DNA of 64,000 nt from positions 682,001 to 746,000 of the forward strand of contig NZ_CP024091.1 in the NCBI RefSeq assembly GCF_002736205.1, written 5' to 3'. The DNA is from Pedobacter ginsengisoli (GTDB taxonomy: Bacteria > Bacteroidota > Bacteroidia > Sphingobacteriales > Sphingobacteriaceae). A model generated the notes under the pieces. That model was not told where the DNA came from. It did no database searches and was given only the letters and a program-made list of their open reading frames with translations. The position numbers and the translations under genes are program-made. Positions 1 through 64,000 of this stretch are shown piece by piece. Positions within the stretch are counted from its first letter, which is position 1. Each line of letters begins with the position of its first letter.

Positions 1-49
1 TTAGTGAATTACGGCGCAATAATTCTAATTCTGATAGTCCTGTACTCAT
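1..49 (-). CDS. lysS: Lysyl-tRNA synthetase, N-terminal fragment (partial)
   Basis: Reading leftwards from an ATG at 49, the frame stays open to the window edge and gives MSTGLSELELLRRNSL. This resembles the start of bacterial class II lysyl-tRNA synthetases, which often begin with a short 'LSEQE-L-RR--L' helix. LysRS charges tRNA-Lys in the cytoplasm. Only 16 residues are visible, so no catalytic motif can be checked. A minus-strand TATTTTTG element at 111-118 could be its promoter and would leave a leader of about 60 nt. The assignment rests on a short N-terminal match recalled from the family. Confidence 0.55.
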   Translation of the reverse strand, partial: MSTGLSELELLRRNSL

Positions 50-192
50 ATATCTTTTATATCCGGCATTGAGCCGTATAGTTTTATTTGTATTGTATTT
101 TGAAATTATGCAAAAATAGGTATTTGCAGCATTTTTTTACTTGTATTAAATAGGAATATTCACTGCAAAACAAATTAGGTGTTGAAAGTATA

Positions 193-2106
193 TTAATCTG
201 CATCAACAGACTCATTATACATCTGGTTAATAGTTTCTGCATATTTTTTTTCAAGAACTTTTCTTTTAGCTTTTAAAGTTGGTGTTATTTCACCCTCTTC
301 AATACTAAAAGGATTACGCTTAACTTTAAAATTCTTGATTCGTTCGAATTTTGCAAGTTCTCCAGAAAGTTTTTTAATATCCTGTCCTATCCAATCTATA
401 ATTTCTTTTTCTATAATAAATGGCTCAGGCTTTTGAAAAAATGATTCAGGAAGTTTAAATCTTTCTTGAAGATTTTCTTTGTTGGGAATAATGATAGCAG
501 TAAGGTATTCTCTTTTGTCCCCAATTAAAAATAGCTGATCTATTTTAAGGCTTTTAAGGTATATATTCTCTACAGGAGTAGGATAAACATTTTTCCCATA
601 AGCATTTACGATCATGTTTTTTAATCGATCTGTAATTTGTAAATTCCCTTTGTAAAATCTCCCAATATCACCTGTATGGAACCAATTGTGTTTGTCAATA
701 GCTTCAGCGGTTTCAGCTGGCTTGTTAAAATAGCCCTGCATAACACAATGGCCTCTAACTATAATTTCTCCTTCAGCACACTCAAAATTTGGATCAAAAG
801 ATTCATGTGTTTGGATATTAATCATTTCTTTGGTTTCAACATCCTGAATTCCAATTTCAATGCCTGGAATTACGCGTCCAACTGTTCCATACACCTGTCG
901 GTGGTATTCAGTTACCGACATAACTGGCGAAGTCTCCGTTAATCCAAATCCTTCAAGTATTTTTATGTCAAGGTTTCCAAAGAATTCGCCAACATTTTTA
1001 GGTAAGGCTGCTCCGCCCGAAATCATAAATTTTAATCTGCCCCCTGTTTTCTCTTTTATTTTGCTGAAAACAAGTTTCTCGGCGATTGAGCGTTTCATAG
1101 AAAGAAATATACCGGGAGTTTTTCCTTTTTCTTTTTCGTGACGATAATTTTTCCCTGTTTCAAGTGCCCAAAGAAAAATTTTAGACTTTAGTCCGTCGCC
1201 GGCTGTCCCACTTTTTATCGCTTTATCGTGAATCCTTTCTAATAGCCTTGGAACACAATTCATTACTGTGGGTTTTATTTCGCCCATATTTTTTGCCAGG
1301 AGCTCTAAACTTTGAGCAAAGGCAATTTTGCATCCCTGAGCACAGCAAACATGGTAAGTTGCAGTACGTTCAAAAACATGTGATAATGGCAAAAAAGATA
1401 AGAAGGTTTCAGTTTCATCAATAACAGGAATCTGTTGCAGGCAAACTTTTACATTCTCAACAAAATTGCTGTGTGAAAGCATCACTCCCTTAGGGGTGCC
1501 GGTAGTTCCAGAGGTGTAAATCAATGCTGATATATCTGAAGGGGTTAGCGAGTTCCTTATCTCTTGTATCTCCGTTAGTTTGTCAGCTGTAAGGTTTTTT
1601 TTGGCATTAAGTACTTCTTCAAAGCTAATAATTTCCGCATTAAAATCTTCCGGAACAGTAACTTTTGTGTATTCTGCAAAAGCAGGGATTATGTAGTTTA
1701 GTTGTCTGCAGTTACCAGAAATTTTAAGAATTTTTTTATAAAGGAAGGTATTCCCAACTAAGATAGCTTTGATACCAGAATCATTAATGATATATTCTAC
1801 TTCATGTTCAGAAAGGGTAGGATATATTGATGTATTGATAGCTCCAATCTGTTGTATTCCCTGATCATAATAAACATATTCTGGTGAGTTCTCTATCATT
1901 AGTCCCATTCTGTCACCTTTTTTTATTCCTTTATTTAAAAAGAACAATGAAACCGCATCTGCATTGTCAAGAGTTTCTTTGAACGATATTTCTTCCCATT
2001 CTGAACTCTTTTTGTCTATAAGAAAGGTCTCTTCCGGTTTGTGAATATTTTCAACTACATTTCGCAGTAAACTGGGAACTGTAGAAGACTCGTTGAATGA
2101 TACCAT
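193..2106 (-). CDS. Long-chain acyl-CoA synthetase (AMP-forming)
   Basis: 637-residue ANL-superfamily ligase that activates fatty acids to acyl-CoA through an acyl-adenylate, using ATP and CoA. The phosphate-binding loop YTSGTTGTPKG lies near residues 197-207. It is followed by the EGFGLTET adenine-binding motif, the TGDIGRF motif and a DRLKNMIVNAYGKNVYP hinge where the C-terminal domain starts. The length and the A5-type GLTE motif fit the FAA1/FadD15 group better than short-chain acetyl-CoA synthetases. There is no signal peptide, so it is expected to be cytoplasmic or peripheral at the membrane. It sits between lysS and the isc operon, all on the minus strand; the terminator at 2190-2216 separates it from iscA. 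The chain-length preference cannot be read from the sequence. Confidence 0.9.
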   Translation of the reverse strand: MVSFNESSTVPSLLRNVVENIHKPEETFLIDKKSSEWEEISFKETLDNADAVSLFFLNKGIKKGDRMGLMIENSPEYVYYDQGIQQIGAINTSIYPTLSEHEVEYIINDSGIKAILVGNTFLYKKILKISGNCRQLNYIIPAFAEYTKVTVPEDFNAEIISFEEVLNAKKNLTADKLTEIQEIRNSLTPSDISALIYTSGTTGTPKGVMLSHSNFVENVKVCLQQIPVIDETETFLSFLPLSHVFERTATYHVCCAQGCKIAFAQSLELLAKNMGEIKPTVMNCVPRLLERIHDKAIKSGTAGDGLKSKIFLWALETGKNYRHEKEKGKTPGIFLSMKRSIAEKLVFSKIKEKTGGRLKFMISGGAALPKNVGEFFGNLDIKILEGFGLTETSPVMSVTEYHRQVYGTVGRVIPGIEIGIQDVETKEMINIQTHESFDPNFECAEGEIIVRGHCVMQGYFNKPAETAEAIDKHNWFHTGDIGRFYKGNLQITDRLKNMIVNAYGKNVYPTPVENIYLKSLKIDQLFLIGDKREYLTAIIIPNKENLQERFKLPESFFQKPEPFIIEKEIIDWIGQDIKKLSGELAKFERIKNFKVKRNPFSIEEGEITPTLKAKRKVLEKKYAETINQMYNESVDAD

Positions 2107-2189
2107 ATTGTATGATTGGTTAGCTTGTTAAAGCAATGATAAACTTTTCCTTTTAAAAATGCAACCAGCATTGCAAGGCACATTTTGAT

Positions 2190-2216
2190 AATAAAAAAGG
2201 GCGCTAAAAGCGCCCT
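2190..2216 (-). terminator. Intrinsic terminator of the isc operon
   Basis: Perfect 8-bp stem AGGGCGCT/AGCGCCCT with a 3-nt loop, followed on the minus strand by a run of T (A-run at 2192-2197 on the plus strand). It lies just after the iscA stop and ends the iscS-iscU-iscA transcript before the acyl-CoA synthetase gene. Confidence 0.8.
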
Positions 2217-2239
2217 CTACAAATATAGTGAAATGTATG

Positions 2240-2566
2240 TTAAACAGAAAAACTCTCTCCGCAACCACAAGAACGACTGGCATTTGGGTTGTTAAAATTA
2301 AAGCCTTTTCCATTTAAACCATCAGAAAAATCAAGTTCAGTACCAGCCAGATATAAGAAGGACTTCATATCCAGGGCTATTTTAATACCCTTGTCCTCAA
2401 AAAACTGATCTCCTTTTTGTTCTTCGTTATCAAAGTCCAGATTATATGATAATCCTGAACAGCCACCACCTTTAACTGAAACGCGCAAGAAATAGCTGTT
2501 ATCCATATGCCCATCTTGCATAAGGTGATCAATTTTATTCTTTGCTTTCTCTGTTATTGTAATCAT
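2240..2566 (-). CDS. iscA: Iron-sulfur cluster assembly A-type carrier (IscA/HesB family)
   Basis: 108-residue A-type carrier that takes Fe-S clusters or iron from the scaffold and passes them to target apoproteins in the cytoplasm. The three conserved cysteines are present: one in the GGGCSGL motif and two in the C-terminal CGCGESF motif. The length matches the family. It is the last gene of iscS-iscU-iscA, and a strong terminator follows at 2190-2216. The gap to iscU is about 60 nt, so co-transcription is likely. Family members named IscA, SufA and ErpA are hard to tell apart by sequence; the symbol follows from the isc context. Confidence 0.9.
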   Translation of the reverse strand: MITITEKAKNKIDHLMQDGHMDNSYFLRVSVKGGGCSGLSYNLDFDNEEQKGDQFFEDKGIKIALDMKSFLYLAGTELDFSDGLNGKGFNFNNPNASRSCGCGESFSV

Positions 2567-2628
2567 TTTAATAATATTTAGCAGTTAGTATAAAGTAATT
2601 CTGCTGATTGCAGTACTCCATACACTAC

Positions 2629-3042
2629 TTAGTGATGAGATTTAGCTAACTCAAATGGTTCCATCCCGTTTTTAACGCGATAATCGTTAATTGCTGATTT
2701 AATAGCATCCTCAGCTAATACTGAACAGTGGATTTTTACCGGAGGTAGCGCTAATTCTTCAACAATATCCATATTGTCAATTGCTAATGCCTCATCAACA
2801 GTTTTCCCTTTTAACCATTCAGTTGCAAGTGAAGATGATGCAATTGCAGATCCACATCCAAATGTTTTGAATTTAGCATCTGTGATTACGTTGTTATCAT
2901 CAACCTCAATTTGTAAACGCATAACGTCGCCGCACTCAGGTGCACCAACAAGGCCTGTTCCAACCGATTTACTATCTTTATCTAAAGTACCAACATTTCT
3001 AGGGTTGGTATAGTGTTCCATTACTTTTTCTGAATATGCCAT
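2629..3042 (-). CDS. iscU: Fe-S cluster assembly scaffold IscU
   Basis: 137-residue scaffold on which IscS-derived sulfide and iron are built into [2Fe-2S] clusters. The three ligand cysteines are visible in APECGD, FGCGSAIASSS and IHCSVLAEDA, with the modulating Asp two residues after the first Cys. The LPPVK motif just before the third Cys is the known binding site for the HscA chaperone, yet hscA, hscB and fdx are not in this cluster. This marks it as an IscU-type scaffold; SufU lacks LPPVK and carries an insert. It lies between iscS and iscA in the same orientation. Confidence 0.95.
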   Translation of the reverse strand: MAYSEKVMEHYTNPRNVGTLDKDSKSVGTGLVGAPECGDVMRLQIEVDDNNVITDAKFKTFGCGSAIASSSLATEWLKGKTVDEALAIDNMDIVEELALPPVKIHCSVLAEDAIKSAINDYRVKNGMEPFELAKSHH

Positions 3043-3050
3043 CTTATTCT

Positions 3051-3150
3051 TGATTTATGATTTCAGATTTACGATCTCCAAAACCTTTTAAATTTTATCT
3101 TTTATATTTTGACTTTAGATTGAAATCGTAATTCGTAAATCCAAAATCAT
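3051..3150. repeat. REP-like inverted repeat between iscU and iscS
   Basis: The 116-nt gap between iscS and iscU holds two 18-nt arms in opposite orientation, at 3057-3074 (ATGATTTCAGATTTACGA) and 3133-3150 (reverse complement ATGATTTTGGATTTACGA). They match at 16 of 18 positions around a 58-nt AT-rich centre. The arms also contain the shorter motif TCGTAA/TTACGA. This form resembles short palindromic repeats dispersed in Bacteroidota intergenic regions, but no second copy is visible in this window. It could form an mRNA hairpin between cistrons and set the iscS:iscU ratio; that role is inference. Confidence 0.5.
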
Positions 3151-3158
3151 ACTTATCA

Positions 3159-4370
3159 TTAGTGTTCAGCCCACTCAATTTTACTTAAGTCAATACCATC
3201 TTTAAACATTTCCCAAAGTGGAGAAAGGTCTCTAAGGTGGTTCACTGCTTTTTTGGTGTTTTCTATTGCATAGTCAATTTCTTCTTCTGTTGTAAAACGA
3301 CCTAATCCAAAACGGATAGAAGAGTGAGCAAGATCATCCGACAATCCCAGGCTTTTTAAAACATAAGATGGTTCTAAAGACGCTGAAGTACAAGCAGAGC
3401 CAGATGAAACGGCAAGGTCTTTCATAGCCATCATTAAACCCTCACCTTCAACATATTTGAATGAAATGTTGGCAACATGAGGTAAGCGGTGTTCAACGTT
3501 ACCATTTACATAACTTTCTTCCATTTGAGCTAATGAGGATTCAAGTTTATCTCTTAAACCAGATAAGCGTTTAGCTTCACTATCCATCTCTAAACGACAA
3601 AGTTCACAAGCTTTACCAAGACCAACAATACCAGGTACGTTCAATGTACCCGAACGCATACCACGTTCGTGGCCGCCGCCATCCATTTGTGCGGTAACCT
3701 TAACCCTTGGATTTTTACGACGTACGTAAAGTACACCTACTCCCTTAGGACCATACATTTTGTGAGCAGAAAATGCCATAAGATCAATGCCATCAGCATT
3801 TACATCAACAGGGATTTTACCAACTGCCTGGGTAGCATCTGTCATAAATAATGCGCCATATTTATGAGCAATTGCAGATATTTCTTTTATTGGTTGAACA
3901 ACGCCTATTTCATTGTTTCCATACATAATGGTTACAAGAATCGTTTGATCAGTCATTGCTGCTTCAAGTTCCTGAAGATCAATAAGGCCATCTTCTTTAA
4001 CCTTAAGATAAGTAACCTTTGCACCAGATTTTTCCAGATGTTTACAAGTATCTAATACAGCTTTGTGTTCAGTTGTAGCAGTAATGATATGATTACCCTT
4101 ATCCTGATACATCTCAAAAACACCTTTTATTCCAAGATTGTCGGCCTCTGTAGCACCCGAAGTAAAAATGATTTCTTTTTCTGTACAGCCAATTAATTTG
4201 GCTACTTGTTCACGTGAGTAATCAACAGCTTCTTCAGCAACCCACCCAAAGGCATGATTACGGCTGGCAGCGTTACCAAACTTGTTAGTGAAATAAGGTA
4301 GCATTGCTTCTAAAACCCTGGGATCTAGTGGGGTAGTGGCATTATTATCTAAGTAAATAGGAAGTTCCAT
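3159..4370 (-). CDS. iscS: Cysteine desulfurase IscS
   Basis: 403-residue class V PLP-dependent aminotransferase-fold enzyme that converts cysteine to alanine and delivers persulfide sulfur to IscU and other acceptors. The PLP-binding lysine lies in [10 protein letters not shown], and the mobile catalytic-Cys loop reads [17 protein letters not shown]. The long loop and length of about 400 identify IscS/NifS (group I) over SufS. The N-terminus [13 protein letters not shown] is typical. It is first in a minus-strand isc operon, and a TATCTTTG promoter element lies 26 nt upstream of the start. No iscR regulator is adjacent. Confidence 0.95.
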
Positions 4371-4396
4371 CGTTTTTGTTTATTCTTATTAATAAG

Positions 4397-4424
4397 CAAA
4401 GATACGAAAAAAGATTACCAACAA
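4397..4424 (-). promoter_or_regulatory. Candidate promoter of the isc operon
   Basis: On the minus strand, 4404-4397 reads TATCTTTG, a perfect match to the Bacteroidota -7 consensus TAnnTTTG, followed by C. A TTG (4424-4422) lies 17 nt upstream, shorter than the usual spacing of about 20. The expected transcription start is near 4391, giving a 5' leader of about 20 nt before iscS. Confidence 0.45.
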
Positions 4425-4495
4425 TTATAATTAATACCTATGATGGTATAGTTAAAACTTGCATTTTTACATTTATTTAACTCATTAAATGGTTT

Positions 4496-4897
4496 ATGAA
4501 GCAGATTGAGCATATTGGTGTTGCCGTAAAAGATCTTGATGTCTCTTGTAGTCTGTACGAAAAGTTACTGGGAACTTCGTGTTATAAAAAGGAAGAAGTA
4601 AAATCTGAAGGTGTAAATACCGCTTTTTTTAAAACCGGAGTAAATAAGATTGAGTTACTTGCTGCTACCTCACAAGATAGCCCAATAGCTAAATTTCTCG
4701 AAAGAAAGGGAGAGGGCATACATCATATAGCCTTTGAGGTAGATAATATTGAATTGGAAATGAAAAGATTAAAGCACGAAGGTTTTGTGTTACTTAATGA
4801 GCTACCTAAACAGGGAGCTGATAACAAATTGGTCTGCTTTGTGCATCCAAAGGGTACTAATGGAGTTTTGGTTGAGTTATGTCAGGAAAAAATATAG
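4496..4897 (+). CDS. mce: Methylmalonyl-CoA epimerase
   Basis: 133-residue VOC-fold enzyme that interconverts (S)- and (R)-methylmalonyl-CoA, linking propionyl-CoA carboxylase with B12-dependent methylmalonyl-CoA mutase. Metal ligands are visible in the N-terminal IEHIGVAVKD (His), in HHIAFEV (His) and in the C-terminal VLVELCQ (Glu). The length of about 130 fits the family. It is divergent from iscS. Its end is followed directly by a small gene in another frame, suggesting translational coupling. The mutase and carboxylase genes are not in this window. Confidence 0.88.
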   Translation: MKQIEHIGVAVKDLDVSCSLYEKLLGTSCYKKEEVKSEGVNTAFFKTGVNKIELLAATSQDSPIAKFLERKGEGIHHIAFEVDNIELEMKRLKHEGFVLLNELPKQGADNKLVCFVHPKGTNGVLVELCQEKI

Positions 4898-4899
4898 TA

Positions 4900-5187
4900 A
4901 TGGATCAGCTGGCTCCACTTTATAGTATTATAAGTAAGGATTTTGAAATAGATGAATTAACTACTGAAGCTTTAATAAGGGAACGGTTGGTAGAAGCATT
5001 TGCATATTTACTTGATAACGATATTTCAAAGATGATGAATATACTATACCGTACTGACGTTGATGAGGTTAAATTAAAAAAGCTGTTAATTAGTAACTCC
5101 GAACTGCCATCTGCAGAGGTGATCGCTGATGCCTATATTGCAAGGCAAAAGGAGAAAATAGAAACACGTAAAAAGTATAGTAGATAA
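4900..5187 (+). CDS. Conserved small helical protein downstream of mce
   Basis: Not recognised as a named family. The 95-residue product is mostly charged and helical (MDQLAPLYSIIS start, KKLLISNSEL middle, basic tail ending RKKYSR) and has no signal peptide, membrane segment or cysteine. The chosen ATG at 4900 lies 3 nt after the mce stop and is preceded by an A-rich stretch typical of Bacteroidota start sites. An in-frame ATG at 4879, inside mce, would give 102 residues. The tight spacing implies translation coupled to mce, but no function can be inferred from that alone. Confidence 0.7.
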   Translation: MDQLAPLYSIISKDFEIDELTTEALIRERLVEAFAYLLDNDISKMMNILYRTDVDEVKLKKLLISNSELPSAEVIADAYIARQKEKIETRKKYSR

Positions 5188-5201
5188 TTTTTCAACACTT
5201 A

Positions 5202-5233
5202 TTTGTTTCTAAAAAATAAAATCACGATATTTG
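5202..5233 (+). promoter_or_regulatory. Promoter of rpmE2 (TTTG-N20-GATATTTG)
   Basis: TTTG at 5202-5205 is followed after exactly 20 nt by GATATTTG at 5226-5233. This is one mismatch from the Bacteroidota -7 consensus TAnnTTTG. The expected transcription start is near 5239 and leaves a leader of about 33 nt before the L31 gene, long enough for a ribosomal-protein leader structure, although none is obvious. Confidence 0.5.
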
Positions 5234-5271
5234 CATCCTTAAAAATAAGCGACACATAAGTATATAACAAT

Positions 5272-5520
5272 ATGAAAAAAGATCTGCATCCATCAAACTA
5301 TAGATTTGTAGTATTTAAAGATATGTCTAACGAGTATTCTTTTTTAACCAAATCTTGTGTAGATACTAAAGAGACTATTCAATGGGAAGATGGTAACGAA
5401 TATCCTCTATATAAATTGGAGATTTCTCATACTTCTCACCCTTTTTATACTGGTAAAATGAAATTGGTTGATACTGCTGGTCGTATCGATAAATTCAAAA
5501 CTCGTTACGCTAAAAAGTAA
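5272..5520 (+). CDS. rpmE2: 50S ribosomal protein L31, type B
   Basis: 82-residue L31 of the type B class, a component of the large ribosomal subunit at the subunit bridge. The N-terminus [17 protein letters not shown] and the SHPFYTGK motif identify it. It has a single cysteine and lacks the paired CxxC zinc ligands of type A (RpmE), as expected for the zinc-independent form. Type B copies are often under zinc control in organisms that carry both, but many Bacteroidota have only this form. It has its own promoter at 5202-5233 and terminator at 5547-5580, so it appears monocistronic. Confidence 0.95.
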
Positions 5521-5546
5521 TTATACCAAAATAAAAAATTATTTTA

Positions 5547-5580
5547 AAGTCCCGATGCTGTTGCTTCGGGACTTTTTTTA
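5547..5580 (+). terminator. Intrinsic terminator after rpmE2
   Basis: 9-bp stem AAGTCCCGA/TCGGGACTT with a 10-nt loop followed by a run of seven T. It ends the monocistronic L31 transcript. The T-run merges into a TATTTTTG motif that may serve the next gene. Confidence 0.85.
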
Positions 5581-5586
5581 TTTTTG
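5579..5586 (+). promoter_or_regulatory. Candidate -7 element TATTTTTG of the glmU-like operon
   Basis: TATTTTTG matches TAnnTTTG exactly and ends 6 nt before the ATG at 5593. If used, transcription would start at or within a base or two of the start codon. No TTG at about 20-nt spacing is present, and the motif overlaps the T-run of the upstream terminator, so chance occurrence is possible. Confidence 0.3.
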
Positions 5587-5592
5587 TGGCTT

Positions 5593-6765
5593 ATGATGAT
5601 CAACTTATTTGATGATAGTGCATGGACATCCCTCCGGCCACTATCTTTCACACGGCCAGTTGCTGATCTCCGAATAGGGATTTTAACTATCGCTCAAAAG
5701 TGGGAAAAGCATTTAGGTGCCGAATCCGGATTCTTAACAATAACCTATCTGGCCCAAAAATTTCGTCTGTTATCCGGTGCTGAACTATTTATCAATGGAT
5801 CAATATGTCCTGATGAACAGTTGTTGGAAGCCATAACCAATCTAAAAGACGGGCAGTGTTTAAAGAAGGACGACCTTATAATTGCATATAAAACAAATAC
5901 TGGTGATTTGGATATCCATATCACCGCTAAGCTCCAGGCTATTCCATATCCCGGAGATTTTATCAGGGTCTCTGTTCCGGAAGATATCTTTAGGTTCAAT
6001 GATATTGAACTTAGAAAAGATTTTACCTTACTTACAAAAGGAAGGAGCTCCGTTGCTTTAAGTAATACAAATACTTTTATTGGCGATAATATTTTTGCAG
6101 AGGAAGGAGCTTCAGCCGAATGCTCATCATTTAACAGTTTAAATGGCCCCATTTATCTTGGAAATAATGCGTCGGTTTGGGAAGGCTGTCACATAAGAGG
6201 ATCTTTTGCTTTATGCCATGATTCTCAAATTAAGATGGGAGCAAAAATCTACGGGCAAACTACCATTGGACCTTATAGCAGGGTTGGTGGGGAAATTAAC
6301 AATGCTGTTATCTGGGGTTATTCATCAAAAGGACACGAAGGGTACCTGGGTAATGCAGTTATGGGGCAGTGGTGCAATATCGGTGCTGATAGTAACAACT
6401 CTAACCTCAAAAATAATTATGCTGAGGTAAGGTTATGGGATTATGAAAAAGAAAACTTTCGTAAAACAGGTTTGCAGTTTTGTGGTTTAATTATGGCCGA
6501 TCATGCTAAATGCGGTATTAATACTATGTTTAATACCGGTACTGTGGCTGGTGTAAGTGCTAATATTTTTGGACCAGGTTTCCCCAGAAATTTTATTCCT
6601 GATTTCGCCTGGGGCGGGGCACAGGGCTTTGAAGTTTATAGCTTAAATAAAATGTTTGAAACCGCCGTTAAGGTTTATGAACGTAGGAACTTAGAATTTA
6701 ATACAATAGAACAAGATATTTTAACCCAGGTTTTTGAAGATACAAAGACCTACAGACATTTTTAA
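5593..6765 (+). CDS. Putative UDP-GlcNAc diphosphorylase / glucosamine-1-phosphate N-acetyltransferase (alternative GlmU)
   Basis: About 390 residues. It resembles the Bacteroidota 'alt_bact_glmU' family (TIGR03991), thought to supply UDP-GlcNAc for peptidoglycan and lipid A. The N-terminal domain begins INLFDDSAWTSLRPLSFTRP, a degenerate nucleotidyltransferase-like start. From about residue 170 the sequence becomes a left-handed beta-helix of hexapeptide repeats (for example YLGNNASVWEGCHI, AKIYGQTTIGPYSRVGG). The start is set at the first ATG (5593); an in-frame TTG at 5584 would add three residues but overlaps the possible -7 box. It is first in a tight plus-strand cluster with tpiA, prmA and the Mpl-like gene. 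The enzymatic role is a family-based prediction. Confidence 0.8.
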   Translation: MMINLFDDSAWTSLRPLSFTRPVADLRIGILTIAQKWEKHLGAESGFLTITYLAQKFRLLSGAELFINGSICPDEQLLEAITNLKDGQCLKKDDLIIAYKTNTGDLDIHITAKLQAIPYPGDFIRVSVPEDIFRFNDIELRKDFTLLTKGRSSVALSNTNTFIGDNIFAEEGASAECSSFNSLNGPIYLGNNASVWEGCHIRGSFALCHDSQIKMGAKIYGQTTIGPYSRVGGEINNAVIWGYSSKGHEGYLGNAVMGQWCNIGADSNNSNLKNNYAEVRLWDYEKENFRKTGLQFCGLIMADHAKCGINTMFNTGTVAGVSANIFGPGFPRNFIPDFAWGGAQGFEVYSLNKMFETAVKVYERRNLEFNTIEQDILTQVFEDTKTYRHF

Positions 6766-6774
6766 TTAGAGATT

Positions 6775-7536
6775 ATGAGAAAAAAAATAGTAGCCGGAAA
6801 CTGGAAAATGAACTTGGATTATGCTGAAGGCATATCATTGTTTTCAGAAATTGTTAACATGGTTAAAGATGAAAAAAAGGGCAATCAGTTAGCTGTTATC
6901 TGTGCTCCATATATTCATTTGAATAGTTTAGCCAAACTGGGTGGTGATGTGGTAGGTATTGGTGCCGAGAATTGCCACGAGAAAGAAAGTGGTGCTTATA
7001 CAGGTGAAATTTCTGCTAAAATGATAAAATCAGTTGGTTGTGGCTATGTAATAGTTGGTCACTCAGAGAGACGCCAATATTTTGGTGAAACTGATCAATT
7101 GCTTGCCCAAAAAACAGTTGCAGTATTACAAAATGATTTAACTCCTATTTTCTGTATCGGTGAAACTCTTGACGAAAGAAATGACGGCAGCTATTTCGAA
7201 GTTTTGAAATCCCAGTTAGAAAACGGAATATTTGGATTAAGTACTCAGGATTTTTCTAAAGTTGTTATTGCTTACGAGCCTGTTTGGGCTATAGGAACCG
7301 GCTTAACAGCATCGTCTGAGCAGGCTCAGGAAGTTCATGCTTTTATCCGTAAAGAGATTTCTGCAAAATACGATGCCGCAATTGCCGATAATACAACTAT
7401 TCTTTACGGAGGTAGCTGCAATCCTAAAAATGCCGCAGAATTGTTTGCTCAAAATGACATTGATGGTGGTTTAATAGGTGGTGCTTCATTAAAATCAAGA
7501 GACTTTGTAGATATCGTTAAAACTTTCAATTCTTAA
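6775..7536 (+). CDS. tpiA: Triosephosphate isomerase
   Basis: 253-residue TIM-barrel enzyme interconverting dihydroxyacetone phosphate and glyceraldehyde 3-phosphate in glycolysis and gluconeogenesis. The catalytic residues are visible: Lys in GNWKMN, His in VGHSERR, and Glu in AYEPVWAIGTG. The phosphate-binding loop is in ILYGGSCNPKN and GGASL. The length matches the family. The stop codon overlaps the prmA start by 1 nt (TAATG), and the gap from the upstream gene is only 9 nt, so these genes form an operon. Confidence 0.98.
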   Translation: MRKKIVAGNWKMNLDYAEGISLFSEIVNMVKDEKKGNQLAVICAPYIHLNSLAKLGGDVVGIGAENCHEKESGAYTGEISAKMIKSVGCGYVIVGHSERRQYFGETDQLLAQKTVAVLQNDLTPIFCIGETLDERNDGSYFEVLKSQLENGIFGLSTQDFSKVVIAYEPVWAIGTGLTASSEQAQEVHAFIRKEISAKYDAAIADNTTILYGGSCNPKNAAELFAQNDIDGGLIGGASLKSRDFVDIVKTFNS

Positions 7537-8372
7537 TGCAATACATACAGGTTACTTTTAGCTTCACTGAGGTTCAGGAATATCAAAAGGATTTGCTGAT
7601 AGATGAATTGGCAAATATTGGCTATAACACTTTTGAGGATACCGCTGATGGATTCGACGCATTTGTTGATCTTGATAATTACAATGAAGAGGCTTTAAAA
7701 GAAGTTATGATTCAGTTTGAAGGTGAACTTAAGTATAGTTATAGTGTTTCCGAAATTGCAGCAGAAAACTGGAATGAAGAATGGGAAAAGAATTTTGAAC
7801 CATTAATCATTGATGATCAATGCTATATAAGAGCTACTTTTCATCAGCCACAACCTCAGTATCAGTATGAGATAGTTATTGATCCAAAAATGGCCTTTGG
7901 TACCGGGCATCATCAAACTACAACTATGATGATGCAATATATATTATCTGCAGATATTGAAGGCAAGATCATATTAGATATGGGCTGTGGAACAGGAATA
8001 TTAGCCATTTTAGCTTCCAAAAGAGGAGCTAAAATGCTAACTGCGATAGATAACGATGATGTTTGCTACGAAAGCACACTAGAAAATTCTTCGCTAAATA
8101 ATATTTCCAACATAGCAGCGCTTTGCGGCGGTAAAGAGAGTATTCCGGAAACCTCATTTGATATTATTCTTGCAAACATAAACAGGAATATCCTTATTGA
8201 TCAGATTTCAAGATATGCTGAAGTATTAAAAGAAAATGGGAGTATTTTCTTTAGTGGATTTTATGAATCTCCGGATCTTGAAATGATATCTGAAACATGC
8301 AAAGAATTTGGTATCAATTATGTGAGTCATAAAAAGATTGGTGAATGGGTGGCTGCTCATTTTAAAAAATAA
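7536..8372 (+). CDS. prmA: Ribosomal protein L11 methyltransferase
   Basis: 278-residue class I SAM-dependent methyltransferase that trimethylates ribosomal protein L11. It has the N-terminal substrate-recognition domain, the linker containing MAFGTGHHQTT, and the SAM-binding motif LDMGCGTGILAILASKRGA. A catalytic-region motif ILANINRNIL follows. The length is typical. The ATG overlaps the tpiA stop by one base, indicating translational coupling. The pairing with tpiA is known from other Bacteroidota and is probably organisational, not functional. Confidence 0.95.
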   Translation: MQYIQVTFSFTEVQEYQKDLLIDELANIGYNTFEDTADGFDAFVDLDNYNEEALKEVMIQFEGELKYSYSVSEIAAENWNEEWEKNFEPLIIDDQCYIRATFHQPQPQYQYEIVIDPKMAFGTGHHQTTTMMMQYILSADIEGKIILDMGCGTGILAILASKRGAKMLTAIDNDDVCYESTLENSSLNNISNIAALCGGKESIPETSFDIILANINRNILIDQISRYAEVLKENGSIFFSGFYESPDLEMISETCKEFGINYVSHKKIGEWVAAHFKK

Positions 8373-8377
8373 AAATA

Positions 8378-9736
8378 ATGCGTATACATTTTATTGCTAT
8401 AGGCGGCAGTGCTATGCACAACCTTGCCATTGCATTACATAGAAAAGGGTATCAGGTTACCGGGTCTGACGATGTTATTTTTGAACCCTCAAGTAGCAGA
8501 TTGGATAAGCATGGGATATTGCCGAAATCTATGGGTTGGAATGAAGATAATATCACCGAAAACCTGGATGCAGTTATCCTGGGTATGCACGCTCTTGTTG
8601 ATAACCCTGAATTGTTAAAAGCCCAGAAATTAGGATTAAGGATATATTCTTATCCTGAATACATTTATGAGCAAACTAAGGATAAACTTCGTGTAGTAAT
8701 AGGAGGTAGCCATGGTAAAACAACCATTACCTCAATGATACTTCATGTACTTAACTATTATAAGAAAGATTTTGATTATTTAGTAGGAGCTCAGTTAGCT
8801 GGTTTTGATACTATGGTTAAAGTAACAGATTCAGCGCCTATTATTGTTATTGAAGGAGATGAGTATTTAGCATCACCTATTGATCGGAGACCGAAATTTC
8901 ACCTATATAAGGCAAACATAGCCGTAATTAGTGGAATAGCATGGGATCATATTAATGTCTTTCCTACTTACCAGGACTATACCAGACAGTTTGATCTTTT
9001 TATAGATACAATTCAACCAGATGGAAAATTAATATTCTGTAAGAAAGACAATGATCTTAATGCAATAGTCGAAAATTCTAATGCCCCAGTTGAAAAGATT
9101 GGATATGAAATTCCTGATCATGAGGTCAGAGACGGAGTAACTTACTTATTGCCGGGTGAAACTGCATTAAAAATATTTGGCGATCATAATTTGATGAATC
9201 TTAACGCAGCCAGACTAGTATGCCAGCAATTAGCTATCTCTGAAGAAGAGTTTAATGTAGCGATCGCTTCCTTTACTGGTGCAGCCAAAAGATTAGAGCT
9301 TTTAAATAGTTCAAACGAGACAAATGTTTATAAAGACTTTGCTCATTCTCCGTCAAAGTTAAAAGCAACAATCGATGCTGTGAAAACTCAGTTTGCTACA
9401 CGAAAATTAGTTGCCTGTATAGAGTTGCATACGTTTAGCAGTTTAAATAAAGATTTTCTTACTCAATATGCAAATACTATGTGTAATGCAGATGTTGCAA
9501 TTGTTTACATTGATGAAAAAACATTTGAGCATAAGAAAATGCAACCTTTTACAAAAGAACAAGTCCAAATGGCGTTTAACGATGATAATTTGCAGTTTTT
9601 TAATGATTTTGCTTTATTGGAAAGTTACCTGCAAAGCATAAATTTTTACCGTACTAACTTGTTATTAATGAGTTCAGGAAATTTTGGTGGACTAGATCTT
9701 ACGAAATTGGCACGTGAGTTGAATACCGTATCCTAA
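8378..9736 (+). CDS. mpl: Mpl-like UDP-N-acetylmuramate:L-alanyl-gamma-D-glutamyl-meso-diaminopimelate ligase
   Basis: 452-residue Mur ligase-family enzyme. The N-terminal Rossmann start IHFIAIGGSAMHNLAIAL differs from the MurC GxGGxGM form and fits Mpl, which reattaches recycled tripeptide to UDP-MurNAc. The ATP P-loop is GGSHGKTTITS, followed by IEGDEYLAS and the H-box region around AWDHINVFPTY. The C-terminal ligase domain has DFAHSPSKLKATIDAV. It is cytoplasmic and follows prmA by 5 nt. MurC itself would be expected elsewhere. Assignment to Mpl over MurC is made on motif form and length and is fairly secure. Confidence 0.85.
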   Translation: MRIHFIAIGGSAMHNLAIALHRKGYQVTGSDDVIFEPSSSRLDKHGILPKSMGWNEDNITENLDAVILGMHALVDNPELLKAQKLGLRIYSYPEYIYEQTKDKLRVVIGGSHGKTTITSMILHVLNYYKKDFDYLVGAQLAGFDTMVKVTDSAPIIVIEGDEYLASPIDRRPKFHLYKANIAVISGIAWDHINVFPTYQDYTRQFDLFIDTIQPDGKLIFCKKDNDLNAIVENSNAPVEKIGYEIPDHEVRDGVTYLLPGETALKIFGDHNLMNLNAARLVCQQLAISEEEFNVAIASFTGAAKRLELLNSSNETNVYKDFAHSPSKLKATIDAVKTQFATRKLVACIELHTFSSLNKDFLTQYANTMCNADVAIVYIDEKTFEHKKMQPFTKEQVQMAFNDDNLQFFNDFALLESYLQSINFYRTNLLLMSSGNFGGLDLTKLARELNTVS

Positions 9737-9773
9737 AAAGAACAAACAACAATAGTACACCTAAATCTTAAAT

Positions 9774-10103
9774 ATGAATATCATTGGTAAAAACATTAGA
9801 CAGCTACGCCAAAAAAATGGCTGGAGTCAAGGTGAAGTAGCAAAACGTCTAAATATTTCCATCCCTGCATTTTCAAAAATCGAAACTGGCATTACTGATA
9901 TAAACATATCGAGATTAGCGCAAATCGCTAATCTATTCGAAGTTTCTACTATGGATATTATTTCGAAAGAGGGTGAAAATCCTCAATCTCTTAATTTTGA
10001 AGAAATCAATAGCTTAAAAGATAAACTTTCTCAGAGAGAAGAAGAGATAATTAAGCTTCAGAAAAAGGTAATTGATCTCTACGAAGAAATTCGCGAGAAA
10101 TAA
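9774..10103 (+). CDS. XRE-family helix-turn-helix regulator with C-terminal coiled coil
   Basis: 109 residues. Residues 1-65 form a Cro/C1-type helix-turn-helix (IGKNIRQLRQKNGWSQGEVAKRL, then ISIPAFSKIETG as recognition region). Residues 75-109 are a charged heptad-like helix (LKDKLSQREEEIIKLQKKV) that probably dimerises. Small XRE-coiled-coil proteins are common in Bacteroidota, but their targets are not known from sequence. It lies 37 nt after the mpl-like gene and converges with the GNAT gene with only 4 nt between stops and no terminator hairpin. An operator for it cannot be identified. Confidence 0.85.
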   Translation: MNIIGKNIRQLRQKNGWSQGEVAKRLNISIPAFSKIETGITDINISRLAQIANLFEVSTMDIISKEGENPQSLNFEEINSLKDKLSQREEEIIKLQKKVIDLYEEIREK

Positions 10104-10107
10104 AATA

Positions 10108-11229
10108 CTAAGAGAAAATTTTACGCATAGTCAGGTGTCGCTTTCCAAAAGTGGCACCTGTTGCCTGATGAATTGACAACATCTTATCGTTAAAATCGCC
10201 CACCCACGATAATTCCAATTCATCATACTGATTCAGTGGTAACACATACTCCTTTAATTTTATAAAAAGAGCAGATTCTAATCCATGTTTCTGATAGGCT
10301 TGTTTTGTACCCATTACAATAGCCCGCATTCTGTTTACGCCAACCCAGCGTTTGTAAACAAACTTTAGCTTTTCAATTAAGCCCAGCTTACCATTAAAGC
10401 CTTTAATCATCTGGTTTGCATCTGGTATGATAACTACAAAAGAAGCCGGTTCCCCATTAACGTAAGCAAACCAGATAAGTTTTTCGTCCATTATAGTTTC
10501 CATCATTTTAAAGCTTTCCAATAATGTTTCCTTTTTTATCGGGACAAAATTTTCAAAGTCTTTCCATCCGTCATTATAGATTTCCATAAGATCAAGAACA
10601 TATTTTTCAGCATTCTTTTTAGAAAAATGTTCAAATGTATATCCTGGTTTACCCGCAACCCAATTGGCAATTTTTGTAAAGCGTTCAGGAAATGGATTTC
10701 TTACTGCAAGATGATTGGTTATCTGCTCGTATTCCTTCTCAAATCCATATTCCATAAAGAAATTATGATAATAGGGGTGGTTGTAATTCATCCCAAAAGA
10801 AGGTGGTGTAAAGCCCTCAACCAACAATCCCCAGAACGAATCATTCTCGCCAAAGTTTATAGGACCATCCATGGCTTCCATGCCATTTTCTGCAAGCCAT
10901 AACTTTGCGGTGTCGAATAATTTAAAAGCGGCCTCTTTATCATTAATACATTCAAAAAAACCCATTCCACCAGTGGGTTGATCGTATTGAAAAGCTTTTT
11001 TCTCATTTATAAAAGCAGCTACCCTTCCTATTGGTTCCCCCTCATTATTCTTTAGTAGCCATCTCTGGCATTTTCCGTGTTTAAAGAAAGGGTTTTTGTT
11101 AGGGTTAAATATTGTATTTATATCCTGGTCTAGCGGACAAATCCAATTTTTATCGTTTTTATAAATAAAACGGGCAACTTCTAAAAAATCTTTACTGGTT
11201 TGTTTGTTAGATACAGGTACAATTGTCAT
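10108..11229 (-). CDS. Uncharacterised GNAT-fold acyltransferase-like protein
   Basis: 373 residues, cytoplasmic, no signal peptide. The sequence resembles a family widespread in Bacteroidota with an acyl-CoA N-acyltransferase fold: an N-terminal part (FLEVARFIYKNDKNWICPL, CQRWLLKNNEGEPIGRVAAFINEK) and a second acyltransferase-like half (PASFVVIIPDANQMIKG, ALFIKLKEYVLP). The start is placed at the ATG at 11229. The upstream ATG at 11277 lies inside the terminator of the previous gene (11245-11274) and its extension has no family-like sequence. Substrate and pathway are unknown. It is possibly related to FemAB-like or lipid-linked amino-acid transferases, but this is weak. Confidence 0.7.
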   Translation of the reverse strand: MTIVPVSNKQTSKDFLEVARFIYKNDKNWICPLDQDINTIFNPNKNPFFKHGKCQRWLLKNNEGEPIGRVAAFINEKKAFQYDQPTGGMGFFECINDKEAAFKLFDTAKLWLAENGMEAMDGPINFGENDSFWGLLVEGFTPPSFGMNYNHPYYHNFFMEYGFEKEYEQITNHLAVRNPFPERFTKIANWVAGKPGYTFEHFSKKNAEKYVLDLMEIYNDGWKDFENFVPIKKETLLESFKMMETIMDEKLIWFAYVNGEPASFVVIIPDANQMIKGFNGKLGLIEKLKFVYKRWVGVNRMRAIVMGTKQAYQKHGLESALFIKLKEYVLPLNQYDELELSWVGDFNDKMLSIHQATGATFGKRHLTMRKIFS

Positions 11230-11244
11230 GCTTGATGATTGGGG

Positions 11245-11274
11245 GTAAAATAAAAAGCATCCCAAAGGGATGCT
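11245..11274 (-). terminator. Intrinsic terminator of the poly-Asp protein gene
   Basis: 8-bp perfect stem AGCATCCC/GGGATGCT with a 3-nt loop (11256-11274), followed on the minus strand by TTTTATTTTA. It lies 25 nt after the stop of the small acidic gene and argues that the GNAT gene starts downstream at 11229. Confidence 0.8.
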
Positions 11275-11298
11275 CATAAACTATTATATTTTTAGATA

Positions 11299-11490
11299 CT
11301 AGTAGTCGTCATCGTCATCGTCCGAACCAAAATTATCAAAAGTATCCAGATCATCTAATGGCATATCAAAGTCATCATCATCATCATCATCATACTTTTT
11401 CTTAGTAGTAGTTTCGTCTTGCGAATCTTCCATCTCATCTTCTGGATCCACTAATGGACTTTTCTTAATTGGTTTCTTTGGAGTTTTCAT
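11299..11490 (-). CDS. Small poly-aspartate protein of unknown function
   Basis: 63 residues with a basic N-terminus (MKTPKKPIKKSP) and an extremely acidic remainder containing two Asp runs (seven at about residues 35-41, six near the end before the final Tyr). It has no hydrophobic segment and is probably intrinsically disordered; it might bind cations or basic proteins. Part of the first run is encoded by a trinucleotide array at 11372-11392. On the minus strand a TA-N3-TTTG sequence ends 2 nt before the ATG, close to a -7 element. A terminator follows at 11245-11274, so the unit looks monocistronic. The family is not recognised beyond a memory of similar short acidic proteins in Sphingobacteriaceae. 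Confidence 0.65.
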   Translation of the reverse strand: MKTPKKPIKKSPLVDPEDEMEDSQDETTTKKKYDDDDDDDFDMPLDDLDTFDNFGSDDDDDDY

Positions 11491-11869
11491 TACAAAAAAT
11501 ATAATTCCCTAAGGTTTTTATTTATGAGTTAAATTTACAAAAAATCTTTTTAAATCAAAAGAACGATGTTTTTTAAAGTTTTTCTGTATCTCAAAAGTAA
11601 TATAATTAGAAATTCTGCGACGAATTTTTTTTAAAAAAGTTTAGGGCAAAAAAAAAATGGTAAAGCTATGAACTTTACCATTTTTTAACACACAAATGAA
11701 ACCTGAATTGAGATATAGTTTTAGGTTAGGTAAAATATCTTTGATCAATTCTATAAGAACGCTTTTTACAAACTCTGTTTGTTTTAATATCTATAACAAG
11801 TTTAAAGCAAATTTTAAGACGATTAATTTTTAATTAGTAAGTGGTATAAAAAATTGAGTAAACGGTATT
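11491..11869. other. 379-nt intergenic region with one hairpin
   Basis: No credible reading frame. The stretch is strongly AT-rich. It holds the hairpin at 11652-11686, the promoter side of the acidic-protein gene near 11491-11510, and about 180 nt of sequence between that hairpin and the kinase stop codon. The kinase transcript probably continues through this as a long 3' untranslated region. Confidence 0.5.
11652..11686. terminator. Bidirectional hairpin terminator between kinase gene and acidic-protein gene
   Basis: 14-bp stem AAAAAATGGTAAAG/CTTTACCATTTTTT with a 7-nt loop. A/T tracts flank both sides, so it can end minus-strand transcripts from the kinase gene about 180 nt after its stop and any plus-strand transcript arriving from the left. 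Confidence 0.7.
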
Positions 11870-14821
11870 TTACCACTTTAAGGGGATAGCAATTGATACA
11901 AATGTGCCCGAATTACCGTTCTGTTTTATGTCCATCTGTATTGGATTTACTTCAACCCGATTTAATAGATTAATACGTTCACGTGTTAAGTCCATACCCT
12001 TACTTACGTGATGACCTTTTTTATCTCTCAAAGAATTGTCAATACCAATACCATCATCAATAATCTGAATCAGCAAGTGCTCATTACCTCTTAAATCTAT
12101 ATGTATATCTATTTTGCCACCTTCTTCCTTAGGCATTATCCCATGCCATATGGCATTTTCTATATACGGCTGAAGCAACATAGAAGGAATCAGGGTTTCT
12201 TCCTTATCAATAGCTTTGTTAAGTGTGATCGTATAGTTTAATTTACCTCCAAATCTTTTCTTTTCCAGGCTAAGGTAAAGCTCCAGATATTCAATTTCCT
12301 CTTCCAGCGTTATGAAGCTTTTTGTACAAATCTCCAGATTCTTTCTAATAAGTCTGGCAAAACCGGTTAATATTTTATTAGCTGAAGTGGTGTCCTTTGT
12401 ATTTATATAATGTTGTATAGAATTCATTACATTAAATACAAAATGAGGATTCATCATTGCCTGTAAGGCTCGCTGCTCCAGCATCAGGATCTTGTTTTTC
12501 AATAGCAATTGCTCTTGCTCTTTATTTTTACGTCTTTTAGTTACAAAAACCGCTACTTTATAAAAAATAAAACATGCAAGCAGAAATGTAATTATAAGGA
12601 ACCATGGTGTTTGCCAGAAATGACTTTTTAGAATAAAGTTAACCTTAGTTGGGCTACTCCAATCACTATTATTAGTTTTTGCACTTATTTCAAATACATA
12701 ATCGCCGGGTTCCAGCGAAGAAAATTCAAGACGCCTGTTTTTCGTTTCCGTCCAGTTTGCATCCGATTTTAAACGGTATCGGTAAACAATATTTCTGTTC
12801 TGAAAATCAATAGCACTGTAGTAAAATGAAATATTATTGTCGGATGGATCGAGCGTATGATTTGCTGCGTTTATCCCAAGCTTTATTTTATTATTAATAA
12901 TAGAAGATACAAATACTTTAGGTGGCTCATTAATGGTCTTAATCTTGTTTATCGAAAAATATACCAAACCATTGTTAGTAGCAAAATAGGCATAATCATC
13001 ATCAATATATAATGAATTAACATCATCCTTAAGCAAAGCATTTGTAAATTCGAAGGTTTCTACCTGCGTTTTTTGGTCATTTAAAGAAACCTTATTAATG
13101 CCATTGTTGGTAATTACCCATACATCATTACCTTTTACAAAAAGTCTTTTACAAATATTATCTGCAAGTCCGTCCCTCTGGGTAATTACCTTTATTACTT
13201 TTCTATTCTTAATGAAAATAAGCCCATATCCATCAGTTGCCAGAACAAGTGTATCATTACTCAATTCCTTTATATCATTAATCCTTCTTGTTAAAAGACT
13301 GCTTTTTTCAAAATAACTATATAATGAACCATTAGAAAGTTCTGATAAACCGTTGATATTAGAGAACCATAAGTTTTGGCTCTTGTCAAAAAACACACAA
13401 TATGCTCTATTATTGAAAAAATCAGTTCCCTGTTTAAAGTACAATGAGCTAAATTCATATTTGTCATCTTTGTAGGGCACTATAACCACACCAGATGATA
13501 AGGCTAGCGCCAAACTTTTATCTTTTGCTACACTAAAACTCTTAATTACAAACATCGAGTTTGTTGCCTCGCGCAGGTAATCTATTTTTCTGTTGATTGC
13601 ATAAATATTGCTTATTCGGCCTAACCCATATTCCGAAGCAAAGTATATGGCTTCATTTGCAGTGTCTAAGCTAAGCTGTTTAATAATATTGTATGTCTTT
13701 TTATCAGGCAATGAAACCTTATTAACAGAAAGATCAGAGGGATCAATAATGTTAATGTTACCCTCATCTACTCCAAGCCAGAAACGATTTTTATTGTCTT
13801 TGATAACACTTTTTATAAGGTTACTGCTTAGCCCGTTACTTTGATCTACAATGTAAAGTCGTTCTTCGTTTTTAGGAAGCATGTAAATTCCATTATTTGT
13901 GGTAAACCACATATTTCCTTTAAAATCCTTTATTACCTGACTCGATGATATATTACTCAGATAGGTAGTTATTTTTCCGGAATGGTCAATAAAATATATT
14001 CCTGAAGCGTTGCTTATCCATACATCTTTGTTCTCATCTAAATAAAAAAAGCCGGGATCATTGTTTAGTAATGATGGATCTATTTTTAATTGGAAATGCT
14101 GAGCTCTTCCATTTTGAATATTAAGTCCGTTTTTATCAAGAAAAGCAAATGTTCTATCAGGCATGTTTAATCCCGACTTATAGTTTATTAGAAGTGTTTT
14201 ATGAGGAATTACAGTAAACTCCGAACCATTAAAAGTTCTAACAGAACGATTACTGAATACCCAGATCTTCCCCGATTTATCTTCATGAACAAAGCTATTT
14301 ATAAATTGGCGGTTACCATTGGCCGAGATATATTTCATTATAGACTTTCCATCCCAGGTCACCAAAACATTTTTGTTGGTACCAAACCAGATTTTGCCTT
14401 TGCTATCCTCAAAAAAGGAAACAATAACGGCATTAAATCTTAGTAATTTAAGCAGTTTATTGTTAGTTTCATTAAAGAACTTGCCATTAAAAAAATAGCT
14501 TAATTGTCCATTTAATGCTAAAAACCATATTTTGCCAGTTCTATCTTCTTTTATTTGTAAAATTTGATTGTCAGGTAAGCCATCATCCACAGAGTAATTT
14601 TCAAATACTTTTCCGTCAAATCTGCTAACCCCTGCATCGGTAGCTACCCAAATATATCCCTTTGAATCTTGGAGTGTATAAAAGCAGTTATTGCTTGGAA
14701 GCCCATCTTTGGTTCCAAAATGCTGAAGGTAAGTGCTTTGAGAATAGCCGTTTAAGCTAAGAAGTAATAAAACAATTAGTGTAATGCTGCTTATTGGCCA
14801 ATTCTTTATTTTATTTATCAC
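11870..14821 (-). CDS. Two-component-propeller / Y_Y_Y / LytS-type sensor histidine kinase
   Basis: 983 residues. The N-terminal signal segment (VLLLLSLNGYSQ) leads into a periplasmic beta-propeller built of repeats such as DGLPSNNCFYTLQDSKGYIWVAT and DGLPDNQILQI, then a Y_Y_Y-like beta domain ending near residue 725. One membrane helix spans about 739-758, then a coiled linker and a His_kinase (PF06580) domain. The phospho-acceptor is His793 in NPHFVFN; the N-box is LQPYIENAIWHG and the G-box DDGIGID. The GTG start at 14821 is chosen because it overlaps the upstream regulator stop by 11 nt and precedes the signal peptide; a TTG at 14887 is less likely. There is no fused response regulator, unlike hybrid two-component systems of PULs. 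The ligand is unknown. Confidence 0.88.
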   Translation of the reverse strand: MINKIKNWPISSITLIVLLLLSLNGYSQSTYLQHFGTKDGLPSNNCFYTLQDSKGYIWVATDAGVSRFDGKVFENYSVDDGLPDNQILQIKEDRTGKIWFLALNGQLSYFFNGKFFNETNNKLLKLLRFNAVIVSFFEDSKGKIWFGTNKNVLVTWDGKSIMKYISANGNRQFINSFVHEDKSGKIWVFSNRSVRTFNGSEFTVIPHKTLLINYKSGLNMPDRTFAFLDKNGLNIQNGRAQHFQLKIDPSLLNNDPGFFYLDENKDVWISNASGIYFIDHSGKITTYLSNISSSQVIKDFKGNMWFTTNNGIYMLPKNEERLYIVDQSNGLSSNLIKSVIKDNKNRFWLGVDEGNINIIDPSDLSVNKVSLPDKKTYNIIKQLSLDTANEAIYFASEYGLGRISNIYAINRKIDYLREATNSMFVIKSFSVAKDKSLALALSSGVVIVPYKDDKYEFSSLYFKQGTDFFNNRAYCVFFDKSQNLWFSNINGLSELSNGSLYSYFEKSSLLTRRINDIKELSNDTLVLATDGYGLIFIKNRKVIKVITQRDGLADNICKRLFVKGNDVWVITNNGINKVSLNDQKTQVETFEFTNALLKDDVNSLYIDDDYAYFATNNGLVYFSINKIKTINEPPKVFVSSIINNKIKLGINAANHTLDPSDNNISFYYSAIDFQNRNIVYRYRLKSDANWTETKNRRLEFSSLEPGDYVFEISAKTNNSDWSSPTKVNFILKSHFWQTPWFLIITFLLACFIFYKVAVFVTKRRKNKEQEQLLLKNKILMLEQRALQAMMNPHFVFNVMNSIQHYINTKDTTSANKILTGFARLIRKNLEICTKSFITLEEEIEYLELYLSLEKKRFGGKLNYTITLNKAIDKEETLIPSMLLQPYIENAIWHGIMPKEEGGKIDIHIDLRGNEHLLIQIIDDGIGIDNSLRDKKGHHVSKGMDLTRERINLLNRVEVNPIQMDIKQNGNSGTFVSIAIPLKW

Positions 14822-15590
14822 TATCAAAATTGGTATATGATTTAACCTTTTCCATAAAATCACTTGCACGCCTTCTGGAAACCGCAATTTTATCGCCAGT
14901 TTTTAGTATCAGCTCCAATCCATTTTTAGAATTGTACTCTCTTAAGTAATTCAGATTTACTATGCTCGATTTATGAACCCTAATAAACTGATGGGCAGGA
15001 AGAATCTCTTCATACTCCTTCAAAACTTTCGAGACAGTGATTTTATCCTTGTTTACTAAATGGAAAACAGAGTAATTACTATCAGCTTCGATATGAACAA
15101 TGTCGTCAATACTTACCAAACTATATCCCTGTCCGTTAGGTAAGCTAATTTTTCGTGTTTCATTTTTCTCAGAAAGATTCACAGCCAGATTTTGCAATCC
15201 TTCATTTTTATTGTGTTCTGTTTTGCTAAGGGCAATATACTTGGTCGCCTTATTAACGGCCTCCTTAAGTTCATCAATATCTATAGGCTTAAGCAAATAA
15301 TCCAGTGCATTTGCCTTAATTGCCTTTAATGCATATTGATCGTAAGCAGTAGTAAAAATCACATGCGTTTTGGAAGATTCTATCTGAGGTATTAAATCAA
15401 AACCATTCTCACCAGGCATGGCAATATCCAGGAAAATAAGATCAATTGTATTGTGAGCAAGCAGGTTGCGGGCTTCCCCAACAGATTTTGCTATGCCAGA
15501 TATATGGATATTCTCACAGTTCTCCTGCAATAAAAAATATAAGGAGGAACGGGCAAACTCTTCATCGTCTACAATAATAGCATTCAGCAC
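14811..15590 (-). CDS. LytTR-family response regulator
   Basis: 259 residues. The receiver domain (residues 1-120) has the acidic pair in VDDEEFARS, the phospho-acceptor Asp in FLDIAMPGENGF and the Lys in YLLKPIDI. A LytTR DNA-binding domain follows (VSIDDIVHIEADSNYSVFHL, VHKSSIVNLNYLREY). The GTG at 15590 puts the receiver directly at the N-terminus; a GTG at 15659 would add 23 hydrophobic residues with no family counterpart. It precedes and overlaps the histidine kinase gene, forming a LytS/LytR-type pair. Targets are unknown; the divergent ferritin-like genes are the nearest candidates, by position only. Confidence 0.9.
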   Translation of the reverse strand: MLNAIIVDDEEFARSSLYFLLQENCENIHISGIAKSVGEARNLLAHNTIDLIFLDIAMPGENGFDLIPQIESSKTHVIFTTAYDQYALKAIKANALDYLLKPIDIDELKEAVNKATKYIALSKTEHNKNEGLQNLAVNLSEKNETRKISLPNGQGYSLVSIDDIVHIEADSNYSVFHLVNKDKITVSKVLKEYEEILPAHQFIRVHKSSIVNLNYLREYNSKNGLELILKTGDKIAVSRRRASDFMEKVKSYTNFDSDK

Positions 15591-15691
15591 AGTAATATAT
15601 TTTATGTATGGTGAATTTATTAAAAAAATGAACGATTGAAGAATATTTCTTTCAAACACCGAAAACCGAACTCATTTTTCTTTCGTAAGTG

Positions 15692-15723
15692 CAAATATAA
15701 GCAACAACTAAAACAGTAATCAA
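15692..15723 (-). promoter_or_regulatory. Promoter of the LytTR/kinase operon (TTG-N21-TATATTTG)
   Basis: On the minus strand TTG (15723-15721) precedes TATATTTG (15699-15692) by 21 nt. The -7 element is a perfect TAnnTTTG. The expected start is near 15686, leaving about 95 nt before the GTG at 15590 or about 26 nt before the alternative GTG at 15659. Confidence 0.5.
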
Positions 15724-15780
15724 TCCGGAGCCTTCGGCTTCAATAGAACCATTAAATAAAGGAACTCAAACTTAAGAACT

Positions 15781-16491
15781 ATGAAAAATTTACAAGAACA
15801 AGAAAAGCAAGAATTGCTCCCAGCAGAAAGGAGTATTTTTACAGCCCCATTGCAACGCCGTTCTTTTCTGCAATTTGCAGGAGCGGGTGCAGCAACTGTA
15901 GCATTAATAGCTGCAGGCTGTAAAAAAGACAGACATGATCCTATGGTTCCTGGTGGTGTAACACTAAATTTTAAAGATGACTTTGGTGTATTGAATTATG
16001 CTTATGCTTTAGAGCAGTTAGAAGCAGCTTTTTATATTCAGGTTGCATCAAACCCACCATCAGGTTTTTCCCCCGCCGAAAAGCAGTATTTTCAGGATAT
16101 ACAATATCATGAAATTGCACATAGAGAGTTTTTTAAGAAAGCTTTAGGTGCAGCAGCAATAGGAAGTTTAGAAGTTGACTTTTCAAGTATAAATTTCACA
16201 GATAGAGCAAGCGTTTTAGGTGCAGCAATGGCTTTTGAAGATTTAGGTGTTGGTGCTTATAATGGTGCAGGTGTGCGTTTAACAACAGATGCTTACTTGG
16301 TTGCGGCAGGTAAAATTGTTTCTGTTGAAGCACGTCATGCGGCATATGTACGCGATCTGATTTCAAATGGAACTTTTGCTTCCAGTCCGCAAGTAGATGC
16401 AAATGGATTAGATAAAGCCTTAACACCTGATGTAGTTCTTGCAGCAGCAGGAAAATACATTAAAACTAAAATTACTGTAACTAACCTATAA
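15781..16491 (+). CDS. Exported ferritin-like lipoprotein (PF13668-type)
   Basis: 236 residues. The N-terminus has a twin-arginine motif (R26-R27, RRSFLQFAG) followed by a hydrophobic stretch and a lipobox-like LIAAGC with Cys47, so a Tat-exported lipoprotein is likely. The rest is a four-helix ferritin-like domain with carboxylate and His pairs in YALEQLEAAFY, YHEIAHREFF, AMAFEDLGVGAY and SVEARHAAYVRDL, consistent with a dinuclear metal site. The substrate is unknown; such proteins are often linked to stress or desiccation clusters. It is 18 nt upstream of a paralogue and divergent from the LytTR/kinase operon. No clear promoter element was found. Confidence 0.82.
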   Translation: MKNLQEQEKQELLPAERSIFTAPLQRRSFLQFAGAGAATVALIAAGCKKDRHDPMVPGGVTLNFKDDFGVLNYAYALEQLEAAFYIQVASNPPSGFSPAEKQYFQDIQYHEIAHREFFKKALGAAAIGSLEVDFSSINFTDRASVLGAAMAFEDLGVGAYNGAGVRLTTDAYLVAAGKIVSVEARHAAYVRDLISNGTFASSPQVDANGLDKALTPDVVLAAAGKYIKTKITVTNL

Positions 16492-16509
16492 CCTAAAACT
16501 TTAGAAAAC

Positions 16510-17355
16510 ATGAATATTGTAAATATATTAGAAGAAATAGAAAAAGTAGACGGTGAGATCTATGAGAGATTAAATCCGAGAAGATCTGCAATGAAGGATT
16601 TTTATAACATGGGTAAAAAAGTGGCTTTGGCAGCAATGCCTTTAGCTTTAGGATCTATGTTTACAAAAGCTTACGGACAAAGTACACCAACTGCGGTAGT
16701 TGAAGTTTTAAATTTCGCATTGACACTTGAATACCTAGAGTATCACTTTTATAACCATTCACTTTTGGCCGCACCCGGTTTACTTACAGAGGGAACACCT
16801 GCGCATGGTGCAATAACTACTATCCGCGATCACGAATTGGCTCACGTAAATTTGCTTAAAGGAGCATTGGGCGCTGCGGCAAGACCTGCATTGGCCTATG
16901 CTGATTTTGACTTTACAGCAAAAGGTACTTTCCCTACAGTATATTCAGACTATAAAACATTTTTGGCGGTTGCACAGGCATTTGAAGATACTGGGGTAAG
17001 GGCTTACAAAGGTCAGGCCACTGTACTAAAGGGCAATGCTGTATTAACAACCGCATTACAGATCCATTCTGTTGAGGCACGTCATGCTGCGCATATACGT
17101 TCTATGCGTGCTGCACCGGCTGGTGGAGGTGTTGCAGTTAAACCATGGATTAGTCTTGGTGCAGGTGGTGGTGCAAACGATTCGGGTGTTCCTCAGGTGG
17201 ATCCTGTTTATAAAGGCGAGGATCTCGATGTTCAAGCTGGAGTAACCATTACCGGTATTGCAACAGGAGTTTCAAAAGCAGCAGCGGTTGAATCATTCGA
17301 CGAACCACTAGCAAAAGCAGATGTTCTAACAATTGCAGGTTTGTTCATTAAATAG
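16510..17355 (+). CDS. Exported ferritin-like protein (PF13668-type), paralogue of the upstream gene
   Basis: 281 residues. A twin Arg (residues 24-25, RRSAMKDFY) precedes a hydrophobic segment ending AYGQ, suggesting Tat export and cleavage after the AYG/Q region; unlike its neighbour it has no lipobox Cys. The ferritin-like helices show the same motif set: LEYLEYHFYNHSL, IRDHELAHVNLL, AFEDTGVRAY and HSVEARHAAHIRSM. The C-terminal third carries a Gly-rich loop and a DPVYKGEDLDV segment not seen in the first copy. The short gap and shared motifs indicate tandem duplication and co-expression, possibly as a hetero-oligomer with one anchored and one soluble partner. Confidence 0.8.
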   Translation: MNIVNILEEIEKVDGEIYERLNPRRSAMKDFYNMGKKVALAAMPLALGSMFTKAYGQSTPTAVVEVLNFALTLEYLEYHFYNHSLLAAPGLLTEGTPAHGAITTIRDHELAHVNLLKGALGAAARPALAYADFDFTAKGTFPTVYSDYKTFLAVAQAFEDTGVRAYKGQATVLKGNAVLTTALQIHSVEARHAAHIRSMRAAPAGGGVAVKPWISLGAGGGANDSGVPQVDPVYKGEDLDVQAGVTITGIATGVSKAAAVESFDEPLAKADVLTIAGLFIK

Positions 17356-17402
17356 CTTAAATCCCAATTAACACTTAAAAGAGTTGTTTAAGTTTAAGAT
17401 AG

Positions 17403-17433
17403 GGAAGGAGACGAAAGTCTTCTTCCTTTTTTA
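17403..17433 (+). terminator. Intrinsic terminator after the ferritin-like pair
   Basis: Stem GGAAGGAGAC/GTCTTCTTCC closed by a GAAA tetraloop, with one internal mismatch/wobble, followed by TTTTTTATTT. It ends the two-gene plus-strand transcript before the convergent mqnC gene. Confidence 0.75.
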
Positions 17434-17447
17434 TTTACAATAAGATC

Positions 17448-18572
17448 TTAGTAGTTAATCACTTGTTCTTCCAGATGTTCTGGCAAATCACGGTAATTAT
17501 ACTGCTGGCCTCGTAACTGAGGTTCAAAACCAGCTTCTCTAATCGCATCCTGTATACCTTTAGCTGTAAAACGATGAGGAGCGCCTGCTGCCGAAACCAC
17601 GTTTTCTTCAATCATAATAGAGCCAAAATCGTTTGCGCCAGCGTGTAAACATAGTTCCGCAACGCTTTTCCCAACGGTTAACCACGAAGCTTGTATGTTT
17701 TTCACATTAGGCAACATAATTCTGCTCAGTGCAAGCATTCTTATATACTCATCACCAGAAACATTATTACTAATACCCCTAAGGCGTTTTAACAATGTAC
17801 CATCATCCTGAAAAGGCCATGGAATAAATGCCAGAAACCCTTTAGCATCAGCAGGCTTTTCACTTTGAACTTCTCTTATCCAAACTAAATGTTCAAAGCG
17901 CTCTTCAATAGTTTCAACATGCCCAAACATCATAGTTGCAGAAGTAGTAATATCAAGCTGATGGGCAGCACGCATTACATCAAGCCATTCCTGTCCACCG
18001 CACTTTCCTTTTGATATTAACCTTCTAACCCGGTCATTTAATATTTCTGCACCTGCGCCAGGTAACGAATCCATACCGGCTTCTTTAAGTGCTTTTAAAA
18101 CTTCTGTATGAGAAATGCCTTCAAGTTTTGCAACATGGGCAATTTCTGGTGGGCCTAAAGCATGCAGTTTTAAATCGGGATACAGCTCTTTTAATTGTTT
18201 AAACAGATCAGCATAAAATTTTAAGCCCAAATCCGGATGATGTCCACCCTGTAATAACAACTGATCTCCACCTAACCTGAAAGTTTCTTCAATCTTTACT
18301 TTATAGGTTTCTATATCAGTTATGTAGCTTTCATCATGTCCTGGTCTTCTAAAAAAGTTACAGAACTTGCAATTTGCAATACATACGTTAGTAGTATTTA
18401 CATTTCTGTCTATCTGCCAGGTAACCTTACCACTAGGTACTTGTTTCTTTCTCAATTCATTAGCAACATAAGCTAACTCAGCTGTAGCAGCATTATTGTA
18501 TAAAAAAACACCCTCTTCCTTTGTTAAAAAGTCGAACTGTAAGGCCCTTTGTAGTAATTCGGCAGTATTCAT
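17448..18572 (-). CDS. mqnC: Cyclic dehypoxanthinyl futalosine synthase
   Basis: 374-residue radical-SAM enzyme of the futalosine route to menaquinone; it cyclises dehypoxanthine futalosine. The [4Fe-4S]-binding cysteines are in CIANCKFCNFF, preceded by TWQIDRNVNTTNVC. The motifs LLQGGHHPDLGL, SLPGAGAEIL, TMMFGHVET, FIPWPFQ and NDFGSIMIEENVVSAAG separate MqnC from its relative MqnE. Length is as expected. A TAAGTTTG -7 element ends 4 nt before the ATG, so the message may be leaderless. It is divergent from the M16 peptidase genes. The UbiX- and UbiD-type genes at 35.3 and 62.8 kb may act later in the same pathway. Confidence 0.92.
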   Translation of the reverse strand: MNTAELLQRALQFDFLTKEEGVFLYNNAATAELAYVANELRKKQVPSGKVTWQIDRNVNTTNVCIANCKFCNFFRRPGHDESYITDIETYKVKIEETFRLGGDQLLLQGGHHPDLGLKFYADLFKQLKELYPDLKLHALGPPEIAHVAKLEGISHTEVLKALKEAGMDSLPGAGAEILNDRVRRLISKGKCGGQEWLDVMRAAHQLDITTSATMMFGHVETIEERFEHLVWIREVQSEKPADAKGFLAFIPWPFQDDGTLLKRLRGISNNVSGDEYIRMLALSRIMLPNVKNIQASWLTVGKSVAELCLHAGANDFGSIMIEENVVSAAGAPHRFTAKGIQDAIREAGFEPQLRGQQYNYRDLPEHLEEQVINY

Positions 18573-18576
18573 TCCA

Positions 18577-18584
18577 CAAACTTA
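18577..18584 (-). promoter_or_regulatory. -7 element TAAGTTTG of mqnC
   Basis: Perfect TAnnTTTG on the minus strand, separated from the mqnC ATG by only TGGA. Transcription would start at or next to the start codon. No clear TTG at -33. Confidence 0.45.
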
Positions 18585-18660
18585 GATAAAATTGATGCTT
18601 ATATTTTCAATACAGTGCAATATTTTTAACAGGGTTCACAAATGCTAACTCACTTTTATC

Positions 18661-18668
18661 TAAGTTTG
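18661..18668 (+). promoter_or_regulatory. -7 element TAAGTTTG of the M16 peptidase operon
   Basis: Perfect TAnnTTTG, 19 nt before the ATG at 18688. The octamer is identical to the divergent mqnC element 77 nt away, so the two operons share a compact divergent promoter region. The -33 region is weak. Confidence 0.45.
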
Positions 18669-18687
18669 CCAGAATTATTTTTAATCT

Positions 18688-19932
18688 ATGGTAGACTTTA
18701 ATCGTTTTACATTACCAAACGGACTTCGCGTGCTTGTGCACGAAGATGATACAACGCCAATGGCGGTATTAAATATCCTTTACGATGTTGGCGCACGTGA
18801 TGAGGAGCAAGACAGAACTGGTTTTGCACATTTATTTGAACACCTTATGTTTGGTGGTTCTATAAATATCCCTAGTTACGATGAGCCTTTGCAAAGAGTG
18901 GGGGGAGAAAATAATGCTTTCACCAGTAACGATATTACTAACTATTACATCACTCTTCCGGCTGTAAACCTGGAAACTGCTTTTTGGCTTGAAAGTGATA
19001 GGATGTTAAGTCTTGCCTTTTCAGAAAAAAGTTTAGAAACACAACGAAATGTAGTTTGCGAAGAGTTTAAACAACGTTATCTGAATCAGCCATACGGCGA
19101 TGTATGGTTAAAATTAAGGCCATTGGCTTATAAAAAACACCCTTACCAATGGGCAACTATAGGACAGGACCTAAAACAGATTGAAGACGCAAAAATGGAA
19201 GATGTTAAGGCGTTTTTCAAAAAGCATTATAACCCTCAAAATGCAATTATGGTAGTGGGTGGTAATGTTAAAACCGAAGATGTTAAGATCCTTGCCGAGA
19301 AATGGTTTGCGCCAATCCCTGCAGGTGATAAATATAACAGAAACCTTCCTCAAGAGCCGTTGCAAACAGAAGAACGTAAAGAAACGGTTAAGGCCGATGT
19401 TCCTTTAAATGCTATTTATATGGCTTTTAAAATGCCTGCAAGACTAGATTCTGAGTATCAGAGTTTCGACCTGATGTCTGATATCCTTTCACAAGGGCAA
19501 TCATCAAGGTTGTACAATAGTTTGTTAAAAGAACAGCAATTATTTAGTGATATACATGCATATGTTACTAGTAGTATAGACGAAGGGCTATTTGTTATTG
19601 AAGGAAAGCTTGTTCAGGGTGTAACTATTGAAGCTGCAGAGGCTTCAATATGGGCCGAGCTGACAAAACTTACTCAGCATGAAGTAACTGAAGAGGAAAT
19701 TACAAAGGTGAAAAACAAATCAGAATCTATTATGGTATTTGCAGAAATGAGTCTTTTAGATAAAGCTATGAATCTTGCCTACTATGAGTTGTTGGGTGAT
19801 GCAGAGGGCCTCAATACCGAAATAGATAAGTATTTAGCCGTTACCCCTCAACACATTCTTAAAGCAGCCAAAAATACCTTTGTAAAAGAGCAATGTTCAA
19901 CTTTATATTATTTAAACGCCAAAGATGCTTAA
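18688..19932 (+). CDS. M16 family zinc metallopeptidase, catalytic subunit
   Basis: 414 residues with the inverted zinc motif HxxEH in AHLFEHLMFGG and the distal Glu in NVVCEEFKQRY. This is the half that carries catalysis in pitrilysin-type peptidases (M16B, processing-peptidase-like). No signal peptide is evident, so location is probably cytoplasmic or unassigned. The stop overlaps the next gene by 8 nt; that gene is the non-catalytic partner, so the two likely form a heterodimeric clamshell that degrades short peptides. Substrate unknown. Confidence 0.9.
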   Translation: MVDFNRFTLPNGLRVLVHEDDTTPMAVLNILYDVGARDEEQDRTGFAHLFEHLMFGGSINIPSYDEPLQRVGGENNAFTSNDITNYYITLPAVNLETAFWLESDRMLSLAFSEKSLETQRNVVCEEFKQRYLNQPYGDVWLKLRPLAYKKHPYQWATIGQDLKQIEDAKMEDVKAFFKKHYNPQNAIMVVGGNVKTEDVKILAEKWFAPIPAGDKYNRNLPQEPLQTEERKETVKADVPLNAIYMAFKMPARLDSEYQSFDLMSDILSQGQSSRLYNSLLKEQQLFSDIHAYVTSSIDEGLFVIEGKLVQGVTIEAAEASIWAELTKLTQHEVTEEEITKVKNKSESIMVFAEMSLLDKAMNLAYYELLGDAEGLNTEIDKYLAVTPQHILKAAKNTFVKEQCSTLYYLNAKDA

Positions 19933-21199
19933 TCGTACACTAGCCCCGGAATCATTACAGGTTAATGAGATCAAATTTTTAGAGCCATTAACCCAACATC
20001 TTGACAATGGCATACCTGTTTTTACCATTAATGCAGGTAAACAGGAACTGGTAAGGATAGAGTTTATTTTCGAGAATGTAAACTGGGATGCCTCAAAACC
20101 ATTACAGGCTGTAGGTGTTAGTCACTTAATAAACAATGGTACTGATAAACTTAGTGCTAAAGAAATTGCAGACAAAGTAGATTATTACGGTGCGTTTTTA
20201 CAAACTGAATATGGTGCAGACCAATCTAGTGTAAAACTATATACCCTCAACAAACACTTGTCTTTGGTATTGCCTATTTTAAGATCAATCTTAAATGAAA
20301 GTATTTTCCCAGAGCAGGAACTTGCAATTTTTGTTCAGAACCAGAAGCAATCATTACAGGTAAATCTTCAAAAAAATGATTTCCTGGCCCGAAGACAATT
20401 CGCAAACTCAATTTTTGGCAATACTCCTTATGGGTCAAATATTGAAGCTGAAGATTATAATGCACTAAAAAGAGATGATCTGATTAACTATTTCAAAGCA
20501 GCATATAAACCCGAGAATTGTACAGTAATAGTTGCCGGAAAATTCGAAGAAAATGAGTTTGCTATTTTAAATAATGTTTTTGGAAATCAGTGGCAAAATA
20601 CCGAAGCTTCAGTTATCAATAAATTTACTTTCGAAGCAAGCCCTAAGGGCGAAATTTTAATTGAAAGACCAGAAGCCATTCAATCTGCCATCAGAATGGG
20701 TGCTTTGAGCATTAGCAGAAATCATCATGATTTCCCCGGATTTCAGGTATTAAACTGTTTGCTAGGCGGTTATTTTGGATCAAGATTAATGGCCAATATT
20801 CGTGAAGATAAAGGCTATACTTACGGTATCGGCTCAGCCGTTGTTTCGTTAAGAGATGCAGGATACTTCTTTATTGCAACCGAAGTAGGTACGGAGGTAT
20901 GCAATAATGCCCTTACCGAGATCGAAAAAGAAATTGATCTATTAAAAACAGAATTAGTTGCCAATCAGGAATTAGATCTGGTGCGCAATTACATGTTGGG
21001 TTCAATGTTAGGTAGTTTAGAAAATGCATTTTCTCATGCCGATAAGTTTAAGAATGTTTATTTCTCAGGACTTGATCATAACTATTACGAAAACTACATC
21101 AAAACTGTAAAAACCATAACTTCGCAAGAATTGAAAGACCTTGCTGGTAAATACTTAAACACCGATAACTTTACCAAAGTTATTGTGGGTAAGAAATAA
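19925..21199 (+). CDS. M16 family peptidase, non-catalytic partner subunit
   Basis: 424 residues of the same fold as the upstream gene, but the zinc motif is absent: the aligned position reads VSHLINNGTDKLS in place of HxxEH. The C-terminal substrate-binding R/Y motif is intact in FGSRLMANIREDKGYTYGIGS. This arrangement (one subunit with zinc, one with Arg/Tyr) is known for heterodimeric M16B enzymes. It overlaps the upstream gene by 8 nt, indicating coupled translation, and is followed by a palindromic terminator. Confidence 0.9.
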   Translation: MLNRTLAPESLQVNEIKFLEPLTQHLDNGIPVFTINAGKQELVRIEFIFENVNWDASKPLQAVGVSHLINNGTDKLSAKEIADKVDYYGAFLQTEYGADQSSVKLYTLNKHLSLVLPILRSILNESIFPEQELAIFVQNQKQSLQVNLQKNDFLARRQFANSIFGNTPYGSNIEAEDYNALKRDDLINYFKAAYKPENCTVIVAGKFEENEFAILNNVFGNQWQNTEASVINKFTFEASPKGEILIERPEAIQSAIRMGALSISRNHHDFPGFQVLNCLLGGYFGSRLMANIREDKGYTYGIGSAVVSLRDAGYFFIATEVGTEVCNNALTEIEKEIDLLKTELVANQELDLVRNYMLGSMLGSLENAFSHADKFKNVYFSGLDHNYYENYIKTVKTITSQELKDLAGKYLNTDNFTKVIVGKK

Positions 21200-21200
21200 A

Positions 21201-21228
21201 AATAAGGCTGTATTAATACAGCCTTATT
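21201..21228. terminator. Bidirectional terminator between M16 and DUF3857 genes
   Basis: Perfect 12-bp stem AATAAGGCTGTA/TACAGCCTTATT with a TTAA loop, lying between two convergent genes and overlapping the stop codon of the minus-strand gene. A/T tracts flank both sides. Confidence 0.7.
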
Positions 21229-23119
21229 CAATTTTAGCAAGAATACCTTTTTGCTTATCTGCCTGATAAATCTTTTTTGAAAAGGCTACATAATCATTGT
21301 ATTTCTCTGGGGGGTATTTTTTGTTATTAATAGTCTTTGTACGGCTATAAATAAGATTGTTATCTTTTTGTACCACCTTGGCAGTATACTTACCAAATTC
21401 CGATTCAATCACAATATCTTTAGGCATAAATTCAACTTTATAGCCTTTTGGAATATTATAAATAATTTCATCTTCATCAGAATAACCATACTTAACATTA
21501 AAATACGTCTTCCGGTTTTCAATAGGGGTAACCGTGTTCTCTTGCCTGTTGGTCATATTTAAAGTCACAAACAGCTTATCTCCTCCTTTAGTTAAAATTT
21601 GAGAAGCTGTGAGGTCTACTTTTTCATTAAGTATTGCAGCCCCTTTATCCGGCTGATTAAAGCTAAATGAACTGATCTGCATATTTGGTATACTTAGCGA
21701 GTTCATTAAGCGTTTTCGCTGCTCAGTAGGCTCTATTAATGTCATTCTCAAATTATCTTCAAACTGAGCAAATCCATATTGAGTTTCAATATTAATATTA
21801 GCAGCGCCCTCCTCATCAAGATTAACCTTGGTTACACGTTTCTGATAATTATTGACCGGACTGTAGTATGGCGTTTGAGCTAATTTTCCACCAGCTTCAG
21901 TAACCAATAATACCGTTCTGTCCGAATTGTCATTACCTATATAACCGGCAGGTACAAATTGGCTTGTACACTCCAGCCATGTGGTATCTTTTTCAAGTGG
22001 AACACAAAGTATCATATGATTTGCCTGGTTTAGACTTGCAAATTTTTTATTCAGCGAAGGCATATCATTTCCTATTACCACAAGGTTCGATTTTATTCCG
22101 GCTTCCAGTAATAGTGCTTTCATGTAATTAGACAAAGCCTTACAGTCTCCATAGTTTACTGCTGCTACTTTATCAGCGGCAATAGGCTTATAGCCACCAA
22201 TCCCTAGTTGCACGCCCACATATCTGGTGTTAGATTGAAGATAATTATATAGCACCCTTATTTTGTCTTTAGGAGAAGCCATACCTTTAATCAGGCTTTG
22301 AACTTTTACTTTTACAGATTCAGGCAATACCTGCGCTCCATTATTTAGGCCATAAAGCCAGGCTCCTAAACTTACCCAGTTTTCAATATTTGCTTTAGAG
22401 TTATCATATTCAAACTGATTTGGCGCCAAAGTTACCCAGGGGCTTACATTGGCAATGCCAGCACTCATTGGCTCATATTCAAGGGCTTTAACATGCTCAC
22501 AGCTCCATCTGTATTGCATCTTATCTTTTACCTTTAAAGAATCAGTTTTAAGGCCTGTACTTTTCAGGTATTTGAAAGTCATAGTTTCGGGAATTGTAAA
22601 AGTATATTCCGATTTCTCTATTGCAGATCCCCAGGTACTTACAGGTTTCCATGAGGGATAAAAACGTATTCCGCTATAATCAGTACTGTAGCTGTATTCA
22701 ATGGTGTAAGGATAGTTTGTGTATAAAAATTCAAGGAATTTAACCCTACTGTCTTCATATATTGAACCGTTCGAAACTGCACTTCTGTCTTTAAAATCAC
22801 TCCCTTTGTATTCTTTAACCTTGTTGCCCTTACTGTCATATAAGGCGGCCTTTAAATTATAAACACTAGAAAATTTATCATAAAATTCATACATGTTCGA
22901 TGCGCCTTCAGCACTCTTATTTAACAATGTTACGGCAATTTTATAATTGTAAACCGCATTCCCAGGATTCTTTACCTCATAAGTCTGACTCTCATATCTA
23001 ACCACAGTCGAGGCATCCTTAAGTAAATCAGCAGGAATTTTACTTACATCATAAGCACCTTGCGCCTCAGCTTCTTTAATAAAAAACAAGCTAATAATAA
23101 AAAACATTAGTGTTCTCAT
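21224..23119 (-). CDS. Exported DUF3857/transglutaminase-like protein (catalytic Cys present)
   Basis: 631 residues with a signal peptide (MRTLMFFIISLFFIKEAEA). An N-terminal DUF3857 beta domain (ATVVRYESQTYEVKNPG to about residue 220) is followed by a transglutaminase-like core. The core has Cys in NYGDCKALSNYMKALL, the His region QANHMILCVPL and the acidic partner near TWLECTSQF. A C-terminal DUF3858-like domain ends the protein. Predicted to be periplasmic; the reaction may be transpeptidase or peptidase, as the family is largely uncharacterised. It follows the paralogue at 23122-25125 by 2 nt, so the two are co-transcribed. Confidence 0.85.
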   Translation of the reverse strand: MRTLMFFIISLFFIKEAEAQGAYDVSKIPADLLKDASTVVRYESQTYEVKNPGNAVYNYKIAVTLLNKSAEGASNMYEFYDKFSSVYNLKAALYDSKGNKVKEYKGSDFKDRSAVSNGSIYEDSRVKFLEFLYTNYPYTIEYSYSTDYSGIRFYPSWKPVSTWGSAIEKSEYTFTIPETMTFKYLKSTGLKTDSLKVKDKMQYRWSCEHVKALEYEPMSAGIANVSPWVTLAPNQFEYDNSKANIENWVSLGAWLYGLNNGAQVLPESVKVKVQSLIKGMASPKDKIRVLYNYLQSNTRYVGVQLGIGGYKPIAADKVAAVNYGDCKALSNYMKALLLEAGIKSNLVVIGNDMPSLNKKFASLNQANHMILCVPLEKDTTWLECTSQFVPAGYIGNDNSDRTVLLVTEAGGKLAQTPYYSPVNNYQKRVTKVNLDEEGAANINIETQYGFAQFEDNLRMTLIEPTEQRKRLMNSLSIPNMQISSFSFNQPDKGAAILNEKVDLTASQILTKGGDKLFVTLNMTNRQENTVTPIENRKTYFNVKYGYSDEDEIIYNIPKGYKVEFMPKDIVIESEFGKYTAKVVQKDNNLIYSRTKTINNKKYPPEKYNDYVAFSKKIYQADKQKGILAKIE

Positions 23120-23121
23120 CT

Positions 23122-25125
23122 TTAGCCCTTTTTAAGTACAATCTGTTCAGACTGCTTTCTTACTATATTTTTAAACAATTCTTTGATGTAATGATATTCT
23201 TCAGGAGAATAGGTGGATTTTTTAAATAATATCTTACTGCTAATCACCATTTTGCCAGGCTCACAGGCATATAGAAAAGTAAAAGATGCAGATTCCTCAG
23301 GCAATACAATTTTTTCATTCTTCGGAGCTTTATCAACCTGGTATTCTTTAGGGTAATCAATTGTAACCCTTACTGTCTCTTCTGTTGGGTAACCAAAATC
23401 TACGGGGAAGTTTCTCTCTTCCAATTTAAATGGATTCTCCTTGGTTCTTTCGTAAAGAAGTGGAGTAAAATAAATCAAATTTCCTGCCTCTTCCACATTG
23501 TCCTCAATATTAACATCCATAGTTTCAATAAGAGCTTCATTGAGGTTAGCGAGATTTTCGATTTTATAATTTTTGATACCTAAACCTGGTTTTTCGCTTT
23601 TATAACTTTTAAGGAAATCATCTTCATTCGAAGCAGACTGATAGGTATTTCTTCTGTTATACGCATCATAATTGGTAGTATTTAAAAACATTTTACCCGT
23701 AAGTTTATTCTCACCGTCAAGAGTAATAAAGTAGCTAACACTTTTTCTGCTAATTGTTGGGTCTTCAAGCGAAACCCACTCGGCTGTTTCATCAGTAAGA
23801 CTTACCTTTAGTCCCTCATGGCACAGATTATCAAAAGCAATCATATCAGGTTTATGATTTTTGTCGGTAGCATCTAAAATGACCACTTTTTCGCCAATCT
23901 GAACACCAACAATCACATTGTTAAATTTGGTTAGCATAGGAAAACCAGGGTGGGCACCATTTGATCTTGTACTTAATAAAATAGGGAAGGCATTAACTTT
24001 AGCCTCCGATAATAAAGTAAGTAAGCACAAATTTATATCTGCAGAGTTTCCGCTTTTCTTCTCAAATATGTTTTTAGGGTTTGTTTCAGAAGTATACAGG
24101 TTAGATTCACCATTAAATTTGATGTTATTTTTCACATAGTTAAAAACTAACTGAACTATAGTGTCCTGATCGGTATTGGTTTTGATTATATCGTGCAGTA
24201 TTGTTTTACTATAGCTTTTTCTATTTATAAATAAACCAAAGTTCTCCTCGTCTTTAAGCGCTTTAACAATTTTTGGCCATGTAGAGGTAACATCACGATA
24301 AACTTGGCCAGGAACTGTTATTGAACTCAATTCAAAACCAACTTTACTTACGTAATCTTCCATGGTTGTAATAAAATTCTCTTTCTTTAAACCCGGAACA
24401 TTTTCAACCTGATAATGTAGTTTTAAAGAATTAGTATTTAAATTACCAGACGACGATACAAAGGTTTCATTAACTATCTCCTCTTTTGGATTTATAAACA
24501 GATACCCTCCACCTGTAATTTTGTATTTGTAATATTCTGGAATCCTGATTTCGTACTCCGAATATAACGTTGGAATTTCTTTCTGAAACCGCCATGATCT
24601 CAGGGTAAATATAAAGTCTGATTTGATTTTATATTTAAATTCAACTATTGATCCTTCTTTTACATTAGGCAACGCAAACTTTTCCAGCGTATAGTTCTTA
24701 TCTTGTTTTTCAGAAAATTTCGATACTTTATTTAATTTGCTGGCAACAATTTTCCCTGCTTCAAGGTTATAAGTTGCGCCATCAACGTAATCAAGATTTT
24801 CCTTTCCGCCATTCTGTTTATAGAGTTGAATTTCAAGGTTTGCATAGTCATAGCCGGTTTTGTTTATGATTTTGTATCGGGTATGACGTTCAAAAACATA
24901 AATGAAATTGCCTGTTTTGGGGCTAAATTCAAACCAGCCCCTTCCAACATCAAATAAAGCTACTGCGGCGGCGGCAGAGTCTGCACCATTAACCTTAGTC
25001 TCAAATTCCTTAAGGTCAACTTTACCATATTTAAATGTCTTTGGTTTGGCTTCTTTTTCTTGTGCGTTAGAATACAGATTCGCTACTAAAAGCAATCCGA
25101 ATAGAATAGATTTTATCACATTCAT
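23122..25125 (-). CDS. Exported DUF3857/transglutaminase-like protein (catalytic Cys lost)
   Basis: 667 residues with a signal peptide (MNVIKSILFGLLLVANLYSNAQ). Domain order matches the downstream paralogue: DUF3857, transglutaminase-like core, C-terminal DUF3858. At the position of GDC(K)D/A the sequence is SGNSADINLCLLTLLSEA, so the nucleophilic Cys is replaced by Ser or lost. This suggests a non-enzymatic partner or a different chemistry. Gene order (inactive copy first, 2-nt gap) and shared export signals suggest a complex with the active copy. Function unknown. Confidence 0.85.
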   Translation of the reverse strand: MNVIKSILFGLLLVANLYSNAQEKEAKPKTFKYGKVDLKEFETKVNGADSAAAAVALFDVGRGWFEFSPKTGNFIYVFERHTRYKIINKTGYDYANLEIQLYKQNGGKENLDYVDGATYNLEAGKIVASKLNKVSKFSEKQDKNYTLEKFALPNVKEGSIVEFKYKIKSDFIFTLRSWRFQKEIPTLYSEYEIRIPEYYKYKITGGGYLFINPKEEIVNETFVSSSGNLNTNSLKLHYQVENVPGLKKENFITTMEDYVSKVGFELSSITVPGQVYRDVTSTWPKIVKALKDEENFGLFINRKSYSKTILHDIIKTNTDQDTIVQLVFNYVKNNIKFNGESNLYTSETNPKNIFEKKSGNSADINLCLLTLLSEAKVNAFPILLSTRSNGAHPGFPMLTKFNNVIVGVQIGEKVVILDATDKNHKPDMIAFDNLCHEGLKVSLTDETAEWVSLEDPTISRKSVSYFITLDGENKLTGKMFLNTTNYDAYNRRNTYQSASNEDDFLKSYKSEKPGLGIKNYKIENLANLNEALIETMDVNIEDNVEEAGNLIYFTPLLYERTKENPFKLEERNFPVDFGYPTEETVRVTIDYPKEYQVDKAPKNEKIVLPEESASFTFLYACEPGKMVISSKILFKKSTYSPEEYHYIKELFKNIVRKQSEQIVLKKG

Positions 25126-25197
25126 GAGCGTATAATTTATTGGGCAATAATAAGATTATTCTGAAAAAGAAAGGTGAACAAATAGAATATTATTTTT

Positions 25198-25229
25198 TTG
25201 ATAATTAATCTATTTGTAGGATATCTTTA
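25198..25229 (+). promoter_or_regulatory. Promoter of the SGNH gene (TTG-N21-TATCTTTA)
   Basis: TTG at 25198-25200 and TATCTTTA at 25222-25229, spacer 21 nt; one mismatch from TAnnTTTG. The -7 box ends 4 nt before the ATG at 25234, so the mRNA is probably leaderless. The TTG here should not be read as the start codon. Confidence 0.45.
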
Positions 25230-25233
25230 CATT

Positions 25234-26991
25234 ATGAACCATAAACTAATATATCTATCCGTTTTTCTTCTAATTAGTCAATTAAGTTTTGCCCAGGATA
25301 AAACTAAATACAAGATATGGAACCCTGCCAACGATACTTTGAATGTTCTGGAAGGACAGGGATGGCCAAAAAAAGTAAAAGATTATTATGATCGTCTGCC
25401 GGCAAAAGCAGAAGGTATTGTTCGTTCAGATGTATGGAACCTATCAAAGAATAATGCAGGCCTAAACCTGCGTTTCCGTACGAATTCAGATGAAATAATT
25501 GTAAAATATGCTGTTAAAGGCAGTTTACAGATGCCTCACATGCCTGCAACAGGTGTAAGCGGAGTTGATCTTTATGCTAAAGATAGGGATGGCAACTGGC
25601 TATGGAGTGCTGGTTCTTTTTCTTTTGGTGATACCATTACTTATCGTTTTAGGAATCTGGAGCAGGTTAACAATCCAGATCGTGAGTACACGCTGTACCT
25701 GCCATTATACAATTCCCTAAAATGGATGGAGATTCGCGTGCCAGGCGAAAAATCATTTACACCATTACCACTGCATCAGGAAAAACCAATAGTAGTGTAT
25801 GGTACATCGATAGCACAAGGTGCCTGTGCAACCAGACCTGGTTTAGCATGGACCTCTATATTGCAGCGTAAATTGGATCAACCGGTAATTAACCTTGGCT
25901 TTTCAGGAAATGGCCGACTGGAAAAAGAACTCATAGCCCTGCTTACAGAAATTGAGGCTAAATTATACATACTAGATTGTTTGCCTAATCTCACTGGCAT
26001 AACCAGCGACGATCTGATGGCACGCATTGAAACCTCAGTGCTTCAGTTGCAAAACAAAAGGCCGGGTGTTCCAATTCTGTTAACAGAACACGATGGATAT
26101 ACCGACGAACTTATAAGCCCCAAAAGAAAAGCAGACTACAATAATCCAAATATTACCTTAAATGATGCATTTAAGCAATTAAAGGCAAAAGGGATAAAAA
26201 ACATATACCTGTTAACTAAAAACGAAATAGGTCAGGATATAGAAAGTATGGTGGATGGGGTACATCCCAATGATGTAGGTATGATGAACTATGCAAATGC
26301 ATACCAGAAAATCATAAAAGAAATATTTAACCAACCACAAGGTAATGTAAGTACAGCTAAACCAATTACCCAGTATCGTGAATTACCAGGGTACGATTGG
26401 GAAAAAAGACATAATGAGGTATTAAATTACAATAAAACAAATCAACCTCAATTGGTTTTTATAGGCAACTCCATAACACATTTTTGGGCTGGACAACCTT
26501 CAGCTCATATTGCCAGAGGTGCCAGCTCGTGGGATAAATATTTTAAAGCTAAAAATCCTGTAAATATGGGTTTTGGCTGGGATAGGATTGAGAATGCGCT
26601 TTGGCGCGTTTATCATGGTGAACTGGATGGCTTTGCGGCTAAGCAAATTGTATTAATGATAGGTACAAACAATTTGCAATTTAACTCTGATGCCGAAATA
26701 GCTGAAGGATTAAAAACCCTTATAACAGCGATAAAGGCAAGACAGCCCCAGGCAAAAATTCTTGTACTTGGCATATTGCCGCGCAGAGAAATGGAAAGCA
26801 GGATAAGTAAACTAAATTTACTGTACGCTAAAACGGCCCTCAATTTAAAAGTTCAATATGCCGATGCCGGAAACCTTCTGCTTAATACCCACAAAAAAGT
26901 AAATGAAGAACTTTTTACAGATGGATTGCATCCAAATGCACAGGGTTACGAAAAACTTGGATCTTTTATTAATAAACAGATTGCCAATTGA
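25234..26991 (+). CDS. Exported protein with two SGNH/GDSL esterase domains and a GxDLY domain
   Basis: 585 residues with a signal peptide (MNHKLIYLSVFLLISQLSFAQ). Residues 30-175 are a beta-rich domain with the GxDLY motif (GVSGVDLYAKD, about 108-118). Residues 180-370 form an SGNH hydrolase with Ser192 in YGTSIAQG and DGVHPND as the Asp-His motif. Residues 400-585 are a second SGNH domain with Ser413 in FIGNSITHFW, GTNN as block III, and Asp563/His566 in DGLHPN. Both sites look complete. Likely roles are deacylation of carbohydrates (acetyl-xylan, sialate or mucin-type esters). The ATG at 25234 is preferred over a TTG at 25198 because the latter is part of the promoter. It precedes a GH109-type gene in the same direction. 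Confidence 0.85.
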   Translation: MNHKLIYLSVFLLISQLSFAQDKTKYKIWNPANDTLNVLEGQGWPKKVKDYYDRLPAKAEGIVRSDVWNLSKNNAGLNLRFRTNSDEIIVKYAVKGSLQMPHMPATGVSGVDLYAKDRDGNWLWSAGSFSFGDTITYRFRNLEQVNNPDREYTLYLPLYNSLKWMEIRVPGEKSFTPLPLHQEKPIVVYGTSIAQGACATRPGLAWTSILQRKLDQPVINLGFSGNGRLEKELIALLTEIEAKLYILDCLPNLTGITSDDLMARIETSVLQLQNKRPGVPILLTEHDGYTDELISPKRKADYNNPNITLNDAFKQLKAKGIKNIYLLTKNEIGQDIESMVDGVHPNDVGMMNYANAYQKIIKEIFNQPQGNVSTAKPITQYRELPGYDWEKRHNEVLNYNKTNQPQLVFIGNSITHFWAGQPSAHIARGASSWDKYFKAKNPVNMGFGWDRIENALWRVYHGELDGFAAKQIVLMIGTNNLQFNSDAEIAEGLKTLITAIKARQPQAKILVLGILPRREMESRISKLNLLYAKTALNLKVQYADAGNLLLNTHKKVNEELFTDGLHPNAQGYEKLGSFINKQIAN

Positions 26992-26997
26992 AATTTT

Positions 26998-27013
26998 ACG
27001 CAACCGTTTGTGT
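26998..27013 (+). promoter_or_regulatory. LacI/PurR-type operator-like sequence upstream of the GH109-type gene
   Basis: ACGCAACCGTTTGTGT is near the LacI/PurR palindrome ACGCAAACGTTTGCGT (two mismatches). It lies 78 nt before the start at 27092, between the SGNH and GH109-type genes. A related copy is at 31530-31545. No LacI-family gene is in the window. Confidence 0.35.
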
Positions 27014-27091
27014 GAAAAAAACATTTCAAGTCTGTGTTTAACCTGTGTATATTGCTAGTATAAACTTAATTAACCTTATATTAAACACAAG

Positions 27092-28519
27092 ATGAAACCA
27101 AACCGTAGAAAGTTTTTACAACAACTGGCAATAGGTTCCGGAGCTGTGGCTATCGGCCTTCCTACATTTGCCAACGAAAATGCTCCCAGCGATCAGGAAC
27201 TGGAAGCAGCATTAAATCTGGGCAATAGTAGTCAAAGATTCAATATGAGTGGATATGCCGCTCCAAAAATTGATAAAGTAAGGGTTGGGATAATAGGTCT
27301 CGGAATGAGAGGCCCTGGTGCGGTTTCCAGATTGTCGTATATAGAAGGAGTAGAGATCAAGGCACTTTGCGATAAATTACCAGCAAGAGCTACAGCTGCA
27401 CAAAAATATTTAACAGATAAAGGCTTGCCTAAGGCAAAAGAATACTCTGGCGAAGACGGCTGGAAGGAAATGATCGAAAAGGAAGATCTGGATTTAGTTT
27501 ATATTTGCACACCTTGGCATTACCACACTCCAATGGCCGTTTATGCAATGGAACATGGTAAACATGCTGCAACAGAAGTACCTGCGGCGCTTACCCTTGA
27601 AGATTGCTGGAAGCTAGTAGAAACATCAGAGAAAACCCGCAAGCACTGTATGATGCTGGAGAATTGCTGTTATGATTTCTTCGAAATGCTAACGCTTAAT
27701 ATGGCACGTAATGGGATGTTTGGTGAATTAATCCATGCCGAAGGTGCTTATATCCATAACTTATTGGGATTGAATTTCGATAAAAATGGATATGCCGATA
27801 TGTGGAGGTTAAAAGAAAATATAAATTACAATGGTAACTTATATCCAACTCATGGTTTAGGTCCAATTGCACAGTGCTTAAACATCAACAGGGGCGATAA
27901 AATGGATTATCTGGTATCTATGTCTACCAATGATTTTCATATGGCACATGAGGCTGAAGAAAGAGCTAAAAAAGATGACTTCTACAAACAATTTGTAGGT
28001 AAAAACTATCGTGGTAACATGAATACCACAACCATCAGAACAGCTAAAGGAAAAACAATGATGTTACAACACGATGTAACATCGCCAAGAATTTACTCTA
28101 GAATCCACTTGCTTAGTGGTACTAAAGGCTTTGCAAGTAAATGGCCTGAACCTGAACGCATTTCATTTGGCGAAGAATGGGTAACTGAAGATGGATTAAA
28201 GAAATTATATGATACCTATAGCCCTCCAATTATTAAACATGTTGGCGAAATAGGTAAAAAAATAGGTGGACATGGTGGTATGGACTTTATCATGGACTGG
28301 CGCCTAATTGATTGCTTGCGCAATGGATTACCTCTTGATCAGAACGTTTACGATGCTGCATCATGGAGCTGTATAGTGCCATTAAGTAAAAAATCAGTGT
28401 CTAAAAAATCAGGTAGTGTTGATGTTCCAGACTTTACCAGAGGATCATGGGCCAGCAATGCGCCCGTAAGTTTAACACTTGATGGCGGTGGCAATACTAC
28501 CGTTAGAAGCGTTAAATAA
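27092..28519 (+). CDS. Tat-exported Gfo/Idh/MocA-family protein, GH109-like
   Basis: 475 residues. A Tat signal (NRRKFLQQLAIGSGAVAIGLP) is followed by a Rossmann NAD-binding domain with VGIIGLGMRGPGAV. The core matches the GH109 alpha-N-acetylgalactosaminidase group (TPWHYHTPMAVYAMEHGKH, MLENCCYDFFEML, NYNGNLYPTHGLGPIAQCL), which cleaves terminal alpha-GalNAc through a bound NAD redox step. Tat export fits folding with NAD in the cytoplasm. Many family members are only annotated as GH109 by similarity, so specificity is uncertain. It follows the double SGNH gene and converges on the GH29 gene. Confidence 0.85.
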   Translation: MKPNRRKFLQQLAIGSGAVAIGLPTFANENAPSDQELEAALNLGNSSQRFNMSGYAAPKIDKVRVGIIGLGMRGPGAVSRLSYIEGVEIKALCDKLPARATAAQKYLTDKGLPKAKEYSGEDGWKEMIEKEDLDLVYICTPWHYHTPMAVYAMEHGKHAATEVPAALTLEDCWKLVETSEKTRKHCMMLENCCYDFFEMLTLNMARNGMFGELIHAEGAYIHNLLGLNFDKNGYADMWRLKENINYNGNLYPTHGLGPIAQCLNINRGDKMDYLVSMSTNDFHMAHEAEERAKKDDFYKQFVGKNYRGNMNTTTIRTAKGKTMMLQHDVTSPRIYSRIHLLSGTKGFASKWPEPERISFGEEWVTEDGLKKLYDTYSPPIIKHVGEIGKKIGGHGGMDFIMDWRLIDCLRNGLPLDQNVYDAASWSCIVPLSKKSVSKKSGSVDVPDFTRGSWASNAPVSLTLDGGGNTTVRSVK

Positions 28520-28532
28520 GAATAAGCTAAAT

Positions 28533-28574
28533 AAAAAAGGGAGGGTATCTAAATCATGATACCCTCCCTTTTTT
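28533..28574. terminator. Bidirectional terminator between GH109-type and GH29 genes
   Basis: 17-bp perfect stem AAAAAAGGGAGGGTATC/GATACCCTCCCTTTTTT with an 8-nt loop. It serves both convergent genes. Confidence 0.85.
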
Positions 28575-28590
28575 ATTGTAAAACCAGTCT

Positions 28591-30441
28591 TTATAAATTG
28601 CTTTCAATAGCACCAACTTTTTCTCTGTAAAGATCAAGCGGGCCATCAAGCAGTACTGCTACAACTGTTAAATCTTTATCAAGTCGATCTGTCGGAAGTG
28701 GTATGTAAACAATACCAGGAACCGAGCTCCAGTACAGTTTGTTGTAAATTTCCGGCTCAACCATAGTTCCCTCGCCAACAATTCTAATACGGCTAATCTT
28801 ATTCTTAATTCCTTTTAAAGCAATTGGCCCGGTAGGTTTTCCTTCTACAAAAAGATATACGGTCTGTTTGTCAGCAGATAAAGCACTCAAACCCTGATAA
28901 TGTCCTTCAGGCAATCCTTTATCGGTTTTATATAAACTTTCTGCATTTTTAGTAACCCAATTAAATACCTCAGGTTTTAATTCTTTTTTGCCAGATTTAA
29001 AGTCCATACCATCGGCAGATAAATCAGAATCCTTAAACGGATTAGTGCCATTGCTTATTGAACGCGCAATGCTGTTAATTTGTGCTTTATAATCTACATT
29101 TTTATCGACAAGATCTTTAAAACTCAAAGTAACAAGAGGTTCATTGGTAACCTCAACCGGGCTGTCAAATTTTAACGCTATTACCGTAACATCTTTATCA
29201 GCTGCGGCAGCAGGAATTTTAACTGAAATGTTCTCTCCGTTATTTACAAAAGTCGCTTTCAAATCAGATCCCACAATTTTTGCAGAGCGAACAGCCGGTT
29301 TAATTCCGCTTAACAATAAGCCCCCATTGTCCGGAATCCAGTCTGCATATAAATAAAGTGTCTTTTTATCTGCCGATAATGCAGTTTTTCCATTAAAATG
29401 ACCAGCCGGTAAGCCAGCATGTGTTCCATAAATTGCTTCAGCATGTTTTTTAGTCCACCTTCCTAAACCTTTCAAAATATTTACCTGTTCAGCAGCAATG
29501 GTACCATCAGCTTTCGGGCCAATATCTAGCAATAAATTGCCACCCATGCTAATACAATCAACCAGTGTGCGAACAATCATATTTGGCGATTTATATTTAA
29601 AATCATATGGCTGATATCCCCACGAATCATTCATAGTATAACACAATTCCCAATACTCGCTATTTGGTCTCAATACCGGTATACCCTGTTCTGGCGTTTC
29701 ATAGTCGCCATGATGATTCAGACGGGAGTTAATGATAATATTAGGATTATGTTTTTTAAGATCCGACGAAATTTTCCCTGCCTGCCACTCCTCAGCTGAA
29801 TGTTCCCAATCGCCATCAAACCATAGCAAATCAGGTTTAAAGTTTAATGAAATCTCATTCATCTGAGTATGTAAATACGTCTGGAATTTATCCCAGCGTT
29901 TAGGCTCTTCATTAAGTTTATACCGTTTTCTGTCTCTCGTAAAACCATCGTAATCAGGATAGCCCCAATCTGGTAAAGAGAAGTAGATACCCGTTTTAAG
30001 CCCTGCTTTTTTAACTTCCTTAACAAAAGGTGTAATCACATCTTTTTTAGCAGCACTGTTTTTTAAAGTTGTAGTTGCATCAATGCCTTTGGTGTCCCAT
30101 AGCGATACACCATCATGATGCTTAGTAGTAATAACAGTATATTTTGCGCCACTTTCCTTAATCAGTTTAACCCATTCTTCTGGATGATAGTTAGCCGCGG
30201 TAAAGCCATTCAGCTGCTTCATATAATTATCATGATTGATGTAGTTGTTAAAAAACGACCACGATTCAGAGATGCCGTTTACAGAATATATGCCCCAATG
30301 TATAAATATTCCAAGTTTTGCATTAGCAAACCATTCCATTTTTTGCTTTTTCGCGTCGGTATCTTTAGCGCCTGGTTGCTGAGCGCTTAATTTGCCAAAA
30401 AACATTACCGCAAATAGTAATGGGGTTATTAGTTTTTTCAT
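28591..30441 (-). CDS. Secreted alpha-L-fucosidase (GH29) with duplicated C-terminal module
   Basis: 616 residues with a signal peptide (MKKLITPLLFAVMFFGKLSA). The GH29 barrel starts with WFANAKLGIFIHWGIYSV, and the catalytic nucleophile is Asp209 in LLWFDGDW. It hydrolyses alpha-linked fucose with retention. After the barrel a module at about 327-430 (AEAIYGTHAGLPAGHFNG, ALSADKKTLYLY) is repeated at about 492-606 (AESLYKTDKGLPEGHYQG, ALSADKQTVYLF). The usual GH29 has one copy, so the second is an internal duplication. It is co-oriented with the AraC gene 15 nt upstream and probably in one operon with it. Confidence 0.92.
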   Translation of the reverse strand: MKKLITPLLFAVMFFGKLSAQQPGAKDTDAKKQKMEWFANAKLGIFIHWGIYSVNGISESWSFFNNYINHDNYMKQLNGFTAANYHPEEWVKLIKESGAKYTVITTKHHDGVSLWDTKGIDATTTLKNSAAKKDVITPFVKEVKKAGLKTGIYFSLPDWGYPDYDGFTRDRKRYKLNEEPKRWDKFQTYLHTQMNEISLNFKPDLLWFDGDWEHSAEEWQAGKISSDLKKHNPNIIINSRLNHHGDYETPEQGIPVLRPNSEYWELCYTMNDSWGYQPYDFKYKSPNMIVRTLVDCISMGGNLLLDIGPKADGTIAAEQVNILKGLGRWTKKHAEAIYGTHAGLPAGHFNGKTALSADKKTLYLYADWIPDNGGLLLSGIKPAVRSAKIVGSDLKATFVNNGENISVKIPAAAADKDVTVIALKFDSPVEVTNEPLVTLSFKDLVDKNVDYKAQINSIARSISNGTNPFKDSDLSADGMDFKSGKKELKPEVFNWVTKNAESLYKTDKGLPEGHYQGLSALSADKQTVYLFVEGKPTGPIALKGIKNKISRIRIVGEGTMVEPEIYNKLYWSSVPGIVYIPLPTDRLDKDLTVVAVLLDGPLDLYREKVGAIESNL

Positions 30442-30456
30442 TTTTTTATGTGTGTG

Positions 30457-31323
30457 TTATTTTTGTAAATACGATTTCTGATAGGAAAGCGGACTTTTTC
30501 CGGTAATAATTTTAAAGTGTTTGTGGAAGCTCGCAAAATTGTGAAAGCCGCTTTCATAACAAATCTGTTTAACGTTCATGCTATCCTCTATCAGTAATTT
30601 GCAGGCATGGCCAACTCTTATTTCACTTATAAACTGAGTATATGTTTTTCTGGTTCTCGATTTAAAATACCTGCAAAATGAATTAGGGCTAATATTGGCC
30701 ACGGCAGCCATTTCCTCCATCTGAATCTTCCTTTTAAAATTAGCTAGCGAGTAGTTATAAATGGCATTGATCCTGTCATTCTCTGTTTCTTCAAAATCAT
30801 GGCGGAAACCTATAGATGATAACAAACTACTGTGCGAGTAGTTTTCTATAGCCAATAGAGCCTCTATAAGTAAAGTAATCCGTTTGGGGCCTTCTGCTGA
30901 TAGAATAGATTCTATCAGTTCTCCAATTAATTTTTTGCTTTTATCCTGAACCTGCACGCCCCTTTGGGCACGTTCCAATAACAGCTTAAGCGATTTATTT
31001 TCGGGTAGGTTTAAAAAAGAACTGCCCCAAAAGTTCTCGCAAAAATGAACTACAACTACATCTGCGTTGCTTTTTTCGTCATTAAAATAATTGTCGTCAA
31101 ATCGCCAGTAGTGGGGTAGATGAGCGCCAACAAGCACCACATCGCCAGATCTGAAACGCTTAATGCTATCGCCAATAAACTGAGTTCCGTTCCCTTTTTT
31201 AAAGTAAATCAGCTCAACCTCGGCATGGTAATGCCAGCGGTTATTAATGTAAGGTACCCTGTCTCTTCGAACGCTAAATGAGTTTACAGAATTGTTAGCT
31301 ACTTTAAGCAATTGAGGTTTCAT
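30457..31323 (-). CDS. AraC-family transcriptional regulator
   Basis: 288 residues. The N-terminal half is a cupin-type sensor (INNRWHYHAEVELIYFKKGNGTQFIGDSI, RFRSGDVVLVGAHLPHYW). The C-terminal 100 residues hold two AraC helix-turn-helix motifs (MEEMAAVANISPNSFCRYFKSR and VKQICYESGFHNFASFHKHFK). It likely binds a sugar and activates nearby glycan genes. It stands 15 nt upstream of the GH29 gene on the same strand, so autoregulation and fucosidase control are both plausible. No promoter element of the TAnnTTTG type was found upstream. Confidence 0.9.
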   Translation of the reverse strand: MKPQLLKVANNSVNSFSVRRDRVPYINNRWHYHAEVELIYFKKGNGTQFIGDSIKRFRSGDVVLVGAHLPHYWRFDDNYFNDEKSNADVVVVHFCENFWGSSFLNLPENKSLKLLLERAQRGVQVQDKSKKLIGELIESILSAEGPKRITLLIEALLAIENYSHSSLLSSIGFRHDFEETENDRINAIYNYSLANFKRKIQMEEMAAVANISPNSFCRYFKSRTRKTYTQFISEIRVGHACKLLIEDSMNVKQICYESGFHNFASFHKHFKIITGKSPLSYQKSYLQK

Positions 31324-31668
31324 CGTCGTCTAATTTTAGTTGTCAGATGTAGGTCACTTAACCCAACCTTTAATTAAAAGTTGAGGCCAAGATCCGGTTC
31401 ATTTGATTTGGTTAGATATTAATTTCTAAATGTAGAAAAATCTTTTAAAATTACCTAATTTGTTAAATAACTGATCTTTTTTTGTAAAAATCGCTTACTA
31501 TTTGATGTTTTTTCTGCTAAAACAAAATTACGCAAACGTTTGATACTGGCTTTAAAAGGCGTTAATTTATAAGCAATGCAATGGGCATTAAATTTCAAAA
31601 ACATAAGTAAAGAAAAATAAAACAGGATGTTTTTTCGTTTGTTATTATAAGCTATCTAATTAAAAGGT
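31324..31668. other. 345-nt divergent intergenic region between AraC and receiver genes
   Basis: No credible reading frame. It is AT-rich and includes the LacI/PurR-like sequence at 31530-31545. No -33/-7 promoter pair was recognised for either flanking gene. It is a likely control region because both genes start at its edges. Confidence 0.5.
31530..31545 (+). promoter_or_regulatory. LacI/PurR-type operator-like sequence upstream of AraC/receiver genes
   Basis: ACGCAAACGTTTGATA contains the perfect palindromic core CAAACGTTTG and matches the PurR/LacI consensus except for its last three positions. It lies about 140 nt before the receiver gene and about 207 nt before the divergent AraC gene. 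It shares the ACGCAA-CGTTTG core with 26998-27013. Confidence 0.4.
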
Positions 31669-32127
31669 ATGACTGAATTATCCGAAGAGCAAGAACGTGT
31701 ACCAAAAAAGATCCTGATCATTGAAAATGACGACGGATTAATAGAATTACTAGAGGAACTATTTAATTACGAAGGATATAAGGTTAGGTGTTATAAAGAG
31801 GCCAGCAATATTTTTTCATTGATGGAAGATTTTGTGCCAGATATTGTGTTGTTAGATTATTTACTTCCAGGAATTAATGGAGGAGAATTATGTGCCCAGT
31901 TAAAAAAGGAACCTTCAACTGCCCACATTCCGGTAGTTATATTTTCGGCATATTCACAAGTACTGCTATCTCTTGGCAGTTATGGTTGTAATGCATTTAT
32001 TGCGAAACCTTTTGAACTAGCATCATTGTTAAACCAAATTAATAAATGTTTAGAAAATCCTTTAAAGGTTTTTACCACAAAGGGGTTAGATAAAAAAGCT
32101 TCGGCATCTGCGGGTATTAGTAAATAA
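31669..32127 (+). CDS. Stand-alone response regulator receiver protein
   Basis: 152 residues consisting of one receiver domain and short tails. The acidic pocket is in IIENDDGLIEL, the phospho-acceptor Asp in IVLLDYLLPGINGG, Thr/Ser in VVIFSAYSQ, and Lys in AFIAKPFEL. No output domain is present. Partner kinase unknown; no kinase is adjacent (the nearest is at 11.9-14.8 kb and has its own regulator). The C-terminus (KKASASAGISK) is flexible and polar. It lies 34 nt before a resolvase-like gene on the same strand. Confidence 0.9.
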   Translation: MTELSEEQERVPKKILIIENDDGLIELLEELFNYEGYKVRCYKEASNIFSLMEDFVPDIVLLDYLLPGINGGELCAQLKKEPSTAHIPVVIFSAYSQVLLSLGSYGCNAFIAKPFELASLLNQINKCLENPLKVFTTKGLDKKASASAGISK

Positions 32128-32158
32128 TTGAACTTAATTAGGTGCCAATATAGTTTTA
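32128..32158 (+). promoter_or_regulatory. Candidate promoter of the resolvase-like gene (TTG-N20-TAGTTTTA)
   Basis: TTG at 32128-32130 and TAGTTTTA at 32151-32158, spacer 20 nt; one mismatch from TAnnTTTG. The box ends 3 nt before the ATG at 32162, implying a leaderless message separate from the receiver gene. Confidence 0.35.
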
Positions 32159-32161
32159 GCC

Positions 32162-32476
32162 ATGAATGCAATTGGTTACATAAGGGTATCACCATATCTG
32201 GAGCCTGTAATAGCTCAGGAAACCGCGATTAAGGAGTTTTGCCGGCAAAAGGGATTAAACCTGCTAATAGTATTTAAAGATACAGGTGAGTACAATGAGG
32301 ATATGGAGCGCGAGAGTTGGCTTGCCCTGGAAGAGTATGTGAAATACAATGAAAGCAATGTTGATTTTTTGCTATTCTTATTGCCTGCAAAAATAACACG
32401 GTTCAATAAAATGATAGACCAGATTCAAGATCACTTTAAGCAGCGATACGGAGTGATGCTGGTGGCAGTTCTATAA
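32162..32476 (+). CDS. Stand-alone serine-recombinase (resolvase) N-terminal domain protein
   Basis: 104 residues aligning over their full length with the catalytic domain of serine recombinases: IGYIRVS keeps Tyr6, Arg8 and Ser10 at the positions of gamma-delta resolvase. Asp40 (FKDTGEY) and Arg50 (MERESW) align with Asp36 and Arg45. By eye the later DRLxR motif reads AKITR, so Asp67 is lost and Arg68 is Lys. There is no dimerisation helix or helix-turn-helix after it. It is therefore a domain without DNA-binding parts; a regulatory or vestigial role is more likely than recombination. It converges with a small minus-strand gene, overlapping it by 6 nt. Confidence 0.75.
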   Translation: MNAIGYIRVSPYLEPVIAQETAIKEFCRQKGLNLLIVFKDTGEYNEDMERESWLALEEYVKYNESNVDFLLFLLPAKITRFNKMIDQIQDHFKQRYGVMLVAVL

Positions 32477-32713
32477 TTCGCCCAGATGTTCGCTTATGGC
32501 AAGACCCAGCTCATCAACCTGTTTATGAGTTAGTGAACCCCATATTTGCTCCCATTTTTCGTCTTTTCTGATCTGTGACTCCTTCCCGTCTACATTGCAT
32601 ACGTAGTAAGGTATCCCATCGGTAGTTTCTGCATGCTTAACCTCTACCTTAATTTTTTCTTGTTCGTTGTTATGAAGCATAACAGTGAACTTTATGTCTT
32701 CAGATGCTTCCAT
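32471..32713 (-). CDS. Hypothetical small soluble protein
   Basis: 80 residues from the ATG at 32713 (an upstream ATG at 32749 would add 12 residues without clear merit). The sequence alternates charged beta-like segments (DIKFTVMLHNNEQEKIKVEV, IPYYVCNVDGKESQIRKDEK) and ends with a helix (HKQVDELGLAISEHLGEL). It has no signal peptide or membrane segment, and the family is not recognised. The 3' end overlaps the convergent resolvase-like gene by 6 nt, which could allow antisense interference. Confidence 0.6.
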   Translation of the reverse strand: MEASEDIKFTVMLHNNEQEKIKVEVKHAETTDGIPYYVCNVDGKESQIRKDEKWEQIWGSLTHKQVDELGLAISEHLGEL

Positions 32714-32831
32714 GATTCTATAATTTAAGTTTTGCAACTTATATAACAATTATTTAGTGCTAAAGTTTAAGCAATGTTCCTGAACTGATCTGGTATTTTT
32801 TTGTAATTCACTATACCAGGTCCTCACATAG

Positions 32832-32912
32832 TTCACACATTCTACACACATCCTTCACAAAAAGGTACCTGTTTGTGTATTTGGTGTGAAGGAGGTGTGA
32901 AGAATGTGTGAA
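32832..32912. repeat. 28-bp inverted repeat built of phased TTCACA boxes upstream of the sulfatase
   Basis: Arms at 32832-32859 and 32885-32912 match at 26 of 28 positions when one is reverse-complemented, with a 25-nt centre. Each arm contains three TTCACA-like hexamers exactly 11 bp apart: left at 32832, 32843 (TACACA) and 32854; right as TGTGAA at 32885, 32896 and 32907. A further TGTGAA lies at 32926. The phasing puts the boxes on one DNA face, as expected for cooperative binding of a regulator; as RNA it would be a long hairpin. The centre contains GGTACC. Confidence 0.75.
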
Positions 32913-32984
32913 GAAAAGCTAATCTTGTGAAGAACTGTAAATTAAACAGCATAAAAGATACATTACCAAAATTTTTAAGTTGCT

Positions 32985-32992
32985 TATATTTG
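32985..32992 (+). promoter_or_regulatory. -7 element TATATTTG of the sulfatase gene
   Basis: Perfect TAnnTTTG. The expected start near 32998 leaves a leader of about 22 nt before the ATG at 33020. No TTG at the right distance, in keeping with an activator-dependent promoter; the phased inverted repeat ends about 70 nt upstream. Confidence 0.45.
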
Positions 32993-33019
32993 ATGCATAT
33001 TAATATTCATTTTAAGATA

Positions 33020-35089
33020 ATGGTAAAAGGAATTACGAAATTGTTTTTATTAGCAAGCTGTGGTTTGATTATTCTAATACCTGCTTTTGTTAACGCGCAA
33101 TCAAAAAAGAGCAATGCTGCAAAACCCAATATCATTTTTATCTTAACAGATGATCTGGGATATGGTGATCTGGGTGTATTTTTTCAGAATCAAAGAAGGG
33201 ATAAGGCAGATCCGAAACTGCCGTTTCAATTAACACCCAATCTGGATAAAATGGCCGCAGGCGGAGCCCAATTAACCAATCAGTACTGTAATGCGCCTGT
33301 TTGTGCACCATCAAGGGCATCGCTGTTAACAGGGGTTAATCAAGGCAATGCCAAGGTACGCGACAACCAGTTCGATAAACAAATAGAAAATAACCACACC
33401 CTTGCCACTGTTTTGAAAACTGCAGGATATGCTACCGCTGCGATTGGAAAATGGGGCTTGCAAGGCGAAACAAAAGATGAACCTAACTGGCCTGCGCATC
33501 CTCAAAAAAGGGGGTTCGATGATTTCTATGGCTATATGCGCCATGCTGATGGGCATGAGCACTATCCTTTTGAAGGAGTTTATAGGGGCAAAAAAGAAGT
33601 GTGGGATAATTATAAAAATGTAGCTCCCGATTTAAGTAAATGCTACACTACCGATTTATGGACTGCAAAGGCTAAGAAATGGATAGTTGATCATGAAACG
33701 GCTAAAGGACCCGAAAAACCTTTCTTTATGTTTCTGGCTTACGATTCTCCTCATGCCGTTTTAGAGCTACCTACACAGGCTTATCCTGAAGGCAAAGGCT
33801 TGAAAGGAGGTTTACAGTGGCTTGGAAACCCAGGTAATATGATAAACACTGCATCTGGTAAAGTAGATTCTTATGTGCACCCTGATTATAAAAATACGAA
33901 ATGGCCTGATACCTATAAACGATACGCTACTGCTACCCGAAGAATTGATGACGCAGTAGGGGATATCCTGCAGCTTTTAGAGGACCTGAAAATTTCAGAT
34001 AATACAATTGTTGTTTTTACTTCTGATAATGGTCCATCTATAGAATCGTATTTACCTGTCGGGTATGTACCCAACAGTCCACAGTTTTTTTCGAGTTATG
34101 GTCCGTTTGATGGGATAAAAAGGGACGTGTGGGAAGGAGGTTTAAGGATGCCTACACTGGTTGCCTGGGCGCAGCACATTCCTGCTGGCAAAGTAGTAGT
34201 ATCGCCAAGTATGCTATCAGACTGGATGGCGACTTTTGCAGATGTTGCAGGCATAAACGCACCGGCCCGAACAAATGGAGTATCATTGGTTCCATCTTTA
34301 ACCGGTAAAGGGAGCCAGGCAGAAAGTTTAATTTATTCCGAGTATTCTGAAGGTGGTAAAACACCCGATTTTAAAGAGTTTGAGGCCAGCAGAAGAGGTA
34401 GGAAAAGAGGACAGATGCAAATGATCCGTCTCGGAGATTTTGTTGGTGTACGTTATGATGTAAAATCAGCAGATGATGATTTTGAAATATATGATATTGT
34501 AAGCGATCCGAAGCAAACTACTAATCTGGCCTCAATACCTTCATGTAATGAACTGCAGGCGCAAATGAAAGCAAAATCGCTGCAGGTAAGAAAAGCTGAT
34601 CTTGAAGCCCCAAGACCATATGATAAGGCTGAAATTCCGGCAGTAGAAATTTTAGATAAAACATACACAGGGCTATCATGGAAGTTTTTTAAGGGCAATT
34701 TTCCATACGTAGTTTTAGAAACAGGATTAACTGAAGTTTCGAAAGGGGTGAGCAAACATTTAGGAAACGAGGTGCCAAAATCAAGCGGGGGTATGACTTT
34801 GTTAGAAGGTTTTATTAAGGTGCCTAATGATGGTGAGTATAGCTTTTCATTACAGGCCAGCGGAAAAGCCTACATGAGAATTCATGAGGCAGAGCTAATT
34901 GATGCAGATTTTGGTTACCAATCTGTAAGTCAGGAAACTGAGCGTGTCTATTTAAAAGCAGGCAACCATCCGGTAAAGATTTATTATTTGAGAGAAGCAG
35001 GTAAGGAACGCATACTTTCTTTAAAAATGAGATATAAAGATGGCGACTGGAAACCACTTAAAGGAACAGATTTTTTCTCTGTTAAATAA
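33020..35089 (+). CDS. Secreted Cys-type sulfatase with C-terminal PA14/CBM-like domain
   Basis: 689 residues. The signal segment LFLLASCGLIILIPAFVNAQ leads into an alkaline-phosphatase-fold sulfatase beginning PNIIFILTDDLGYGDLG (two metal-binding Asp). The active-site signature is CAPSRASLLTG, whose Cys must be converted to formylglycine. FTSDNGPS supplies further metal ligands. The last 100 residues (LLEGFIKVPNDGEYSFSL, LKAGNHPVKIYYLREAG) resemble a PA14-like carbohydrate-binding beta sandwich. The ATG at 33020 is chosen over a GTG at 32927, which precedes the -7 box. It probably removes sulfate from glycans; the maturation enzyme is not in this window. Confidence 0.88.
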   Translation: MVKGITKLFLLASCGLIILIPAFVNAQSKKSNAAKPNIIFILTDDLGYGDLGVFFQNQRRDKADPKLPFQLTPNLDKMAAGGAQLTNQYCNAPVCAPSRASLLTGVNQGNAKVRDNQFDKQIENNHTLATVLKTAGYATAAIGKWGLQGETKDEPNWPAHPQKRGFDDFYGYMRHADGHEHYPFEGVYRGKKEVWDNYKNVAPDLSKCYTTDLWTAKAKKWIVDHETAKGPEKPFFMFLAYDSPHAVLELPTQAYPEGKGLKGGLQWLGNPGNMINTASGKVDSYVHPDYKNTKWPDTYKRYATATRRIDDAVGDILQLLEDLKISDNTIVVFTSDNGPSIESYLPVGYVPNSPQFFSSYGPFDGIKRDVWEGGLRMPTLVAWAQHIPAGKVVVSPSMLSDWMATFADVAGINAPARTNGVSLVPSLTGKGSQAESLIYSEYSEGGKTPDFKEFEASRRGRKRGQMQMIRLGDFVGVRYDVKSADDDFEIYDIVSDPKQTTNLASIPSCNELQAQMKAKSLQVRKADLEAPRPYDKAEIPAVEILDKTYTGLSWKFFKGNFPYVVLETGLTEVSKGVSKHLGNEVPKSSGGMTLLEGFIKVPNDGEYSFSLQASGKAYMRIHEAELIDADFGYQSVSQETERVYLKAGNHPVKIYYLREAGKERILSLKMRYKDGDWKPLKGTDFFSVK

Positions 35090-35229
35090 TTTATTAACCG
35101 GATTTTCGGAGTTCGGAATAATATTCTAATTAAGATGAGAAAAAAGTATGTTTAAACTTTCATTTATTCAAAAAGATAATTACATTTGGGCTTACCCTTT
35201 CGGGGGTATGTTTTTCATAGGTAGATGTA

Positions 35230-35260
35230 GGGTCGAAATTAATTTTTCGGCCCTTTTTTG
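35230..35260 (+). terminator. Intrinsic terminator after the sulfatase
   Basis: 9-bp stem GGGTCGAAA/TTTCGGCCC (one G-T wobble), 6-nt loop, followed by TTTTTTG. It is about 140 nt after the sulfatase stop. The gap between holds no credible gene; the short open frame at 35148 runs across this hairpin. Confidence 0.65.
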
Positions 35261-35292
35261 TTTTCTAAGGTTCCCGTATCTTTATCTGCGTT

Positions 35293-35856
35293 ATGAGGAA
35301 GAAGAAAATTATTGTCGCAATTACTGGTGCCAGCGGATCTGTTTATGCTAAATTACTGTTAGATAGTTTGTTGCAATTGTCGGGTCAGATTGAGAAGGTA
35401 GGAGTAGTGATGTCTGACAATGCCAAAGAAGTGTGGCGCTTTGAACTTCAGAATCAGGATTACGAGAATTATCCTTTTACTTTTTATCCTAAAATGGATT
35501 TTAATGCACCATTTGCATCAGGATCGGCAAAGTTTGACACTATGATTATTATTCCATGTTCAATGGGCACTCTGGGCCGGATTGCACAAGGAATTTCTAA
35601 CGATTTAATTTCAAGAGCTGCAGATGTTGTATTAAAAGAGCGAAGAAAATTAATAGCAGTGGTTAGAGATACTCCTTTTAGCCTTATTCACATCAATAAT
35701 ATGAAAACGGTAACAGAGGCAGGGGGGATTATATGTCCGGCAAGCCCGTCTTTTTACTCCCTGCCTAAAACTATAGAAGAGGTTGCCCAAACAGTGGTAA
35801 GCCGTGTAATAGATCTTGCTGGGCTGGAGCAGGATAGTTATCGCTGGAATGAATAG
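35293..35856 (+). CDS. ubiX: UbiX-family flavin prenyltransferase
   Basis: 187 residues. The enzyme attaches a dimethylallyl unit to FMN to make prenylated FMN, the cofactor of UbiD decarboxylases. The FMN-binding start is VAITGASGSVYAKLLLDSL; further motifs are IIIPCSMGTLGRIAQGISNDLISRAADVVLKE and RKLIAVVRDTPFS. In organisms using futalosine (mqnC is at 17.4 kb) this family supplies the UbiD-like MqnL step and has been named MqnM. A TATCTTTA element at 35277-35284 precedes the ATG by 8 nt. It runs into mtaB with a 36-nt gap. Confidence 0.92.
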   Translation: MRKKKIIVAITGASGSVYAKLLLDSLLQLSGQIEKVGVVMSDNAKEVWRFELQNQDYENYPFTFYPKMDFNAPFASGSAKFDTMIIIPCSMGTLGRIAQGISNDLISRAADVVLKERRKLIAVVRDTPFSLIHINNMKTVTEAGGIICPASPSFYSLPKTIEEVAQTVVSRVIDLAGLEQDSYRWNE

Positions 35857-35864
35857 TTTTTTCC

Positions 35865-35872
35865 TATCTTTG
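35865..35872 (+). promoter_or_regulatory. -7 element TATCTTTG of mtaB
   Basis: Perfect TAnnTTTG followed by C; expected start near 35879, about 14 nt before the mtaB ATG. No TTG at ideal spacing. Confidence 0.45.
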
Positions 35873-35892
35873 CAGGCTGTTAGGAACACTGA

Positions 35893-37212
35893 ATGAAGAA
35901 GGTTGCATTTTATACACTAGGTTGTAAGTTGAATTTCTCTGAAACTTCAACAATAGGCAGGCTGTTTACTGATGCCGGATATAGCGTTGTTGATTTTACT
36001 GATGGGGCAGATGTATATGTAATAAATACCTGTTCTGTTACTGAACATGCTGATAAAAAATGCCGTAAGGTTGTAAAAGAGGCACTAAAGTACTCGCCTA
36101 ATGCCTATGTAACAATAGTGGGCTGCTATGCTCAGTTAAAGCCTGTTGAGATTGCCGAAATTGAAGGTGTTGATATGGTGCTTGGTGCTGCAGAGAAATT
36201 TAGGATTGTTGAGTATATTTCTGATCTTACCAAACAACCTAAAGCCGTTATTCATCAGCAAAACATAGAAAAAGTTAATCATAATTTTATTGCTGCCTAT
36301 TCAATAGGTGATAGAACACGTACATTTTTAAAAGTACAGGACGGTTGTGATTACCCATGCACCTATTGCACTATACCATTGGCACGTGGTGGCAGCAGAA
36401 GTGATACCATTGAAAATGTGGTAAATCGTGCTAAGCAAATTGCAGAAAGTGGTGTTAAAGAAATTGTACTTACAGGGGTAAACCTTGGCGATTTTGGAAT
36501 AAGAAACGGACAAAGAGAAGATAAATTCTTTGACCTGGTAAAAGCGCTTGATGAGGTTGAAGGAATAGAAAGAATAAGAATATCGTCTATCGAACCGAAC
36601 CTGTTAAGCAATGAAATTATTGAATTTGTGGCTACTTCTAAAAGATTTGTACCTCATTTTCATATCCCTCTGCAATCAGGATCTAATAAAATATTAGGTT
36701 TGATGCGCAGACGTTATCAAAGAGAACTTTATACAGAACGTGTAGCTAAAATTAAGGCATTAATACCTAATTGCTGTATCGGGGTTGATGTGATTGTTGG
36801 ATTTCCTGGCGAAACCCATGAAGATTTTCTGGATACTTATCAGTTCTTAAATGAGCTTGATGTTTCTTACCTGCATGTATTTACCTATTCTGAACGCGAG
36901 CAGACAGCTGCTGCTGAGATGAAAGGTGTTGTTGCAGGAAGTGCCAGGGCCGACAGGAGTAAAATGCTTCATATCCTTTCTGATAAAAAGAGGAGGGCCT
37001 TTTATCAATCTCAGATTGGTTCAGTTGGCGAAGTGCTTTTTGAAGACGATCAAAAGAACGGTTTTATGCATGGCTTTACTAAAAACTATGTAAAAGTTAA
37101 AGCTAAATATGATCCGGTAATGGTAAATGAAATCAAAACCGTAAAACTTATTGAGCTTACCGCCGATGGCGAAGTAGAAGTTGCCGAAACAGAAGAAGTT
37201 TTAGCGCATTAA
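35893..37212 (+). CDS. mtaB: tRNA N6-threonylcarbamoyladenosine(37) methylthiotransferase
   Basis: 439-residue radical-SAM methylthiotransferase that converts t6A37 to ms2t6A37 in tRNAs reading ANN codons. The N-terminal UPF0004 domain has Cys in TLGCKLN, INTCSVTEHAD and VGCYAQL (auxiliary cluster). The radical-SAM motif is DGCDYPCTYCTIPLARG. A C-terminal TRAM-like region follows (GEVLFEDDQKNGFMHGFTKNYVKV). The TLGCKLNFSE start distinguishes MtaB from MiaB and RimO. It is followed by lgt after 31 nt. Confidence 0.93.
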   Translation: MKKVAFYTLGCKLNFSETSTIGRLFTDAGYSVVDFTDGADVYVINTCSVTEHADKKCRKVVKEALKYSPNAYVTIVGCYAQLKPVEIAEIEGVDMVLGAAEKFRIVEYISDLTKQPKAVIHQQNIEKVNHNFIAAYSIGDRTRTFLKVQDGCDYPCTYCTIPLARGGSRSDTIENVVNRAKQIAESGVKEIVLTGVNLGDFGIRNGQREDKFFDLVKALDEVEGIERIRISSIEPNLLSNEIIEFVATSKRFVPHFHIPLQSGSNKILGLMRRRYQRELYTERVAKIKALIPNCCIGVDVIVGFPGETHEDFLDTYQFLNELDVSYLHVFTYSEREQTAAAEMKGVVAGSARADRSKMLHILSDKKRRAFYQSQIGSVGEVLFEDDQKNGFMHGFTKNYVKVKAKYDPVMVNEIKTVKLIELTADGEVEVAETEEVLAH

Positions 37213-37243
37213 TACTATATTCGCATAAAACTTTTTTGTACGT

Positions 37244-38398
37244 ATGTTTCCTACTGTATCTCATTTTTTAGAATACCTTTTCGGTATTCAGGTCCCGTTG
37301 CCGTTTAATACATTTGGTGTTTTTGTTGCTTTAGCTTTTATTGCAGGTTATTGGGCTTTTACTCAGGAATTTAAACGTAAAGAGGCTCTGGGTATTCTTC
37401 ATTCAATTAAAAAAACTGTTACTGTTGGTAAACCTGCTTCTACCACAGAGCTTGTTTATAATGGGATATTTGGTTTCCTTATTGGATATAAATTGGTTTA
37501 CGCACTGGTAAACTATCAGCTATTTGTTAGTGATGCCCAAACGGTTCTGCTTTCATTAAAAGGTAATATACTTGGAGGTTTGTTTTTTGCAGGTTTATTT
37601 GCTTACTGGGATTACAAAGAGAAAAATGCACATAAATTACCGAAGCCAAAAACTGTTGAAGTAACACAACATCCATACGAATTAATGGGCACCCTTATAG
37701 TTTGGGCTGCAGTATGGGGCTTTTTAGGAGCAAAGATATTCGACAATCTGGAGCATTGGGATTCGTTTGTGAAAGATCCTATTGGCAGTTTGTTGTCATT
37801 TAGTGGCCTTACGTTTTACGGTGGTTTAATTTGTGGCGGTGCCGCAGTACTATATATAGCCAGGAAAAATAATGTTAAAGTATTGCATATGCTTGATATT
37901 GGTGGGCCTGGGATGATGTTGGCGTACAGCGTAGGTAGAATTGGCTGCCACATGTCTGGCGATGGCGATTGGGGAATTCCTAATTTAAATGCCAAGCCAG
38001 TTTCATGGCTTCCGGATTGGTTATGGGCTTATACCTATCCAAATAACGTTGCTAACGAAGGAAATCCTATAGCGGGTTGTGTTGGCAGGTTCTGTAACGA
38101 ATTGCCTCAGCCAGTATACCCAACACCTATATACGAGGTAATTGTATGTTTTATATTGTTCCTGATCTTATGGAAGATCCGTGACCGCATTAAATCTCCG
38201 GGAATGATGTTTGGTATATATTTAATGTTAAATGGCCTTGAGCGCTTCTTTGTTGAATTGATCAGAGTAAACACTAAATATAATGTTGCCGGTATACATT
38301 TTACACAGGCAGAGTTAATTTCAAGTATCCTGTTTTTGTCTGGTTTGGCTCTTGTTCTGTATTCATATAAGAACAAAGAAAAACTGGCTAATTATTAA
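37244..38398 (+). CDS. lgt: Prolipoprotein diacylglyceryl transferase
   Basis: 384-residue inner-membrane enzyme that transfers diacylglyceryl from phosphatidylglycerol to the lipobox Cys of prolipoproteins. It has about seven hydrophobic segments. The signature is SVGRIGCHMSGDGDWG, the Bacteroidota variant of the Lgt GRxGN motif, and LERFFVELIRVN near the end fits the family. It is longer than the E. coli enzyme by about 90 residues, because of extra loops (for example WDYKEKNAHKLPKPKTVEV). Many lipoproteins in this window (for example at 41387, 52513, 54547, 57576) would be its substrates. It lies between mtaB and the IMPase gene. Confidence 0.92.
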   Translation: MFPTVSHFLEYLFGIQVPLPFNTFGVFVALAFIAGYWAFTQEFKRKEALGILHSIKKTVTVGKPASTTELVYNGIFGFLIGYKLVYALVNYQLFVSDAQTVLLSLKGNILGGLFFAGLFAYWDYKEKNAHKLPKPKTVEVTQHPYELMGTLIVWAAVWGFLGAKIFDNLEHWDSFVKDPIGSLLSFSGLTFYGGLICGGAAVLYIARKNNVKVLHMLDIGGPGMMLAYSVGRIGCHMSGDGDWGIPNLNAKPVSWLPDWLWAYTYPNNVANEGNPIAGCVGRFCNELPQPVYPTPIYEVIVCFILFLILWKIRDRIKSPGMMFGIYLMLNGLERFFVELIRVNTKYNVAGIHFTQAELISSILFLSGLALVLYSYKNKEKLANY

Positions 38399-38412
38399 AA
38401 TCTGTTTCTGAG

Positions 38413-39207
38413 TTGAATTACGAATTAATATGTTCTAAGGTAATTGCTGTTACCCGTTTAACAGGCAATTTTATAAGAAAAGAGTCGATGAACTTCGATG
38501 CAGGTGCTGTCGAGTTTAAAGGCTTAAATGATATGGTTTCTTATGTAGATAAGAATGCGGAGAAATTATTGGTTAGAAATTTAGCCAAACTGATTCCCGA
38601 AGCTGGTTTTACTACAGAAGAAGAAACGATAAACAGTAAAGGTGCTGTGTATAACTGGATCATAGATCCGTTAGATGGTACTACTAATTTTATTCACGGG
38701 GTTCCTACTTATTCTATAAGTATAGCCTTGTACGAAGAGGATAAGCCTGTTATTGGTGTGGTTTACGAGATAAACCGTGGAGAGATGTTTTATTCATATA
38801 AGGGTGGAGAAGCGTATTTAAATAATAAAGTGATCAGGGTTTCTCCAAGAACAGCCTTGTCGGATTGTCTGCTGGCTACCGGATTTCCTTATTATCAGTT
38901 TGAAAAGCAGGCGCAATACATGCAGCTGCTTGGAGAAATGATGCAGAAAACCCATGGTTTAAGACGTATAGGTTCAGCTGCGGTTGATTTGGCTTATGTT
39001 GCTTGCGGTAGGTTTGATGCTTTCTTTGAGTATAACCTTAACGCCTGGGATGTTGCGGCCGGAGCTTATCTGGTACAGCAAGCCGGAGGAAATATATTAA
39101 ACTTTACCGGAGGCAATGAATTTATTGAAGCAAGGGAAATTCTGGCTACAAATGGTTTGGTTGATGGTGAAATATTGGAGGCTATTAAGCGGAGTTTTAA
39201 TAGTTAA
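38413..39207 (+). CDS. Inositol monophosphatase-family protein (SuhB/IMPase)
   Basis: 264 residues. The metal-binding motif is WIIDPLDGTTNFIHGVP and the C-terminal one WDVAAGAYLVQQAGG; Glu residues in FTTEEET supply the third site. These Mg-dependent phosphatases hydrolyse inositol phosphates or related sugar phosphates. The start is a TTG at 38413: the next ATG (SMNFDAG) would remove the first conserved helix. The gene is 14 nt after lgt and ends with a strong terminator, so it closes the mtaB-lgt unit. The natural substrate is unclear in bacteria. Confidence 0.9.
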   Translation: MNYELICSKVIAVTRLTGNFIRKESMNFDAGAVEFKGLNDMVSYVDKNAEKLLVRNLAKLIPEAGFTTEEETINSKGAVYNWIIDPLDGTTNFIHGVPTYSISIALYEEDKPVIGVVYEINRGEMFYSYKGGEAYLNNKVIRVSPRTALSDCLLATGFPYYQFEKQAQYMQLLGEMMQKTHGLRRIGSAAVDLAYVACGRFDAFFEYNLNAWDVAAGAYLVQQAGGNILNFTGGNEFIEAREILATNGLVDGEILEAIKRSFNS

Positions 39208-39212
39208 AAAGA

Positions 39213-39267
39213 AAACAAAAAAGAAATGGCCTGTTTCATATTGAAACAGGCCATTTCTTTTTTGTTT
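39213..39267. terminator. Bidirectional terminator with a 26-bp perfect stem
   Basis: Arms 39213-39238 and 39242-39267 are exact reverse complements with a 3-nt loop TAT, flanked by A- and T-rich tracts. It lies between the convergent IMPase and NifU-like genes. The stem is the longest perfect one in the window. Confidence 0.85.
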
Positions 39268-39276
39268 GAACCGAGC

Positions 39277-39825
39277 TTACAAAGCTTCAGATACAACCTC
39301 TTTTACTTCGGGAACCATGCGCTGTAATAAGTTCTGGATTCCTGATTTTAAAGTAATGGTAGAAGAAGGACATCCGCTGCATGAACCTCTAAGTTCAACA
39401 GTTACTATTCCATCATCAAATGATTTGTAGCTAATGGCACCACCATCTTGTTCAACCGCAGGGCGAACATAATCGTGTAGAATTTGTTGTATCTTGATCT
39501 CAAGATCCGTTCCTTCAAAAGTAGGGGTCTCGTCAGTTTCTTCTTTAATTTTATATTCAGATTCAACAGCACCTTTAACAAATTCTTTAAGAATTGGTTC
39601 GATATCCGGCCATTCAACACCCTCTGTTTTTGTAATGGTTACAAAGTTACTTGCAAAAAAAACGCCATTAACAAAGTTGAACTTAAACAGTTCCTTTGCG
39701 AAAGGAGAGTGCTCAGCACTTTCTTTAGTTGCGAAATCCTCACTGCCATTGATCAATAATTTATTGACCATGAATTTCATTGTAGCAGGGTTAGGAGTTT
39801 GTTCAGTATATACGTTAATAGTCAT
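39277..39825 (-). CDS. NifU-like Fe-S scaffold/carrier protein (Nfu type)
   Basis: 182 residues. The N-terminal Nfu domain begins VYTEQTPNPATMKFMVNKLL; the C-terminal NifU-like domain has the cluster-binding CxxC in LRGSCSGCPSSTITLKSGIQNLL. It carries Fe-S clusters to client proteins and complements the isc genes at 2.2-4.4 kb. It is monocistronic on the minus strand with a TATTTTTG element at 39842-39849, 16 nt before the ATG. Confidence 0.92.
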   Translation of the reverse strand: MTINVYTEQTPNPATMKFMVNKLLINGSEDFATKESAEHSPFAKELFKFNFVNGVFFASNFVTITKTEGVEWPDIEPILKEFVKGAVESEYKIKEETDETPTFEGTDLEIKIQQILHDYVRPAVEQDGGAISYKSFDDGIVTVELRGSCSGCPSSTITLKSGIQNLLQRMVPEVKEVVSEAL

Positions 39826-39841
39826 TGTCTTATTTTTTCTA

Positions 39842-39849
39842 CAAAAATA
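39842..39849 (-). promoter_or_regulatory. -7 element TATTTTTG of the NifU-like gene
   Basis: Perfect TAnnTTTG on the minus strand, 16 nt before the start codon. No convincing TTG at -33. Confidence 0.4.
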
Positions 39850-39902
39850 AATAATTCACCGGTGCTAATTAAGGTATTGGTGTCTGTTTTAGGTCATTAA
39901 AT

Positions 39903-41249
39903 CTAAAATACGCCTGTATAGTTAAAAGGAGTTATTTTCTTTAATTCCTGTTTAATCTGATCATCCACATTTAAGCCATCAATAAAAGTTGCCATAGTAT
40001 CAGCAGTAATCTTCTGATTGGTGCGGGTAAGGTCTTTAAGCGCTTCGTATGGATTAGGATAGGCCTCTCTTCTAAGAACTGTTTGAATTGCTTCAGCAAC
40101 TACCGCCCAGTTGTTTTCAAGATCTGCCTCAATAGCCTCACTATTTAATAATAATTTGTTTAAGCCTCTTAATGTTGATGCAATAGCTATTGAAGTGTGG
40201 GCAATAGGCACACCTACATTTCTAAGCACTGTAGAATCTGTAAGGTCTCTTTGTAAACGTGAAATTGGCAATTTAGCAGCAAAAAATTCGAATAAAGCAT
40301 TTGCTATACCTGCATTACCCTCTGCATTTTCAAAATCAATAGGGTTTACTTTATGAGGCATTGCCGATGAGCCAACTTCGCCTTCCTTAATTTTTTGTTT
40401 AAAGTAATTTTTAGAAATGTAAGTCCAGATGTCTCTGTCCAGGTCAATAATAATGTTGTTTATTCTCTTTAAAGCATCGCATTGCGCAGCAAACTGATCG
40501 TAATGCTCAATTTGAGTAGTATATTGAGCACGCGAAAGGCCCAATATCTCATTTACAAAATTATTAGAGAAATCTACCCAGTTTACACCAGGATAGGCAA
40601 TATGGTGTGCATTAAAGTTACCCGTTGCGCCACCAAATTTTGCGCTGTTAGGGATGCTTTTTAAGCCGTTTAGCTGAACCTCTAAACGCTCTGCAAATAC
40701 CATAAACTCTTTACCAAGTTTAGTAGGTGATGCAGGCTGCCCATGGGTGTGGGCAAGTAAAGGTACGTCGTTCCATTCAGCAGCTAAGTCTTTTATTTTA
40801 GCAATCAGCTCAGTTATTTGAGGATAGTAAACCTCATTTAAAGCTAATTTAATGGTAAAAGGTATAGCAGTATTGTTAATGTCCTGAGATGTTAGGCCAA
40901 AATGGATAAATTCTTTATAAGCTTCGAGACCTAATTGATCAAATTGTTTTTTTATAAAATATTCAACCGCTTTAACGTCGTGGTTGGTGATTTTTTCAGT
41001 GTCTTTAATTTCCTGAGCATCGCTATCGTTAAACTGCTCATGAATTAAGCGTAATTTCCCGTAAATAGATTTGTCGAATTCTTTTAAACCTGGCAAGCCG
41101 GTTTCACAAAGTGCAATAAAGTATTCAATTTCTACAAATACTCTGTATTTTATTAATGCTGACTCTGAAAAATATTTAGAAAGGCTTTGCGTAGTGTTTC
41201 TATAACGACCATCAACAGGTGAAATGGCTTGAAGAGGAGATAAATTCAT
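39903..41249 (-). CDS. purB: Adenylosuccinate lyase
   Basis: 448-residue fumarase/aspartase-superfamily enzyme that cleaves SAICAR and adenylosuccinate in purine synthesis. The signature GSSAMPHKVNPIDFENAEGN holds the catalytic Ser loop. HTHGQPASPTKLGKE and LTSQDINNTA are further superfamily motifs. The length and the sequence SPLQAISPVDGRY at the start fit the E. coli-type PurB. It has a 137-nt upstream gap containing the terminator of the small lipoprotein gene. Confidence 0.95.
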   Translation of the reverse strand: MNLSPLQAISPVDGRYRNTTQSLSKYFSESALIKYRVFVEIEYFIALCETGLPGLKEFDKSIYGKLRLIHEQFNDSDAQEIKDTEKITNHDVKAVEYFIKKQFDQLGLEAYKEFIHFGLTSQDINNTAIPFTIKLALNEVYYPQITELIAKIKDLAAEWNDVPLLAHTHGQPASPTKLGKEFMVFAERLEVQLNGLKSIPNSAKFGGATGNFNAHHIAYPGVNWVDFSNNFVNEILGLSRAQYTTQIEHYDQFAAQCDALKRINNIIIDLDRDIWTYISKNYFKQKIKEGEVGSSAMPHKVNPIDFENAEGNAGIANALFEFFAAKLPISRLQRDLTDSTVLRNVGVPIAHTSIAIASTLRGLNKLLLNSEAIEADLENNWAVVAEAIQTVLRREAYPNPYEALKDLTRTNQKITADTMATFIDGLNVDDQIKQELKKITPFNYTGVF

Positions 41250-41337
41250 GAATTTGACTTGTTTTTACAAGCGCAAATGTAGCATTTATTAGCCTTTTAA
41301 TGAAGTAAGGTTGCTGAAAAGCAAAACTTTGGGTAAC

Positions 41338-41370
41338 AAAAAAGGCCTTGGAGATTCCAAAGCCTTTTTT
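41338..41370 (-). terminator. Terminator of the small lipoprotein gene
   Basis: 14-bp stem AAAAAAGGCCTTGG/CCAAAGCCTTTTTT with one mismatch and a 5-nt loop, 17 nt after the lipoprotein stop. It separates that gene from purB. Confidence 0.7.
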
Positions 41371-41386
41371 ATTTTTTAAATAATGA

Positions 41387-41599
41387 CTAGTGTTTAACTG
41401 AGTCAGTAGCAGTAGTAGTAGTAGTTACAGTTGTATCTTTTACAGCTGAATCAGTTACGTTAGTGTCAACTTGAGTAACAACAGTAGAAGAATCAGTTAC
41501 AGTAGTATCTGTAGATTCACCTTTTTTCTCAGAGTTACAAGCTGCTACTGATAAAGAGATTGCTAAAGCTAAAAAGCCAAATTTAAATGCGTTTTTCAT
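41387..41599 (-). CDS. Small Thr/Val/Asp-rich lipoprotein
   Basis: 70 residues. A signal peptide (MKNAFKFGFLALAISLS) ends in a lipobox VAAC. The mature 50 residues are almost only Thr, Asp, Val, Ser and Ala (TDTTVTDSSTVVTQVDTNVTDSAV), a low-complexity, extended surface peptide. No domain is recognised. It is monocistronic with a terminator and is divergent from the sigma factor gene. A GGGTTACC box on its own strand at 41657-41664 lies 58 nt upstream, so it is a possible target of that sigma factor. Confidence 0.8.
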   Translation of the reverse strand: MKNAFKFGFLALAISLSVAACNSEKKGESTDTTVTDSSTVVTQVDTNVTDSAVKDTTVTTTTTATDSVKH

Positions 41600-41656
41600 T
41601 CTAATTCTATTTTAAATAATTAATTAATTTTACACTTAATACAGCAAAGTTTAAAA

Positions 41657-41782
41657 GGTAACCCACCTAATTGAAAAAAAATAAAAAATATTTTAATCGT
41701 GGTTACTGGGTTACTCTTTATAATATTGCCGTATTAATGAAGAAATAAAAAAAGTATTTTTTTTTGTTATCATTGGGTTACC
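41657..41782. promoter_or_regulatory. Repeated GGGTTACC/GGTTAC boxes in the sigma-factor control region
   Basis: GGTAACCC at 41657-41664 (GGGTTACC on the minus strand), GGTTACT at 41701-41707, GGGTTACT at 41708-41715 and GGGTTACC at 41775-41782 lie between the small lipoprotein gene and the ECF sigma gene. The stretch has no TAnnTTTG box. The boxes could be -35-like elements of the ECF sigma factor or operator sites; orientation suits both divergent genes. Confidence 0.4.
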
Positions 41783-41806
41783 ATTCACGTTTAAATGTAT
41801 TAATTG

Positions 41807-42373
41807 GTGAGTAATAAGTTAAGCAGTTCAGTTCCAACAGATAGAGAGGTAGTTTTAGGGGTCTTAAATAACTCAGAAGAAGCGCTAAATAAATTGTATA
41901 CGGGGTATTTTCCGATGGTTTTACAGTTTATATTAAATAATAACGGTGATGAGGATGATGCAAAAGATGTGTATCAGGAAGGCATAATTGTTTTATATAA
42001 TAAAATTAGAAGCGGAGATTTTGAGTTAAGCAGTAAACTAAAAACATATATATACTCAGTTTGCAGACGAATTTGGTTAAAGAAGCTGGCACAGCAAAGC
42101 AAGAAAACCAATAACGTTTCTGACTTTGAGGATGTGATAGCGATAGAAGAGGATGTTGAACAGCATGAAGAGAAGGATAAGCAATTTGATAAAATGCAAG
42201 AAGCACTCCTCCATTTAGGTGAACCCTGCAAAACCATTATTCAGGACTTTTATATTAACAACCTTTCCATGCAGGAGATTTGTGAAAAGTTTGGGTATAC
42301 AAATACCGATAACGCAAAAACACAAAAATATAAGTGCTTGCAAAGGTTAAAGAAATTATTTTTTCAATCGTGA
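41807..42373 (+). CDS. ECF-type RNA polymerase sigma factor
   Basis: About 188 residues. Region 2 covers about 30-95 (LNKLYTGYFPMVLQFIL, DAKDVYQEGIIVLYNKIRSG, LKTYIYSVCRRIWLKKL) and region 4 about 135-187 (LHLGEPCKTIIQDFYINNLSMQEICEKFGYTN as helix-turn-helix). An acidic linker of about 40 residues joins them. The GTG at 41807 or TTG at 41804 starts the gene; an upstream ATG is followed by a stop. It is one base apart from the next gene, a membrane protein with an anti-sigma-like N-terminus, so the two form a sigma/regulator pair. Repeated GGGTTACC boxes upstream may reflect autoregulation. Confidence 0.88.
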   Translation: MSNKLSSSVPTDREVVLGVLNNSEEALNKLYTGYFPMVLQFILNNNGDEDDAKDVYQEGIIVLYNKIRSGDFELSSKLKTYIYSVCRRIWLKKLAQQSKKTNNVSDFEDVIAIEEDVEQHEEKDKQFDKMQEALLHLGEPCKTIIQDFYINNLSMQEICEKFGYTNTDNAKTQKYKCLQRLKKLFFQS

Positions 42374-42374
42374 T

Positions 42375-43463
42375 ATGAGGAACGAAATAGAGTTAGAGGG
42401 CATAATTGAAGATTACCTTAATGGTAAGCTTACTGAAGCTGAAGCAGCCGCTTTTGAGCAACTACGTTTAAATGATCCAACTGTTGATCATAAAGTTGTT
42501 GCGCACAAGGTTTTTCTGGATTCATTAAAAGATTATGCATCAAATCTTGATTTGAAAAACAAGATGGATTATGCGCATGATCAGATCGATGTTGATGCAT
42601 TGAGCAGAAAGCTTGGGCCGCATCCTTCGTTTATTGTTAATATGTGGCGTAAAAATAAATCAGCAATTGCTGTGGCAGCCTCTTTTATATTATTAACAAT
42701 TGTTACCATCTATTCTATACAGCAAACTACAGAGCAAACAGGTAGCTATAAACAAATGAGTGCTGAGCTAAGCAAGCTTAAAAGTTCTACAAATAACCTG
42801 ATCCGAGATGTAAAATCCAGTCAGAACTCAAAAGTTCCTGTTAAACCTGTGAAATTTGGAGGTACCGGTTTTGCAATTTCTTCTAACGGATACATTTTAA
42901 CAAGTTATCATGTAATCGAAAAATCTGATACAGTTTATGTTCAGAACAATAAAGGTGACCTTTATAAAGTTGACATTACCTACAAAGACCCTACTAACGA
43001 TATTGCTATTCTAAAAATCAGAGATAAAAAATTCTCATTAGGTTCTTTACCTTATTCATTGAAAAAGGGAAAAGTTGGGCTTGGGGAGTCTGTTTACACA
43101 CTTGGTTATCCTAAAGATGAGGTAGTGTTAGGAATAGGTTATTTAAGTTCACAAAGCGGTTTTAACGGCGATACTTTAGCTTATCAGTTATCTCTTGATG
43201 TTAACCCTGGTAATAGTGGTGGACCATTGTTAGACAATAGTGGAAATGTAATAGGCATAATCAATGCTAAAGAAAGCTATACCGATGGAGCAACTTTTGC
43301 TGTAAAAGCAAAGTTCCTTCAGGAAGCATTAAGCTCTATCCCTCAGGACTCTATTGTAGGAAGAATATCTTCTGTTAGAAAGAGTAAATTATCGAAATTA
43401 GAACCATCAAAACAAGTGTCTAAAATTCAAGACTACGTGTTCATGATTAAAGGTTATAACTAG
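42375..43463 (+). CDS. Membrane-anchored HtrA/trypsin-like protease with anti-sigma-like N-terminus
   Basis: 362 residues. Residues 1-80 are a cytoplasmic helical segment (IEDYLNGKLTEAEAAAFEQL, FLDSLKDYAS) that resembles the start of anti-sigma factors but has no zinc His/Cys. A membrane helix spans about 96-115 (SAIAVAASFILLTIVTIYSI). A linker leads to a chymotrypsin-fold protease with His179 (LTSYHVIE), Asp209 (PTNDIAIL) and Ser281 (NPGNSGGPLLD). There is no PDZ domain. The gene begins 1 nt after the sigma factor stop, so they are surely co-expressed. The inferred role is holding the sigma factor until a periplasmic proteolytic event releases it; substrate and trigger are unknown. Confidence 0.85.
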   Translation: MRNEIELEGIIEDYLNGKLTEAEAAAFEQLRLNDPTVDHKVVAHKVFLDSLKDYASNLDLKNKMDYAHDQIDVDALSRKLGPHPSFIVNMWRKNKSAIAVAASFILLTIVTIYSIQQTTEQTGSYKQMSAELSKLKSSTNNLIRDVKSSQNSKVPVKPVKFGGTGFAISSNGYILTSYHVIEKSDTVYVQNNKGDLYKVDITYKDPTNDIAILKIRDKKFSLGSLPYSLKKGKVGLGESVYTLGYPKDEVVLGIGYLSSQSGFNGDTLAYQLSLDVNPGNSGGPLLDNSGNVIGIINAKESYTDGATFAVKAKFLQEALSSIPQDSIVGRISSVRKSKLSKLEPSKQVSKIQDYVFMIKGYN

Positions 43464-43480
43464 TAACTAACACTTAAAAT

Positions 43481-43517
43481 AAAAAAGCCTGTATCATAAT
43501 TTGATGCAGGCTTTTTT
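43481..43517. terminator. Bidirectional terminator after the sigma/protease operon
   Basis: 16-bp stem AAAAAAGCCTGTATCA/TGATGCAGGCTTTTTT with one G-T wobble and a 5-nt loop, between convergent genes. Confidence 0.85.
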
Positions 43518-43536
43518 ATTTAGAGATTTTCATGAA

Positions 43537-43905
43537 TTAAGCCCTGAAAATAAAATAAACAGCTCCAATAAGTAAGCTAAATCCGATAAGGTGATTGTAA
43601 TTGAAGTGAAAGTTTTTAAATGCCAGGCTCGAGAAAATAACAAACACAATAAGTGTAATTACCTCTTGCAGTACCTTTAATTGCATTAACGAAAAGGGTC
43701 CGCTTAATTCAGATGAACCAATGCGGTTTGCAGGTACCTGAAAACAATATTCAAAAAAAGCGATTGCCCAGCTTAGCAGAATAATTGTCCATAAAGAGGG
43801 AGAATAGGCAGAGTTTTTTGGAAAGAATTTTAAATGCCCATACCACGCAAGGGTCATAAAACTATTTGATAGAACTAGAAGACCTATCGTATAAAAATAT
43901 TTCAT
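43537..43905 (-). CDS. DUF486/DMT-type small membrane protein
   Basis: 122 residues with four hydrophobic segments (TIGLLVLSNSFMTLAWYGHL, LWTIILLSWAIAFFEYCF, LQEVITLIVFVIFSSLAF, HLIGFSLLIGAVYFIF). This matches the DUF486 family of drug/metabolite-transporter-like half proteins. They sit in the inner membrane, probably as dimers; substrates are unknown. The ANRIGSSELSGPFSLMQLK loop is typical for the family. It is monocistronic, with a shared terminator at 43481-43517. Confidence 0.85.
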   Translation of the reverse strand: MKYFYTIGLLVLSNSFMTLAWYGHLKFFPKNSAYSPSLWTIILLSWAIAFFEYCFQVPANRIGSSELSGPFSLMQLKVLQEVITLIVFVIFSSLAFKNFHFNYNHLIGFSLLIGAVYFIFRA

Positions 43906-43983
43906 AGCGTTTTACTTTTTTTAACTAAGGTAATTAAGCTACTTTTAAGGTTCATTATAAATTGCAAAAAACAATACATTAAT

Positions 43984-44910
43984 ATGGATTTTGGAAAGGT
44001 AGCAGATAGCCAGATAAAAGATGTAGATTTTACACTACCACAAGATGGTTTACAGACTTCGAAAACGCTGTTGAAAGGTAAGCCTGCTAAAAAACCCGAG
44101 TTTTATATTGGTTGCGCTAAGTGGGGCAGAAAGGAATGGTTAAATATGATTTATCCGCCAAAAACCAAAGAAGCCGATTTTTTGGATCAGTATGTAAAAC
44201 ATTTCAATTCTATAGAGTTGAATGCAGTTTTTTATAGTATCCCTAATGCAGAGCTAATTAAGAAATGGAAAGCCAAAGCCGAAGATAACTCAAGCAATAG
44301 CTTTATTTTTTGTCCTAAATTTTCAAGAACAATCAGCCATATTAAAAGGCTTAAAGATGCGGAAGTACCAACAGACCTTTTCTTGGCAAGCATTTCAGAG
44401 TTTGGGCAGTATTTAGGGCCATGCTTTTTGCAGCTTGGCGATAACTTTACGCCTAAAAGTTTGCCTGTTTTGGAAGAGTATTTGAAATACCTACCTATCG
44501 ATCTGGCTGTTTTTGTAGAGTTAAGGCACGAAGGATGGTTTTTAGAAGAAGCAAATAGAAGCCAGGTATTTGATATGTTGGCAAAGCTAAATAAGGGAGC
44601 GGTAATAACTGATGCGAGCGGAAGGAGAGATTGTGTGCATATGGAATTAACAATACCTGAAATATTTATCCGTTTTGTTGGAAATGGATCAGCTCATCAG
44701 GATTCTGACTTTGCAAGAATTGACGATTGGGTAGTTAGAATTAAAGAATGGTTAGATAAAGGGCTGGAAAAAGTATACTTCTTTTTGCATCAGCACGATG
44801 AAAAGGATACTCCAATTCTGGCCGATTATACTATTAAACAGTTTAACAAACACTTAGGCAGCAAAATTCCTGATATTAATTTTATTACAAAAACAGGAGA
44901 ATTATTTTAA
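43984..44910 (+). CDS. DUF72 (YecE-like) protein
   Basis: 308 residues with the TIM-barrel DUF72 fold. The first strand YIGCAKWGRKEWLNMIYPP, then HFNSIELNAVFYSIPN, FCPKFSRTISHIKRL, FLQLGDNFTPKSLPVLEEYL and VYFFLHQHDEKDTP follow the family order. Its biochemical function is unknown. The first 35 residues (MDFGKVADSQIKDVDFTLP) precede the barrel. It is cytoplasmic, and the peroxiredoxin gene follows after 60 nt. Confidence 0.88.
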   Translation: MDFGKVADSQIKDVDFTLPQDGLQTSKTLLKGKPAKKPEFYIGCAKWGRKEWLNMIYPPKTKEADFLDQYVKHFNSIELNAVFYSIPNAELIKKWKAKAEDNSSNSFIFCPKFSRTISHIKRLKDAEVPTDLFLASISEFGQYLGPCFLQLGDNFTPKSLPVLEEYLKYLPIDLAVFVELRHEGWFLEEANRSQVFDMLAKLNKGAVITDASGRRDCVHMELTIPEIFIRFVGNGSAHQDSDFARIDDWVVRIKEWLDKGLEKVYFFLHQHDEKDTPILADYTIKQFNKHLGSKIPDINFITKTGELF

Positions 44911-44970
44911 ATAGTATACCTAACTTGTAGACATTAATATTTACTTTTATTTTAACTAAAAAATATAATT

Positions 44971-45606
44971 ATGAGTTTAAGAATAGGGGACGCAGCTCCC
45001 AATTTTAAGGCAGAAACTTCTATAGGTAACATCGATTTTTATGATTTTCTGGGTGATAGCTGGGGAGTTTTATTTTCTCACCCTGCAGACTATACCCCGG
45101 TATGTACAACAGAACTTGGACGTACTGCATCTTTAAAGGGAGAGTTTGAAAAAAGAAATGTTAAAGTATTGGCACTTAGTGTTGATTCTGCAGAGTCTCA
45201 TAAAGGCTGGATTAAAGACATTAACGAAACTCAAAACACAAATGTTGAGTTTCCTATTATTGCAGATGAGGACAAGAAAATTGCAGATTTATATGACATG
45301 ATTCACCCGAATGCTTCGGAAACCTTAACTGTACGCTCGTTGTTCATCATTTCTCCTGATAAAAAAGTTAAATTGATGCTAACGTATCCTGCTTCTACAG
45401 GACGTAATTTTAACGAGGTATTAAGAGTGATTGATTCATTGCAGCTTACTGCAAATTATAGTGTTGCAACTCCTGCTGATTGGGAAGACGGCGAAGATGT
45501 TGTTGTAATGAACAGTATTAAAACAGAAGATATTCCTGCAAGGTTCCCTAAAGGGCATAAAGTGATTAAACCTTATTTAAGAACTACACCACAACCTAAT
45601 AAGTAA
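44971..45606 (+). CDS. 1-Cys peroxiredoxin (Prx6 group)
   Basis: 211 residues. The peroxidatic Cys lies in HPADYTPVCTTELG; the only other motif Cys typical of 2-Cys types is absent, and the long C-terminal extension (DWEDGEDVVVMNSIKTEDI) marks the Prx6 group. It reduces peroxides in the cytoplasm using an external thiol. Length is as usual for Prx6. It has its own terminator at 45618-45656. Dps (62158) is another oxidative-stress protein in the window. Confidence 0.93.
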   Translation: MSLRIGDAAPNFKAETSIGNIDFYDFLGDSWGVLFSHPADYTPVCTTELGRTASLKGEFEKRNVKVLALSVDSAESHKGWIKDINETQNTNVEFPIIADEDKKIADLYDMIHPNASETLTVRSLFIISPDKKVKLMLTYPASTGRNFNEVLRVIDSLQLTANYSVATPADWEDGEDVVVMNSIKTEDIPARFPKGHKVIKPYLRTTPQPNK

Positions 45607-45617
45607 TAAATAAACAT

Positions 45618-45656
45618 AAAACAGAAAAGGGGCCTATAGGCCCCTTTTCTGTTTTT
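45618..45656. terminator. Bidirectional terminator between peroxiredoxin and GT117 genes
   Basis: 17-bp stem AAAACAGAAAAGGGGCC/GGCCCCTTTTCTGTTTT with a TATA loop; T-tracts on both strands. It ends just before the stop codon of the convergent gene. Confidence 0.9.
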
Positions 45657-45657
45657 A

Positions 45658-48651
45658 TTAACTAAATCTGGCCAACAGTTCTTCGTACTTCTTACCAATT
45701 TTATTGCTCAGTTCAGTTTGCTTATAACCTTCAGTAACTCTATGAAGGTTACTTAATACATACATGCCCAACTTAATGTCTCTTATATAGGCATTAAATC
45801 GTTCAGGTTCTAACGAAGCGATATAGGTTAGCTCTTTATTTAAAAATTCAAAGGTTTCATTTGTTAGTGAATTGGCTGCTTTAATCTCATTTAAAGCATA
45901 CATATTTTGAATGGTCTGAAATCTGTTTATTGAATCATCAATCGAATAACTTTTAAGAGGGATATCTTTAACACTTTTCACCAGAATGTTACGTGCCTTA
46001 TCCATTTTTCCTTCCATTACAAGGTTAGTTGTAAGGGAGTTATAAGCGGTCCAGGAGCTTTGCGCAACTCTTCTGCTTTCCGGATCCATGTATTTAGCCG
46101 TTTTAAAGCCTTTAAAATCAAATTTATGCATCAGATTATCGTACATCAAATCGCTATTGGTTTTCTCCAGTTTGTCTCGCGTATCATTAGGGTCAACTTT
46201 AAAAGGAAGTAAACGCAGCGCATATCCTTCAAGGTAAAGGTATTTGCCCAAGCCAACATAAGTATCTTCAGATACATTTGATTCAAAATATATTGGTCTT
46301 TCCCAATTGTTGTTGGCAATGATATCCAATAACGCCAGGTCTGATTTGAACATGATGTTCTTATTGTAATTCCATTCCATTTGTTTGGCTACTTTATCTT
46401 TGTCCTTAGCAGAAATGGTATGTGTTTTTATCAGTTGATCGGGATCAACAGTGAGTTTAAAGTTTTTAGTAGGAAGGAAATTCACGAAGCTACCATCGGT
46501 TAATGGTAACATATCGCTTTTTTCATCAGAGGTTAGTACCGATAACAGGTCTTTAAGTTCCACACTATCCTTAATCCCAAAATCATCATATTGAATATAA
46601 TCCCTAACTCCATTTACATATTTTTCTGTTGGCATTTTAACCGGCAGGGGTGCCGAATTATTCAATTTTAATTTCATCTGATTGATATAAGAATCATCAG
46701 AAAGATATTGAATGTTTACCACCCTGATATCTGTACGGATTCTCTCAACTTCCTGGGCATACCATAGTGGGAACGTATCATTATCAGCCGTAACAAATAA
46801 TATGGCATTTGGAGCGCATGAGTTAAGGTAGTTTTTGGCCCATTCAAGAGCAGTTGTTTTGCCAGAGCGGTCATGATCTCCCCAGCCCTGAACGCCCATA
46901 ATTGCCGGTGCAGCCAACAAGCCAACCAAAGAAGCTACTACCAGACTCAATTTAGGTGCATTAAAGCGCGATAACCACTCCCTGATAGCAAATACCCCAA
47001 ACCCAATAAAGATGGCGTAGGCATAAAAAGAACCCACGTAAGCATAATCCCTTTCTCTTACCTGTAGGGGATCCTGGTTTAAATAAATTATGATGGCTAA
47101 ACCTGTAAATAAGAATAGTGTGGTAATTACCAGAGTGTCATTCCTGTTTCTGCGGTACAAAAAGAACAAGCCAGCAATACCTAGTATTAATGGTAAACCA
47201 TAAAATCTGTTGAATCCTTCATTGTCAACTATACTTGGAGGCAGATTAGTTTGGTTTCCGAGCCTTACAGCATCCAGTGATTTAATGCCGGTTATCCAGT
47301 TTCCCTCGCTATAGCCACCCTGACCTTGATTGTCATTTTGCCGACCAACAAAGTTCCAGAAGAAATAGCGCCAGTACATAAAACCTACCTGATAAGATGC
47401 AAAAAACTTTAGGTTTTGGGCAAAGGAAGGTGTTTGTCCATCGGCAAGGTTTAGCCATTGCTTGTAAAAATTTATATGACCTGGTTTGTCACTATATGTT
47501 CTCGGAAACAATAGATTTTTATCATATTCAATATCTACACCTTTTCCCGAAACCTCATATTTTTCTTTTCCTTTTCTGTACTTAGTGAATGTTTCATTTC
47601 CACTAATTTGTCTGGCATCAAAAGTTTGCCCATATAAAAGAGGTGTTTTCTCATAATTTGTACGGCCTAAATATCCATATAGTGCAAATGCATTATCAGG
47701 ATTTGAAAGGTTTAAACTTGGTTTTGCGTCTGCCCTTATAATGATTAAAAAGTAAGAGCTGAAGCCGAACAACACAAACGTAAGGCATATCATACCCAGG
47801 TTAAGGTTGTACTTTTTATGTTTAATGGAGTAGTAAATGGCAAAGCTGATACTGCCAGCCAAAAGTAGTATAAATGCCATAGCACCGTATCCGAAACCAA
47901 AACCCAGTGTGTTTACAAAGAACAAGTCGAACTTGGCAGCAAACAATACAAAATATTGAATAATTACAAACTGAACTATTACCCATATAACACCTGCAGC
48001 AGCTATTGCTTTAATAATGCCAAAGGTTGTTGGTTTTGCTGTTTTTTTAAAGTAATAAACCAGTACCACAGCCGGAATGGCCAATAAACTTAATAAGTGA
48101 ACCCCTATAGATAAACCAATTACAAATGCTATAAGCACTAACCAGCGATCATCGGTATGCTGTTCCCATTTTAAAATTGCCCAGAATACAATTGCGGTAA
48201 ATAATATAGAAAGTGAATATACTTCCGATTCAACGGCTGAGAACCAAAAGGTATCGGAAAAGGTAAATGCCAATGCACCAACTACACCTGTAGCAATAAC
48301 GGTAAGTGTATCTGCGATTGTTTTTTCCTTTGTGTAAAGTTTATTTGCGATCAGGGTAATAGTCCAGTACAGGAACATTACAGTAGCTGCACTAAAAATT
48401 ACAGAGCTAAAGTTTATCCAGTAAGCAATTTTTGTAGTATCGCCGCCAGCTAATAAGGAAAATAGTTTTCCTATCATAAGAAACAAGGGAGCGCCAGGCT
48501 GATGGCCCACCTGTAATTTATCGGCTGCGGTAATGAATTCTCCGCAGTCCCAAAAACTTACAGTTGGTTCCATAGTCAGCCAGTAGACCACTCCGGCAAA
48601 AAGGAAAAGGAGGAAGCCTACAAGATTGTTAATTTTTTGATATCGGTTCAT
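45658..48651 (-). CDS. GT117/DUF2723 integral membrane glycosyltransferase-like protein
   Basis: 997 residues. It begins NLVGFLLFLFAGVVYWLTMEPTVSFWDCGEF with the DUF2723 motif (WDCGEFITAADKLQVGHQPGAP), where the acidic residue after the first membrane segment is typical of GT-C enzymes such as protein O-mannosyltransferases. At least ten hydrophobic helices follow up to about residue 590. The last 380 residues are a soluble domain, ending in TPR-like helices (MEGKMDKARNILVKSVKDI). It may transfer sugars from lipid carriers to proteins at the outer face of the inner membrane. Three phased TTTAACAT repeats upstream suggest regulation. Confidence 0.9.
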   Translation of the reverse strand: MNRYQKINNLVGFLLFLFAGVVYWLTMEPTVSFWDCGEFITAADKLQVGHQPGAPLFLMIGKLFSLLAGGDTTKIAYWINFSSVIFSAATVMFLYWTITLIANKLYTKEKTIADTLTVIATGVVGALAFTFSDTFWFSAVESEVYSLSILFTAIVFWAILKWEQHTDDRWLVLIAFVIGLSIGVHLLSLLAIPAVVLVYYFKKTAKPTTFGIIKAIAAAGVIWVIVQFVIIQYFVLFAAKFDLFFVNTLGFGFGYGAMAFILLLAGSISFAIYYSIKHKKYNLNLGMICLTFVLFGFSSYFLIIIRADAKPSLNLSNPDNAFALYGYLGRTNYEKTPLLYGQTFDARQISGNETFTKYRKGKEKYEVSGKGVDIEYDKNLLFPRTYSDKPGHINFYKQWLNLADGQTPSFAQNLKFFASYQVGFMYWRYFFWNFVGRQNDNQGQGGYSEGNWITGIKSLDAVRLGNQTNLPPSIVDNEGFNRFYGLPLILGIAGLFFLYRRNRNDTLVITTLFLFTGLAIIIYLNQDPLQVRERDYAYVGSFYAYAIFIGFGVFAIREWLSRFNAPKLSLVVASLVGLLAAPAIMGVQGWGDHDRSGKTTALEWAKNYLNSCAPNAILFVTADNDTFPLWYAQEVERIRTDIRVVNIQYLSDDSYINQMKLKLNNSAPLPVKMPTEKYVNGVRDYIQYDDFGIKDSVELKDLLSVLTSDEKSDMLPLTDGSFVNFLPTKNFKLTVDPDQLIKTHTISAKDKDKVAKQMEWNYNKNIMFKSDLALLDIIANNNWERPIYFESNVSEDTYVGLGKYLYLEGYALRLLPFKVDPNDTRDKLEKTNSDLMYDNLMHKFDFKGFKTAKYMDPESRRVAQSSWTAYNSLTTNLVMEGKMDKARNILVKSVKDIPLKSYSIDDSINRFQTIQNMYALNEIKAANSLTNETFEFLNKELTYIASLEPERFNAYIRDIKLGMYVLSNLHRVTEGYKQTELSNKIGKKYEELLARFS

Positions 48652-48713
48652 AGTTTGAGGGTAATTTCTTAATAGTAAAAATAACTAAAACATTGAAGGT
48701 TAGCTGATTCAGG

Positions 48714-48743
48714 AATGTTAAAGTATGTTAAAGAATGTTAAAA
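48714..48743 (-). repeat. Three tandem 10-nt repeats upstream of the GT117 gene
   Basis: Units AATGTTAAAG, TATGTTAAAG and AATGTTAAAA occupy 48714-48743 (minus strand TTTAACATTC type). A TATTTTTA -7-like box lies at 48676-48683 on the minus strand, 24 nt before the ATG at 48651. The repeats thus fall where an activator would bind upstream of a promoter lacking a TTG. Confidence 0.55.
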
Positions 48744-48904
48744 TGGGCAGGAGAATAAACTTTAGTCATCATAAAGTAATTCCGTGTATTTGTGGCAACC
48801 CTTTGTTGCTCAATTACGTAAATGATTAAAAGGAATAGTTGATATTCTTTTTTAAGGGAGTTGAATCTATCACGATTAAAGGTGATAGGTGAGGGCGATG
48901 AGGT

Positions 48905-48938
48905 CCCGGAATACAAGTATTCCGGGGCTTTCTTTTTT
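48905..48938 (+). terminator. Orphan plus-strand terminator
   Basis: 9-bp stem CCCGGAATA/TATTCCGGG with a CAAG loop, followed by GCTTTCTTTTTTTA. No plus-strand gene precedes it: both flanking genes are on the minus strand, and the minus-strand side has no T-run. It implies an unannotated plus-strand transcript. Confidence 0.7.
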
Positions 48939-48957
48939 TATTATACTATTGAAGATA

Positions 48958-49986
48958 TCAATTATGTGAGTTTGCAGCTTCCCAAACAGAGTAGTCAGTT
49001 AAAAGCTGTTCATGTTCTGTTATCCATTTTTTCTTTTCTTCCTGATTCGAGCTAAAGCTTATAATGCGCGCTATTAATGGCATAAATTCCGATTTAGATA
49101 ATTTATAAAAATAATCTGCATAAAAAGACCAGAAAAAATCCTTTTCCTTTTTCTTTTCAGAAAGTTCTCCAACAATTCCAAAGATGGTTTTAAGTTGTAG
49201 CTCTAGTTGATCAGCCCCGGTTAAACCAGCCATTTCGGGCGAAAGTGAAGATATTGATAAGGCCAGACTTGCCGCACCTAAATCAGGGTCCTTTTCAGCG
49301 GCATTATGGTTAATCGTAATGTTGGTTACACCATCTTTTTTAGTGGTTCCGGAACTGAGAATTGATGTAACATCCTGATAAGCTTTAACAGAGCGCTGGC
49401 TATTTGGTTCCAGTATCAGAAAGTTGCAATAGCCAAGTAATGCACAAATTTTGTTACCAGAATCAGCCATGTTAATTAAGCCGTATAATCTGTGGCTGCT
49501 GGCATGCTTTGGGTTTAACTGCAATGATTTAGTTAAACATTGTAACGCCTCTTCATTTTTACCCTGTCGGCTATATGTTATTGCAAGGTTAAAATATAAA
49601 CCCTGATATTCAGGTTGTGCCTTTATACCAAGCTTATAATACTCGATAGCTTTATCAGTTTTTCCCTGGTTATCGTAAATACTACCCAACATATCATAAG
49701 CTCCACCTTTGTTAGTAGCATTCCCTTCAATTATCTTATTCAGATATGGAATGGCATCTTTGTCAGATTTAGAACTGAAAAGCGTGTAGGCAATTTCATA
49801 ATTCGCTGTTGAATTATCAGGGTCTAGCTTTAATGCTTCTTTATATTTTCCAAGAGCCTCTTCAAATTTACCGGCGTCATGAAGTTTAACCCCTTCAGAT
49901 ATTAAGCCATTAATCTGGTTTTTATCCTGGCTTAAAACAGCAGTTGAAATAAATAATGATAGGAGAAAGAGCGATAATTGTTTCAT
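48958..49986 (-). CDS. Exported tetratricopeptide-repeat protein
   Basis: 342 residues with a signal peptide (MKQLSLFLLSLFISTAVLSQ). Four to five TPR units fill about 25-170 (GVKLHDAGKFEEALGKYKEALKLDP, SIYDNQGKTDKAIEYYKLGIKAQP, TYSRQGKNEEALQCLTKSLQLNP). The C-terminal half is a helical region without known domain. It probably acts as a periplasmic scaffold; partner unknown. An 8-bp inverted repeat at 50001-50023 lies directly upstream. Confidence 0.88.
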   Translation of the reverse strand: MKQLSLFLLSLFISTAVLSQDKNQINGLISEGVKLHDAGKFEEALGKYKEALKLDPDNSTANYEIAYTLFSSKSDKDAIPYLNKIIEGNATNKGGAYDMLGSIYDNQGKTDKAIEYYKLGIKAQPEYQGLYFNLAITYSRQGKNEEALQCLTKSLQLNPKHASSHRLYGLINMADSGNKICALLGYCNFLILEPNSQRSVKAYQDVTSILSSGTTKKDGVTNITINHNAAEKDPDLGAASLALSISSLSPEMAGLTGADQLELQLKTIFGIVGELSEKKKEKDFFWSFYADYFYKLSKSEFMPLIARIISFSSNQEEKKKWITEHEQLLTDYSVWEAANSHN

Positions 49987-50000
49987 GATCAGAGAAATGG

Positions 50001-50023
50001 TTATGATAGTTTGGTTATCATAA
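50001..50023. promoter_or_regulatory. Inverted repeat upstream of the TPR gene
   Basis: TTATGATA (50001-50008) and TATCATAA (50016-50023) are perfect inverted arms with a 7-nt centre, 15 nt upstream of the TPR start. It could be an operator or a weak terminator of the upstream methyltransferase gene. Confidence 0.35.
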
Positions 50024-50058
50024 AGCTAAATTAAATTGATCAATTTTTTGCTGGTTAT

Positions 50059-51243
50059 TTAATAGTGTTGCAGTATTTCGGCATCTATTATTAAATAATT
50101 ATTGCCTGCACCCTGTGTAAATACCAGGAATTTATTGTGATCAGGTTTTATTTTATATTTTTTTACCAGGTTTTCTGCCTTATCTGGATAGTTTCTGGCA
50201 ATTAGATTTCTCCTAAGTAACTTTTCCTTTTTAAGATCGCCGGCTGATAAAAGGCTGTTGATCTTAAAAATTCTGCCCGGAAAGGAGGGATCCAAGTGCT
50301 CTGAAACATACAGTTGAGTTTGATGGTGGAGTTTTTTTAATTTAAACCTTTTAGCTATCAGGTTAAAAGCTCCACTTTTAAGCAGCGCTGCATCTGGTTC
50401 ATAAAGGTAGCCAGAAGGATTTTCGCCGAGCAATTCAACTTCCGTTTCTTCCTCACCTTTAATAAATGAGAATTCCTTTTGCAATTCATTTATGGTAACC
50501 GCTTTTATTATTGGCTGTTGCGTTGGTTTGTTGCTATCAATAACCCATAGCAATTCCTTGCACTCGTTTTTTAAGCTAACAATATGAACTTCAGAAACAT
50601 TGCCAAGTTCCTTTAAACCAGCGGTAATATCTAATAATGGGGCAGTTTTAATAATAATGCGTTTTGATTTGGACAATAATAAATCCAAATGCTCAACAAC
50701 ATTCGGAGTGCAGTCCTTTAACATAAAAACTTTGCCTGCCGAACTTCTTCTTGCCGGATCCAGATAGATCGTATCAAAGGTTTCACCAGATTTTTCAAGT
50801 ACTGCAATGCCATCTTCCGCTAAGCATTTAATATTTGTTTGTCCCAACGCAAGGGCATTATGAGCAGCTATTTCCGAAAGGTCTTTATTGATTTCGCAAT
50901 GCATTAAGTTTTTAACTGTTTTTGCAAAATAATAACTGTCTACTCCAAAACCCCCGGTAAGATCTATTAAACTGTCGCCAATAGCCAGGCCTGCTTTGTA
51001 GGAAGCTGTTGTTTCAGATGAACATTGTTCGATAGAAAGTAAGGCTGGGTAATAAATAGAATACGTTTTATACCAGCTGGGTAGCTTTTTTACCGATTTG
51101 TTTTTTGCAGCAATCTGATTAGCCAGCTCCTTGGAACTAACATCTTTAAACGGACTTTTAGACATAGCGAGTTTATGTACATCATCATTTAAATGATTTT
51201 TAATGTACTCCTGAACCTCGCTATCTAAAACATGCCTATTCAA
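50059..51243 (-). CDS. Class I SAM methyltransferase with THUMP-like C-terminal domain
   Basis: 394 residues. The SAM-binding core has LIDLTGGFGVDSYYFAK (motif I), MHCEINKDLSEIAAHNA, and TIYLDPARRSSAGKVF, a DPxR catalytic-like motif seen in RNA methyltransferases. The last 120 residues (KRFKLKKLHHQTQLYVS, LKKEKLLRRNLIARNYP) match the THUMP-like domain, suggesting RNA binding. The exact target is unknown. The gene overlaps the aspartate kinase gene by 8 nt, and this grouping suggests a shared transcript, not shared function. Confidence 0.85.
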   Translation of the reverse strand: MNRHVLDSEVQEYIKNHLNDDVHKLAMSKSPFKDVSSKELANQIAAKNKSVKKLPSWYKTYSIYYPALLSIEQCSSETTASYKAGLAIGDSLIDLTGGFGVDSYYFAKTVKNLMHCEINKDLSEIAAHNALALGQTNIKCLAEDGIAVLEKSGETFDTIYLDPARRSSAGKVFMLKDCTPNVVEHLDLLLSKSKRIIIKTAPLLDITAGLKELGNVSEVHIVSLKNECKELLWVIDSNKPTQQPIIKAVTINELQKEFSFIKGEEETEVELLGENPSGYLYEPDAALLKSGAFNLIAKRFKLKKLHHQTQLYVSEHLDPSFPGRIFKINSLLSAGDLKKEKLLRRNLIARNYPDKAENLVKKYKIKPDHNKFLVFTQGAGNNYLIIDAEILQHY

Positions 51244-52513
51244 CTGTTGTCTTGTCCCTCATTACAATCTGACAAGTATATCTGCTTTTAACCTCTAAAA
51301 GAATGTTCTTGTTAACAGTTACCCTATCTATGGTTTGCTGGTTGTAGTACCTTATGGTAACTAATTCCAGACCTGTATTATATTTAACCTTATAGTGTTG
51401 TGACAGATCGGCTATCAGTGCTTCCAGTTTTTTAGGATCATGATCAAAACTTACCGAAAAACTGATGGCAGAGTTTAGCATGGTGGTAATTTTTACCTTA
51501 TGCTTATGGAACAGGCTAAAAATATCACTTAAGTTTTCTTCTATAATGAAAGAGAAATCTTTAGGGAAAATAGAGATCAATGCCTGGTTCACCTTAAATA
51601 TAAAAGATGGAACAGGTAAGTGATTATCAGCACCGGTAATGTCTGTGCCTTCTGCTTTATGATCAAGAAAAGAACGTACATATAAAGGAATGTTCTTATT
51701 CTGAATTGGCTTAATAGTTTTAGGGTGGATAATGGTTGCCCCATAGTAAGCAAGTTCAATTGCATCATGATAGGATAAGCGTGGAATCCTTTCCGTTTCA
51801 TCAAACCACTTAGGGTCTGCGTTTAAAACACCAGGCACATCTTTCCAGATGGTTAGTGAGCTTGCATTCAGGCAGGAAGCAAATATTGCAGCTGAATAAT
51901 CAGAGCCATCTCTGCCCAGAGTAGTGGTAAAGTTTTCGCTTGTACTTCCAATAAAACCCTGGGTAACGGCAATACACTGTTCTAAAACAGGGTTAAGTTT
52001 TTTCTGTATTTCCTGTTCTGTTTTTTCCCAGTTTACCTGTGCCTCGCGGTAGCTGTTATCTGTATGAATAAAATTTCGTGCGTCAACCCATTGTACATTA
52101 CAACCCGTTTCATTTAAATAGGCTGCGGCTATTTTAGTAGAAACTATTTCGCCTATTGAAACTATCTGATCGTAAATATAATCTGCCGCATCGTCGGGTT
52201 CTTCTTCAAGCAACCAGTCTATTTCTACAAATGAATTGGCAACATCGTTATACACCGGGTTACTTTCATCAGGGAATAATTCACCAATGATGCTGAAATG
52301 GAATTGTTTTACATCTTCAAATATCTGATGCACATCATTAAGGCCGGTTAAGTAAGCTTTTGTTAATTCCTCTAGCTTATTGGTAACCTTACCCATTGCT
52401 GAAATAACGATTAACAGGTTATTTTTTTGATTGCGTTCTATAATGATGTTGGCCAGATTTCTTACCCCTTCGGCATCTTTAACAGATGCTCCTCCAAATT
52501 TGTATACCTCCAT
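51236..52513 (-). CDS. Aspartate kinase (monofunctional)
   Basis: 425 residues. It phosphorylates aspartate in the first step of Lys/Thr/Met/diaminopimelate synthesis. The start VYKFGGASVKDAEGVRN carries the KFGGxS motif. VTQGFIGS and TTLGRDGSDYSAAIFA form the substrate and nucleotide loops. ACT domains occupy the last 120 residues (FSFIIEENLSDIFSLFHKHKVKIT), indicating feedback control. No homoserine dehydrogenase is fused. The stop overlaps the methyltransferase start by 8 nt, and the ATG shares a base with the DUF3298 stop. Confidence 0.92.
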   Translation of the reverse strand: MEVYKFGGASVKDAEGVRNLANIIIERNQKNNLLIVISAMGKVTNKLEELTKAYLTGLNDVHQIFEDVKQFHFSIIGELFPDESNPVYNDVANSFVEIDWLLEEEPDDAADYIYDQIVSIGEIVSTKIAAAYLNETGCNVQWVDARNFIHTDNSYREAQVNWEKTEQEIQKKLNPVLEQCIAVTQGFIGSTSENFTTTLGRDGSDYSAAIFASCLNASSLTIWKDVPGVLNADPKWFDETERIPRLSYHDAIELAYYGATIIHPKTIKPIQNKNIPLYVRSFLDHKAEGTDITGADNHLPVPSFIFKVNQALISIFPKDFSFIIEENLSDIFSLFHKHKVKITTMLNSAISFSVSFDHDPKKLEALIADLSQHYKVKYNTGLELVTIRYYNQQTIDRVTVNKNILLEVKSRYTCQIVMRDKTTVE

Positions 52514-53322
52514 TAATTTGTGTGACTTAGTAGTGAGTTAGGTTTAGCAATTTCTTTTAATTCGCTGAAAGGAATAACCAATTCTGTTGTACCATAAACA
52601 TAAGCCTTAATTTCGTAAGGATTGTAAAGGAACATTAAACCCTGATCAGTTATGGTAAAATTATCATTCAGTTTAAATGTGTCTTTTTCAAAGAAATAGC
52701 CATCCTTTAAGCTAGCTGTTGCGCTAAGCTTTTCATTTTTTCTGAATATCTTTTCGGCTATTGCAGTAAGCTTTATCATTGAGCCTGGCTGAATTAATGA
52801 ATCTAAAAGAATTTCCTGATGCGTTACCGGGTTGTAATTAATGTAAGTGAATATGCTGTTTGGATGTGCACCGCCTGCATAATTAACATAGGTGTTTAAT
52901 AACGACAGGTAGCCCGGTTTTTGCGTAACAACCTTGGCTTTAATGTCTAAAAACCAGGTTTGTGGATAGTCTTTTTCCGATTTTTTAAAATCATCATAGC
53001 CTTTAATAAAATCAGACGCATAGTCATTGTAAGTTTTGTAATTTTTACCAGAATCTGCAGTAAGTTTTATTTTGCTTTCAATAAACTGGTTTATTTTTTC
53101 GTCATTAAACAAAGGGTAAGAAATAACAGCTTTAGAAGTATCTGTAACCGTCTTGTTTATTGACACAGGCGTTTTGCTGTAAACTTTTACAGAATCATAT
53201 TTAAAAGTTAATGAATCTGTACTTGTTGCCAGGTTTGCCGTATCAGCAGTATTGCTGCTTTTATTTTCGCTCTGGCAAGCCATAAACCCTATGGCGATAA
53301 CAAATAGTCCTAATTTTTTCAT
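52513..53322 (-). CDS. DUF4163/DUF3298 lipoprotein
   Basis: 269 residues. The signal peptide MKKLGLFVIAIGFMAC ends in a lipobox Cys16. A Ser/Thr-rich linker leads to a DUF4163-like region (YPLFNDEKINQFIESKIKL), then a DUF3298-like domain (YAGGAHPNSIFTYINY, ILLDSLIQPGS, FLYNPYEIKAYVYGTTELVIPFSEL). These proteins are found in periplasmic or outer-membrane locations in Bacteroidota and in RsiV-like anti-sigma factors, but no membrane anchor of that type is present here. It overlaps the aspartate kinase gene by 1 nt. Function unknown. Confidence 0.85.
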   Translation of the reverse strand: MKKLGLFVIAIGFMACQSENKSSNTADTANLATSTDSLTFKYDSVKVYSKTPVSINKTVTDTSKAVISYPLFNDEKINQFIESKIKLTADSGKNYKTYNDYASDFIKGYDDFKKSEKDYPQTWFLDIKAKVVTQKPGYLSLLNTYVNYAGGAHPNSIFTYINYNPVTHQEILLDSLIQPGSMIKLTAIAEKIFRKNEKLSATASLKDGYFFEKDTFKLNDNFTITDQGLMFLYNPYEIKAYVYGTTELVIPFSELKEIAKPNSLLSHTN

Positions 53323-53323
53323 G

Positions 53324-53788
53324 TTACTTTGAAATTTGTTCCTTTGTTAAGGATCCGTTTAACCATCCTGCCTCCAGGTCGGCAGCATACTTTTTATAAA
53401 AATTAATTGCCGGTTCGTTCCAATCCAACACCTGCCACACCATACCATTGTAGTTCTTCTCTTTTGCTTCTTTAACAACAGTTTCAAAAAGTAGTTTTCC
53501 AACCCCTTTTCCTCTACATTCCTCTGTTACAATAAAATCTTCAAGATATAGTCGGGAACCTTTCCAGGTCGAATACCTTACATAATATAATGCAAAGCCA
53601 ACAATTTTATCATTATCTTCAGCAACAAAAGCTTTCCATACTTTGTTTTCACCAAAACCTGCTTCTGTAAATTCATCCAGTGTTACAGTTACTTCTTCAG
53701 GTGCTCTCTCATAAATAGCCAGTTCATTAATTAATTCCAACAATCGCGTACAATCTTCCCGTTCTGCTACTCTTAACGTAATGCTCAT
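53324..53788 (-). CDS. GNAT-family N-acetyltransferase (diamine acetyltransferase-like)
   Basis: 154 residues. The GNAT fold is seen in ITLRVAEREDCTRLLELINELAIYE and the acetyl-CoA pyrophosphate loop in ECRGKGVGKLLFETV. LYLEDFIVTEE and VLDWNEPAINFYKKY resemble spermidine/spermine-type acetyltransferases (SAT1-like). The substrate could be a polyamine or an amino-acid analogue. The ATG overlaps the PLPBP gene stop by 4 nt, so the two are coupled. Confidence 0.88.
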   Translation of the reverse strand: MSITLRVAEREDCTRLLELINELAIYERAPEEVTVTLDEFTEAGFGENKVWKAFVAEDNDKIVGFALYYVRYSTWKGSRLYLEDFIVTEECRGKGVGKLLFETVVKEAKEKNYNGMVWQVLDWNEPAINFYKKYAADLEAGWLNGSLTKEQISK

Positions 53789-54474
53789 TCTGTTTTATAA
53801 TGTTTAATCTTCCTTTTACCAAAAATACTGCTGCCAACCCTTACCATTGTGCTGCCTGCTTCAATTGCTAGTTTGTAATCGCCAGACATGCCCATCGAGA
53901 TTTCCTTAAAGTAATCATCTTTTCTAAAAAAGCTTACTTTAATGCCGTCAAAAAGCACTTTTAACTCGGTAAATTCATCAAGCGTTTGCTTTTCAGAAGC
54001 GTTGTTACTTGCAATACCCATTAAACCTACAATCCGCACGTTTTTAAGGGCCGTAAATTCATCTGATCTAAGCAGTTCAATCGCTTCGTCAAATCCAAGG
54101 CCGAATTTGGTATCCTCATCGGCAATATAAATTTGCAGTAAACAATCAATTACACGCTTATTTTTAGCAGCTTGCTTATTTATCTCGGTTAACAGTTTCA
54201 AACTATCAACAGACTGGATCAATTTAACAAAAGGAGCAATGTACTTTACTTTATTGGTTTGCAGATGACCAATCAAGTGCCATTCAATATCTTTAGGCAG
54301 TTGTGCTTCTTTATCAGCCAGTTCCTGAACAATGTTTTCTCCAAAAACCCGTTGCCCTGCATTGTATGCTTCCATAATTGCCGCAGGCTCCTGGTATTTC
54401 GAAACCGCAATTAATTCTGTCTGCGTACTATCTAATTCTTTTTTATATTCTAATAAGTTATCTGCTATACTCAT
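53785..54474 (-). CDS. PLP homeostasis protein (YggS/PROSC family)
   Basis: 229 residues. A single-domain alanine-racemase-fold protein that binds pyridoxal phosphate without enzyme activity and affects PLP and amino-acid balance. The PLP Lys is in IAVSKYQEPAAI; GQRVFGENIVQEL, WHLIGHLQTNKVKY and GMSGDYKLAIEAGSTMVRVGSSIFG are family signatures. It heads a minus-strand cluster that continues through GNAT, DUF3298, aspartate kinase and methyltransferase genes with tiny gaps, so it is the first gene of a five-gene operon. A TATTTTTA box lies 16 nt upstream. Confidence 0.93.
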   Translation of the reverse strand: MSIADNLLEYKKELDSTQTELIAVSKYQEPAAIMEAYNAGQRVFGENIVQELADKEAQLPKDIEWHLIGHLQTNKVKYIAPFVKLIQSVDSLKLLTEINKQAAKNKRVIDCLLQIYIADEDTKFGLGFDEAIELLRSDEFTALKNVRIVGLMGIASNNASEKQTLDEFTELKVLFDGIKVSFFRKDDYFKEISMGMSGDYKLAIEAGSTMVRVGSSIFGKRKIKHYKTE

Positions 54475-54485
54475 TTATCAGTATT

Positions 54486-54517
54486 TTTGGTAAAAATAAG
54501 AACCTTAGCGAACTTTG
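54486..54517 (+). promoter_or_regulatory. Promoter of the DUF4296-mutS2 operon (TTTG-N20-GAACTTTG)
   Basis: TTTG at 54486-54489 and GAACTTTG at 54510-54517, spacer exactly 20 nt; one mismatch from TAnnTTTG. Expected start near 54523, leader about 24 nt. It overlaps a TATTTTTA box (54491-54498, minus strand) of the divergent PLPBP gene. Confidence 0.5.
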
Positions 54518-54546
54518 TCTAAGAAATAATGATGTTTTAGCCCATA

Positions 54547-55161
54547 ATGAAGAACTTTATATACACAGCCTTCCTGTTTTTATTTGTTGCAGGCTGTAAG
54601 CCAGGTATTCCTTCCGATATTATTCAGCCCGATAAAATGGCTTTAGTATTAAATGATATCCATATTGTAGATGCCTATATTACTACTATACCTTACCTGG
54701 ATTCCTCAAAAAAGACGGCTGCGGCCTTTTATAATGGCATTTATAAGAGATATGAAATAGACTCAGCGTTGTATGGCAAGAGCATGGCTTACTATAGTCA
54801 GCATCCTAAAATATTAGACGAGATCTACACAAAAGTAACAAAGGGATTAAACAAGCAAAAGGGCGTGTTGGTAAAAGCCGATTCATTGGTAAATGCTAAG
54901 GCTGCTAAGATCCTTAAAGCTAAGATGAAGGTTGATTCAGCGAAACGGGCCGACTCTTTGAAAAAGGTTACCGCACCGCAAAGAGCTAAATTTAAGGCCG
55001 ATTCTTTAAAAAAGGTTCTTGCAGTGAAAAAGGCCGATTCTATTAAGAAAGTAGATTCGACCAAAAAAGCTAAGGCGGTTTTAAGAAAAGCCCTTAGGAA
55101 AAAACGGGCTGACTCTATTAAAGCCAGTGCGTTATTAAAGAAAACTATTAAGAAAAAATAA
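54547..55161 (+). CDS. DUF4296 lipoprotein with long basic repeat tail
   Basis: 204 residues. Signal peptide ends in a lipobox VAGC. Residues 20-110 match DUF4296 (DIIQPDKMALVLNDIHIVDAYI, YKRYEIDSALYGKSMAYY). The last 95 residues form a lysine-rich helix with repeated ADSLKK/ADSIKK elements (for example RADSLKK, KADSLKK, KADSIKK, RADSIKA). Typical DUF4296 proteins are shorter and lack such a tail. It might bind DNA, peptidoglycan or lipopolysaccharide phosphates; this is inference. It precedes mutS2 by 13 nt in one operon. Confidence 0.82.
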   Translation: MKNFIYTAFLFLFVAGCKPGIPSDIIQPDKMALVLNDIHIVDAYITTIPYLDSSKKTAAAFYNGIYKRYEIDSALYGKSMAYYSQHPKILDEIYTKVTKGLNKQKGVLVKADSLVNAKAAKILKAKMKVDSAKRADSLKKVTAPQRAKFKADSLKKVLAVKKADSIKKVDSTKKAKAVLRKALRKKRADSIKASALLKKTIKKK

Positions 55162-55174
55162 GATAAAAATAGGA

Positions 55175-57547
55175 ATGTTATATCCGGAGAATTGTTTAGA
55201 GCGTTTGGGGTTTAATGAGGTAAAACAACTTATTTACGCACACTGCCTGAGCACTATGGGGCAGCAGATGGTAGGCAAAATGCAGGTGATGACCAAGTTT
55301 GATCAGATCAATAAGTTTTTGAGGCAAACAAATGAGTTTAAGAGTATTCTTGAAAACCAGGAACCACTGCAAATTAGTACATTTTTCGACATAAAATCTT
55401 TGGCCGATAAGATCAGGGTTGAAGGTACCTACCTTATTGAAGATGAGTTACATCAAATGTATGCCTCATTGCAAACTGTATTTTCGGTGCTAAGGTTTTT
55501 TGATGAAAGAAAGGAAATTTATCCCAATCTGGAAGCATTGTTTGAACATCTTCCTGTCGAGAAGAATATCCTTAAGCGTATAGAATCTGTATTAGATCCA
55601 AAAGGTAAAATAAAACCAAATGCCTCTGCGGAACTTCAAAATATAATTGGAGAAATAGCAAAGGCAGAACAGGATGTAAGAAAAAGAATGGATGCTATTT
55701 ACAAGCAGGCAATTAGTAATAATTGGGTTGCTGATGGTAGTTTAACCATACGCGATGGCAGAATGTGTATTCCGGTGCTTGCCGAAAATAAAAGAAAACT
55801 TAAGGGGTTTATACATGATGAGTCGGCAAGCGGACAAACTGTATACATAGAGCCCGAGGAGGTTTTTTCATTAAATAATAAGCTTAGAGATTTAGAATTT
55901 GATAAACGCAGAGAGATTATAAAAATTTTGATTGCGCTTACAAATGATCTGCGACCATATACACCACTTTTACTGTCGTACCATGGTTTTCTTACCAAGT
56001 TAGATTTTGTGCGCGCTAAGGCGCTGTTTGCTATTGATGTTGAGGCTGACATGCCCGTATTAATAAAGGAAGCAAAAACTAAATTGATTAATGCACGCCA
56101 TCCACTACTATACCTTTCATTTAAAGAAGATAAGAAATCTGTAGTTCCGCTGAATTTTCATATGAATGAGAACATGCGGATTGTGCTGGTTTCAGGGCCC
56201 AATGCAGGGGGTAAATCAGTTTGTATGAAAACTGTTGGTTTGTTGCAGCTAATGGTACAATCAGGCTTATTGATTCCCGTACACGAATCAAGTGAGGTTG
56301 GGATTTTTGATAACATTTTTGCCGACATCGGCGATGATCAGTCTATTGAAAGTGATTTAAGTACCTACAGTGCTCACCTTACTAAAATGAAGTACTTTGT
56401 TGCACATGCAACTCCCAAATCGCTTGTTTTAATTGATGAGTTTGGAACAGGTACCGATCCGCAATTTGGAGGACCTATGGCCGAAGCTGTATTGGAAGTG
56501 CTGAATAATAAAAAAGTAAGGGGAGTAATTACCACTCACTACTCTAACCTGAAACTTTTTGCGGGTAATACGCCGGGACTGGAAAATGCCTCTATGTTGT
56601 TTGATAACGACAAGATGAAACCCATGTATGTGCTTGAAATTGGCAAGCCCGGAAGTTCTTATGCTTTTGAAATTGCCCAGAACATTGGTTTGCAAAAGGA
56701 AGTGCTGGAACTTGCAAGGGCTAAAACCGGAACTAACCAAAACAGGATAGATAGTTTACTGGTTGATCTGGAACGTGAAAAGAAACAAATCTACGATACA
56801 AAAATAAACCTCTCCAATCAGCAAAATAAAGTTAAGAACCTTGTTGCAGAAAATGAGAAGCTGAAGTTGTTTTTAGATGAGAATAAAAAAGTACTGATTA
56901 AAGAAGCAAAACTTGAAGCCCAGGCGATTATTAAAAATGCCAATAAATTGGTTGAGAATACCATAGCTGAAATTAAAGAAAGTAAGGCTGATAAGGTAGT
57001 AACTAAAGAACTGAGGCAAAATCTGCAAAAAGTATTGGTTCAGAATCATGTGAAGGAAGAGAAAAAGCCCGAGCCACCGATACTTGTTAACACCCCAATT
57101 GAAGTTGGCGATTGGGTACAGCTACACAATAGTGAAACTATGGGGCAGGTTCTTGAAATAAATCGTGATAATCTGGTTGTTGCCCTGGGTGATCTTCGTT
57201 CAGTACTAAAGAAAAATCGCGTTCAGAAAATTAGCAACAAACAAGCTAAAAAGGCAGTTCAGAACAATTCATTTACAGGTAGTATTTCAGAAGCAATATC
57301 AAGCTTTACAGCTGAACTGGATCTGCGTGGCATGCGTGGCGAAAATGCTTTACATGAATTAGAAAAATATCTTGACAAATCTATCATGCTTGGCTTCCCG
57401 TTTATTAAGATTATCCATGGTAAGGGCGATGGTATTTTAAGGAAACTGATTCGTGAATATTTGAAGAAATATAGTCAGGTAAACAGGGTAGAAGATGAGC
57501 ATGCCGACAGAGGTGGCGATGGCATCACTTATGTTTATTTCAATTAG
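55175..57547 (+). CDS. mutS2: MutS2 (endonuclease/ribosome-rescue ATPase with Smr domain)
   Basis: 790 residues. The core has MutS domain III/V features: Walker A SGPNAGGKSV, Walker B LVLIDEFGTGTDP and the dimer motif around TTHYSNLKLFA. A coiled coil follows (about 530-640), then a KOW-like segment and the C-terminal Smr domain with LDLRGMRGENAL and IIHGKGDGILRKLIREYL. It lacks the mismatch-recognition domain I. Known roles are suppression of recombination and splitting of collided ribosomes. It is the second gene of the DUF4296 operon. Confidence 0.95.
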   Translation: MLYPENCLERLGFNEVKQLIYAHCLSTMGQQMVGKMQVMTKFDQINKFLRQTNEFKSILENQEPLQISTFFDIKSLADKIRVEGTYLIEDELHQMYASLQTVFSVLRFFDERKEIYPNLEALFEHLPVEKNILKRIESVLDPKGKIKPNASAELQNIIGEIAKAEQDVRKRMDAIYKQAISNNWVADGSLTIRDGRMCIPVLAENKRKLKGFIHDESASGQTVYIEPEEVFSLNNKLRDLEFDKRREIIKILIALTNDLRPYTPLLLSYHGFLTKLDFVRAKALFAIDVEADMPVLIKEAKTKLINARHPLLYLSFKEDKKSVVPLNFHMNENMRIVLVSGPNAGGKSVCMKTVGLLQLMVQSGLLIPVHESSEVGIFDNIFADIGDDQSIESDLSTYSAHLTKMKYFVAHATPKSLVLIDEFGTGTDPQFGGPMAEAVLEVLNNKKVRGVITTHYSNLKLFAGNTPGLENASMLFDNDKMKPMYVLEIGKPGSSYAFEIAQNIGLQKEVLELARAKTGTNQNRIDSLLVDLEREKKQIYDTKINLSNQQNKVKNLVAENEKLKLFLDENKKVLIKEAKLEAQAIIKNANKLVENTIAEIKESKADKVVTKELRQNLQKVLVQNHVKEEKKPEPPILVNTPIEVGDWVQLHNSETMGQVLEINRDNLVVALGDLRSVLKKNRVQKISNKQAKKAVQNNSFTGSISEAISSFTAELDLRGMRGENALHELEKYLDKSIMLGFPFIKIIHGKGDGILRKLIREYLKKYSQVNRVEDEHADRGGDGITYVYFN

Positions 57548-57575
57548 GTAAACTTATTTACATTTAGGATGTTGT

Positions 57576-58682
57576 ATGAGAAAAAGACATCCTATGAAGC
57601 TATTAGTTGTAACTTTACTAGCCCTCTTTATGAGTGTGTCTTCGTGTAAGAAAAACAAATCCGGAGACACGCAGAACCCTGGTGATGTAGCTATAAAAAC
57701 CAAAGTTTTGTCAACCGGATTATCGCATGTGTGGGAGATCGTTTATGGACCGGATAAACAATTGTGGATTACCGAACGTTCTGGTAAAATTAGCAGAGTA
57801 AACCCTGAAACAGGTGTTGTTGCCGCACTTCATACCATTACTGAAGTGGTATCAAAAGGAGAGGGCGGTTTGTTGGGAATGGCCTTAAATCCGGATTTTG
57901 GAGCAAATCCTTGGGTGTATGTTGTGTACGATTATGGTTCAAATTACAAGGGTAAAGTAGTTCGGTTTACTTATTCAAATGGCACCTTAAATTCGCCTTT
58001 GGTTATTCTTGATCAAATTCCGGCTGCATCTATCCACAATGGTTCGAGATTGCTGATTACTGCAGATAATAAACTTTTGATTACCACAGGTGATGCAAGT
58101 GAGGCTGATAATGCACAGAACATGAATTCTTTGTCGGGCAAAATACTTAGGGTAAATCTAGATGGAACTATTCCTGCCGATAATCCGGTTGCCGGTAGCA
58201 GGGTATGGAGTTTAGGACATAGAAACCCGCAGGGTTTGGTTTTGGCCAATGGAAAATTGTATGAATCTGAACATGGTCCTAATAACGACGATGAGGTAAA
58301 CATTATTCAGAAAGGACGAAATTATGGCTGGCCAGAGGTTGAGGGGTACTGTAATAAGGATTCTGAAAAAGCATTTTGTACTACTCACAATGTAGTAGAG
58401 CCTATTCAGGCGTGGACTCCTACAATAGCCACCAGCGGCTTAACTTACTACAATGCTGATCTTATTTCTGAATGGAAAAATTCTTTATTACTGGTTAGTT
58501 TAAAAGCTTCTAAACTAACGCAGCTAAAACTTGATGCTGCGGGCGATAAGGTAGAAACCAGTAAAGATTATCTGATAAATGAGTTTGGAAGATTAAGGGC
58601 GATATGTGTAAGCCCTGATGGGAAAGTGTATGTTGGAAGCAGCAATGGCAGTGATGATAAAATTATAGAAATAGCGAAATAG
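57576..58682 (+). CDS. PQQ-dependent glucose/sorbosone dehydrogenase-like lipoprotein
   Basis: 368 residues. The start MRKRHPMKLLVVTLLALFMS leads to a lipobox VSSC at about residue 24; an alternative ATG at residue 7 would also give a signal peptide. The body is a six-bladed beta-propeller of the GSDH family: HVWEIVYGPDKQLWITERSGKI, GEGGLLGMALNPDF, LLITTGDASEADNAQN, WSLGHRNPQGLVLANG. These enzymes oxidise sugars with PQQ and Ca in the periplasm. Whether this host makes PQQ is unknown. It follows mutS2 by 28 nt. Confidence 0.88.
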   Translation: MRKRHPMKLLVVTLLALFMSVSSCKKNKSGDTQNPGDVAIKTKVLSTGLSHVWEIVYGPDKQLWITERSGKISRVNPETGVVAALHTITEVVSKGEGGLLGMALNPDFGANPWVYVVYDYGSNYKGKVVRFTYSNGTLNSPLVILDQIPAASIHNGSRLLITADNKLLITTGDASEADNAQNMNSLSGKILRVNLDGTIPADNPVAGSRVWSLGHRNPQGLVLANGKLYESEHGPNNDDEVNIIQKGRNYGWPEVEGYCNKDSEKAFCTTHNVVEPIQAWTPTIATSGLTYYNADLISEWKNSLLLVSLKASKLTQLKLDAAGDKVETSKDYLINEFGRLRAICVSPDGKVYVGSSNGSDDKIIEIAK

Positions 58683-58731
58683 TTTGGTTCTAACGCAATT
58701 TATAGTATAATTTAGTAACAAAACTTTTAGT

Positions 58732-59433
58732 ATGATAAACAAAGTCGTAGCTGGGGCCGACGAAGCCATCAGTGACATAAAAAATGGTAGTACTTTAATG
58801 CTTGGAGGCTTTGGCTTGTGTGGGATACCTGAAAATTGTATTGCTGCCCTGGTAAGAAAAGGGGTTAAAGATTTAACCTGCATATCAAACAACGCAGGAG
58901 TTGATGATTTTGGCATTGGCCTGATGTTGCAGCATCGCCAGGTTAAAAAGATGATCTCATCCTATGTAGGTGAAAATGCTGAATTTGAACGTCAGCTATT
59001 AAGCGGTGAATTGGAGGTGGAGCTGATCCCTCAGGGTACTTTAGCCACCAGATGTATGGCTGCAGGTTATGGGATGCCCGCTATTTTTACCCCGGCAGGT
59101 GTAGGTACTGAGGTTGCAGAGGGTAAAGAAACCAGAAATTTTAATGGCAAAGATTACCTGATGGAATATGCTTTTGACGCTGATTTTGCCTTGGTAAAGG
59201 CCTGGAAAGGTGATACTACGGGTAATTTGATCTTTAGAGCTACAAGCCGAAATTTTAATCCTGTTATGGCTATGGCCGGAAAAATTACCATAGCCGAGGT
59301 AGAAGAACTTGTGGAGCCTGGAGTATTTGATCCGGATCATATTCATACACCGGGTGTTTATGTACACCGTATTTTTCAGGGTGCCAGCTATGAAAAAAGG
59401 ATAGAACAACGCACAGTCAGACCAAGAAATTAA
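58732..59433 (+). CDS. 3-oxoacid CoA-transferase, subunit A
   Basis: 233 residues. Class I CoA-transferase alpha subunit with the CoA-binding motif [13 protein letters not shown], then [11 protein letters not shown] and [11 protein letters not shown]. With the beta subunit it moves CoA between succinyl-CoA and acetoacetate or similar acids, supporting use of ketone bodies or branched-chain products. The stop is 10 nt before the next gene, so subunits are co-translated. Confidence 0.92.
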
Positions 59434-59443
59434 TTCTATATAT

Positions 59444-60103
59444 ATGCTGGATAAGAATGGTATTGCGAAACGTATCGCAAAAGAAATAAAGGATGGTTAC
59501 TACGTAAATCTGGGAATTGGTATCCCTACACTGGTAGCTAATTTTATACCCGAGGGAATTAATGTAGTGCTCCAATCAGAAAACGGTTTGTTGGGTATGG
59601 GGCCTTTCCCATTTGAAGGAGAAGAAGATGCCGATTTAATCAATGCCGGTAAACAGACCATTACAACTTTGCCGGGATCATCTATATTCGACTCGGCAAT
59701 GAGTTTTGGTATGATCAGAAGTCAGAAAATTGATCTGACCATACTAGGTGCCATGGAAGTATCAGAAAACGGCGATATAGCCAACTGGAAAATACCCGGT
59801 AAAATGGTAAAGGGAATGGGAGGCGCGATGGACCTGGTAGCCTCTGCAAAGAACATAATAGTTGCCATGCAGCATGTAAATAAAGCTGGCGAAAGTAAGC
59901 TGTTGCCAAAATGTACTTTGCCGCTTACCGGAGTAAATTGCATAAAAAAAGTAGTTACTGAATTGGCCGTATTGGATATATTGCCCGAAGGTGGCTTTAG
60001 GTTAATTGAAAGGGCACCGGGAGTTAGTGTTGATTACATTAAGCAAGTTACAGCAGGTAAACTTTTTGCTGATGACAATATAGCTGAGATGATATTTGAT
60101 TAA
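59444..60103 (+). CDS. 3-oxoacid CoA-transferase, subunit B
   Basis: 219 residues. Beta subunit with LGIGIPTLVANFIPEG and the catalytic Glu in LQSENGLLGMGP, which forms the glutamyl-CoA thioester. GAMEVSENGDIANWKIPGKMVKGMGGAMDL is the family signature (MGGAMDL). It pairs with the gene just upstream. The plus-strand unit ends at the hairpin at 60120-60150. Confidence 0.92.
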   Translation: MLDKNGIAKRIAKEIKDGYYVNLGIGIPTLVANFIPEGINVVLQSENGLLGMGPFPFEGEEDADLINAGKQTITTLPGSSIFDSAMSFGMIRSQKIDLTILGAMEVSENGDIANWKIPGKMVKGMGGAMDLVASAKNIIVAMQHVNKAGESKLLPKCTLPLTGVNCIKKVVTELAVLDILPEGGFRLIERAPGVSVDYIKQVTAGKLFADDNIAEMIFD

Positions 60104-60119
60104 TATTAATCATGCAAAC

Positions 60120-60150
60120 ATAAACAGGCTTATTCGGCCTGTTTATATTT
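60120..60150. terminator. Hairpin between CoA-transferase and uridine kinase genes
   Basis: 10-bp perfect stem ATAAACAGGC/GCCTGTTTAT with a 7-nt loop, between convergent genes; the loop contains the stop codon of the minus-strand gene. The T-tract is short, so efficiency is uncertain. Confidence 0.55.
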
Positions 60151-60783
60151 ACAATATTTTTCCTTCAAATCCACTGAAATTTCTTCAGTTATTTTGATGA
60201 TGTCATCAGGGATGTCATTATTATTTACAACAACCTGATCACATTGGCCCTTATAAGGCAATAAGAACTCTTTGTAAGCAGGAACAACATGATTGTGCCA
60301 TTTATAAAGCACATCTTCTTCAGGGTAGCCACGCTCTATACCGTCGCGTTTAATTCTGCGATCTAATGCTACAGATTCTTCTGCCTCAATAAAAATTGTG
60401 TAATCAAGAAGCGCAGCAATTTCCTTAAAATGCAAAATAAAAAGACCCTCTACAATAATAATAGGGGCGGGATTTATCTCCAGTATTTTAGTTACTGCCA
60501 GTGGATTGTTGAAATTGTATTCTTTTTTATAAACAACTTCACCCTTCAAAAGCTTCTTAATATCAAACAGAAATTGCTGATCGTCAATAGTTGAAGGTAA
60601 ATCAAAGTTGTATAGTTTATTTTCTTCCTGAGTCATTTCACCTGCCGGAATGTAATAATCATCCTGTGAAATCAATGTTATCTCATCATTTTTAAAATGA
60701 TGAAGAAAACAGTTCAGAAAGAAGGTTTTGCCGGATCCGCTACCACCCGCAATACCGATAATAAAGGGCTTATTATTGTTCAT
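60130..60783 (-). CDS. udk: Uridine kinase
   Basis: 217 residues. P-loop GIAGGSGSGKTFFLN, then SQDDYYIPAGEM, NFDLPSTIDDQQF and VEGLFILHF, the acid and base-binding motifs of uridine/cytidine kinase. It phosphorylates uridine to UMP in pyrimidine salvage. RRIKRDGIERGYPEEDVLYKWHNHV is the lid region. It overlaps the upstream LysM gene by 11 nt. Confidence 0.93.
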   Translation of the reverse strand: MNNNKPFIIGIAGGSGSGKTFFLNCFLHHFKNDEITLISQDDYYIPAGEMTQEENKLYNFDLPSTIDDQQFLFDIKKLLKGEVVYKKEYNFNNPLAVTKILEINPAPIIIVEGLFILHFKEIAALLDYTIFIEAEESVALDRRIKRDGIERGYPEEDVLYKWHNHVVPAYKEFLLPYKGQCDQVVVNNNDIPDDIIKITEEISVDLKEKYCKYKQAE

Positions 60784-61975
60784 TCTCTTGTCCGCCGTAT
60801 GTTAAATTGCAATAAAATCTTTTGTCTAAAGCGCCTAGTGCATCAGCAACCGCTTTAGTCATTACAATTATAACATCTTTTGTGGACTCATTTTCAGTAA
60901 ATTTACCAACAACCTTTGCAAAGGTTGATCTGTTACTCATTGGGTTGGTAATTTTCATTACTGTACCAATTGGAGCAGTTCTGTGCAAAACCAACATTTT
61001 GCTCGGATCAAGGTCATTGTCCGAAATCCATACAGCAGTTCCCTTTTCGTCGATCTGGTTTAATCCATATCTGCTTGCAGCATATTTTAGCGATGGGTCT
61101 TTGATAGAGTTTAAAGTATCTACCGGGTGTTCTGGCTCTGGTGGAGCCACAGGATACTGGCCTCTGATCCATAATTTCTGACCAACAGATAATGAATTGT
61201 CTGTCAGGTTATTTTTAGCTTTTAGCTGATCCATTGTTAATTTGTAGCGCGTTGCAATAGAGTACATCGTCTCGTTTGATGCAACAGTATGGATCAATAA
61301 CGGTTCGTTATCTTGTTTGGCCGAATCAGGTTTTGTAGTGTCTGGCTTAACAGGAGCAGGCTTTTGAATTGGCTGTGCGGGCTTAATACTGTCTTTTTTT
61401 ACCACAATAGCAACTGGATCTTTTGCTGTGTTTTCAACAGGTGGAGTGTTGATTTTTTCAGGATCAACAGTTTCCAAAGGTGTCCCGTCAGGAGATTTGG
61501 TAGCAGGTATTTTTAATAACTGTCCAATTTGTAAATTTATAGATCTAAGGTTATTAACCCTTTTAATTTCATTAACGGTAGTGCCATATTTTTCGGCCAG
61601 CATGTTAAGGTTCTCTTTTTTCTGCACGGCATGTTCTATAAGGTTGCCTTCGGCAGGAGTGTCAGTAGCAGTTGGCGCTAATGTTTCTTTTGTACTTGCT
61701 GTAGTGTTTTGATTAGCTGAAAAAGGTATGTCTGTTGGTACTTTAATAATAACCCCAATTTGAAGATACTTATTGTCGTTAAATGTCATAACGTATTTAG
61801 GAACAACATTGTATCTTCTACCTATTGAGTAGTAAGTGTCTTTTGCGACAACTTTATGGACGATCAATTTTTTACCGTTGTAATTCTCAACCCCTATTGA
61901 ATCTCTGGTGTTTGCTTTGGCTGATGTTAAACTAAGAAAAATGGCAAAGATTGATACTATATAATATTTATACAT
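60773..61975 (-). CDS. Exported three-LysM protein with C-terminal beta-barrel-like domain
   Basis: 400 residues from the ATG at 61975, whose signal peptide is MYKYYIVSIFAIFLSLTSAKA; a TTG at 62002 would add nine residues. Three LysM repeats bind peptidoglycan: HKVVAKDTYYSIGRRYNV, HAVQKKENLNMLAEKYGT and HTVASNETMYSIATRYKL, separated by Pro/Thr/Lys-rich linkers. The last 110 residues (HRTAPIGTVMKITNPMSNRSTFAKVVGKF) resemble an RlpA-like double-psi barrel. It is probably a periplasmic cell-wall protein. Overlap with udk implies a shared transcript. Confidence 0.88.
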   Translation of the reverse strand: MYKYYIVSIFAIFLSLTSAKANTRDSIGVENYNGKKLIVHKVVAKDTYYSIGRRYNVVPKYVMTFNDNKYLQIGVIIKVPTDIPFSANQNTTASTKETLAPTATDTPAEGNLIEHAVQKKENLNMLAEKYGTTVNEIKRVNNLRSINLQIGQLLKIPATKSPDGTPLETVDPEKINTPPVENTAKDPVAIVVKKDSIKPAQPIQKPAPVKPDTTKPDSAKQDNEPLLIHTVASNETMYSIATRYKLTMDQLKAKNNLTDNSLSVGQKLWIRGQYPVAPPEPEHPVDTLNSIKDPSLKYAASRYGLNQIDEKGTAVWISDNDLDPSKMLVLHRTAPIGTVMKITNPMSNRSTFAKVVGKFTENESTKDVIIVMTKAVADALGALDKRFYCNLTYGGQENEQ

Positions 61976-62157
61976 TAATTTTCTAATAAAGTAATTTCGC
62001 AATTATACGAATAATAAAAATAACCCCCGAATTGATAATATAAACGTTTCTTACAACTTACTATTGTATGTTTAAGAACATTTTTCAAACCATTTTTGTT
62101 AGATATTGTTATATTTTCAATTCCCGAGAGGGCGACAAAATAAAAAAAATAAATATT

Positions 62158-62637
62158 ATGGACGCAAAAGAAATCAGTTTAAATGAAAAGAAAGTAAAAC
62201 CCGTTGTAGATATGCTTAATGACTATTTGGCAAACTACCACGTTCATTATCAAAAATTAAGAGGATGCCACTGGAATATTAAAGGGCAGAATTTTTTTAC
62301 ACTACACATTAAGTTCGAAGAACTATATACGAATGCGCAGCTCACAATTGATGAGATTGCAGAGCGCGTTTTAACCCTTGGCAAAGCCCCTCATAGTCGT
62401 TTTGCTGATTATATTAAAGAATCTGCAATTAAAGAAATAAACACAATTGGTTTAAAAGACCTGGATATGGTTGATGCCGTTCTGGACGATATGGCTAAGC
62501 TAATTGAAATGGAACGTGAACTGCTTGATGCTACCGATAAAGCTGGCGATGATGGTTCTAACGATATGGTTAACAGATTTATGCAATTTAAAGAGAAAAA
62601 TACCTGGATGCTCCGTTCGTTTGCGGGCAAAAAGTAA
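62158..62637 (+). CDS. dps: Dps-family DNA-binding ferritin-like protein
   Basis: 159 residues from the ATG at 62158, which is preceded by an A-rich leader; an ATG at 62068 would add 30 residues foreign to the family. The ferroxidase centre residues are in YHVHYQKLRGCHWNIKGQNFFTLHIKFEELYTNA (His, Asp/Glu) and ERVLTLG. It forms 12-mers that store iron and protect DNA from peroxide. It lies downstream of a divergent LysM gene and ends with its own terminator. Confidence 0.92.
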   Translation: MDAKEISLNEKKVKPVVDMLNDYLANYHVHYQKLRGCHWNIKGQNFFTLHIKFEELYTNAQLTIDEIAERVLTLGKAPHSRFADYIKESAIKEINTIGLKDLDMVDAVLDDMAKLIEMERELLDATDKAGDDGSNDMVNRFMQFKEKNTWMLRSFAGKK

Positions 62638-62659
62638 GTATAGCTCTTATATATGTTGA

Positions 62660-62690
62660 TAAGACAAGCCCTCGGGCTTGTCTTATTTTT
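62660..62690 (+). terminator. Intrinsic terminator after dps
   Basis: 12-bp perfect stem TAAGACAAGCCC/GGGCTTGTCTTA with a 2-nt apex, effectively a 4-nt loop after fraying, followed by TTTTTTA. Confidence 0.85.
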
Positions 62691-62717
62691 TAGGGCCTGT
62701 TTTAAGTTCCATATCTC

Positions 62718-62750
62718 TTTTGTCAGGTAACCTTATGTTTAATATATTTG
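62718..62750 (+). promoter_or_regulatory. Promoter of the ubiD-family gene (TTTTG-N20-TATATTTG)
   Basis: TTTTG at 62718-62722 and a perfect TATATTTG at 62743-62750, spacer exactly 20 nt. The -7 box ends 7 nt before the ATG at 62758, so the transcript would have almost no leader. It is the best consensus promoter in the window. Confidence 0.6.
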
Positions 62751-62757
62751 GCCTGTA

Positions 62758-64000
62758 ATGGGATATAAAAGTTTAGCAGACTGCGTTGCCGATCTGGAAA
62801 AGCATGGGCATTTGATCAGGATAAAAGAAGAGGTTGATCCTTACCTTGAAATGGCTGCAATACACTTAAGGGTGTATGAACAGCAAGGGCCGGCCTTATA
62901 TTTCGAGAAAGTTAAAGGAAGCAAATTCCCCGCCGTATCAAATTTGTTTGGAACACTTGAACGTTCAAAATTCATGTTTCGTGATAGCCTGCCTAAGGTT
63001 GAACAACTTGTAAACCTTAGATCAGATCCTGTTAAAGCACTAAAAAATCCTTTTAAATTGCCTGGTATTGCTTTTACGGCATTAACCGCACTTCCTCTAA
63101 AACAGAGCTTGTTTAAGGCAACTTTTAGTAAAACTACCATTAGCGAATTGCCTCAAATTGTGAACTGGCCAATGGATGGTGGTCCTTTTATTACCATGCC
63201 TCAGGTTTATACTGAGGATATTGATAAGCCGGGAGTATTAAATGCCAATTTGGGCATGTATAGGATACAGCTGGCAGGTAACGATTACGAAACCAACAAA
63301 GAAATAGGATTACACTATCAGATACATAGGGGTATAGGCGTTCATCAATCAAAAGCCAATGCAAAAGGGCAGCCTTTAAAGGTGAGTATTTTTGTAGGCG
63401 GCCCCCCTTCTCATCCGCTGGCTGCGGTAATGCCATTGCCGGAAGGGCTTTCTGAAATGACTTTTGCTGGAGCCTTAGGTAACAGAAGATTCAGGTATTT
63501 TTATGATGATGAAGGATTTTGCATATCAGCTGATGCCGATTTTGTGATAACCGGTACCGTTTATCCGCAGGACAATAAACCCGAAGGGCCATTTGGCGAT
63601 CATTTGGGCTATTATAGCCTTATCCATCCGTTTCCTTTAATGAAAGTGCATAACGTGTATCATAGAAATGATGCAATATGGTCATTCACGGTGGTAGGCC
63701 GACCGCCACAGGAAGATACCAGTTTTGGTGCCCTGATCCATGAAATTGCAGGATCTGCTTTACCCAAAGAAATACATGGATTAAAGGAAGTAAACGCTGT
63801 AGATGCGGCAGGAGTGCATCCTTTATTGTTTGCCATTGGAAGCGAGCGTTATACTCCTTATTTAAAGGAAAGGAGACCTCAGGAAATTTTAACTATTGCA
63901 AATCACATTCTTGGTAAAAATCAGCTAAGCTTAGCTAAATACTTGTTTATAGCTGCAAGAGAAGACAATGAACAGCTAGATACCCATAACCTTTCTGGCT
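62758..64000 (+). CDS. UbiD-family prenyl-FMN-dependent decarboxylase (partial at 3' edge)
   Basis: The frame runs from ATG 62758 (MGYKSLADCVADLEKHGHLIRI) to the window end without a stop, 414 complete codons. UbiD motifs include the family N-terminus, GMYRIQLAGNDYETNKEIGLHYQIHRGIGVH, VFVGGPPSHPLAAVMPLPEG-like core (IFVGGPPSHPL), and EGPFGDHLGYYS with the catalytic Glu-Arg-Glu type environment. It decarboxylates aromatic or unsaturated acids with prenyl-FMN made by UbiX (35293). Given mqnC and the futalosine route, it may be MqnL, which decarboxylates the prenylated naphthoate; UbiD specificity cannot be decided here. Confidence 0.9.
   Translation, partial: MGYKSLADCVADLEKHGHLIRIKEEVDPYLEMAAIHLRVYEQQGPALYFEKVKGSKFPAVSNLFGTLERSKFMFRDSLPKVEQLVNLRSDPVKALKNPFKLPGIAFTALTALPLKQSLFKATFSKTTISELPQIVNWPMDGGPFITMPQVYTEDIDKPGVLNANLGMYRIQLAGNDYETNKEIGLHYQIHRGIGVHQSKANAKGQPLKVSIFVGGPPSHPLAAVMPLPEGLSEMTFAGALGNRRFRYFYDDEGFCISADADFVITGTVYPQDNKPEGPFGDHLGYYSLIHPFPLMKVHNVYHRNDAIWSFTVVGRPPQEDTSFGALIHEIAGSALPKEIHGLKEVNAVDAAGVHPLLFAIGSERYTPYLKERRPQEILTIANHILGKNQLSLAKYLFIAAREDNEQLDTHNLSG

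Follow-up and report, generated by a model that had tools for sequence, protein, structure and literature searches.

The sigmaE-RseA-DegS-RseP system of Escherichia coli and the AlgU-MucA-AlgW system of Pseudomonas link an ECF sigma factor to a periplasmic trypsin-like protease. In textbook sigmaE systems, the sensor protease and the anti-sigma factor are separate proteins. The protease bears a PDZ domain, and the anti-sigma factors RseA and MucA are single-pass membrane proteins with a cytoplasmic N-terminus. A combination of trypsin-like proteolysis with membrane anchoring is found in HtrAw of Brevibacillus, a membrane HtrA that cuts its own N-terminal anchor in response to substrate (PMC5359297). 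Furthermore, some gene neighbourhoods of the NucA-trypsin, EACC and TRADD-N conflict systems bring ECF-type sigma genes together with peptidases resembling trypsin or caspases; the parts of the source that concern these systems present other domain sets and no fusion of a membrane anti-sigma factor with a protease (PMC8195603). No description of such a fusion was found in the open-access literature searched; the ECF re-classification (NAR 2021), which lies outside that scope, may already assign the pair described here to a numbered ECF group and annotate a putative anti-sigma factor for it.

We analysed a 64,000-nt stretch of the 5.37 Mb genome of Pedobacter ginsengisoli (Sphingobacteriaceae; GCF_002736205.1, NZ_CP024091.1 positions 682,001-746,000), hereafter the window, which encodes an ECF sigma factor next to a membrane protease. 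The best reading of this locus is sigmaE-type signalling with a fused anti-sigma factor and site-1 protease and a lipoprotein regulon. The pair probably represents an autoregulated ECF unit that combines anti-sigma domain, membrane anchor and protease in one chain and drives the expression of small lipoproteins. In contrast to the sigmaE and AlgU systems, with their separate anti-sigma factor and PDZ-bearing protease, a single chain without PDZ domain would serve both functions, and the predicted regulon is tiny. If true, the fused form would be the simplest receptor of this kind, in which one active-site mutation tests the whole pathway.

Organization and conservation of the sigma factor-protease pair

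The ECF sigma factor gene (41807..42373, + strand) encodes 188 aa from a GTG start codon, 3 nt 5' of which an in-frame TTG is located, and is separated by 1 nt from the open reading frame (ORF) of the 362-aa membrane protease (42375-43463, + strand), as described in an earlier note on this DNA. The sigma protein passes the ECF cut-off of TIGR02937 (90.8 bits, cut-off 42.9) and that of Sigma70_r2 (35.4 bits, cut-off 24); its region 4 scores below the Pfam cut-off, and the modelled region 4 matches those of SigW and SigL. These matches agree with the definition of ECF sigma factors, which have ECF-type regions 2 and 4 and no region 3.

Matches to the protease, nearly all of them full-length, were identified in 298 of 301 Sphingobacteriaceae genomes, and in 70 of 70 family loci examined the sigma gene is located directly upstream on the same strand, with a spacing of -43 to +39 nt. 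At the class level (346 genomes), the full-length protein is present in ~45 genomes outside the family, distributed over several other families, and all 37 of these loci with upstream DNA contain the sigma gene. The same applies to 78 of 78 loci from named organisms, most of which belong to Pedobacter, Mucilaginibacter and Chitinophaga; the sets of 70, 37 and 78 loci overlap. The spacing between the two genes is usually within ~50 nt in relatives. Among named organisms, Pedobacter panaciterrae has the protease most similar to that of the window (93% identical). The synteny search across Sphingobacteriaceae that the earlier note had proposed hence revealed a near-universal pair, and the direct linkage asserted there extends to every full-length relative with readable upstream DNA, among which no full-length protease without an adjacent sigma gene, the observation named beforehand as speaking against the proposal, was encountered. 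The adjacency of the two genes is therefore no coincidence.

In addition, 24 secreted relatives were identified that have secretion-type N-termini and only the protease part and C-terminal tail in common with the window protein. A related sigma gene was found beside 0 of 24 in the flanks examined, and the catalytic triad is partly lost in three of the 24. As all 108 full-length relatives aligned from the sigma-linked group have the triad (H179, D209, S281) unchanged, catalysis seems to be needed in that group. The secreted relatives lack both the N-terminus and the sigma gene. Anti-sigma-like N-terminus, sigma gene and intact triad therefore travel together. Gene neighbourhoods and alignments support the view that sigma factor and protease form one conserved unit. 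Many secreted Bacteroidota proteins (L110-L133) combine varied N-terminal regions with the same trypsin-like domain and tail, and the secreted relatives L128, L130 and L134 have part of the catalytic triad replaced.

Anti-sigma-like N-terminal domain

The protease starts with a putatively cytoplasmic helical domain (residues 1-95; 42375..42659, + strand) that was classified as anti-sigma-like from family matches, structural models and co-divergence with the sigma factor. Four helices are modelled (2-15, 21-33, 35-70 and 73-80), an architecture that may correspond to that of class I anti-sigma domains (ASDIs), to which weak sequence matches were also obtained. Among 37 diverse members, zf-HC2 is the commonest Pfam match of the N-terminus (12 members, compared to 3 for the runner-up) and "anti-sigma factor" the commonest NCBIfam match (10 members), although each of these matches is weak and none reaches its curated cut-off. 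The domain differs from ASDIs in its sub-threshold similarity, its long third helix and its fusion to an active-looking protease. Residues 1-95 contain no Cys and no Hx3Cx2C motif, which excludes a zinc-binding anti-sigma (ZAS) domain and agrees with the earlier remark that zinc ligands are missing; the zinc motif is also missing in ~44% of known ASDIs (PMC7406223). Weak matches to DUF6985, SLATT_6 and FtsL were rejected, as too few members share them. A PDB profile search with the N-terminus returned no anti-sigma structure among the 60 matches listed; doubtful matches to PPAR helices in this search were taken as chance similarity.

The divergence of residues 3-75 tracks that of the sigma factor (pairwise r 0.85), with a partial r of 0.56 once the protease domain is removed, part of which may still reflect shared ancestry as is inherent to mirror-tree comparisons. 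The corresponding values for the membrane helix, tail and linker are 0.29, 0.16 and -0.18, respectively. Furthermore, the structure prediction of sigma factor and N-terminus suggested in the earlier note was conducted as a fusion, for which the Chitinophaga locus L209 was read through the stop codon with a 17-residue linker. The model has a pTM of 0.80 and pLDDT values of ~92-97 in the N-terminal helices, and contacts at the interface are inferred from these confidence values only. The best Foldseek matches of the fusion model are AlgU chains from the AlgU-MucA complex (E ~0.01), and ranks 5-6 are taken by sigmaE of the sigmaE-RseA complex (E ~0.01); after structural re-alignment, which covers the sigma part only, sigma domains from anti-sigma complexes lead. 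The resemblance to an anti-sigma start noted earlier is therefore strengthened by family matches in which anti-sigma domains outnumber others, by co-divergence with the sigma factor and by a confident fusion fold. Residues 1-95 likely bind and restrain the sigma factor, as far as alignments and models indicate.

In one clade (L077, L078 and L085; three loci, one family), the first ~40 protease residues are missing while the sigma pair is kept, which might place most of the binding segment in the later helices. Either helices 3-4 would then contribute most to binding, or its mode would differ in these organisms. What looked like a split or extended sigma gene in the same clade was explained by an ORF start called too far upstream or by a gap without coding sequence.

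The truncated clade would also fit a protease that is a mere effector co-produced from the sigma operon, with an N-terminus that anchors or assembles the protein and does not bind the sigma factor. Such a role would agree with the missing significant match of the N-terminus to a solved anti-sigma factor, and with the rarity of class I anti-sigma neighbours in this phylum, where they accompany 6% of Bacteroidota ECFs compared to 32% overall (PMC7406223). However, anti-sigma signatures head both the Pfam and the NCBIfam scan, the N-terminus co-diverges specifically with the sigma factor and folds confidently with it, and the two genes show strict one-to-one linkage, which makes a mere effector improbable. 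We favour sigma binding by the N-terminus, and the pair represents a widespread anti-sigma candidate in the Bacteroidota with a predicted promoter. Anti-sigma-like N-termini that activate are known in cell-surface signalling systems, and the membrane protein might likewise activate the sigma factor, e.g., as a co-factor whose cut-free N-terminal fragment is needed. Gene order and promoter data are equally compatible with activation, but the N-terminal signature resembles inhibitors, and we regard an activator as very improbable.

Membrane topology, protease domain and proposed mechanism

The anti-sigma-like domain is followed by a single predicted membrane helix (residues 97-115; 42663..42719, + strand). 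The hydrophobic segment at ~97-115 is the only one in the protease by hydropathy and has K/R residues on its N side, which places the N-terminus inside by charge and matches the one membrane helix claimed previously; in the predicted structure, a helix of residues 86-118 spans this segment. The subsequent periplasmic helical linker (residues 117-159; 42723..42851, + strand) is modelled with low confidence and is the least conserved part of the protein. It leads into a trypsin/HtrA-type protease domain (residues 160-320; 42852..43334, + strand) with the triad codons H179 (42909-42911), D209 (42999-43001) and S281 (43215-43217), all on the + strand.

Residues 163-295 match Trypsin_2 (E 1.6e-24). 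The nearest PDB entries to this domain are proteases of the DegP/HtrA type, and the protease domains of DegS and AlgW are among its nearest counterparts in both sequence and fold. The model of the 362-aa protein (mean pLDDT 81.9) resembles HtrA1 and DegS without their PDZ domain. As no PDZ domain was matched in the 362-aa protein and every NCBIfam HtrA/DegS cut-off was missed (TIGR02037, 88.6 vs 416.2 bits; DegS, 67.7 vs 423 bits), the protein is not a member of the HtrA/DegS (S1C) family. The earlier description as a trypsin/HtrA-type protease with intact triad consequently stands for the trypsin-like domain and the triad, but not for HtrA/DegS membership. The PDZ position is occupied by a conserved C-terminal tail (residues 330-362; 43362..43460, + strand), which is modelled as a helix plus a strand and is common to the secreted relatives.

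In the proposed mechanism, residues 1-95 would hold the sigma factor at the membrane until a periplasmic event switches on the trypsin-like domain, which might then cut the juxtamembrane linker, either in its own chain (in cis) or in that of a neighbour (in trans). Subsequently, the sigma factor could be freed by intramembrane cleavage through the only RseP-type protease that the genome encodes. One M50/RseP homologue was identified in the genome (E 1.2e-56), and a site-2 protease is thus available. Both the single-pass layout with a cytoplasmic N-terminus and the presence of an RseP-type protease are shared with the RseA and MucA systems. HtrAw, which is also a membrane-anchored trypsin-like protease, provides a precedent for the self-cutting step, although it needs its PDZ domain for activity and its self-cutting is known to release the protease rather than a sigma factor. 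Self-cleavage of the protease chain is proposed with reservation, at a probability that we place somewhat short of even.

The main rival is a protease that acts on other clients. In this case, the N-terminus would still be an anti-sigma factor, and the protease would spare its own chain and sense or degrade periplasmic clients, perhaps the lipoproteins described below, while a change in conformation or a different site-1 protease frees the sigma factor. Comparison of the linker across relatives revealed no strongly conserved site where self-cleavage would fall, which is in line with such clients, as are the occurrence of protease domain and tail in secreted relatives unable to act on the sigma factor and the fact that the main predicted targets are exported lipoproteins. 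On the other hand, an additional partner would be required, and no group other than the sigma-linked one keeps the triad invariant, although invariance would also suit a client-degrading enzyme. We consider this explanation rather unlikely.

Predicted promoters and putative regulon

New in this analysis is a predicted promoter before both the sigma gene and a divergent small lipoprotein gene; promoter sites and lipoprotein gene are situated just outside 41807-43463 and were absent from the earlier note. The predicted promoter of the sigma-protease operon (41775..41803, + strand) is an exact GGGTTAC-N15-GTATTAA that ends 3 nt before the GTG start. With the -10-like box this close to the start codon, the sigma mRNA may be leaderless. 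An additional exact promoter-like site, GGGTTAC-N16-GTATTAA (41708..41737, + strand), also faces the sigma gene, and the predicted promoter of the lipoprotein gene (41636..41664, - strand) is an exact GGGTTAC-N15-GTATTAA conserved in relatives. The lipoprotein gene itself (41387..41599, - strand) is a putative sigma target and encodes 70 aa with a signal peptide, the lipobox AAC and a T/D/S-rich mature part. The protein resembles the PG1828 family in signal peptide, lipobox and small size, but the match is weak (41.5 bits, cut-off 50).

The three exact GGGTTAC-N14-17-GTATTAA sites of the window compare with 0 expected by shuffling. The whole genome contains four exact sites, three of them in the sigma/lipoprotein intergenic region, whereas a reversed-pattern control yielded 0. 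With two mismatches the pattern was rejected, as 37 sites stood against 74 for the reversed control, and only exact sites were thus used genome-wide. The fourth site, GGGTTAC-N16-GTATTAA, precedes by 37 nt a paralogue of the divergent gene, which likewise encodes a small T/D/S-rich lipoprotein (62 aa; L219:1501-1756; G000:C1:3220166 onwards).

In the upstream regions of 185 loci, GGGTTAC is present in 182 and GTATTAA in 149. A near, exact site at the sigma gene was identified in 76 of 77 named loci, its commonest distance to the GTG being 3 nt. A divergent small lipoprotein gene with a site (≤2 mismatches allowed) is present in 74 of 77; the encoded lipoproteins average 69 aa, and T, D, S, A and V abound in their mature part. 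The loci read contain 440 sites, 204 before sigma and 189 before small lipoprotein genes, a tally that is not an unbiased sample because the loci were chosen around the pair. Site and pair also co-occur across genomes, both in the family (89/89 with the pair vs 1/12 without, p 8e-14) and in the rest of the class (24/45 vs 22/285, p 3e-12), with related genomes treated as independent in both comparisons. It is well supported by these sequence patterns that the sigma factor reads GGGTTAC-N15/16-GTATTAA and regulates itself.

Once free, the sigma factor would direct transcription of its own operon, the divergent lipoprotein gene and one more lipoprotein gene in the P. ginsengisoli genome, and the predicted regulon appears to comprise little more than the operon and a few tiny lipoproteins. 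The lipoproteins may be the output and, speculatively, might also report the state of the envelope back to the protease. That all steps hold together, i.e., that a one-protein receptor cuts itself or its neighbour and frees a sigma factor whose almost lipoprotein-only regulon feeds back on the protease, seems doubtful as a complete circuit. The regulon is small enough for gene-by-gene testing, which renders the circuit directly testable and offers a regulatory handle on a tiny, low-complexity lipoprotein family without assigned function.

The site was also observed away from the pair, upstream of DUF4294-like genes of several relatives (L278, L281, L285, L286, L287, L290 and L305); for L285 and L290, a Pfam match confirmed the DUF4294 domain. 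No promoter-like site was seen upstream of the DUF4294 gene of the P. ginsengisoli genome itself. In the Mucilaginibacter-type loci L292, L293 and L294, two to three tandem small lipoprotein genes are located by the pair, each with its own site.
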